The notes: a model not told the origin generated them from the sequence alone. A DNA stretch of 37,369 nt from Candidatus Omnitrophota bacterium (GCA_023248025.1 JAHFFI010000003.1:1-37369); one strand, 5' to 3'. Positions 1 to 37,369 are shown, numbered from the stretch's first letter. Translations and numbers: made by a program.

Positions 1-40
1 GATGCAGGATGCGGAGAAGCTAAAAGAACAGTTTTGCTAG
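1..40 (+). CDS. Possible C-terminal tail of a CDS entering from the left (…MQDAEKLKEQFC*)
   Basis: Open frame from base 2 to TAG at 38-40, convergent with the queC-like gene ending at 37; too short to identify. Confidence 0.3.
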   Translation, partial: MQDAEKLKEQFC

Positions 41-717
41 ACGCCTGATTTACGGTATTTTGTCTTATCGAAAATACCTGCGGCAAAGAATGCTTTTTTT
101 CGTTCGACGCATTTATTACAATCACCACAGTGATCATAGCCCTTCGGATTGATGCAAGAAAAGGTCAATTCGAGGGGTAATTTTTTTCCCTTGAGGATCA
201 CCTCATCTTTTTTTAGGCGTGAGAATGGGATCTCGACCGTCAAGGGCTTCCCGAGACCTGCCGAGAGCGCCTCTGAAATCTTTTTTATAAATTTTGCCGA
301 GGCGTCGGGGAAGGGATTAGTCTTAAGCAAGCCTATTTCTATGACGGGAATACCCCGAAGCGCCGCAAAAATAGCCACCTTAGTCAAAAGAATCAGATTA
401 CGGCCCGGCAGATAGACGGCGTCATCGGTGGAATCGGCGCCGGGAACCTTACTGCCGGTAATACTCCAATGACCGGTATAAATATCACGCATGTTGAGAT
501 CCAGATATTCCGGAAGGCGGATTTTGGATGATTTCAGGCGCCATAGGAATTTTTTGAGCCAGAATATTTCTGCGTATTCCCAACGCAGGCCGTGTTTCAC
601 ATACACAGGTGTTACTTCGTCATAAGTATTCAGCGCTTCGGACAAAAGCACGGAGCTTTCGACACCGCCCGAAACCAGAACACAAACACGGCCGCCTTGG
701 CGAGAAACTTCTTCCAT
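37..717 (-). CDS. QueC/ExsB-like PP-loop protein (7-cyano-7-deazaguanine synthase family), variant motif
   Basis: N-terminal VLVSGGVESSVLL PP-loop-like motif and C-terminal zinc cysteines CINPKGYDHCGDCNKC. Confidence 0.75.
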   Translation of the reverse strand: MEEVSRQGGRVCVLVSGGVESSVLLSEALNTYDEVTPVYVKHGLRWEYAEIFWLKKFLWRLKSSKIRLPEYLDLNMRDIYTGHWSITGSKVPGADSTDDAVYLPGRNLILLTKVAIFAALRGIPVIEIGLLKTNPFPDASAKFIKKISEALSAGLGKPLTVEIPFSRLKKDEVILKGKKLPLELTFSCINPKGYDHCGDCNKCVERKKAFFAAGIFDKTKYRKSGV

Positions 718-730
718 GCAACTTCCTTGG

Positions 731-1399
731 TTATTTATTTTCTTCCTGGATGTGGTGCTTGATGTTCTTACCTTCCTCGATGAAGATCACGTCTTCCGAA
801 ATGTTCGTCGCGTGGTCAGCGATGCGCTCGAGGTTGCGGCTGACGAGAATAAGGTCAACAGCGCGGGTGATGCTTTTTGGATCTTCCATCATGTAGGTCA
901 AAAGCTCGCGGAAAATCTGGTCATTGATACGGTCCACCGCATCGTCATCTTCGCAAACCTGCTGGGCCAGCGCCGCGTCGTGCCGAACAAAGGCGTCGAG
1001 AGAATTTTTGATCATGCGCTGCGCCAAGCCCGCCATTTTTGGTATATCAATCAGAGGCTTAAGCAACGGTTCTTTTAAAAGAAAATCAGAGATCTCGGCA
1101 ATATTGACCGCCTGATCCGCTACTCGTTCGAGGTCATTATTGATCTTGAGAATAGCGGTAAGAAGTCTTAAGTCTTTCGCCGCAGGCTGTCTTAGCGCCA
1201 AAAGTTTCAGCGCCTCATCCTCAATCTCGATTTCGGCATGATTGACTTTTTTTTCAAGTTCAAGCACTTCTCGGGCGCAAGCCGGGTTCCTATCGGTAAG
1301 CGCTCGCACCGCAAGCCCCACCATTTCCTGCGCGGTGTCGGCCATATAGAGCAGCCGCTGTTTTAGATGGGTTAATTCTTCGTCGAAATGGCGTTCCAT
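731..1399 (-). CDS. phoU: Phosphate transport system regulator PhoU
   Basis: MERHFDEELTHLKQRLLYMADTAQEMV…NDLERVADQAVNIAE…NLERIADHATNISEDVIF: two PhoU helical repeats. Confidence 0.93.
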   Translation of the reverse strand: MERHFDEELTHLKQRLLYMADTAQEMVGLAVRALTDRNPACAREVLELEKKVNHAEIEIEDEALKLLALRQPAAKDLRLLTAILKINNDLERVADQAVNIAEISDFLLKEPLLKPLIDIPKMAGLAQRMIKNSLDAFVRHDAALAQQVCEDDDAVDRINDQIFRELLTYMMEDPKSITRAVDLILVSRNLERIADHATNISEDVIFIEEGKNIKHHIQEENK

Positions 1400-1456
1400 T
1401 GGTTTAGTATACTCCTCTCATCTGCCGACTGTCATCTGTATCCTGTCATCTGTCTT

Positions 1457-2695
1457 CTAATCCACAGGCAGTATAATTGAAAAGGTGCTTCCGGCCCCCA
1501 AACGACTCCGGACTTCTATGCGCCCATTGTGGCGTTCGACAATATGTTTAGCAATGGAAAGCCCAAGACCTGAACCGCCTAATTCTCGCGAGCGGCTTTT
1601 ATCAACCCGATAAAAACGTTCGAATATTCTGTTTAAGTCCGCTTCCGGTATCCCAATGCCTGTATCGGTCACAGTGATATTCACCGTGCCTGATTTTTTT
1701 TCGATTCCCACCAGGATTTTTCCGCCGGTCGTATTGTATTTGATGGCGTTATCCAAAAGGTTCGAGAGCGCATGCTCTATCTGCTTGGCATCCGACGGAA
1801 AATGCGCCTCGTGGTCTCCAAATTTTCTAACAAGCACGATCTGTTTTTCTTTCAAGCGCTTGGCGAAAGAAGGCTCCATACGGTCAAGCAGCACGCCAAG
1901 GTCGAGCGTTTCTTTGCGAATCTCCGCGCGGCCTGATTCCACCGAAGAAAGTAAAAGAAGGTCCTCGATTAAACCATGAAGCTTTTTTGCATGATCATCA
2001 ATAATGGAAAGAAATCGTCCGCTGTTTTCCTTATCTTCCAGAGCGCCTTCTTTCAAGGTTTCCACATATCCCAAAATAGAGGTTAGCGGCGTTTTTAGCT
2101 CGTGCGAAACATTCGCCACAAACTCGGAACGCATCTCTTCCAGTTTTTTTAGCCTGGTTACGTCATGGAATACGGCAATCACTCCGAGAAACAGCTTATC
2201 GCTAAAAACGGGAGACACCTGGATCTGGAAATGCGTATCGAAAAGAAGGATTTTATGCTCCTTTCGGATCGACCTCTGCTTGTCCAGCGACTCCTGTATC
2301 ATGTCGTTGATATCCGGGTCACGGAACGCTTCCCAAAAATAGCTTCCGCGGACCATTTGAGGGTTTATTTCAAGTACACCTGCCAGCATAGAATTCATGA
2401 GTAGTATTTTCTTATCGGTATCGATGACCACAACGCCTTCTGTCATACTCTCAAGCACAGAAAGCATCCTGTTCTTTACAGCGGAAGCGGTTTGAATCTC
2501 TTCTTCATGTTTCTTCGAGGCATCGCGGGACGCGCGCGTCCACTCCAGCCAGCTCTGCTTTTTAATACGGATCCAGAATAGCGCTGCAAGATTCAACAGA
2601 AGAGACGCGGCAAGAATTACAATAAGGACGGTGTTAGGCGTCTTCAAAACGATACCCTGAACCCCGCACCGTTTGAAGGCATTCGCGGCGGGCAC
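1457..2695 (-). CDS. phoR: PhoR-type sensor histidine kinase (TM, PAS, HisKA, HATPase)
   Basis: FVANVSHELKTPLTSILGYVETLKEG (H-box), NLLDNAIKYN (N-box), DTGIGIP, GGSGLGLSIAKHIVERH. True start may be TTG at 2647, giving a short overlap with phoB. Confidence 0.92.
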   Translation of the reverse strand: MPAANAFKRCGVQGIVLKTPNTVLIVILAASLLLNLAALFWIRIKKQSWLEWTRASRDASKKHEEEIQTASAVKNRMLSVLESMTEGVVVIDTDKKILLMNSMLAGVLEINPQMVRGSYFWEAFRDPDINDMIQESLDKQRSIRKEHKILLFDTHFQIQVSPVFSDKLFLGVIAVFHDVTRLKKLEEMRSEFVANVSHELKTPLTSILGYVETLKEGALEDKENSGRFLSIIDDHAKKLHGLIEDLLLLSSVESGRAEIRKETLDLGVLLDRMEPSFAKRLKEKQIVLVRKFGDHEAHFPSDAKQIEHALSNLLDNAIKYNTTGGKILVGIEKKSGTVNITVTDTGIGIPEADLNRIFERFYRVDKSRSRELGGSGLGLSIAKHIVERHNGRIEVRSRLGAGSTFSIILPVD

Positions 2696-3317
2696 CTAAT
2701 TTTTGCCGGATGCTGCGTACGTGCACGTCCACAGTCCTGTCGATCACAAAGGTCTGGGAGCCCCATGCGCCGTCCAGAAGCTTGTCACGCGAGAAAACTT
2801 TTCCTTTATTTTCCATGAGAAAAGCCAGAATATTGAATTCTATTTTTGTCAGGACAACGGGCTTATTGTCGACTTTGAGCTGCATGCGCTCTTTATCGAG
2901 GACGATGCCGTCTATGCGGATAATATTTGTTGATACGGCCGAAGTTTTCTGTCGCAGCAAGTTCTTGACCCTCGCCAGGAGCACTTTTATGCTGAACGGT
3001 TTAGGCACATAGTCAGAGGCCCCTATCTCAAGCCCCACGACCTGGTCCACTTCCGAGGACTTGGCTGTAAGCATAATGATGGGTATCGTCCGGGTTACCG
3101 GATCATTCTTTAGAAGTTTACAGACCTCGAGGCCGTCTATCCCGGGAAGCATGAGATCGAGAAGAATAAGCGCGGGTTTTTTCTGCTTAGCCAGTTCCAG
3201 GCCTTCCTCGCCCGTCTTGGCGGCTACAGTCTGGTATCCTTCTTTTTCAAGGTTATATTGGAGAAGTTTTAAAATATCTTTTTCGTCGTCAATGACGAGA
3301 ATCAGCGATTTGGCCAT
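2634..3317 (-). CDS. phoB: PhoB-family response regulator (REC + winged helix)
   Basis: ILVIDDEKDILKLL, LLDLMLPGIDGLEVC, MLTAKSSEVD, YVPKPFSIKVLLARV and C-terminal winged helix TVDVHVRSIRQKLG…VRGSGYRFE. Confidence 0.93.
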   Translation of the reverse strand: MAKSLILVIDDEKDILKLLQYNLEKEGYQTVAAKTGEEGLELAKQKKPALILLDLMLPGIDGLEVCKLLKNDPVTRTIPIIMLTAKSSEVDQVVGLEIGASDYVPKPFSIKVLLARVKNLLRQKTSAVSTNIIRIDGIVLDKERMQLKVDNKPVVLTKIEFNILAFLMENKGKVFSRDKLLDGAWGSQTFVIDRTVDVHVRSIRQKLGARRECLQTVRGSGYRFEDA

Positions 3318-4021
3318 TATTTCGGAGCTTTGACCCGACCGAGTATTTCCTTCACTTTATCCCGAATTTCGTGGTGTATCTCATCCACACCTTTACGGGC
3401 ATCCACAACTTCAAAACTGAATTCTTTTGAAAGCTTGTCGTATTCGGCAATCAGTAACGACTGGTAATTCACGAAGCTGTCGAAAAGGTCCTGCCCCATG
3501 TGCATGTCCATACCCGCTTCCCAATAATTCATGCCTCCCGTTTCGATCACACGCGGGATCAGTGTCTCAATATCCATTTTCATATAAATAACTACGTCCG
3601 GCACGAGCGCAAAGCCAAACACATCCCGTATCCATTTTTGGCTTGAATTTCTCACGACATCGCGCGCGAAAGCAGTATAAATGTACCGGTCAGCGATGAC
3701 GATGTGCCCGGATTTCAGAGCCGGGATGATCTGGTTCTCGAGCCGGTCTGCGAAGTCGGTCGCGTATAAAAGGGAAAAGGTCATGCGATCCATCATGGTC
3801 CCGGATTTGGCCATTTCGATGGATTTATGCATGAGGTTCGAGCGGGTCCACCCGGTCTCGACCACGGCGTAGCCCTGAACTTCAAGCCAATTTTTCAGAA
3901 GGTCTACCTGCGTCGATCGGCCGATACCGTCCGTGCCTTCGATGCAGATAAATTTACCCTTCAGCGTAAACGGCTTAAGATACGGTAAACCGTCGCCAAA
4001 AAACTTTGGGTCGCTTGGCAT
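3317..4021 (-). CDS. Thymidylate-kinase-like P-loop protein (paralogue 1, Walker A Lys replaced by Arg)
   Basis: FICIEGTDGIGRSTQVDLLKNWLE, DRYIYTAFARDVVR; similar along its length to the upstream gene 3975..4712. Confidence 0.8.
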   Translation of the reverse strand: MPSDPKFFGDGLPYLKPFTLKGKFICIEGTDGIGRSTQVDLLKNWLEVQGYAVVETGWTRSNLMHKSIEMAKSGTMMDRMTFSLLYATDFADRLENQIIPALKSGHIVIADRYIYTAFARDVVRNSSQKWIRDVFGFALVPDVVIYMKMDIETLIPRVIETGGMNYWEAGMDMHMGQDLFDSFVNYQSLLIAEYDKLSKEFSFEVVDARKGVDEIHHEIRDKVKEILGRVKAPK

Positions 4022-4712
4022 AAATGGTCCTCTTTTTAGAATATCCTTTTAATGCGCCCTTCATAACAATCTCGCGGACGATCTCCTGCTGATCATGGAT
4101 ATCCAATTCCGCGTCAATCTGGGAAAAATTAAACTCCTCGACCATTTTTTCATACTGATCAATGATCTTCGACTGGAAGTTCTTGAAAGACGTGATGATG
4201 TCTTTATCCTTGGCCGGCTCGACATCAAGCCCTGCCTCGTGGAATTTTATCTCGGCACGACCCGAAATGATGCGGTCACAGGCGGTTTGAATAGGCACGC
4301 GAAAATAAAAGCTGATATCCGGCTTTACAGAAAAGCTATAGAGATTGCGCACCCATTGCGGATGCACACCGCGCACCACGTCTCTGGCAAAAGCCGTGTA
4401 AGCGTAGCGATCAGCCAAGACGATCATTCCGGCCTTGAGTGGAGGAATGATTTGATAGTTGAGCCTGTCTGCAAAATCCGTAGCATGCAGCAGCGAAAAA
4501 GTGGTCGGGGTTAGAAGGTTTTTCTTTTTACCCTCTTTTGTGGTCTCTTTGACAAGCTCGGAGCTGTTCCATTCAGTAAAGAATATGGAAAAACCCTGAG
4601 ATTCGAGCCATTTCTTTAGAAGTGAAATCTGGGTGCTTTTTCCCGAACCATCGACACCTTCAACGATGATGAGTTTACCCGGATATTCGTGTTTTTTATC
4701 GAAAAGTCCCAT
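3975..4712 (-). CDS. Thymidylate-kinase-like P-loop kinase (paralogue 2, canonical Walker A)
   Basis: LIIVEGVDGSGKSTQISLLKKWLES, DRYAYTAFARDVVRG; overlaps start of paralogue 1. Confidence 0.85.
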   Translation of the reverse strand: MGLFDKKHEYPGKLIIVEGVDGSGKSTQISLLKKWLESQGFSIFFTEWNSSELVKETTKEGKKKNLLTPTTFSLLHATDFADRLNYQIIPPLKAGMIVLADRYAYTAFARDVVRGVHPQWVRNLYSFSVKPDISFYFRVPIQTACDRIISGRAEIKFHEAGLDVEPAKDKDIITSFKNFQSKIIDQYEKMVEEFNFSQIDAELDIHDQQEIVREIVMKGALKGYSKKRTIYAKRPKVFWRRFTVS

Positions 4713-5664
4713 GGCGTGCCTTTTGGCCTATGATTGTACCATTTTTATTGATGAAATCGAGGATAATACCCTCACGGATACCGCTCGAAGAAAGCGTTAA
4801 AGAATGGGCACCCAACATCTTTAAAAGCGTTTTCACAAACACAGCCCCCGCAATAATAATGTCGAGGCGCTTGGGATCCAAGCCTCTCATTTTGATGCGC
4901 CCTCTCCAGTCGCTTTCAAGCAGTTCATGATAGACTTTTTCAAAAGTCGTAACATCCGCATGGAAAAGGTTCACGCGCCGCAGAGGAGTTTTGTATTTTT
5001 TCTCATGAACAAGGGACCCGAGGTTGATCATCGTTCCGGAAGTTCCCACTATCTCTGAGAAACCGATTTTTTTTATCTTTTTAGCGGCGCGGCCTAATTT
5101 TTTACGTATATGTATTTTGATGCGTCTAATTTCTTTTTTGAGAGGCGGGTCGTGAGAAATAAAACGGTCTGTGAGTCTCGTCACGCCAAGACGGAAGCTA
5201 TCCATAAAATACACATTCTTGTCATTTCCAAGAATAAGCTCAACACTCCCGCCGCCGATGTCGACAACAAGCGTCCGCTTATTTTTTCTCGGCATATTGT
5301 GGATGGCCGCAAGAAAAATAAGACGAGCCTCTTCCTCTCCGGTTACCACCTCGACTTTAATTCCGGTGCGTTTACGTATAGTCTCCACAAAAACACCGCC
5401 GTTCTTTGCGTCGCGGACGGCGCTGGTCGCGACCGCGACTGTCGCCTTAACCTGATATCTTTTGGCGATCTTGCGAAAACTCTCAATAACTTCTATCGCG
5501 CGGTTCATGGCCGACGCCTGAAGACGTTTGGACTTAAAGCTCCCATCGCCTAGTCTTGTCGTATCTCTTTGGTGTGTAAGGACTTCAAACGAACCATCAG
5601 ACTTGATATCTACCGCCAGCATATGAATGGAGTTAGTGCCTATGTCAAAAACAGCGATTTTCAT
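4696..5664 (-). CDS. Ppx/GppA family exopolyphosphatase / pppGpp phosphohydrolase
   Basis: AVFDIGTNSIHMLAVDI, VATSAVRDAKNG, VVDIGGGSVELILG, SSSGIREGIILD. Confidence 0.92.
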   Translation of the reverse strand: MKIAVFDIGTNSIHMLAVDIKSDGSFEVLTHQRDTTRLGDGSFKSKRLQASAMNRAIEVIESFRKIAKRYQVKATVAVATSAVRDAKNGGVFVETIRKRTGIKVEVVTGEEEARLIFLAAIHNMPRKNKRTLVVDIGGGSVELILGNDKNVYFMDSFRLGVTRLTDRFISHDPPLKKEIRRIKIHIRKKLGRAAKKIKKIGFSEIVGTSGTMINLGSLVHEKKYKTPLRRVNLFHADVTTFEKVYHELLESDWRGRIKMRGLDPKRLDIIIAGAVFVKTLLKMLGAHSLTLSSSGIREGIILDFINKNGTIIGQKARHGTFR

Positions 5665-5701
5665 GCCGGGTGCCTACGTTGGGTGTTGTCAAAAAAATAG
5701 T

Positions 5702-5744
5702 GTTCCATAATCCTATTTTAAGCGATAGGATGCTTCTATGGAAC
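5702..5744 (+). promoter_or_regulatory. Long palindrome spanning the SDR start codon (15 bp of stem, candidate operator or RNA hairpin)
   Basis: GTTCCATA-ATCCTAT-tttaagcg-ATAGGAT-gcttc-TATGGAAC; ATG of the next gene (5738) lies in the 3' arm. Confidence 0.5.
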
Positions 5745-6460
5745 TTTTAAAAAAACGCGTGCTTATCACAGGCGGCGCCAAGCGGGTCGGGCGCGTTATC
5801 GCCTTGGCTCTAGCCAAAAAAGGCGCGTCCATACTACTCCACTGCCACAACTCACTCACTGAAGCCGAAATAACCGCGTCGGAAATAAAGGCACTGGGTG
5901 TCTCCTGCGAAATCTTACAGGCCGACCTCTCCCGTGTGGACCAGATACACGCCATGACCAAAAAAATCTCGACTCCCGTTGACATACTGATTAACAGCGC
6001 TTCGGCCTTCTATAAAACTCCCATTCGAGAGGTCACCGAAAAAAACTGGGATGAACTCCTGGATGCAAACCTCAAAGGTCCTTTTTTTCTTTCGCAGGAA
6101 TTAGCTTCCCGTATGGCGAATGGAACGGGAGGCAAGATTATCAACATTGCCGATTGGAGTGGAATACGCCCTTACAAGGACTACGCCCCCTACTGCGCTT
6201 CTAAAGGTGGCCTCATCACACTGACTAAAGCGTTAGCGCGTGATTTCGCCCCCAAAGTTTCGGTCAATGCCGTCGCCCCCGGCCCCGTCATGATGCCTGA
6301 GAATTTTTCTCAAGATGAAGTTAAGGCGATTGCTAACTTGACAGCTGTCGGCCGTATAGGAACTCCGGAAGATATCGCAAATGCAGTTATTTTTCTTCTC
6401 GAAAACGACTTCATCAACGGCACCGTTTTGACTGTCGACGGCGGCCGGTCCATAGTTTAA
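5738..6460 (+). CDS. SDR-family oxidoreductase, pteridine-reductase/FolM type
   Basis: VLITGGAKRVGRVIALALAKKG, NSASAFYKTP, YCASKGGLITLTKALARDFAP, NGTVLTVDGGRSI. Confidence 0.9.
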   Translation: MELLKKRVLITGGAKRVGRVIALALAKKGASILLHCHNSLTEAEITASEIKALGVSCEILQADLSRVDQIHAMTKKISTPVDILINSASAFYKTPIREVTEKNWDELLDANLKGPFFLSQELASRMANGTGGKIINIADWSGIRPYKDYAPYCASKGGLITLTKALARDFAPKVSVNAVAPGPVMMPENFSQDEVKAIANLTAVGRIGTPEDIANAVIFLLENDFINGTVLTVDGGRSIV

Positions 6461-6487
6461 TCAACCATCTGACAATGCCTTTAAATT

Positions 6488-6816
6488 AACCGACGGGTCC
6501 TGCCCACTCCCGAAGAACACCCTTAGCCAGGCCCCGGACCCCGGAAGTGGTCCTTTTGGTCGACGTATGGATTTCCCCTCCGAGGAAATCCACACTCCGT
6601 TAAAGTTTGCGCGTGTGTGAAAGTGGGTTTCCATGGCGCGCAAACTTCAAAGGCGCCCCAAAGGACCACTTCCGGGGTCCTATACCATTAGCTAATGAGT
6701 GTTCTATTAAAACCCAGAGAACCCGACGGGTGGCAAAGGACGAGGTCTATTTGCCCGGAGCCGCTAATAGACGGCGAGGACAAATAGACCTCGTCCTTTG
6801 ACAGGCCCCGTCGGTT
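6488..6816. repeat. Palindrome-rich intergenic repeat element, copy A (similar to copy B at ~12147-12498)
   Basis: Near-identical blocks shared with copy B (e.g. GGATTTCCCCTCCGAGGAAATC, GTGTGTGAAAGTGGGTTTCCATGG, CTATTTGCCCGGAGCCGCTAATAGACGGCGAG); ends AACCGACGGGTCCT / AGGCCCCGTCGGTT are 13/14 inverted repeats. Confidence 0.85.
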
Positions 6817-6849
6817 ACCTGGATTAATAGATCCAAATGAAGCACTTCG

Positions 6850-6879
6850 TTGACAGTGGGATAATACAATGGCTATACT
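6850..6879 (+). promoter_or_regulatory. Candidate sigma70-type promoter upstream of queD
   Basis: TTGACA (6850-6855), 18-bp spacer, TATACT (6874-6879); start codon 12 nt downstream. Confidence 0.45.
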
Positions 6880-6891
6880 TATAAGGAAATT

Positions 6892-7326
6892 ATGTACACC
6901 GTCACAAAACAAATTCATTTCTGCTATGGTCACCGCCTTCTGGACTATGACGGCAAATGTGCCCATCCCCACGGCCACAACGGCGTCATCGAGATTGAGC
7001 TGTCCACCAATGCCCTGGACAAGCGCGGCATGGTATACGATTTCGGAGATATCAAGGGCATCATACAGGAGTGGGTGGATAAAGCTCTCGACCACAAGAT
7101 GATTTTAAGGAAGGATGACCCGCTTGTCCTTATTTTTAGAAAAATAAAGGAGCCCTATTTCGTCATGAATGACAACCCTACGGCCGAGGCTTTGGCTAAA
7201 CTTATTTTTGATTACGCCGATTCCAAAAAACTCCCCATCTCAAAAGTGAAATTCTGGGAAACCCAGAGCTCTTTCGCCACTTACTCCGTTCCATCTCGCT
7301 CCATTTCAATAATGGGAAAAAATTAA
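6892..7326 (+). CDS. queD: 6-carboxytetrahydropterin synthase QueD / PTPS family
   Basis: MYTVTKQIHFCYGHRL…GKCAHPHGHNGVIEIEL (CxxxHGH motif), GMVYDFGDIKGIIQEWVDKALDHKMIL, NPTAEALAKLIF. Confidence 0.9.
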   Translation: MYTVTKQIHFCYGHRLLDYDGKCAHPHGHNGVIEIELSTNALDKRGMVYDFGDIKGIIQEWVDKALDHKMILRKDDPLVLIFRKIKEPYFVMNDNPTAEALAKLIFDYADSKKLPISKVKFWETQSSFATYSVPSRSISIMGKN

Positions 7327-7799
7327 CCGCCGTAATGCCAAGGCGTGTCGCCCATGACAAGCGGCGCTTCGTTTTTGAGTATCTCCGCTTCAACAACTTC
7401 ACCGATCACGATAGAATGATCTCCGGCCTCAAAAATATTTTTTAATTCACATTCCAGGAAATGAGTGGCCTGCTCCAGCACCGGCGCTCCCGTTTTACCG
7501 GGATGAAAAGCAACCTCACCGAAGCGATTGCCGCTGGCGGGGGTCGGTTTAAAAAACTGTTCCAGTATTTTTTTATCGGACTTGGCCAAAAAATTAACTG
7601 AAAATACTTTTCCTTTTTCTATCATTTCCAGAGAATGCGTTCCGTGGCGAACACCCAGCATCACACGCGGAGGTTTCAACGAACACTGTGAAAGCCAGCT
7701 TCCGGTAAATGCATGAAAAGCATCTTCGTTTCTTACGCCAATGACGTATAAGCCGTACGGAATAGTGCGTAAAATCGTTTTTTTAGACGCTTCGTTCAT
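7323..7799 (-). CDS. Flavin reductase family protein (FMN-binding split barrel)
   Basis: RTIPYGLYVIGVRNEDAFHAFTGSWLSQCSLKPPRVMLGVR…FSVNFLAK…VIGEVVEAEI. Confidence 0.85.
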   Translation of the reverse strand: MNEASKKTILRTIPYGLYVIGVRNEDAFHAFTGSWLSQCSLKPPRVMLGVRHGTHSLEMIEKGKVFSVNFLAKSDKKILEQFFKPTPASGNRFGEVAFHPGKTGAPVLEQATHFLECELKNIFEAGDHSIVIGEVVEAEILKNEAPLVMGDTPWHYGG

Positions 7800-8323
7800 T
7801 TGCCAAAAGCATTTTTTTGGGCCGGCTTCGTGGCAACGGCAAAGAGACCAAACAGCACGAATGAATAGAACAGGTCACCGGCGAGAGAATTTCGGAAAAA
7901 CGGAAGTGCCAGCCAGAAACATTGGCCAAGCCCTGCCCACGTTTTTGAATACATCGATTGAAATAGAAATACGCCGAGGTTCGTAACGATAAAAAATATG
8001 CTGGCGCCCGCGAGAGTTCCATAAAAAATTTTGCCCGGATTTAAATTATTTTTTATTCTTAAACCGATCAGGCTTACGAGAAAGAAACATCCCCAGGTCA
8101 AAATAAACAAATCGTGCGGACCGATCAAAATATCGCTTCCGATCATGAGTAGCAGCGGCACGGTCAATGCCAACGCGGCTGGAAACAAGCCGCCGGAAAA
8201 TAGAGCGATGGCGGTAATGGGCGTAAAATTGGATGGGTGCGGCAAAAGTCGCAGTGCCATTCCGGAGATAATCAGGAACAACGCGAACAACGTTTGCGAT
8301 CTATTTTCTGTTTTGAAGGTCAC
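7796..8323 (-). CDS. DUF6580-like integral membrane protein
   Basis: Multi-TM; LRLLPHPSNFTPITAIALFSGGLF…SDILIGPHDLFILTWGCFFLVSLIG…NLGVFLF. Confidence 0.7.
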   Translation of the reverse strand: MTFKTENRSQTLFALFLIISGMALRLLPHPSNFTPITAIALFSGGLFPAALALTVPLLLMIGSDILIGPHDLFILTWGCFFLVSLIGLRIKNNLNPGKIFYGTLAGASIFFIVTNLGVFLFQSMYSKTWAGLGQCFWLALPFFRNSLAGDLFYSFVLFGLFAVATKPAQKNAFGK

Positions 8324-8377
8324 GCTGTCTCCTGTTTGCCCGTATTATAAGGCTTTTGTACGTTTTCGTCTACGGTC

Positions 8378-8648
8378 ACTGAGGTTTCACTAATTAATGG
8401 GCACACTGGAAGCCCTCTTTTTGGCTGGATGCAAGGCGTGACGACGAAGGTGTGTCCTCTGCGACACATCAAGGAGGAACAACGCGGCAGACGGCCAAAA
8501 AGAGAGCTTCCCCGAAGGGGCTGGCCGCTTTTGGGCTGTGCCTGCGTCATTCGTCGTTGGCATAGTTAACACTATGCCTCCTCCTCTTTCCTTGTCTCGC
8601 TTCAAAATCAGCTCAGCCAGTGTGCCCATTAATTAGTGAAGCCTCAGT
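8378..8648. mobile_element. MITE-like non-coding element with ~32-bp terminal inverted repeats
   Basis: ACTGAGGTTTCACTAATTAATGGGCACACTGG versus the inverse of CCAGTGTGCCCATTAATTAGTGAAGCCTCAGT (1 mismatch); internal palindromes GGAAGCCCTCTTTTTGGC/GCCAAAAAGAGAGCTTCC and GCATAGTTAACACTATGC. Confidence 0.85.
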
Positions 8649-9381
8649 AGGTACAAAAAAGTTCGTTTCTGCGTGCGAATGACAATAAAAAATTCCGGCT
8701 ATAACTCATCTGACTATTGTAGCAGAGAAGTGCTTCATATTTTTTTTTACGCTCCGCCGGCGATAGGTGGACAGTGAGCCAGTTTTTTTTATTCGTCCAT
8801 TTTTTAGGCGGCATTAAAAATTCTTCCGGTTTGTATCCTTTTGGATGTGGCCAATGAGAACTGTGGATGAGATAGGACAATACCTTTGGGACGAAAGACC
8901 CCCCTCCTTTTTCCAGCGCCGCCTGTATAAAATAACCAGCCGCTTGGTGGTCGGAGTGACGGTCAAAACCAGCCGGTGCCAAAATAAGGGTTGGATCAAA
9001 AAGAGCCATTTTGGCGGCCAACCCGTCAACCACATGCGCTCTTTTTTTTCTCCATAGGGCCATGAGCCCCAGGTCCGGATGCCCCAGAAAAACAAGGTCG
9101 CCGCGTTTCACGTCAAGCCCCTTCATGGCTTGTGTCGCCTCATTTTTCCGTCCATCGGCCATTTTGGCGCGTATCTTCCTGGTCATAATTGGTTTTTTGA
9201 GGTGAAAAATCCCGGCCAGCATATTGCCGTCCCCATGCGTCAGATAGATCACTTTGATCCGAGCGCCAGCGACACGCGCTTTTTGTATAATGCCGGCAGC
9301 CGCAAGCGCTTCGTCATCAGGATGTGCCGCTACGATGAGAACACGATCATTTTTTCTAAATACGAAAGTAACAGAGGTCAT
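8644..9381 (-). CDS. PIG-L family deacetylase
   Basis: VLIVAAHPDDEALAAAGIIQKARVAG, YLTHGDGN, FDRHSDHQAAGYFIQ. Confidence 0.92.
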   Translation of the reverse strand: MTSVTFVFRKNDRVLIVAAHPDDEALAAAGIIQKARVAGARIKVIYLTHGDGNMLAGIFHLKKPIMTRKIRAKMADGRKNEATQAMKGLDVKRGDLVFLGHPDLGLMALWRKKRAHVVDGLAAKMALFDPTLILAPAGFDRHSDHQAAGYFIQAALEKGGGSFVPKVLSYLIHSSHWPHPKGYKPEEFLMPPKKWTNKKNWLTVHLSPAERKKKYEALLCYNSQMSYSRNFLLSFARRNELFCTY

Positions 9382-11015
9382 AAAGTGGGCGTTCTCTGAA
9401 GCTTAATCAACACTCTAGTCGGGTGCTCGTGGAGTATTTCGATGCGGAAACGTGAATCTAATATCCTTTTCAAAAAATTCAGTTCTTTTAGCTTTAAAAA
9501 ACAAAAAAGTGGATATTCTTTTTGAGGGATCGCAAGAAAAGCCGTCTGATCGGAATAGATGGGAATGGCATGCCGGGTATAGAATGCACGGCGGCCGTTC
9601 TCTGAGACGACGGCTGCGCGGCTTTGACCGGAATAATAAGAAACGCCTCGCACATAGATTTTACTAGCCGCGATCGTAGTCCCGCCGGAGCTACGTGCGT
9701 CCTCGTTGTACCACTCAACCCATTTTCGGGAGGAAAAAATGACATCCACCATGGGCAGCATCCACGAATAGGCCAGCACCGCAAACCCCGCCATCATGAC
9801 CGTAAGACAGGCGATCATCACTCTGAGATGGCGTCGCCACAAACTAATAAAAGCCGCCCAGCTCAAAGGCACGAGCACACACCCGATCACAATAACCGGC
9901 CAAAAAACTTCAGGGGCACTTTTTTGGCTGTAAAGAAACGCCGAAACAACCAGTGCCGGCGGAAACACCCCCCAGACGGCAATGGCCCAAGGCCAGAGAG
10001 ACGCTTTTATTTTAGCGCCCATAGAAACGGCCCTGTAAAAACGCGCTCCCCACGCAGCCATCAAAATAGCCAGGACCGGATAAAGCGGAAACGTGTAACT
10101 CAGCAGTTTAGATTTAGCCATCATAAAAAACAGAAGTGGGAGCCAGAATCCCAGGGAGAGCTCGAAAAAAATTTTCTGAATACATGAACGGTTCCTTATG
10201 GCCTGCCGGATACCGTAAAAAAGCGTGGGTAAAATAAAAACACTCCACGGAAAAAATCCGCCCAGAAATCCCGCAGGATAAAAAAAGATACGGTCCATGC
10301 CCCTGTGCTCGGCAATAAAAAAACGCCGCACATTTTCATGGATAAAAAAATCATACAAAAAAGCTGTACCAAACCGCCAAACCATGTAGCCATACCACGG
10401 AACTGCCGTCAAAAAAAATACCCACAGTCCTTTAAAACGCTCCGTGCTTTTTTTTGTGAACATACTCATAAAAGGAATCATAAAACCCAACGGACCTTTG
10501 GTCAGAGACCCCAGCGCAGAAAAGAAAAAAGCGGCGCGTTCGCGGCCGAGACTCGAGAAGAACCAAGTGGCCGTCACAAAAAAACAAAACACCATGTCGG
10601 TCAGGACAACTCGCGTCATCACCACATATTCTGCCGCTGTGGCGAGGATAAGCGCCGCCAGGAAAGAGATCTGCTTATTACGAAAAAGTACTTGAGCCCA
10701 AGCATAGGTGAGAAATACCGTGATAAATCCGGCTAGGCACGGAGCCAGCCTTGCGGACCATTCGTGAAATCCGAAAGTTTTAAAACTGACCATTTCAAGC
10801 CAGTAAAAAAATATGGGTTTCTCAAACTGGGGTTCGCCGAATAAGGTTGGTACAAGCCAATTACCGGCAGTGAGCATCTCTTTGGACGTCAGGGCATAAA
10901 ACGGCTCATCGGGATCAAGCAGGCCATACGCGCCCAGTTTAAAGGCAAACAATCCTCCGCACAAAACGGCGAGAAATAATAGGGGTTTCCGGTGCTCTTT
11001 AAGTGCTGAAAGCAT
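9378..11015 (-). CDS. Glycosyltransferase family 39 (ArnT/PMT-like) membrane protein
   Basis: LLDPDEPFYALTSKEMLTAGNWLVPTLFGEPQFEKPIFFYWLEMVSFKTFGFHEWSARLAP, many TM segments, long C-terminal soluble region. Confidence 0.88.
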   Translation of the reverse strand: MLSALKEHRKPLLFLAVLCGGLFAFKLGAYGLLDPDEPFYALTSKEMLTAGNWLVPTLFGEPQFEKPIFFYWLEMVSFKTFGFHEWSARLAPCLAGFITVFLTYAWAQVLFRNKQISFLAALILATAAEYVVMTRVVLTDMVFCFFVTATWFFSSLGRERAAFFFSALGSLTKGPLGFMIPFMSMFTKKSTERFKGLWVFFLTAVPWYGYMVWRFGTAFLYDFFIHENVRRFFIAEHRGMDRIFFYPAGFLGGFFPWSVFILPTLFYGIRQAIRNRSCIQKIFFELSLGFWLPLLFFMMAKSKLLSYTFPLYPVLAILMAAWGARFYRAVSMGAKIKASLWPWAIAVWGVFPPALVVSAFLYSQKSAPEVFWPVIVIGCVLVPLSWAAFISLWRRHLRVMIACLTVMMAGFAVLAYSWMLPMVDVIFSSRKWVEWYNEDARSSGGTTIAASKIYVRGVSYYSGQSRAAVVSENGRRAFYTRHAIPIYSDQTAFLAIPQKEYPLFCFLKLKELNFLKRILDSRFRIEILHEHPTRVLIKLQRTPTL

Positions 11016-11046
11016 AGACTTGGATTATACGTGGTATCATAATCTC

Positions 11047-12108
11047 ATGCCATTCCAAAACGCGCTCCTGAAATGGTTCCAAAAAAACCAGCGCCCCCTG
11101 CCCTGGCGGAAGCATTACCGTCCTTATGAAGTTTGGATCTCAGAAGTGATGCTCCAACAAACACAGGTCGAGACGGCACTTCCCTTTTATGAGCGCTGGC
11201 TCAAGACTTTTCCGGATATAAAATCCCTTGCGGCCACCGATGAAAAGAAAGTGTTAAAGCTTTGGGAGGGCTTAGGCTACTATTCACGCGCTCGAAACTT
11301 GCATCACACTGCTAAATTAATCGTTAAAAAATTTAAAGGCAAATTTCCCTCGGATTTTAATTCGATCCTTTCCTTAAAAGGGATCGGTCGCTATTCGGCA
11401 GGCGCCATCGCGTCCATCGCTTTCAATCAAGAGCGGCCGATAGTGGACGGTAATGTCCTACGCGTCCTTTCGCGCATTTACGCGATCGATAAACCCATTG
11501 ACGTACCGGCTAACCGCGAGATTTTTTGGGAATTGCAGGAAAAATTGATCCCTAAAGGACAGGCGCGAAATTTTAATCAGGCGCTGATGGAACTTGGCGC
11601 GCTTGTTTGCGCTAAAAATGATCCCGCCTGTCTTATCTGTCCCATCCGCTCGTTCTGTAAAGCAACTACATTAAAAAATCCTGAGGCATTTCCGACGAAA
11701 CAAAATAAAAAACAAATGGTTCGCGTCACGGCAGCTGCGGTGATTTTGCGGCAAAACGGAAAGTTTTTAATCGAGCGGCGGCCTGTGGGAAAAATCATGG
11801 GAGGACTGTGGGAATTCCCGGAATGGAAACTTGTTAAAAATAAAAAAATAGGTCCTCCGGAAATTCTAACTAAGACTGAAAAACTGGTCTCAGAAAAATT
11901 CAGTTACAAGTCCGGAGTTCTGAAACCTCTAGCCGTCATAAAGCGTAATTACACCCATCACCTGGAAGCGCTTCACGTGTTTGAAACAGTGGCGCCGCTC
12001 ATCAAACTGCCGCAGGATTCATGGCAACGCGCCTGGGTGAGCCAAAAAAATATTACGCAGTATCCCTTCTCCGCCGCCCACGCCAAAATCGCAAAATTAA
12101 TTCAATAA
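11047..12108 (+). CDS. mutY: A/G-specific adenine glycosylase MutY
   Basis: LPWRKHYRPYEVWISEVMLQQTQVETALPFYERW, GLGYYSRARNL, LKGIGRYSAGAIASIAF, Fe-S cysteines CAKNDPACLICPIRSFC, C-terminal NUDIX-like region. ORF extends to TTG at 11020; ATG at 11047 preferred. Confidence 0.93.
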   Translation: MPFQNALLKWFQKNQRPLPWRKHYRPYEVWISEVMLQQTQVETALPFYERWLKTFPDIKSLAATDEKKVLKLWEGLGYYSRARNLHHTAKLIVKKFKGKFPSDFNSILSLKGIGRYSAGAIASIAFNQERPIVDGNVLRVLSRIYAIDKPIDVPANREIFWELQEKLIPKGQARNFNQALMELGALVCAKNDPACLICPIRSFCKATTLKNPEAFPTKQNKKQMVRVTAAAVILRQNGKFLIERRPVGKIMGGLWEFPEWKLVKNKKIGPPEILTKTEKLVSEKFSYKSGVLKPLAVIKRNYTHHLEALHVFETVAPLIKLPQDSWQRAWVSQKNITQYPFSAAHAKIAKLIQ

Positions 12109-12146
12109 TCATAACCTCCAGATAGTCCCGCCAGCTCTCGAGCATA

Positions 12147-12498
12147 CCCATTGCTAGGTCCCGGACCCCGGAAGTGGCCCTTGGGGTCAGCGCTCGGATT
12201 TCCCCTCCGAGGAAATCTGTCGCTCGATTGTCGTTTGCTCGTGTGTGAAAGTGGGTTTCCATGGCTCGCAAACGACAAACGCGCCCCCAAGGGCCACTTC
12301 CGGGGTCCTAGACCATTCGCTAATGAGAGTTCTATTAAAACAAAGAGAACCCGACGGGTGGCAAAGGGCGAGGTCTATTTGCCCGGAGCCGCTAATAGAC
12401 GGCGAGTCCGCCAGAGGACGGATCCGTCCACAAATCGCTCGTGCGATTTGATGGCGGAGACAAATAGACCTTCCCCTTCGACAGGCCCTGCCGGTTAC
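12147..12498. repeat. Palindrome-rich intergenic repeat element, copy B, with a 52-bp insertion relative to copy A
   Basis: Same block order as copy A; perfect 24-bp arms GGACCCCGGAAGTGGCCCTTGGGG / CCCCAAGGGCCACTTCCGGGGTCC; insertion at 12407-12458. Confidence 0.85.
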
Positions 12499-12508
12499 AT
12501 TTGTTGAA

Positions 12509-12937
12509 TTAAGAGCAGTTTTTGCAGAAACCGAATAATTTGAGGCTGTGATAGACGATGTGAAATTTTTGTCGTGTGGCTTCCCGGTCTTGCAGCTTTT
12601 CGATGGCGTCATTCTCAAATTCGATGATGCGCCCGCAACGGATACAAACAAGGTGGTCATGATGCTTTCGCCCCTGAGACCGTTCGTAGACTTTTTTTCC
12701 TTCACCAAAATCCTGCTCTTCCAGGATATTACTTTCCTTTAATAAAGTGAGTGTGCGATAAACCGTTGCTTTGGAAATAGTCTTGTCTTTTTTCTTGGAA
12801 AGTTCGAGCAGCTTTTCCGCTGAAAAATGCCCCTGCGCTTCGATGGCCTGCCGCAAAATAGTCCGGCGCTGACTGGTTAGTTTAAGTGATTTTTTTTCTA
12901 AAAACTCTGTAAATGAAGCCTCAGCTTCTTTTATCAT
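12509..12937 (-). CDS. fur: Fur family transcriptional regulator
   Basis: LTSQRRTILRQAIEAQGHFSAEKLLELSKKKDKTISKATVYRTLTLLKE, HHDHLVCIRCGRIIEFEND…FGFCKNC. Confidence 0.92.
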   Translation of the reverse strand: MIKEAEASFTEFLEKKSLKLTSQRRTILRQAIEAQGHFSAEKLLELSKKKDKTISKATVYRTLTLLKESNILEEQDFGEGKKVYERSQGRKHHDHLVCIRCGRIIEFENDAIEKLQDREATRQKFHIVYHSLKLFGFCKNCS

Positions 12938-13698
12938 TGGTGCGATTTTGCGTTCGCTTTTATAAATTTATCTTTTATCCACGCGATGGCAAGCCACACC
13001 CCGCACACGGCCACCATCCCGAGCGAGATCCAGCGGCCGTAGATGCCTTCCGGTGAATACGGCTCGGTCGCCACATGCCAAACCTCACTATTTGGCAATA
13101 CACCCGCTTCGCTAAATTCATGAAAAGAATACAAAAGAATCTGTAAAATAAAAAGCATCAGAAACAGCGCTGTAACCTGAAAAAAAAGTTTCAGATTGAT
13201 CAGGTGCCCCACACGCACCCAAACGAACGCCAGCGCAGCCGCAGCGGCCAGCCCCAAAATCATACCCGTGATGCGGCTTGGCTCATGCACCTGGATAAGG
13301 AGGAGTGCTGTTTCCATTCCTTCGCGCGTAATCATGAAAACGGTAAAAATAAATATTCCGGCAAACATGCCTTTTGCGTCCTGGGGAGCCGTGACGCGGG
13401 AAAGTTTTTTCTCCATGTCTTGTTTGAGATGAGGGGCCATGCGCCACATATGCACGACAAAAGCGCCGACGAGCACCGATGACGCGAGACCTAAAATACC
13501 TTCCCACAGAGGCTGGCTTGCGCCCTGCAATATCCAATATCCAAACGCCGTACTCGTCAAAAGGGACGCCGCGACGCCCCAATTGACAGCCGGCAAGAGA
13601 TGAGACCGGTTGGTTTTTCTTAAATATGCGAAAATAATCGCGACGATGAGGAAGGATTCAAAGCCTTCTCGCAATACAATGATGAACGCTTGCAGCAT
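12934..13698 (-). CDS. FTR1 family iron permease
   Basis: Seven-TM-like protein with two REGxE motifs: VLREGFESFLIVAIIF and ITREGMETALLLIQV. Confidence 0.9.
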   Translation of the reverse strand: MLQAFIIVLREGFESFLIVAIIFAYLRKTNRSHLLPAVNWGVAASLLTSTAFGYWILQGASQPLWEGILGLASSVLVGAFVVHMWRMAPHLKQDMEKKLSRVTAPQDAKGMFAGIFIFTVFMITREGMETALLLIQVHEPSRITGMILGLAAAAALAFVWVRVGHLINLKLFFQVTALFLMLFILQILLYSFHEFSEAGVLPNSEVWHVATEPYSPEGIYGRWISLGMVAVCGVWLAIAWIKDKFIKANAKSHQ

Positions 13699-13700
13699 AT

Positions 13701-13976
13701 TTATTTTTTTCTTATCGTGTTTAAATAATCCGTAATTTGTCTGTAGTTTTCATCATCCAAGTGCGCCTTGTTCTTCATCTTACCCATCCATTTAGCCCAG
13801 GCTTCGTCATCGTACCGCTGCGGGTCGTAAAGCTTGTGACACTTGGCGCATTTAACGAGGTAAAGCTTCTTCCCAAACGCAAGCGCTTTTTCATCCGCTA
13901 AGGCCGGGTCAGCCCAAGCGAGGGCAAGCACCGCACAAAGCGAAAAAAAACCTAGAAACTGATACCGATGATGCAT
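13701..13976 (-). CDS. Small secreted/periplasmic monohaem c-type cytochrome
   Basis: Signal peptide and haem-binding CAKCHKLYDPQRYDDEAWAKWMGKM. Confidence 0.85.
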   Translation of the reverse strand: MHHRYQFLGFFSLCAVLALAWADPALADEKALAFGKKLYLVKCAKCHKLYDPQRYDDEAWAKWMGKMKNKAHLDDENYRQITDYLNTIRKK

Positions 13977-14797
13977 CGGACGTTGATGTATTCATGCTCG
14001 TCTAGCACAAAATCAGGCTCCCCGTCCGGATCGACATCCTGGTAATTCTTGCCATAGACCTGCGCCATCGCAGTGACCGAGATCCACCATTTTTCTGCAC
14101 GATAGGTAACCACCGGCCCGACAAAAAAAACAGTATGCGCCCAGTCATCATACTCCGGTATTTCGTTGTGATTACGAAATTCAACGCCAAGGTTCCAGTT
14201 TTTATTAAGTTGTTTAGTAATACCGAAAGTAAATTCGAGCTCGCCTTCGGTCTCATCATCCTCATCCGGCTCTTCCGCATCTTTCCACTCCGTCGCATGG
14301 GTCGCGTTGAAAGCCCATTTCCAATCCTGATTGGCGCCAAAACGCTGGCCCAAGATAATTTTCTCTTCCAGTTCAAATTCGCCGTTTCCCAGACGCGGCT
14401 CCAGATACAGTGACAGCCCGATTGGGTGCTCGGCGGGATTCAAAATCATCCATTTATTTTCCAGCGACACGCCGTCAAAGGAAAAATCATCCGTCTTCGT
14501 ATTGGTCGCGGGGTCCCGAAAATACTCGGACTTTTCGTTTAAATACAAAGACAGCGTGTAATAATCCGTCACGCCATATTCCAATTCCTGCCTTAGGTCC
14601 CAGCGCGTGTAGTGGTTCTGCCCCACTTCATCGTTTCGTATCGAGCGGAGCGTTGCCCACTGCTCGAATTCCAAACCTCCTTGAGGCATGGTTTCAGGCT
14701 CGTAGGTGTATGTGAAAAGCCGCTCATTGGCCTCCGCATTTATACACACGCCTGCCAGCATCACGGTCATCACTAGTTTTTTAATTAACGACATCAT
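13952..14797 (-). CDS. Outer-membrane beta-barrel-like protein in the iron operon
   Basis: Signal peptide; YEPETMPQGGLEFEQWATLRSIRNDEVGQNHYTRWDLRQELEYGVTDYYTLSLYLNE; alternating amphipathic strands, C-terminal GISF. Confidence 0.7.
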   Translation of the reverse strand: MMSLIKKLVMTVMLAGVCINAEANERLFTYTYEPETMPQGGLEFEQWATLRSIRNDEVGQNHYTRWDLRQELEYGVTDYYTLSLYLNEKSEYFRDPATNTKTDDFSFDGVSLENKWMILNPAEHPIGLSLYLEPRLGNGEFELEEKIILGQRFGANQDWKWAFNATHATEWKDAEEPDEDDETEGELEFTFGITKQLNKNWNLGVEFRNHNEIPEYDDWAHTVFFVGPVVTYRAEKWWISVTAMAQVYGKNYQDVDPDGEPDFVLDEHEYINVRCIIGISF

Positions 14798-14859
14798 TGC
14801 TTGCTCCTTACGGTCCTATTTCAATTTTTAGCTCGGTACTTCCTATTTCCCTGGCTTTT

Positions 14860-15237
14860 TTACGAATAAACTTGCAATCCTCCCCAATAACCAGCCAAAA
14901 ACAGCACCACGATACCGACCCACGCGCTCACAAGCTGAAGCGTCAAATTTTTCCGCGCCGTCTTCCATACAAATGCGCGCAAAGTGCTGATAACAAAAAA
15001 TACTGACGAGGCATAAAAATGTTGACGCGTCAAATCACCCATCTTGCCGAACCCGCCTGACGAACGATAGCCGCTGACCATCGCGGCACACAAAAAAATA
15101 TAAGCCGGCACAAAAAGATACAACGAAAAATCCAAATATTTATCATCGCCGCGAACCCGCCAGAGCGTAAGAAATACGCACTCCAGTATAAAAAACGCTA
15201 ACGGAAAATGCACCAGCACCGGATGCAGGGGAATCAT
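14860..15237 (-). CDS. DUF2231-like four-TM membrane protein
   Basis: MIPLHPVLVHFPLAFFILECVFL…; start codon overlaps the hemP stop (ATGA). Confidence 0.75.
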   Translation of the reverse strand: MIPLHPVLVHFPLAFFILECVFLTLWRVRGDDKYLDFSLYLFVPAYIFLCAAMVSGYRSSGGFGKMGDLTRQHFYASSVFFVISTLRAFVWKTARKNLTLQLVSAWVGIVVLFLAGYWGGLQVYS

Positions 15238-15377
15238 TTGTTGAGGACGAGCTTCCCCTGCTTCGTAATAAGCAGACGGTAGCTTTCTCCTGCATGACGA
15301 ATGATAACGGCCCGTTCATGGCCGAATATCTCCTCCGTATCAAGAATGCGCGGTGTTTGATTTGTGTCTTTACCCAT
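15234..15377 (-). CDS. hemP: Hemin uptake protein HemP family, 47 aa (not in supplied ORF track)
   Basis: Manual translation MGKDTNQTPRILDTEEIFGHERAVIIRHAGESYRLLITKQGKLVLNK*; the HxGxxYRLxxTxQGKLxLxK pattern is characteristic of HemP. Confidence 0.88.
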   Translation of the reverse strand: MGKDTNQTPRILDTEEIFGHERAVIIRHAGESYRLLITKQGKLVLNK

Positions 15378-15395
15378 CAGCACGGATCTTTTCCT

Positions 15396-15437
15396 TCAAT
15401 TGAGAATAAGTCTCAATTGAAATTGTATCTCAATTGA
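15396..15437 (-). promoter_or_regulatory. Fur-box-like operator upstream of hemP
   Basis: TCAATTGAGA-ATAAG-TCTCAATTGA perfect 10-bp inverted repeat (contains TGAGAATAAGTCTCA, close to the TGAGAATnATTCTCA Fur box) plus a third TCTCAATTGA at 15428-15437. Confidence 0.75.
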
Positions 15438-15475
15438 ACAGGGGCGTCAACTTTTCTTTTTCAGGGCTATCCGGT

Positions 15476-16726
15476 CTATAAGGACGTACGTACTTCCTTG
15501 ACCATTTTGGATGTGAACACCATTACAAGCAGCCTGCCGGCACAGGACAATAAAAAAAGTGCCAGATACGAATAACCTGACACGGTCGGAAGATGATGAA
15601 TCAGTGCGCCGCCGCATAATGCGCCGACGAATAACGCCGCGGTATTTGTCACATTAAAATAAGAAATACAGCGGATGCGTTTCTCGGGCGTCGTCGCCTC
15701 CATTATAAAATTTAAAACCAAAAGATTAAACCCGCCCCAGAAAGCTCCCGCTACCAGCTGCACAAAAAATAAATACACCAGGTTCCTCGAGGATATCCAG
15801 AAAATAGGAACGAGCGCTATGCCCCACCCCGCTATTTTTAGAACACGAATATTGCCGGAGCGATCCGCTGCATACCCCCATTGCTTCTGGAAAAAAAAGC
15901 CTGAGAACGCCGCCGTCGTCATCACCATCATGTACGCGACGTAGTCGAAATGCAAATCCTGCAATAAGAACACAGGTAAAAGAGGCGCTGAGATATTCAC
16001 CGCAAAGCTCATAAGCGATACAAACAGCACAAAACGCGCGAAATTGCGGTTGCGCATGCCTTTCACGAAATCCCAAAAACTAAAATAATCGTCATGCGTC
16101 GTGCGGCGGAAAGGCTCGGACATCCGGAGTAAGCACGTCCAGGCCATGAAACGGCATACCATGGCAAAAACGAAGATGATCGTAAATCCGACGATACGGT
16201 TTTTTCCATAATAATTAAGCAGAAACCCCGCCGCGATGGACACCGATACAGTGAGAAATCCCTGCAGCCGGTTACGCCATCCGAAATAATGCCCTCTTTT
16301 TTTTACCGGAATATAATCCGACATGAGACTCTGCCAGGCCGGCACCGCAAATGCACCGAACGATGTAAAAACGGTAGCGGCGGCCAGAAGTATCCAGGGC
16401 CCGAGCGGTCTTCCGCTATTCGAGGACAATAGATAAGGAATAAAAATGATGGGAAGCCAGGCAACGGCATGAAAAAAAACAACGAAATTAATGAGCTTGA
16501 GGCGTGAACCGATATGGGCGGTAACTTCTGCGGAACGGATCTGAAGAACGGCGCCGACAAGCGCCGGTACGGATGCCAGGAATGCGACCTGCCCCGGCGT
16601 CGCTCCGAGCGCTATGCCGTAAGGCACAAGATAACTTTCGCTGACGCCCATCATCATCGCCGTGAAAAGACCGTCAACGAGAGAGAAATGCAGGCTCCTG
16701 CGAACCGAGCCTTTTTTAAATTTCAC
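15476..16726 (-). CDS. MFS transporter
   Basis: ~12 TM; VSESYLVPYGIALGATPGQVAFLASVPALVGAVLQIRSAEV, VKKRGHYFGWRNRLQGF, SGFFFQKQWGYAADRSGN. Confidence 0.85.
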   Translation of the reverse strand: MKFKKGSVRRSLHFSLVDGLFTAMMMGVSESYLVPYGIALGATPGQVAFLASVPALVGAVLQIRSAEVTAHIGSRLKLINFVVFFHAVAWLPIIFIPYLLSSNSGRPLGPWILLAAATVFTSFGAFAVPAWQSLMSDYIPVKKRGHYFGWRNRLQGFLTVSVSIAAGFLLNYYGKNRIVGFTIIFVFAMVCRFMAWTCLLRMSEPFRRTTHDDYFSFWDFVKGMRNRNFARFVLFVSLMSFAVNISAPLLPVFLLQDLHFDYVAYMMVMTTAAFSGFFFQKQWGYAADRSGNIRVLKIAGWGIALVPIFWISSRNLVYLFFVQLVAGAFWGGFNLLVLNFIMEATTPEKRIRCISYFNVTNTAALFVGALCGGALIHHLPTVSGYSYLALFLLSCAGRLLVMVFTSKMVKEVRTSL

Positions 16727-16732
16727 AACTGG

Positions 16733-17245
16733 CTACGACTGCAGCGCTTTTTCGACGTCGGACTCGAGGTCGCGAGTGAAGCCGTGATATTGGCCGATGA
16801 TCTTGCCTTGAGAATTCATGAGATAGGTGGTCGGTATCCCCACCACGCGGTAACTTTCGCTAACCTTCATTTCGCTGTCCAACACCACGGGGTAGTTGAT
16901 GCCGAATTTTTCTACAAAATTGCCGACTTTCGTCGGTGATTCCCCCACGTCCACGCCCAGTATGGTTAGGCCTCTGTCTTTGTCTTTAGCCTGAAGCGCA
17001 ATAAGATCGGGTATCTCTTCACGGCACGGGGGACACCAGGTAGCCCAGAAATTCACGAGCACGGCTTTATTCTTTTGTAAAAGACCGTCGAGACTCACGC
17101 TGGCGCCGGTCACGTCTTTCAGTGTAAAATTATTCGATGGGGCTGATGATCCGGATCTATTCACACTGTCAGCGTCAGCGCATCCCGTGGTCATAAAAGC
17201 GCTGATAAATAACAGCACCGTGATGGTTCTTACTGCAAATTTCAT
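16733..17245 (-). CDS. TlpA/ResA-like thioredoxin-fold lipoprotein
   Basis: VLVNFWATWCPPCREEIPDLIALQ; lipobox-like MTTGCAD. Start at 17245 gives ATGA coupling with ccdA; ORF extends to 17302. Confidence 0.9.
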   Translation of the reverse strand: MKFAVRTITVLLFISAFMTTGCADADSVNRSGSSAPSNNFTLKDVTGASVSLDGLLQKNKAVLVNFWATWCPPCREEIPDLIALQAKDKDRGLTILGVDVGESPTKVGNFVEKFGINYPVVLDSEMKVSESYRVVGIPTTYLMNSQGKIIGQYHGFTRDLESDVEKALQS

Positions 17246-17952
17246 ACTAAAAGTCCCCCCATCTTTATTAGAAAATATTCTGCCGCAAATAAGAGCATCC
17301 ACCCAAATAATTTTTTTATTCGTTCAAGCCACACACCTGATCTTGGCAAGTTGGACAGAAGCCCGGCGAACGTCCCCAAAAGAATCAGTAAAAATCCCAC
17401 CCCATATCCAAAAACAAACAAAAGCGAAAATCCGTATATAGCATTCTGTTTCGAGCCGACGTAGACAAGAATAACGGCCAGAACAGGCGCCGTGCAGGGG
17501 CCCACGATAAGCCCTGAGATGACGCCGACAACAAAAATATCCACCCAGCTTTTTTTATGCTTAGCCCCCGGTGCCTTGACCAGGGAAAACTGCGGGATCT
17601 GAAAAACATCCAACATTGAGAGTCCCAAGAATAAGCAAACATTTGCGACGATAAAATAAGAAACAGGGTGTGAGCCAATTTGTCCAAAAAGTTTTCCGGA
17701 AAGCGCTGCAAAAGCGCCCAACACCGCATAGGTCACGGCCATTCCCAGCACATAAATCAGCGAAAGAAAAAAACCCTTCCACCGCCCTCCGGCTGACCGC
17801 GCACCAATGAATCCCAGCGTCAAAGGGATCACAGGATACACACAGGGTGTAAAGCTCACGAGAACGCCGGCAATAAATACCGCGATAAAAGCCAAGACGG
17901 GATTGACCTGAATAATCTGCCCGATATTACCGAGAAGCGCTTCGATGTTCAC
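17242..17952 (-). CDS. ccdA: Cytochrome c biogenesis protein CcdA / DsbD transmembrane domain
   Basis: AGVLVSFTPCVYPVIPLTLGFIGARSA, ISGLIVGPCTAPVLAVILVYVGSKQN; paired TM cysteines. Confidence 0.92.
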   Translation of the reverse strand: MNIEALLGNIGQIIQVNPVLAFIAVFIAGVLVSFTPCVYPVIPLTLGFIGARSAGGRWKGFFLSLIYVLGMAVTYAVLGAFAALSGKLFGQIGSHPVSYFIVANVCLFLGLSMLDVFQIPQFSLVKAPGAKHKKSWVDIFVVGVISGLIVGPCTAPVLAVILVYVGSKQNAIYGFSLLFVFGYGVGFLLILLGTFAGLLSNLPRSGVWLERIKKLFGWMLLFAAEYFLIKMGGLLV

Positions 17953-19021
17953 CGACCTTAACTCCTTTCTTCGCCTGTCCTTTTAGTTTCACGGAGCGCA
18001 GCTGCCCGCAGGCCGCCTGGATATCACGGCCTTTTGAAAATCGCACCGTGGTTTTGATGCCCTGGGTCTGTAAAACCTGCTGGAACTGCACGGTCTCCTG
18101 ATACGTCGGCGCCGCATGATCGAATTCGGGGATCGCATTCATCGGGATAAGGTTCACTTTACAAACCATTCCCCTCAAAAGCTTGGCTAAGTCACCGGCG
18201 TCCTTGGGCCCCGCGTTAACGCCTTTTATGAGAATATATTCGAAGGTAATAGCGCGGCCCGTTTTTTTAATGTAGGCCTTGCAGGCCGTGATGAGAGGTT
18301 TAACTGGGAAAGCTGTGTTGACCGGCATGATAAGTCCGCGCACGCGGTCTGTGGCACCATGCAAAGAGACAGAAAGCTCCGCCTGAATGCCTTCTTCGGC
18401 GAATTTTTGTATTTTGGGAATGATGCCGCAGGTGGATACCGTCATGCGGCGTGCGCCCAGCCCTAATGTTTTGGGTGAATTCAAAATACGTATGGTCTTA
18501 AGAAGCGCCGTATAATTGTCGAACGGTTCTCCGATGCCCATAAACACCACATTTGTGATGCGTTTTGCGGGCGAAAGGTCCCTCGCATGAAGAATCTGTG
18601 CGATGATCTCACCGGCCGTGAGATTGCGGAAAAAACCGTCCTGGCCGCTCGCGCAAAAAGCACAATGGAATTTGCAGCCCACCTGAGATGACACACAAAC
18701 CGTCTCGCGATCTTTGATCGGCATGTACACCGCTTCAACCAGATCATCATTCTTCAATTTTAGAAGGAGCTTCGTGCTTTTATCGTCGTCGGAGCGCTGG
18801 GCTTGAGTGACGGCCGGCATACCGACCAAGAAAGATTCGGATATTTTTTTCTTTAAATCCATGGGCAGATTCGTCATTCTGTCGAATTCGTACACGCCTT
18901 TTCCGTAGATCCAGCCCAACACCTGGTCCGCACGGTACGCCTCAATGCCGGAGCCAGAGAATTTTTTCCGGAGTTCATCCGGCGTCTGGTCAAGAATGTT
19001 GATGATAGTTTGCATTGTCAT
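17927..19021 (-). CDS. rlmN: 23S rRNA (adenine2503-C2)-methyltransferase RlmN
   Basis: Radical SAM motif SSQVGCKFHCAFCASGQDGFFRNLTAGEI, GIGEPFDNYTALLKTIRIL, RMTVSTCGIIPKI, RFSKGRDIQAACGQL. Confidence 0.95.
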   Translation of the reverse strand: MTMQTIINILDQTPDELRKKFSGSGIEAYRADQVLGWIYGKGVYEFDRMTNLPMDLKKKISESFLVGMPAVTQAQRSDDDKSTKLLLKLKNDDLVEAVYMPIKDRETVCVSSQVGCKFHCAFCASGQDGFFRNLTAGEIIAQILHARDLSPAKRITNVVFMGIGEPFDNYTALLKTIRILNSPKTLGLGARRMTVSTCGIIPKIQKFAEEGIQAELSVSLHGATDRVRGLIMPVNTAFPVKPLITACKAYIKKTGRAITFEYILIKGVNAGPKDAGDLAKLLRGMVCKVNLIPMNAIPEFDHAAPTYQETVQFQQVLQTQGIKTTVRFSKGRDIQAACGQLRSVKLKGQAKKGVKVGEHRSASR

Positions 19022-19640
19022 ATTTTTTTGTTCCGATCAGATGCGATGAATCGTTGATCGTTTTGAGCCGTACTCGCCGCCCTTTGAATTCAACAACCGT
19101 GAGACTCGTATTCTCAATATCCAGACTCAAAAGTAAGTGATCAAACTCTGTTTTTAGCCATTCGGCCAGAAGTGCCGTGAGCACTCCTCCATGAGTGACA
19201 ATAACCACGGTCTTATCCGGGTTACTTTTTGCAATGCGTGCCACGCATCCCGTCACTCGTTTTCGAAAAATACTTATTTTTTCCGAATTCGGGATACGCA
19301 CCGAGGACGGTTTTTTAAGCCACTTCTTGTAGCCTTTATTGTACAGCTTGTCCACCTCTGCGGGTGTTTTACCTTCCCATTCCCCCAGGTGGATCTCTCT
19401 CAAATCGGCGTCCCGGATGACCCGGATGCGGTGATGACCTGCGATTGCGCGCGTCGTGGCATAGGCGCGTCCGAGATCACTCGAATAAATTTTATGGAGC
19501 TTATATTTTTTCAAACGCCTGGCCAAACACTCAGCCTGATAACATCCTTTGGCCGTTAGCCCCGAATCCCAATGTCCCTGAATACGACGCTCGGCGTTGA
19601 GCGCCGACTCCGCATGGCGGATAATAATAAGTCTTGTCAC
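18990..19640 (-). CDS. Histidine phosphatase (phosphoglycerate-mutase-like) family protein
   Basis: LIIIRHAESALNAERRIQGHWDSGLTAKG, YSSDLGRAYATT, EIHLGEWEG, VIVTHGGVLTALL. Confidence 0.92.
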   Translation of the reverse strand: MTRLIIIRHAESALNAERRIQGHWDSGLTAKGCYQAECLARRLKKYKLHKIYSSDLGRAYATTRAIAGHHRIRVIRDADLREIHLGEWEGKTPAEVDKLYNKGYKKWLKKPSSVRIPNSEKISIFRKRVTGCVARIAKSNPDKTVVIVTHGGVLTALLAEWLKTEFDHLLLSLDIENTSLTVVEFKGRRVRLKTINDSSHLIGTKKYDNANYHQHS

Positions 19641-19641
19641 T

Positions 19642-20154
19642 TCAGCCTAAAAATTTTTTATACTCTTTAGCCAATTTCACGTAGCTTTTTGCATGCGGAA
19701 TAAATTGAGATATCTCGTTGGGCGTCAGCCTTCTGACTACTTTTCCCGGGACACCCAAAACAAGCGACCCATCGGGTATCCGGGCATTTTCACGCACCAA
19801 AGCGCCGGCACCGATGAGACAATTTTTTCCGATGCGCGCGCCGCTTAAAATAAGCGCGCCGATGCCTATCAAACAATTGTTCCCGATAAAACAGCCGTGC
19901 ACATTGGCCTGATGCCCGATGATAACGTTCTTTCCGACGGCACAGGGTTTGTCGTGGTCTACATGCAACACCGAACCATCCTGGATATTGCTGCCACTCC
20001 CCACTTTTATCGTGTTGATATCACCGCGCAGCACTACCCCAAACCAGACACTCACGTTTTCACCGAGCGTCACCTTGCCTATCACGTGGGCACCGGGAGC
20101 CACAAAGGCGGATGAATGGATTTGGGGGGTTTTATTCCTAAAGGGAAGTATCAT
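19642..20154 (-). CDS. Gamma-carbonic-anhydrase-like hexapeptide repeat protein
   Basis: Left-handed beta-helix repeats: VIGKVTLGENVSVWFGVVLRGDINTIKVGSGSNIQDGSVLHVD…VIIGHQANVHGC. Confidence 0.92.
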   Translation of the reverse strand: MILPFRNKTPQIHSSAFVAPGAHVIGKVTLGENVSVWFGVVLRGDINTIKVGSGSNIQDGSVLHVDHDKPCAVGKNVIIGHQANVHGCFIGNNCLIGIGALILSGARIGKNCLIGAGALVRENARIPDGSLVLGVPGKVVRRLTPNEISQFIPHAKSYVKLAKEYKKFLG

Positions 20155-20160
20155 AGGAGA

Positions 20161-21957
20161 TTATTGTATCATAATTGCGGCTACCTTCGTTCTGTCCTCA
20201 CGGCTGCGACTATCCATAACCTTCAATTGATAATTAAAAGTATCAGGAAGATCTTTAATATATAGAGAGTACTCATAAGGGATGGGGCTTGGCAGCTCTA
20301 TGGTTTCGAAGGGTTTCAGGTAGTTATCGTAGAGAATGATTTCGGCTTTCTTAATAAATAAAGAGTAGTTGGTGTGGATGGTGAATGTGAGCTTATCTTT
20401 ATCTTGGGTAGCATCTATAGAGAGTTTAGGTTTAAGAAGTAGAGGGTCTTGGAAAATAGAAGCTTTGAGTAAGGGTGCATTATGGACCTGATCAACGCCG
20501 TCGCCCGTCAGACGTACACCAAAAGATACCTTAGAGAGAATACCTTCTGTGATGGTGATTTTTCTCGGGGATTCGGTTGTGATGCTAGAGCCTTCGGGAA
20601 GCGTTGATTCATCTATTTTTAGTACTCTTTGGCCTGTTTCGATGTAAGGGAAGTGGTATTTGCCATCGCTATCGGTGATAGCGTAGATGCCTGAATCACT
20701 GGCTACTTTAACCCCCTCCATTCCTTTTTCACCGCCATCTTGTTCTCCGTTACCGTTCTTGTCTTCAAAAACCTTCCCCACCAGAGACTTTCCCTGGGTG
20801 AATTGGGGACCTAATTCTATACCGCTTTCGCCAGAGAGGTTGAAGATGAGAATACGGCGATTGGTGGTATCACCAACAAAAAGCTGCTTTCCGTTAAAAG
20901 TAACTGAACTCGCAGCACATTGCCTTTGTGAAACGCCAGCATCCTTTAAATGAAAATCAGATTGACCAATAACAAAATCGGCTGGTTGACCATTTTTTGT
21001 TGGAACGCTCTTCCAAATCAGCACTCTATTATTGTTCTGATCGGCAATAAATAAGCTTTTACCATCTGAAATAAGATCTTGCGGTGAATCCATTGATCGT
21101 GCGCTAACCCCTCCGTTATTACTATTGTTAGAAATAAAATCGGGTTGACCCAACACTACGTCTGCAGGCTCAAAGTTTGTTGTTGGAATCTTGTTCCATA
21201 TCAGAACTCGATTATTCGATGAATCCGCAACATAAAAACGACCGCCGGCACAAACGGCTTTTTCAGGAGACGATAGCGTTCTTGCACTGATACCTCCATT
21301 ATTTGCGGTTGAGGACGTAAAATTTGGCTGACCGATCACAAAATCGCCCGGAGCATTATTCGTAGTAGGAATTGTATTCCAGGCCAAGATAACATTGTGA
21401 TTACGATTGACTGAAAATAACTTCTCGCTGCACGTCGCAATTCCCCGAATGCCATTGGTAGATCGTTGTGTTGGGGGATTTATATTGGTACTTGATGTGA
21501 AGTTGGCTTGCCCCAAAACAACATCGGCCAACGTCCCATTTGTCGTCGGAATGGACCTCCAAATCAAAAGACGGCGACCTCCATTATCAGCAACAAATAA
21601 GCTTTTGCCGTCGGATATAACTCCCAATGGTTGGGAAATATTTTTTTGAGTGACCGAACCGCCAGAGTCGGTAAAAAGATCCTGCCCAACCACAACATCC
21701 GCCGGCCCGCGATTCACTTTTGGAACACTATTCCATATTAGAATGCGCCGATTTGTTGAATCGGCAACAAAAAAACGGTTACCAACCGCAGACATTGCGC
21801 GAGGATTAAATTGAAATTGATTTGCGGCTATAGCATCGGTGTCACTAAAACTGTTTTGCCCCAACACTACGTCTGCATCCATGCCATTCTGTAACTTGGC
21901 CTGGGCAAGGCTTGAGATAAGTAAAAATATAAAAATAAGGGGTAGCTTACGAGACAT
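20161..21957 (-). CDS. Secreted six-repeat beta-propeller-like protein with SdrD-B-like domain
   Basis: Signal peptide; six repeats of the form ADVVLGQxxF…LFVADxxNNRVLIWxxxPTxN; then GKVFEDKNGNGEQDGGEKGMEGVKVASDSGIYAITDSDGKYHFPYI. Confidence 0.8.
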   Translation of the reverse strand: MSRKLPLIFIFLLISSLAQAKLQNGMDADVVLGQNSFSDTDAIAANQFQFNPRAMSAVGNRFFVADSTNRRILIWNSVPKVNRGPADVVVGQDLFTDSGGSVTQKNISQPLGVISDGKSLFVADNGGRRLLIWRSIPTTNGTLADVVLGQANFTSSTNINPPTQRSTNGIRGIATCSEKLFSVNRNHNVILAWNTIPTTNNAPGDFVIGQPNFTSSTANNGGISARTLSSPEKAVCAGGRFYVADSSNNRVLIWNKIPTTNFEPADVVLGQPDFISNNSNNGGVSARSMDSPQDLISDGKSLFIADQNNNRVLIWKSVPTKNGQPADFVIGQSDFHLKDAGVSQRQCAASSVTFNGKQLFVGDTTNRRILIFNLSGESGIELGPQFTQGKSLVGKVFEDKNGNGEQDGGEKGMEGVKVASDSGIYAITDSDGKYHFPYIETGQRVLKIDESTLPEGSSITTESPRKITITEGILSKVSFGVRLTGDGVDQVHNAPLLKASIFQDPLLLKPKLSIDATQDKDKLTFTIHTNYSLFIKKAEIILYDNYLKPFETIELPSPIPYEYSLYIKDLPDTFNYQLKVMDSRSREDRTKVAAIMIQ

Positions 21958-21978
21958 GTTTCATGCAAAAATATTTTT

Positions 21979-24900
21979 TCAATATTTTCCCTGAAGCCGG
22001 ACAAAAAAGCCCTCTGCTTTTTTCTTTTCGAGTACAGTCAGATCGTCCTTGAAAGAGGTAAAGTTGTAGCCTGTACCGAGTGCGATGTTTTTATGAATCT
22101 GGTAAGTGAGTTCGAATAAAGGGCCATATTCCAAGGTGTTGATGTCACTCCCATTCTGTCTTAAGGAACGAAATTCGGTCGCGATGTCCATAACATTCGT
22201 AAGATGGTAATTGAGGCGATACACCGCGAGATAGGCCTTAAGGGATTGCGGCGTTTCGATAATATTATTCACAGCCACTGCAATCAAATCTTGATCGCGA
22301 TAGACAAATTTATTCACGAACTGGAAATGCGTCAATACCCAAGGCAGATCGTAGGCAAACTCCGTAGCAAACTCATTATAGGAAGATTTTTGAGTAAAAA
22401 AACCACCATCGGCGCTAACAATGTCGCGTGGTCTGTCGTCCTGTAAGTGCGTCCAGCGACCAAGCCAGTTGAACCAATCAAAATCCACCGGACGGAAGGC
22501 GACGCCCACCTGCCTTTTTTCGATACGTGAGGTTGAAATATCGCGTGTGATGTCTTTTCCCTGAGAATATTCGTACTCGCCAAATAAAAACCAGTCTTGA
22601 GACGCCTTCCACTCGGCTTGGCTATCCGATAAACTCTGCCAGTCATCTCCCGTATCAACTCGGTATTCAAATTTCGTATTCGCCTTCAGATGATCCGGTT
22701 TCACATAGGCAACCGTCGTAGACAACGCATCCTTTGGTGTGGAACCACGCAGGCTTGAATCAAGAGCCTCTTCTCTTCTTTCATACGTTGCATCCACATC
22801 CCATTCGGGTGAAAACTGATTCTTTAAAGCCGTAAGATCGGAGGTGTATATGCCGCGTGTGTCACTGGTCACGAGTTGACGTTCACGCCTAAGTTCTGCG
22901 GTTTTTGAAATCTTAGTATTGGAACCAAACACTGTGGCCGATGTGGCCCCGTCGACGGCACTATCCGATTTAATAATATTGACATAATTGGAAGTCCATG
23001 CGTCTTCCTGTCTCGATACACCTGCTAAAACAGAATTTCTATCCTGGCCGAGTGAGCCTCTCAGATAACCCAATAGGTCGCTTGTAATCTGCTGTGTAAT
23101 ACCGGCAGACGAAATATTATCAGCAGAATCGCTTAGCCCCGACTGCTGGCTCACAAATAAAGTCGTCGCATCCGAAAGATGATAATCCACTTTTTCAGCT
23201 ACGACGTGTCCAACCGTATCCGTGCCATTCACATCCGATATCGCAGTCACAGCTGTTTTTTTGCCTTGAGCTCTATATTCCGTAGTAAAAATAAATTTTT
23301 TCCAGTCGTGTACCCATTGACCGATGAAATTTTGCTCACGCGCAGCCCCGAGATCATTAATCACATTTGAATTGGGCGTGCCAATCCCTTTGTCAATAGC
23401 TCCGTCTTCGTACATAAAACGCAATTTGTCGGAGGGAGTCAATTGATGAGCCACTTCAAGACCGTATTTCTCGGAGCCGGATTCAAACAGGGTATCGGAT
23501 GGTGAAAAATTCCGTCCAATCGCGCGCCAATATCCGGAAACATCAAGAAATTCTTTATCCTTCCCAAAAAATTCCCCGATATTGGAATTAAAATCAAGAC
23601 GAATTGCATTTCCTTTGGTGCCGTTGGCTACAGCCACTTCCGTGTAATCATAACCGCCATTATAAGAAATAAAGGAGCTCGCGCTATCGGCGCGAGTCTC
23701 GGCCCATTCGGCATTCACTTTTGTGAAATTACCCAGTTTCCACGTCACGTCTCCTCCCAACATCACATGGTTTTTATTGTCCTTTTCTTCCTGAACATAA
23801 GTACCGCCCACACGAATATTATCCGTGATTTGCTGCGAGCCTCTCACACCACCTGATGCATCGTCTAAATCTTCGCCTAATATCGGGAACGCGTCCTGAC
23901 CGGTATATTCATAATTCGCCACAACAAAGACATCATTGCCTTCAAGAACGGTGTCGGAAATAACGGTGTCTGAGAAAAATACCGACGAAACAGGTTTTTT
24001 AAACAGAACGCGTCCTTCATCGTATTTAATTTCATAATCCACGTTTTCTTTTTGTGGTATAGATGATATGGTAAGACCCGTATTCTTGTCGCGCACATCC
24101 AAATGAATGTCTTCACTGCCTTCCACGATATTGCGGTGCCGCATATAATAAAGAGACCCGCCCGTGCCCAGAAGCTCGCTATGACCCTTTAATTGATTGG
24201 CCTCCGCAATGAAACCGGTGGCTTTCGTCACCGAGTCACCATAAACAGTGCGGGCCGGTGTCTCAAGATGGAGCTTGGCACCGTAAAGTGTACGGTTATA
24301 AGTGGTAAGTTTTGAATCGTCATCACCAATCTGGGTTTGGTAATTGCCTAAAACCAAGCCGGACTTATCCCATTCAATGAGAAGATAAAATTTTCCTTGA
24401 GAGTGCGCATCATAAACAACCGTCGAGTCATCTCCATAGACAGGATAATATTTATCCGGATCAATATTGGTGAAGAGCTTCTTTTGGGTTGCTTTGTCCG
24501 TGTCCAGAGAGGATTTAATTAAAAATTTTCCCTGAATTTTCCCCGTCAAATAATAGGATACCTTTCCATCCATACGTGTGCCGTCTTTAAAACGCGAATT
24601 ATCACGCTTTAAGTTGAAGCCGTCCGACGCGTCTACAAAATTAAGCGTACCGTCCGCTATGCCTGCCAGAAAAAAGTGGTTTGCTTTGGCATCAATCGTT
24701 TTCGCGTAGCGATTCGACCGCCCATCGGGATCCTTCACCTCAATGGCTATTTCCGTCTGGCCCAAAGGCACAATCACTTCCTCGTAAAATGTTCCGTCTT
24801 TTTGTATGGGCGTCTGGCGACCATTGATAAAACATTGATTGGCTTGCGCGGTCAGTCCTTTGATAATGACCGTACTTCCCATGATCGGTATCGACTGACT

Positions 24901-25002
24901 TTCGCCTGGTAAGGGTTGAGGAATAGAGAACGCCTGAGTAGACTGCACAAATGAACACGATAAATAAACCGTAATCAATACAGACGTAATGAATGTCTTC
25001 AA
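21979..25002 (-). CDS. Large (1007 aa) outer-membrane beta-barrel-like protein with N-terminal beta-sandwich-like region
   Basis: Signal peptide, N-terminal IIKGLTAQANQCFINGRQTPIQKDGTFYEEVIVPLGQTEIAIEVKDPDGR, long stretch of alternating amphipathic strands to C-terminal FVRLQGKY*. Confidence 0.7.
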   Translation of the reverse strand: MKTFITSVLITVYLSCSFVQSTQAFSIPQPLPGESQSIPIMGSTVIIKGLTAQANQCFINGRQTPIQKDGTFYEEVIVPLGQTEIAIEVKDPDGRSNRYAKTIDAKANHFFLAGIADGTLNFVDASDGFNLKRDNSRFKDGTRMDGKVSYYLTGKIQGKFLIKSSLDTDKATQKKLFTNIDPDKYYPVYGDDSTVVYDAHSQGKFYLLIEWDKSGLVLGNYQTQIGDDDSKLTTYNRTLYGAKLHLETPARTVYGDSVTKATGFIAEANQLKGHSELLGTGGSLYYMRHRNIVEGSEDIHLDVRDKNTGLTISSIPQKENVDYEIKYDEGRVLFKKPVSSVFFSDTVISDTVLEGNDVFVVANYEYTGQDAFPILGEDLDDASGGVRGSQQITDNIRVGGTYVQEEKDNKNHVMLGGDVTWKLGNFTKVNAEWAETRADSASSFISYNGGYDYTEVAVANGTKGNAIRLDFNSNIGEFFGKDKEFLDVSGYWRAIGRNFSPSDTLFESGSEKYGLEVAHQLTPSDKLRFMYEDGAIDKGIGTPNSNVINDLGAAREQNFIGQWVHDWKKFIFTTEYRAQGKKTAVTAISDVNGTDTVGHVVAEKVDYHLSDATTLFVSQQSGLSDSADNISSAGITQQITSDLLGYLRGSLGQDRNSVLAGVSRQEDAWTSNYVNIIKSDSAVDGATSATVFGSNTKISKTAELRRERQLVTSDTRGIYTSDLTALKNQFSPEWDVDATYERREEALDSSLRGSTPKDALSTTVAYVKPDHLKANTKFEYRVDTGDDWQSLSDSQAEWKASQDWFLFGEYEYSQGKDITRDISTSRIEKRQVGVAFRPVDFDWFNWLGRWTHLQDDRPRDIVSADGGFFTQKSSYNEFATEFAYDLPWVLTHFQFVNKFVYRDQDLIAVAVNNIIETPQSLKAYLAVYRLNYHLTNVMDIATEFRSLRQNGSDINTLEYGPLFELTYQIHKNIALGTGYNFTSFKDDLTVLEKKKAEGFFVRLQGKY

Positions 25003-25997
25003 GTTTGCACTTCCTCTATCTCACCGACGATCTCCTCTATCAGGTCTTCCAAAGTCACGAGCCCCACTGATTTCTGGGTCTTCGGGTCCTGCACAATAGC
25101 GATCTGCACTTTTTTTCTCTGGAATTCTTTCAGAAGTTCCGCCACATGCTGGGTGGGCTGAACAAAAAATGGCGCGCTCATGAGATCTTCCAGATGGATC
25201 AACGTTCCACCCTTTATTAAGTAAAGCAAATCACGAACGTAGATGATGCCGATAATATTGGCCGCATCTCCCTGATAAACAGGAATGCGATTGTGTCCTT
25301 CTTCCAGAAGTACGCGCTCTATTTCGTCCTGACCCATTTCGAGCGTCACGCCCGTCACTTTGTCTATAGGCGTCATGACATCCCGCACCTGAATCTCGTC
25401 AAAATGAAATATTCTCTCCAGCATCTTTCTCTCATTGTCGCCGTAAAAACCTTCCTCCTTACCGATCTGTATCATCATCTTGATCTCTTCTTCAGTCACA
25501 AGCGGTGAACGATGATGCGGGTTACCGCCAAAAAGCCGTATGACGGCATGACTTGCGGCCGTAAACAGATTGGTGACGGGGCGGAATATGAATATGCAAA
25601 AAGACATGAAGTGCCTCGTCCAAAATGAAACAACCTCGGGGTGGTTCGTTGCTATGATTTTGGGTGTGAGCTCTGCGAATAAAACCAATAATACAGTCAC
25701 AAGCAGCGTCGAGACCACGAGCCCTCTCCCGGCACCGATGTACTGGGTGAGTATATAGGTGGTGATCGAAGCGATGCCTGTGTTGACAAGGCTATTTCCT
25801 AAAAGGATGGTGGCGATGAGTTTATCCATTCGAGCGATGAGACCATACACTCGTCTCGCCCCTTTCTTCTTTTGCTCGACCATATGGCGCAAACGCACTT
25901 TATTGAGTGCAATGAGCGCCGCTTCGGCAGCTGAAAAGAAGGCCGAAAACAGGAAGAAAATGACGAGAATAGGTATAAGTGTTGATATTGACAGCAT
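24999..25997 (-). CDS. Hemolysin/CorC family protein (CNNM transmembrane + CBS pair)
   Basis: FFSAAEAALIALNKVRLRHMVEQKKKGARRV, ILLGNSLVNTGIAS, VRDVMTPIDKVTGVTLEM…HNRIPVYQGDAANIIGIIYVRDLLYL. Confidence 0.92.
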   Translation of the reverse strand: MLSISTLIPILVIFFLFSAFFSAAEAALIALNKVRLRHMVEQKKKGARRVYGLIARMDKLIATILLGNSLVNTGIASITTYILTQYIGAGRGLVVSTLLVTVLLVLFAELTPKIIATNHPEVVSFWTRHFMSFCIFIFRPVTNLFTAASHAVIRLFGGNPHHRSPLVTEEEIKMMIQIGKEEGFYGDNERKMLERIFHFDEIQVRDVMTPIDKVTGVTLEMGQDEIERVLLEEGHNRIPVYQGDAANIIGIIYVRDLLYLIKGGTLIHLEDLMSAPFFVQPTQHVAELLKEFQRKKVQIAIVQDPKTQKSVGLVTLEDLIEEIVGEIEEVQT

Positions 25998-26003
25998 TTT
26001 TTC

Positions 26004-26032
26004 ATACTAACTTAAATGTTATAAAAATACAA
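26004..26032 (-). promoter_or_regulatory. Candidate promoter of the CorC-like gene with start codon at predicted +1
   Basis: Minus strand TTGTAT-17 bp-TAGTAT-GAAAAA-ATG (ATG at 25997). Confidence 0.55.
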
Positions 26033-26034
26033 TC

Positions 26035-26063
26035 TTGCATATTTTTAGTCATTAATATATAAT
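26035..26063 (+). promoter_or_regulatory. Candidate promoter of the DsbA-like gene with GTG at predicted +1
   Basis: TTGCAT (26035-26040), 17 bp, TATAAT (26058-26063), 7 nt, GTG (26071). Confidence 0.6.
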
Positions 26064-26070
26064 TATTCGT

Positions 26071-26712
26071 GTGAGTAAAATTTTAAAACATCGTTTGGCC
26101 GGAATTATCATCGTGTTCGCGTGCCTGGCGGCAGTAGCCGGCACTCGTCTCAGCCGGCATGTAGGTTCAGCCGTTTCTGCCGACCCCGCCAAGACTGAAG
26201 GCCCTGAAAATGCGCCGGTCACCATCGTTGTTTTCAGCGATTTTCAGTGTCCGTATTGTTCGCGATTCGCCCCCATCTTGAAGAAAGTACATGAAGAATT
26301 CCCGAACGATGTGAAAATTATTTTTAAACATTTTCCGCTTAAGATGCATCCTTTGGCCATACCTGCCGCAGAAGCCGCCGAGTGCGCCGGTGATCAAGGC
26401 AAGTTTTGGGCTTATCACGATATGCTTTTTGAAAAGAATGACGCTTGGGGGGAGCTTGAGCCTAAGAATGTCGCGCCCGCTTTAAAGGGTTTCGCCAAAG
26501 ATCTTGGCCTGGATACCGCCAGATTCAATGCCTGTCTGGATAAAGGCGAAAAAAAGCAGCTCATCTCGGCCAATAAGCTTGAAGGCAAAAAATTCATGGT
26601 AAGCGGCACGCCGACAGCGGTGCTCAATTTCAAAAAATACATCGTGAGTCTCGATGAAGAGGGTATCAGGAAAACCATACAGGAAGAGCTCAAGAAAGCG
26701 AATAAAAAATGA
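26071..26712 (+). CDS. DsbA-family thioredoxin-fold protein
   Basis: APVTIVVFSDFQCPYCSRFAPILKKVHEEFPNDVKIIFKHFPLKMHPLAIPAAEAAECAGDQGKFWAYHDMLFEK; cis-Pro region VSGTPTAVLN. Confidence 0.93.
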   Translation: MSKILKHRLAGIIIVFACLAAVAGTRLSRHVGSAVSADPAKTEGPENAPVTIVVFSDFQCPYCSRFAPILKKVHEEFPNDVKIIFKHFPLKMHPLAIPAAEAAECAGDQGKFWAYHDMLFEKNDAWGELEPKNVAPALKGFAKDLGLDTARFNACLDKGEKKQLISANKLEGKKFMVSGTPTAVLNFKKYIVSLDEEGIRKTIQEELKKANKK

Positions 26713-27161
26713 AAATTCTCTGGGAATATTTTTTACTCACGCTGCGTTTTATGGCCGGCCTTCTTTTTATCTATTCGGGCTTTCTTAAGTTGATCCAACC
26801 CGTCGAATACTTTCAATTCGCGATGGGCCTATATCAGTTCGTTCCGGAAAATCTGATACCGTTCTTCGCCTTGATCATTCCCTGGCTTGAGCTGATCACC
26901 GGCGCCTTTCTTTTTCTGGGGTATCTCTCGAAGCCATCCTCTTTTGTGCTGCTCTGCCTCACGGTGCTATTCCAGATCGTCATCGGACAGGCCGTTTTCC
27001 GCGGTCTTCCCATCGAAGAATGCGGCTGTTTCGGCGGACTCATCCATTTCTCGCCTTGCCAAACATATATTTTTGATTCGGTGGTTTTGCTCGTTCTATT
27101 GGCGCTCACCCTATCACCCCGCAATTCCTTTTCTCTGGACTCCATTATTCTCGAAAACTAA
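26709..27161 (+). CDS. MauE/DoxX-like membrane protein
   Basis: RFMAGLLFIYSGFLKLIQPVEYFQFAMGLYQFVP, GLPIEECGCFGGLIHFSPCQTYIFDSVVLLVLLAL; ATGA overlap with the DsbA-like gene. Confidence 0.88.
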   Translation: MKILWEYFLLTLRFMAGLLFIYSGFLKLIQPVEYFQFAMGLYQFVPENLIPFFALIIPWLELITGAFLFLGYLSKPSSFVLLCLTVLFQIVIGQAVFRGLPIEECGCFGGLIHFSPCQTYIFDSVVLLVLLALTLSPRNSFSLDSIILEN

Positions 27162-27194
27162 GCCAACCCTATTCCGGGCGGATTAAGGCGTTGG

Positions 27195-28418
27195 TTACTG
27201 GTAGCGAAGCGCTAGGATGGGGTCGAGTTTTGAGGCTTTGATGGCCGGATAGATACCGAAGAGAACTCCTACCTGCACCGAAGAAAAAGTCGCAAGAATG
27301 ATAGCGTCCATCCCTATGATCGGCGGATTTTCCCGGAACACCAATCCCAGTAAAAATACGACTACGAACGAGCCCAAGAGACCCGCGATGCCGCCTGTGG
27401 TGCTCACAATCGTGGATTCCACCAGGAACTGAAATAAAATATCGCGCGATTTTGCGCCCACCGCTTTACGGATTCCTATCTCGCGCACGCGCTGTGCGAT
27501 ATTGGCCATCATCACGTTTAGGATGCCGATACCACCCACGATCAGAGAAATTCCCGCTATCGCGCTGAAACCGATTTTCATATTTCTCAAGGTCTTGCGT
27601 GATTGTTGATACTGTTCTTCCTGAGTTTGCACTTCTATATCTTCAGCGCCGTGGCTGGCCGCAAGGATACGAGTCGCCTCTTGCTGCACACGCGTGATGT
27701 CGCGTTGCCGGCTCACAACATAATCGATCTGGGCAACTTCCTGTTTATTATTGAATTTTTTCGACAGAACCGTATACGGAACGTATATTTTTTGATTTTC
27801 ACTTTCGAGCACGTTCTGTTTACGGCGTATTAATTTTCTTTCTTTTAGAAGCCCCACCACATCAAACACATGTCCGCCTATCTGTATCGGCTGACCGATC
27901 GGATTGACCCGAGACCCAAATAGGCTGCTTCGCGCCCCCGCCCCAATAACACAGACACTCCGGGCGGATTCGAGGTCTTCGGACGTAAGCAATCGTCCGT
28001 TTTCAAGACGTTGTTTGTCGATTGAAAAAATATCGGGCGTGGAGCCCGTGATTTCCAGATAATTCTGATTTCGTCCTTGAAAATTCACTTCTTTATAATC
28101 CGCGGCGGATGCCGCCACAAAACGAATCATCGGAATTTCTTTTTTTAACGCGTCGGCATCGTCGAGGGTAAGAGGCTTTTTTAATTCTTCACGCTTGATG
28201 CCATTCACAACGGGAATTTTGGGAGTGATGGTGGCTTTTTTCAATCCTCCAATCTCGTTGAGCTGTTTAAGCCAGCCGCGTTCGATACCCGTCATTAGGG
28301 ACATCATAGCTATCAGCGCGATAACACCCACAATAATACCGAGAACGCTCAAGAAAGAACGGAGTTTATTGGCCCAAAGCTCTTTTAGACCGACAAGTGC
28401 GCATTCTTTGAGCAGCAT
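27195..28418 (-). CDS. MacB-type ABC transporter permease
   Basis: ELWANKLRSFLSVLGIIVGVIALIAMMSL, MacB periplasmic core, GGIGILNVMMANIAQRVREIGIRKAVGAKSRDILFQFLVES. Confidence 0.93.
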   Translation of the reverse strand: MLLKECALVGLKELWANKLRSFLSVLGIIVGVIALIAMMSLMTGIERGWLKQLNEIGGLKKATITPKIPVVNGIKREELKKPLTLDDADALKKEIPMIRFVAASAADYKEVNFQGRNQNYLEITGSTPDIFSIDKQRLENGRLLTSEDLESARSVCVIGAGARSSLFGSRVNPIGQPIQIGGHVFDVVGLLKERKLIRRKQNVLESENQKIYVPYTVLSKKFNNKQEVAQIDYVVSRQRDITRVQQEATRILAASHGAEDIEVQTQEEQYQQSRKTLRNMKIGFSAIAGISLIVGGIGILNVMMANIAQRVREIGIRKAVGAKSRDILFQFLVESTIVSTTGGIAGLLGSFVVVFLLGLVFRENPPIIGMDAIILATFSSVQVGVLFGIYPAIKASKLDPILALRYQ

Positions 28419-29488
28419 TAGGAAGTCGGCTCCTCGAGATAAACTTCTTCGCCTGCTTTTAGTCCGCTTTTAATTTCTACAAAGTCAGAACTGCTTGTGC
28501 CTGTCTGAACGGGACGCTTTTCGGACGACATTCCTCGCTTGGCCACAAAGCAGTAACTTTCATTTCCGTCTCGGAAGACTGCCTCCACCGGTACCGCTAG
28601 GACATTTAGACTTGTTTTAACGACGATCTCAATATTCGCATTGGCACCCAGCGTAAATTTGCCTTCATTATCGGTGATCTGGATCTGGGCACGAAATTGG
28701 TTGGCTGTGTCGGCTTTTGTCGCCGCTTCATCGATCTTGGAAATGCGGCCTTCGTCCCGTGCCTTGGGTTCGCTGTCGAGCCAGAAAGTAACGGGCATGC
28801 CGAGTTTCAAAAAGGAACGCTCGACATCGTTTACATATATTTCTATACTTTTTTCGTCAACATTGGTGATGGTCATAAGTGCCTTCGAGCTGCCATCACT
28901 GGCTTTCGCGACGATCTCACCCTCCTGAATGCTCATATCGGTGACAACCCCTGAAATGGGCGACGTGATGGTGATCTTCTGTAATTGTTCTTCTACGGCT
29001 TCGAGATCTCTTTGAGCCATTTTGTAATCGAGCTCGGCCAATTTAATCGCCGTCTCCGCTTCCTTGAATTGCGAAGCTGAAATCAGCTTCTCGTCATAAA
29101 GCGCCTGCTTGCGGCCGAAGTCTTCTTTCAGATTGTTGTAACTGATATCTGTCTTCTGAAGCTGCATTCTCTGACGGTCAAGCTGCGTCTGAATCAGCGC
29201 CTCGTCAATCTTTAGAAGCAGATCGCCCGCTTTGACAGGCGCGCCTTTTTCCACCATCACTTTCATCACTTTTCCGCCGGCTTCCGAATAAATAGAGACC
29301 TTGTTGGCCGAGATAATGGGTCCGCGAAGCTTCACCACATCCAACACATCCCGCACCTCTGCTTTGGCTTTTTTAAGCGGTCCTCTATTTTTGCCGTCCT
29401 CGTCTTTATTGCCGGAGAAGAATACGAGAAGACCCACCGGGATAAGCACCACGGCCAGAGCGATGATAATAATTTTAATTCGGTTCAT
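28418..29488 (-). CDS. HlyD/MacA-type membrane fusion protein
   Basis: N-terminal TM, VMKVMVEKGAPVKAGDLLLKIDEALIQTQLDRQRMQLQK coiled coil, ITSPISGVVTDMSIQEGEIV. Confidence 0.92.
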   Translation of the reverse strand: MNRIKIIIIALAVVLIPVGLLVFFSGNKDEDGKNRGPLKKAKAEVRDVLDVVKLRGPIISANKVSIYSEAGGKVMKVMVEKGAPVKAGDLLLKIDEALIQTQLDRQRMQLQKTDISYNNLKEDFGRKQALYDEKLISASQFKEAETAIKLAELDYKMAQRDLEAVEEQLQKITITSPISGVVTDMSIQEGEIVAKASDGSSKALMTITNVDEKSIEIYVNDVERSFLKLGMPVTFWLDSEPKARDEGRISKIDEAATKADTANQFRAQIQITDNEGKFTLGANANIEIVVKTSLNVLAVPVEAVFRDGNESYCFVAKRGMSSEKRPVQTGTSSSDFVEIKSGLKAGEEVYLEEPTS

Positions 29489-30357
29489 AAACGCTCCAAG
29501 GCTTCTTTTGCTTGTTTGTAATTCGGATTGATCTTAAGCGCTTTTTCAAACGAATCCTTCGCTTTCGATTGGACGCCGAGGGCCTTCCAGGACTGGCCCA
29601 GCGAATAAAGAATATCGGGATAGGTTGGGTGGATCTGGAGAGCCTTCTCATAGTGCTCGATGGCCTCTTTGTGCATTTCACGCATGGAATAAATATCGCC
29701 GAGTGTCTTGGCCGTGAGCGGCACCATCCCTATCTTTAATTGACTGAACATACCGCCGCTGTAGTACGAAAGACCCAACTCGTAACCACCGATAGCATGC
29801 AAAGGATCAAGCTGGGTTGCTTCCTGTATCTCTTTTTCGGCTTCAATATGCTTCTTTTTTTTTCGATAACACATCGCGAGATTATTGTGCGCATTCGCAT
29901 ATCCTGAATTCAGACGGATCGCTTCTTTGAATTCCTCGACCGCTTCGTCGAATTTGCCGTCTTTAAAATACGCCGCCCCGAGGTCATTGCGGTAATCAGG
30001 ATAGGTCGGCGACATGCTGACCGCTTTTTTCATGGTCGCGGCCGCGGCCGAGAAATCGCCTTTGGCGGCAAGCGCCGTTGCGAGCATGTGATAATAATGA
30101 GGTTTTGCCGCTGTTTGGTCCAAAGCCTTTTCATAAAATTCCACGGCCTTGTCATAATCACCCGCCAAGCGGTGGAAATTGCCCATTAAAAAATAAAGTT
30201 CGTGCTGTTCCTGCTCGGAAGATTTCTTCTTCGTTAAAAATTGAAGTGTTTCTTCGAGAATACCACGAATCTTGGTGCGCATTTCAAGGCTCGAGCAGGG
30301 AGCGCATTCATGAACATCCTGAGAAAGCCCGGTTCCGCACAATTCACATTGACTCAT
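29485..30357 (-). CDS. TPR repeat protein with N-terminal zinc-ribbon-like CxxC pair
   Basis: MSQCELCGTGLSQDVHECAPC, then tandem TPRs (DYRNDLGAAYFKDGKFDEAVEEFKEAIRLNSGYANAHNNLAMCYRKKKKHIEAEKEIQEATQLDP…). ORF extends to 30372; ATG at 30357 preferred. Confidence 0.88.
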   Translation of the reverse strand: MSQCELCGTGLSQDVHECAPCSSLEMRTKIRGILEETLQFLTKKKSSEQEQHELYFLMGNFHRLAGDYDKAVEFYEKALDQTAAKPHYYHMLATALAAKGDFSAAAATMKKAVSMSPTYPDYRNDLGAAYFKDGKFDEAVEEFKEAIRLNSGYANAHNNLAMCYRKKKKHIEAEKEIQEATQLDPLHAIGGYELGLSYYSGGMFSQLKIGMVPLTAKTLGDIYSMREMHKEAIEHYEKALQIHPTYPDILYSLGQSWKALGVQSKAKDSFEKALKINPNYKQAKEALERL

Positions 30358-30361
30358 GAAA

Positions 30362-31027
30362 TTACCCCACACCTAATTTTCCGTCTTTAAAATAAATTGA
30401 GCGAACCGCCCATTCAGCCACATCCGCTTCGTGCGTCACCAGCACGATGGTCGTGCCGCGCTGGTTCAATCTTTGTAAAATACTCATGATTTCAACGCTG
30501 GCCTTCGAATCAAGATTACCGGTCGGTTCATCCGCCAATAAAAGCGACGCATTGTTGGCCAGCGCACGCGCGATCGCCACGCGCTGCTGCTGTCCACCCG
30601 AAAGCTGCACCGGAAGATGTTTGGCGCGGTCGGCAAGACCCACAGAGGTCAAAAGTTCCCGCGCGCGTTCCCAGCGCTCCGCCTGAGGCATACTCGTATA
30701 CACCAGCGGAAGCTCTACATTTTCCAATGCAGACAGCCGCGGTAAAAGATTGAAATTCTGGTGCACAAAACCGATCTTTTTATTGCGCACTTCGGCCAAC
30801 GCATCCTCGTTTATCTGACTCACGTCTTGTCCATCGAGAATGTATTTTCCCGCGTAATTCTTGTCCAGACAGCCCAAAATATTCATGATCGTGGATTTTC
30901 CGGAGCCTGACGGCCCGCGCAACGCCACGAAATCGCCCTTTTCGATCTCAAGCGAGATCCCATCCACGGCTTTGAGTTTTTCCGCACCCATCGGGTAGAT
31001 TTTCGTGATGCTCTCCAAGCGGATCAT
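30362..31027 (-). CDS. MacB/LolD-type ABC transporter ATPase
   Basis: Walker A LRGPSGSGKSTIMNILGCLD, signature QLSGGQQQRVAIARALAN, Walker B LLLADEPTGNLDSK, H-loop VTHEADVAEWA. Confidence 0.96.
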   Translation of the reverse strand: MIRLESITKIYPMGAEKLKAVDGISLEIEKGDFVALRGPSGSGKSTIMNILGCLDKNYAGKYILDGQDVSQINEDALAEVRNKKIGFVHQNFNLLPRLSALENVELPLVYTSMPQAERWERARELLTSVGLADRAKHLPVQLSGGQQQRVAIARALANNASLLLADEPTGNLDSKASVEIMSILQRLNQRGTTIVLVTHEADVAEWAVRSIYFKDGKLGVG

Positions 31028-31039
31028 TCATTTACTTTC

Positions 31040-32614
31040 TTAGGGGTTCGGATTATCGAATAAAATACCGTTCTTCTGGAGCGTGATGCCAATGGTGCTC
31101 CAAAGTCTCACGACGGAACGGTGGTAGTCGACGACAGCGCCAATGCGTGAAACTGCGGAGTTGGCCAGATCTTCCTGAAAAGACAGGACCTCAAAACTCG
31201 TGGAAAGACCCAGTGAGTATTTTTTTTCTTCAGCCTCGAGATTCTTTTTCTGCAAGCTGTACGCAACGTCCGCGACTTCTACGCGCTTGATAGCCGTTTG
31301 TATCAATCGTACGGCACTTCTCACTTCTTTTACTATCGTCAACCGCAAATCCCGCAGTTGAAGTTCCTGCTGTTTTAACGCATTCACACTCGATTCGTAA
31401 GTCGCCTTGTCGGCCCGGTTATCCCAGGGGTAACTCACGGAAAGCGATGCATCCCAAGATCCAAAATCGCCGCTTTTTAATTTATTGAAACTATTAGCCG
31501 ACTGAGCGCCGGCACCGCTCAAAGCATAATTGGCGTCCAAAGTGACGTCGGGTAAAAGCGCGTTTCCGGCAACCATGAGATTAATCTTATTGTTCTCGAG
31601 TTGTTTTACCGCTTGTTTATAATCGGGACGATTGGCGAATGCCTGCTCAAGACACCAGGTCAGATCAGGCAACTCCGCTTTGAAATCAGGACTGATTTTG
31701 TCGATGGTGTCGATGCGGCTATTCCATTGGCGGATGTCCTCGATATTGAGGATCTTTCTTAAATTATCTTCTGCCTCCAGCACCGCGTTCTCGGCCTGGA
31801 TCACATCTTCCTCACGGGATGCCGCTGTGGCCTCTGCCTGAAGCACATCGGTGTACGCCCGGTCGCCCAGCATCATCGCCCTTTGATTTCTGTCTTTGAG
31901 GGACTGCGCCTGAGTGTAAGCAAGTTTCCGCGTTTCGAGATTTTCACGCGCCTCTAAAATATCCCAGTAAGCGAGCTCGGCATTGGTGATCTCATCATGA
32001 ATGCTTTGCCGCAAATCTTCGAAGGCAATCTTGTAACTATTTTCGCTAATGCGGATGGAAGCCAATGTGACTTTCGAACCAAATCCGGACAAAATAGGCT
32101 GGGATAAAGAAAGTGTCGAAGAGGATGAATAGCTATGTTCACTGCGGCCGGAACGGCTATGTGTCAGGTCCGCGCCGATAGTGCCGCCCGTTGGAAGTTT
32201 GCGTTCCAGCCCGCCGCTGGTCGAAACAGAATCACTGAGAGAAGGACTCTCATCCAGTTCGGCTGCGGTACGGCCTCGCGCAAAACTCGTCGAAGATGTA
32301 AGATTGGTGTCAAAATCCGCCTGGTTCGATGTGACATCCCGTTTAGCGGTGTCGAGACCGAGATACGACACACGAATGTTAATATTTTTGTCTAGCACGA
32401 TGCGCAGGCAGTCTGTCATAGAAAGCTTCCATACCGGCTCTGTCGGTTCGGCTAAAAGCTGCTGGGCGTAGGAATGGGCTTCGAGTGTATCCAGCTGCTG
32501 GCGCACAAGATCGTCGCGTTTGAAATTAAGAAATTTTTCGCCCTCTTTTGCCTCAGCATTGAGAGTACACAGAGGTAAAATAAGAATAAACGCCGCTAGA
32601 AGCTTTTTAAACAT
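31040..32614 (-). CDS. TolC-family outer membrane efflux protein
   Basis: Signal peptide; MTDCLRIVLDKNINIRVSYLGLDTAKRDVTSNQADFDTNLTSSTSF, two long helical repeat regions, LGLSTSFEVLSFQEDLANS. Confidence 0.92.
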   Translation of the reverse strand: MFKKLLAAFILILPLCTLNAEAKEGEKFLNFKRDDLVRQQLDTLEAHSYAQQLLAEPTEPVWKLSMTDCLRIVLDKNINIRVSYLGLDTAKRDVTSNQADFDTNLTSSTSFARGRTAAELDESPSLSDSVSTSGGLERKLPTGGTIGADLTHSRSGRSEHSYSSSSTLSLSQPILSGFGSKVTLASIRISENSYKIAFEDLRQSIHDEITNAELAYWDILEARENLETRKLAYTQAQSLKDRNQRAMMLGDRAYTDVLQAEATAASREEDVIQAENAVLEAEDNLRKILNIEDIRQWNSRIDTIDKISPDFKAELPDLTWCLEQAFANRPDYKQAVKQLENNKINLMVAGNALLPDVTLDANYALSGAGAQSANSFNKLKSGDFGSWDASLSVSYPWDNRADKATYESSVNALKQQELQLRDLRLTIVKEVRSAVRLIQTAIKRVEVADVAYSLQKKNLEAEEKKYSLGLSTSFEVLSFQEDLANSAVSRIGAVVDYHRSVVRLWSTIGITLQKNGILFDNPNP

Positions 32615-32682
32615 AAAGCTCTTTCATGCATTAGCATTACTTAACAATAACATAAACCTATTAACATATAAAGTCAAATATG

Positions 32683-34338
32683 CTAAAGAGAAGTGCCTGG
32701 CTTGTATAAAGTTATGCGGCTGCGGCCTAAGGATTTAGACTGATAAAGCGCCTGGTCAGCGAAGCGCACGAGGTCTTCTCCACTCTGCACTTCCTTCGTA
32801 AGACTGGAGCAAATCCCCGCGCTCAAAGCCGCACGGAACGATCCCTCTTTCGCGGAAATGAAAGACTGTTCTTCAAACGCGCGCTTAATCTTCGTGACTG
32901 CTTCTTCGGCTTTTTCCAGGGGACAATTGATGAAAAGAACGGCGAATTCATCGCCGCCGTAACGCGCCGCGACATCCATACCGCGCACATTTTTTTTGAT
33001 AGTCCTCGCCAGGGAAATAAGGACTGCATTGCCTTCTTCATGACCATAGCGGTCATTAATCTGCTTGAAGTGATCAATATCAAGCATGGTGTAGCAGACT
33101 TCCTGACCGGTTTTTTTGGCATGCTCAAATTCTTTTGCCACTCTCAAAGAAAGATACCTCTGCCCGTAAAGCCCGGTCAGTCCGTCCGTTATCACCATTT
33201 TCTGCAAGCGTATATTTTCAGAAAATGAAGCTAGCCGTTGGTAAGAAGCGCATACAATGTAGGAAGAAAGGCATACGGCCATGAGCGGCAGAGGGTCCAG
33301 CAGAAGATTGAAACGACTCAAAAAAACCCACCCCGTCAGATAACTTCCGATCAATTCCAGTAAAAGGACCACCAATTGTGTTACAACAGAAACGCGGTAA
33401 AAAATGAGGCTTACCGCCATCGTTAGAACCAGAAGAAAGAGTTTCATCCTCCAACCGGAGAAAAGCGGCGCCACAAAATCTTTCTGAAGCAGCATCAGCG
33501 TTTCGTTCGCATTCACGTAAATACCTGCGATATAGCCCAGCGGCGTATTGTGGATGTCGTGAAAAATGGGGCTCACGGCGCCCACCAGAAGAATTTTATT
33601 TTCGAGCGCTTTCTTGGGAAAACCTTTCATCAACGCCTTCCAAAGCGGAATATAGGAGAAATGTTCCGGAGCGTAACGGTAGGAAAGCGTATGCGGCTCC
33701 GAGTCGGTGATACCGCGCTCTTCGAGGCATTGTCTAGTTTCTATCTGCCTAAAACGGCAGGCGGTCTCCGCGGCAAAAGAGTAAACGGGTTTGTGGCGGT
33801 CGCGAAACGTCGTGATAAACCGGCTTCTGCGATGCACAAAATCTTTATCCAGTATTTTATCGACGAAGCCACAAGCGAATGCCGACTGCTTAAATTGCTC
33901 GAGCGGCTCGATATAACCGCCTTCGGTGCCGAAGTAACTGGCGATGACAATATTTCCGGATTTTTTCAGAGCATCCGACAACCACTGGTCATCTTCCGGG
34001 TAAGCGCCTTTTCCGACAAATGTAAGATCAAGACCAACCACTTTTGGCTTGTACTCCAAGAGTGTTTCCAGGAAAATGGCGAACACTTCCCTCCGCCAGG
34101 GCCAAGCACGGTTCAATCGCCGGTAAGATTCGTCGTCCACCCCGATAACGACAATATCGTCTTTGTCACGCATTTCCACAGGCGATGTCTGCGAACGCAA
34201 AATAAAAAGCGTATCGGTCAGTCTTGAGTTTAATGAAGTCACAAAAGGAATGCTCGGAAAAACCAAAAGTCCGAATAAGACCAAGGTGAGTGAAAAGCTC
34301 GTAATGACGGTATTTTCCGAAGCCGACTTAAAATACAT
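32683..34338 (-). CDS. CHASE2-domain diguanylate cyclase (GGDEF)
   Basis: N-terminal TM, CHASE2-like DDIVVIGVDDESYRRLNRAWPWRREVFAIFLETLLEYKPKVVGLDLTF, three TMs, GGDEF LTGLYGQRYLSLRV…DIDHFKQINDRYGHEEGN…ARYGGDEFAVLF. Confidence 0.94.
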   Translation of the reverse strand: MYFKSASENTVITSFSLTLVLFGLLVFPSIPFVTSLNSRLTDTLFILRSQTSPVEMRDKDDIVVIGVDDESYRRLNRAWPWRREVFAIFLETLLEYKPKVVGLDLTFVGKGAYPEDDQWLSDALKKSGNIVIASYFGTEGGYIEPLEQFKQSAFACGFVDKILDKDFVHRRSRFITTFRDRHKPVYSFAAETACRFRQIETRQCLEERGITDSEPHTLSYRYAPEHFSYIPLWKALMKGFPKKALENKILLVGAVSPIFHDIHNTPLGYIAGIYVNANETLMLLQKDFVAPLFSGWRMKLFLLVLTMAVSLIFYRVSVVTQLVVLLLELIGSYLTGWVFLSRFNLLLDPLPLMAVCLSSYIVCASYQRLASFSENIRLQKMVITDGLTGLYGQRYLSLRVAKEFEHAKKTGQEVCYTMLDIDHFKQINDRYGHEEGNAVLISLARTIKKNVRGMDVAARYGGDEFAVLFINCPLEKAEEAVTKIKRAFEEQSFISAKEGSFRAALSAGICSSLTKEVQSGEDLVRFADQALYQSKSLGRSRITLYKPGTSL

Positions 34339-34391
34339 AGTCTCTCGCTTTAATGGTAAATCATCGTTAATTTTATTATACTAGTTGGCAT

Positions 34392-35834
34392 ATGAAATTA
34401 ATAATTGTATGTTTATGTTTAATAATTTTAGTTTGTCCTCAGAGGCAGGCCATCGCGGCTGAAAGCGGCCAAACCGATGATCGCTCCAGTGCAGCGCTGC
34501 GCGTGGACAATTCGCTCACCGCCGAAGAACAACAGAAAGAATCCGAAAAAAATTTAAAACACAAAAAAGAAGACCAGACCAAGGAGCCCTCCTTTCTTTT
34601 TGGCGGCTCCTTTACTTCGAGCTATCGCTATTATAAAAACCTAGACAATATCGAAGCAGAGGAAGATTTTTTAAAATGGAGCTGGCGGCAGGATTTGTAC
34701 TTGTGGGCTTATTACCATTATAAAGATACGGTCACGGTATACGCGCGTGTATACAATTCATACGTCGATCGCGGGGTAGGGCAAACCTACACCGGTATCG
34801 GTGCGGACTATGAGGGACCTGCTCTGAACGCCCTCTTGGTGAATATCAATTTAAACAAAATAAGCCCTATTCCCGGCGCGTTGACGCTGGGACGCCAAAG
34901 CCTGCGTGTCGGCCGCGGAGTCGTTTATTCCGACATAAATGACGGGGCACAAGCAGAACTCGTCATGGGCAACCTTCACTTTAAATTTTTTGGAGCTAAA
35001 TCCAGACCGCGTGAGGACAATATCGATTTTAGCGTGCCCGGCTTTGACAAAGAAGGAGACCGCGTTTTCTGGGGACATGAGACGGCCTACACGGGGATCC
35101 CTAAAACAACGGTTTACGGTTTTGCGCTTGTCCAAAATGACCAGTCTTCCGAAAATACCGATAGACCACAGCAGTCATTTCATTATAACTCTCATTATTT
35201 GGGCACAGGATTCACTTCAAAGTTAGGCGCTAATGAATTATGGGCCGAGGGTTCCCTGGAAAGAGGTGAAACATTTACGGATGCCTCGCAAACTACGTTA
35301 CCAAAATCCAAAATAAAAGCGTGGGATGCACTTGCGGGTGTCAAGCACCGATCCACCGGCTTTCTCAAACCCGTTTATGAAACAGAATTTGCTGCCGGCA
35401 CAGGCGATGAGGATAGACTCAGCGTAACCAACGTGCTGGGGGGCAACACCGACGCGGTGGACAAAAATTTCTTATATTTTGGTTCTTATGCAGCGGGTTA
35501 CGCGCTTCAGCCCCAGCTTTCTAATATCATGATCTGGACTCTGGGGGCATCCTGCCAGCCGCTGGAAAATGTCAAAATGTTCAAAGATTTCGCGATTGGG
35601 AGCAAGCATTATTTTTACTGGAAAGATCAGAAAAGAGGGCTTATCTCAGACCTGGAATCAAGCGGAACCGAAACTTATGTCGGTGAAGAATGGGATTTTT
35701 ATATGCACTGGAAGGTAAACGAACAACTTCGGTGGATTCTGCGCTACGGGGTTTTTATTCCGAGTGACGGGTACCCTGCGACCTCAAGAGACGATACGGA
35801 GTATTTTTTTCTTTCCACAACCTACTCTTTTTAG
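34392..35834 (+). CDS. Alginate-export-family outer-membrane porin
   Basis: Signal peptide; LTLGRQSLRVGRGVVYSDINDGAQAELVMGNLHFKFFGAKSR; terminal …YFFLSTTYSF with C-terminal Phe typical of outer-membrane barrels. Confidence 0.82.
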   Translation: MKLIIVCLCLIILVCPQRQAIAAESGQTDDRSSAALRVDNSLTAEEQQKESEKNLKHKKEDQTKEPSFLFGGSFTSSYRYYKNLDNIEAEEDFLKWSWRQDLYLWAYYHYKDTVTVYARVYNSYVDRGVGQTYTGIGADYEGPALNALLVNINLNKISPIPGALTLGRQSLRVGRGVVYSDINDGAQAELVMGNLHFKFFGAKSRPREDNIDFSVPGFDKEGDRVFWGHETAYTGIPKTTVYGFALVQNDQSSENTDRPQQSFHYNSHYLGTGFTSKLGANELWAEGSLERGETFTDASQTTLPKSKIKAWDALAGVKHRSTGFLKPVYETEFAAGTGDEDRLSVTNVLGGNTDAVDKNFLYFGSYAAGYALQPQLSNIMIWTLGASCQPLENVKMFKDFAIGSKHYFYWKDQKRGLISDLESSGTETYVGEEWDFYMHWKVNEQLRWILRYGVFIPSDGYPATSRDDTEYFFLSTTYSF

Positions 35835-36115
35835 TCTTCAAATAAGTCGCCGACAACCGTGGGGGTTATGGACCCGTCTTCTTTGCTCTCATAGGCCGCC
35901 ATGGCTGAATCTTTTGCTTTAATAGTTTCCTCGCGACTCTGTGCGGCCATTTGATGATAATCGCTCGGCGCCAGGTCGGAAACCCCCATGCGTCCGTTTA
36001 CGCGAATACTAATGCCTTGTGTGGATGCCTCATCATTATTGTAGTCAGCTAACGCGGGCCCCGCGAAATTAAATGCGCCTAAGAGTATCAAAATAAGAAA
36101 AGTATTCTTTCTCAT
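35831..36115 (-). CDS. Small secreted protein, tandem family member 1 (C-terminal SITPTVVGDLFED)
   Basis: Signal peptide MRKNTFLILILLGAFNFAGPALA; shares ASDY-type motif and TPTxxGxxxED tail with 36573..36893. Confidence 0.65.
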   Translation of the reverse strand: MRKNTFLILILLGAFNFAGPALADYNNDEASTQGISIRVNGRMGVSDLAPSDYHQMAAQSREETIKAKDSAMAAYESKEDGSITPTVVGDLFED

Positions 36116-36372
36116 TTTTTACCGTTGCGGAGATACATATTATGCTCTCGAAAATCCGCAGCCGAAGCGTCGGAGCCTGTGGCTTCCCCGTTAGAATACC
36201 CCGTCCGGCGTATTGCGCTATATTTCTTTATATCATTGGTCAACGATTCTTGCCTGTCATTACGGTAACCTGAGGATGATTCGTCGGCTCCGTATATGTC
36301 TGAGAATTCTTGGCCCCACGCTTGATAACTTAATCCCAGGAGGAACGCTGTCACCAATATAATATTTTTCAT
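36112..36372 (-). CDS. Small secreted protein, tandem family member 2
   Basis: MKNIILVTAFLLGLSYQAWG signal peptide almost identical to member 3; YRNDRQESL motif; ATGA overlap with member 1. Confidence 0.7.
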   Translation of the reverse strand: MKNIILVTAFLLGLSYQAWGQEFSDIYGADESSSGYRNDRQESLTNDIKKYSAIRRTGYSNGEATGSDASAADFREHNMYLRNGKK

Positions 36373-36572
36373 AATTAAACTCCCATTCTTCCGGCACCAC
36401 TCGTTACCCCGGATTCAATCATCTCACTACTATTCATAAAAGCTATTAGGAAACATCTAAACTTCGCCATGTTGCTAATCCCCTTAATCAAAGCATACAT
36501 GAAGATACTTGGGTTTTCAATAGACGTTAATAGACAAAATACTTTAATATATGCGCACTCAGCTAATTCTTT

Positions 36573-36893
36573 TTAGTCTTCGAGAAAGCCGCCTATAATG
36601 GTAGGAGTATTTCCGCGGCCTACAACAACCCTGTTGGTATCTGTTCTATCGCGATTATCATTACCGCCGCGACCATAATCACTCGGTGAGGCATCATAGG
36701 CGTCATTAGCACCTGGGGCCTGAGTCCGGTAGGATACGCTCCCTTTTGTAATAGATCGCAGCAATTGCTTCGTTTCGTCATTACGGTAAGTTACATCACT
36801 TGAAGACGCTTCATATTCGTCTACAGAAAATTCGCCCCAAGCTTGGTAGCTTAATCCCAGAAGAAACGCTATCACTAGAATAATATTTTTCAT
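36573..36893 (-). CDS. Small secreted protein, tandem family member 3 (C-terminal NTPTIIGGFLED)
   Basis: MKNIILVIAFLLGLSYQAWG, YRNDETKQL, DASPSDYG, TPTIIGGFLED. Confidence 0.7.
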   Translation of the reverse strand: MKNIILVIAFLLGLSYQAWGEFSVDEYEASSSDVTYRNDETKQLLRSITKGSVSYRTQAPGANDAYDASPSDYGRGGNDNRDRTDTNRVVVGRGNTPTIIGGFLED

Positions 36894-37086
36894 AACTCAA
36901 CAACCCCTATTTATCTGGAACTACTGGTCGTTTCATATTTAATCGTCGTACTAATATTGATTAATAATAATAAAAAGTATTAGCTCTTTACAACCTTTGA
37001 TTAAAATATACATCAAAATTTACATAATTTCAATAGTTTGTTAATAGACTAAATACTTTTTTATCCTCCTTGCCGTACAAAGGGCA

Positions 37087-37115
37087 TTGACATGGCCTGT
37101 CTTTATATCTAAAAT
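37087..37115 (+). promoter_or_regulatory. Candidate sigma70-type promoter of the nuoJ-like gene
   Basis: TTGACA (37087-37092), 17 bp, TAAAAT (37110-37115); ATG at 37128. Confidence 0.6.
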
Positions 37116-37127
37116 ACTTGAATATTT

Positions 37128-37369
37128 ATGCTTACAACCATTCTTTTTGTTGTATTTTCAATTGGCGCTTTGGCGTCCGCGCTCGGTGTCGTACTCTCTC
37201 GTTCCGCAATCTATAGCGTCCTTCTTCTGGTGCTGACCATGGGCATGATCTCTGGGCTTTTTATTCTGCTCAAAGCCTTTCTCGTCGCAACCATTCTCAT
37301 ACTTGTTTACGCGGGCGCCATTCTCGTACTTTTTCTTTTCGTGGTCATGCTTGTGTATTACAGAAAATT
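37128..37369 (+). CDS. nuoJ: NADH-quinone oxidoreductase subunit J-like, 5' part (truncated by window end; not in supplied ORF track)
   Basis: Manual translation MLTTILFVVFSIGALASALGVVLSRSAIYSVLLLVLTMGMISGLFILLKAFLVATILILVYAGAILVLFLFVVMLVYYRK; VYAGAIxVLFLFVxML is typical of NuoJ. Confidence 0.85.
   Translation, partial: MLTTILFVVFSIGALASALGVVLSRSAIYSVLLLVLTMGMISGLFILLKAFLVATILILVYAGAILVLFLFVVMLVYYRK

Follow-up and report, generated by a model that had tools for sequence, protein, structure and literature searches.

Two long palindromic stretches in the genome of a Candidatus Omnitrophota bacterium raise the question of what kind of element they represent. Both lie in the window, that is, the whole 37,369-nt stretch of DNA that was analysed, on contig C2 of a 1.46-Mb, 152-contig Omnitrophota-type MAG. 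The first-pass annotation had named three possibilities: a non-autonomous mobile element, a structured 3' UTR or non-coding RNA, and a DNA architectural site.

A repeat search and an alignment confirmed the two copies and the identical order of their hairpins, and the covarying arm pairs described earlier were exact when the sequence was read again. Copy A (6487-6818, minus strand) was delimited by an inverted-repeat search, BLASTN against its own genome and covariance models. It is a composite of a hairpin H1, a linker and a hairpin H2, with a 16-nt outer inverted repeat (6487-6502 and 6802-6817). The strand assigned to the element here and below is the one whose fold is under selection in the wobble tests. 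H1 (6536-6680, minus strand) is a three-way-junction hairpin of about 146 nt that matched the covariance model R3 with 111 bits (E 3.2e-23) and shows covariation in homologues. Its outer stem P1, with arms at about 6536-6556 and 6660-6680, closes the junction. Two sub-hairpins were found as inverted repeats within it: P2 (6565-6595, minus strand) has the loop CCCCNSCGAGG (plus-strand reading), which is conserved across phyla, and P3 (6597-6653, minus strand) has an internal loop that covaries with the P2 loop and reads CATGG in copy A (consensus CATGS). On the minus strand the H1 internal loops are GA/GA. H2 (6722-6818, minus strand) is a hairpin of about 97 nt with a conserved inner loop and matched the covariance model R1 with 118.3 bits.

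Copy B (12125-12498, minus strand) was identified by BLASTN, alignment with copy A and covariance models. Its H1 is found at 12163-12308 (minus strand; R3, 107.1 bits) and its H2 at 12350-12498 (minus strand; R1, 78.2 bits). In the alignment with copy A, the tip of this H2 is interrupted by a nested palindromic insert of 52 nt (12407-12458, no strand assigned), which recurs in about nine further H2 copies of the genome (L012, L015, L017, L018, L020, L021, L024, L025 and L030). Compared with dinucleotide shuffles, folding gave z scores of -12.4 for copy A and -9.4 for copy B. When the ORFs of the window were inspected by eye, no transposase was seen, as had been annotated. The window contains another long palindromic element at 8375-8655, with the ends CACTGAGG...CACTGG and CCAGTG...CCTCAGT and three further genome copies on contigs C127, C94 and C13. 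By sequence inspection, two adjacent thymidylate-kinase-like genes are located on the minus strand at 3317-4712.

The description as a two-copy element did not hold. When copy A was compared with its own genome by BLASTN, 144 HSPs at about 45 places were obtained, and the covariance models located H1 at 40 places (R3) and H2 at about 80 (R1). Copies within one genome are related, so such counts are not independent events. The H1 and H2 modules combine in mosaic arrangements in this genome, and the arm variants of H2 are usually swapped as matched pairs. Since the arms are mismatched in some copies (L013 and L016), either the copies recombine with one another or the assembly contains chimeras. 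Part of the mosaicism may be short-read assembly chimerism; most of the genomes studied are MAGs, in which contigs break within copies. In one H1 (L019:2346-2490) the fold is retained and the stems are largely different.

Homologues outside this genome could be reached only by a structure-based search. When 59 class genomes were searched with copy A by BLASTN, the own genome alone gave a match. With the H1 covariance model, full-length matches were obtained in at least 54 of 384 class genomes, own included; this is a lower bound, since eight candidates were scored per genome. The best foreign E-value was 2.8e-12, covariance-model E-values being rough. H2 homologues were present in 17 of 292 class genomes, again including the own genome. 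An exact H1 pattern was found in 109 stretches of GTDB genomes, nearly all in MAGs, and the record titles named Omnitrophota, Auribacterota, WOR-3/Stahlbacteria, Aminicenantes, several Patescibacteria groups, Deltaproteobacteria and Actinobacteria. Whole-genome covariance-model counts ranged from 1 to 53 H1 copies per carrier genome. A Patescibacteria single-cell genome (AH-259-L07, which carries no MAG label) and a WOR-3 MAG contain copies with 82% identity across 159 nt; at the element edges the similarity breaks off. Because of this identity and its limits, the sequences suggest that H1 has spread horizontally between phyla. Copies can also persist, since two related genomes have one copy between the same genes. 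H2-like starts (GCGGGTGRC) were observed after H1 in the right flanks of L279, L288 and L289 (Auribacterota) and of the G382 loci L314-L323. As such starts trail H1 in other lineages, the H1-H2 order may be old.

The element matches no RNA or repeat family that was searched. With the curated Rfam thresholds, the window and 17 loci with homologues gave no match to the element. The single, unrelated hit was to 6S RNA, just over the threshold, at L086:2971-3128 (G223) near an H1 copy. Searches of phages, plasmids and viral contigs found no element, a literature search found no description of one, and a survey of the Omnitrophota does not mention repeats (PMC10066038).

The conservation of the fold was analysed in 60 foreign H1 copies. 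Both-sided changes occurred at 47 of 49 pairs, and 92.1% of the cells were paired compared with 57.9% after shuffling. The covariation score for the 60 homologues was 0.708, against 0.163 when shuffled and at most 0.148 when slid. The sequences had been aligned to fit the structure, but these margins are very wide. The case that the annotation had named as refuting it, only two copies and no covariation above background, did not arise: the copies are many and the covariation is strong. In addition, the P2 loop and the CATGS segment of P3 carry complementary bases (C with G, or G with C) in 139 of 141 homologues, namely 81 of 81 in the GTDB set, where the search pattern left all four combinations open, and 58 of 60 in the class set after inspection. 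Ten C/C combinations from an early regex turned out to be regex artefacts when the search was tightened and the exceptions were inspected. Since the C/G swap is so consistent, a tertiary contact between the P2 loop and the P3 internal loop is suggested.

The stems can pair on either strand, so G-U wobbles were used to tell which strand is selected. A first test used wobble-allowing folds, which are biased toward the strand that is folded, and was replaced by wobble-free and within-genome tests. With wobble-free folding, isolated single mismatches were minus-strand G-U rather than plus-strand G-U by 44:6 in the class set and by 50:5 in the GTDB set, adding up to 94:11 wobble-type mismatches overall. 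The within-genome test, which needs no fold prediction, was done with the outer stems of 20 copies in one Auribacterota genome. Here, 347 Watson-Crick pairs, 35 minus-strand wobbles and 0 plus-strand wobbles were counted, with Watson-Crick double changes in 19 of 20 outer-stem columns. Between these copies the outer arms are 60% identical and the cores 85%. The H2 homologues favour the same minus strand by 9:2. A fixed-column wobble count on the alignment A5 was balanced (61:58, and 44:48). We put this down, without a check of each column, to positions at the helix ends whose alignment followed the plus orientation, and the wobble-free and within-genome tests supersede this count as well. We conclude that the selected form is one single strand, the minus strand of the window.

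These results also bear on how the pairing is maintained, for which either selection or hairpin-templated repair had been proposed. Functionless palindromes kept perfect by templated repair and gene conversion would have arms that are near-perfect within each copy and different between copies, as is observed. However, templated repair treats both strands alike, whereas the residual mismatches are one-strand wobbles (94:11 and 35:0), and the loops and the loop-loop pair are conserved as well. Symmetric templated repair cannot account for the wobble asymmetry and the consistent loop pair, and we regard functionless palindromes as a most improbable explanation. Selection is strongly supported by the covariation and the stem test; repair alone is rejected.

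Evidence for movement was obtained in the Aminicenantes genome CSMAG_2626. A 21-nt terminal repeat had 112 matches there and the reversed control pattern 0. The repeats sit in inverted pairs and enclose elements whose length ranges from 69 to about 390 nt; the interiors vary, and H1 was the commonest among those examined. Direct repeats at the element ends included GTCCTATGTGT, CTCCATGAAAG, CAACGATTA and others, and a direct-repeat score of at least 9 was reached by 3 of 17 copies compared with 0 of 272 mispaired controls. In G123, copy L093 carries a direct repeat of 19 nt and copy L110 one of 15 nt, and the two have ends in common. Long flanking repeats were in excess in larger copy sets. 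Clear direct repeats are confined to a few lineages, and in the own genome none exceeded the control; nor did an empty site turn up. The longest CSMAG_2626 interval with inverted ends (1,341 bp) proved to be two elements around a host gene and no autonomous transposon, in a search by shared terminal repeats that covered this one genome. Taken together, the target-site-like direct repeats, the terminal inverted repeats and the cross-phylum identity that stops at the ends strongly support movement, and of the three initial options the non-autonomous mobile element fits best. Among the Aminicenantes loci of G384 (L333:181-412, L336, L350 and L351), H1-type terminal repeats were also seen around other structured interiors of the GGGGCGGTACCCGGCGCGGAG type and in minimal versions of 69-71 nt.

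Direct repeats of about 9-19 nt together with an RNA-like fold would fit a SINE-like retroposed RNA, that is, a folded RNA that is reverse transcribed and inserted with direct repeats of variable length. A reverse transcriptase is not a requirement, since no RVT_1 gene was present in 16 of 24 carrier genomes. These include the own genome, G384 and G385, which have the most copies, and the chromosome-level genomes G388 and G399. We therefore consider retroposition very improbable.

The genomic context was examined with ORF-based gene calls. Of the copies between tandem genes, 64 had the folded strand antisense to both neighbours and 28 had it in the sense direction, and the median distance from a copy to the gene on its plus-strand 5' side was 40-75 nt. 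With the minus strand folded and mostly antisense in such pairs, a 3' UTR RNA on the plus strand is not the form under selection. No meaningful recurrent gene families were found near 81 copies. A structured non-coding RNA could instead be made from the window's minus strand, either as a mobile RNA module or as a multi-copy host regulatory RNA. Structured RNAs typically have the tandem G.A internal loops, the conserved and contacting loops and the G-U tolerance seen here, and the helices covary on one strand. However, the end arms vary freely between copies, leaving no fixed terminal sequence for a promoter, and Rfam gave no match. The orientation bias of the tandem pairs, in which host transcription would mostly run opposite, is mild counter-evidence. 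We judge such an RNA to be rather unlikely.

REPs are dispersed intergenic palindromes of 20-40 bp that lie mostly downstream of genes and are recognised as single-stranded DNA, the CGTC-tagged REPs being without a known transposase (PMC3733652, PMC2817692). Like REPs and BIMEs, the element is dispersed, palindromic, intergenic, mostly 3' of genes and found in composite arrangements. It could thus be a REP-type repeat moved by resident Y1 (RAYT) transposases, which work by single-strand recognition (PMC3733652). Two RAYT-type Y1 genes were detected in the own genome, L048:1237-1869 on contig C121 and L049 on contig C39. The latter lies at a contig edge. The former, the only one here with both flanks sequenced, sits between copies of a different, REP-like palindrome, GTGCCAGAGGGGTC(A/T)GACCCCTCTGGCAC. 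One copy of that palindrome was also seen beside the H1 element in L012. Y1 genes do not track H1 and are no obligatory partner, as they are equally frequent in carriers (44 of 54) and in other genomes (250 of 330). Unlike a single 20-40 bp palindrome with a GTAG or CGTC tag, H1 has three helices around a three-way junction, about 146 nt, a loop contact and cross-phylum conservation, and the one RAYT gene with both flanks sequenced is not bordered by it. A RAYT-driven REP is thus improbable, and neither an adjacent gene, a reverse transcriptase nor a Y1 transposase accounts for the element.

MITEs (PMC3733652) and the mosaic TIMEs (PMC4133298) are similar in that they are short, gene-less, mosaic and of high copy number, with terminal inverted repeats and direct repeats. 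Terminal inverted repeats are present here as the 21-nt repeat of the Aminicenantes and the 16-nt outer repeat of copy A, and target-site duplications in CSMAG_2626 and G123, whereas none was detected in the genome of the window. A search for a parent transposon, which covered one genome, found none. A MITE interior, however, is not expected to be conserved in its fold across phyla with a one-strand wobble bias. H1 may be a passenger within otherwise ordinary MITE-like elements.

In integrons, the attC strand that folds is the one antisense to the gene upstream, whose stop codon lies just before the site, and the structure is kept while the sequence varies. The element resembles attC in all of these respects. 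The fold of attC is one imperfect hairpin and its recombination leaves no direct repeats. By this general description H1 is set apart, with its three-way junction, its direct repeats and no cassette arrays seen. HEARO and OMEGA RNAs, and other large bacterial Rfam RNAs, are large, multi-branched and tied to mobile DNA. The element shares the size, the branching and the association with mobile DNA, but not an Rfam model or a neighbouring gene family. The double-hairpin elements of fungal mitochondria are mobile hairpins in which changes in the stems are compensated and the loops stay constant, as seen here. They are smaller, organellar and narrow in distribution, whereas the present element is larger and has a wide bacterial range.

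For an element that is dispersed, built of mosaic modules, present in several phyla and conserved in the fold of one strand, we favour as the probable explanation a non-autonomous mobile element that is recognised as a folded single strand. Palindromic modules would be assembled inside lineage-specific terminal inverted repeats, and the central module H1 would have to fold as the minus single strand with its three-way junction, G.A-rich internal loops and loop contact. A putative recombinase acting in trans would recognise this folded strand. Each lineage would retain a core sequence of its own, which may be matched to its partner enzyme, while the outer stem would drift and remain paired. We lean, at somewhat less than even confidence, to recognition as exposed single-stranded DNA because of the attC-like geometry and since no fixed terminal sequence could be a promoter. 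Recognition as RNA appears less likely and is rather doubtful, though kept in play by the RNA-like build. Tentatively, the element may belong to a class of mobile elements not described before, which crosses phyla and is recognised by the fold and the loop contact of one strand, DNA or RNA, the sequence being free wherever fold, loops and contact are retained.

To our knowledge, the main examples of bacterial repeats recognised by structure are short REP hairpins and the attC sites of integrons. The H1 element is built like a large structured RNA, numbers as many as about 50 copies in one genome and seems to pass between phyla. Its carriers are uncultivated, often small-genomed bacteria of the Omnitrophota, Patescibacteria, Aminicenantes, Auribacterota and WOR-3. 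With a covariance model it can be annotated at once, and it raises the testable question of which protein reads the H1 fold, as DNA or RNA.
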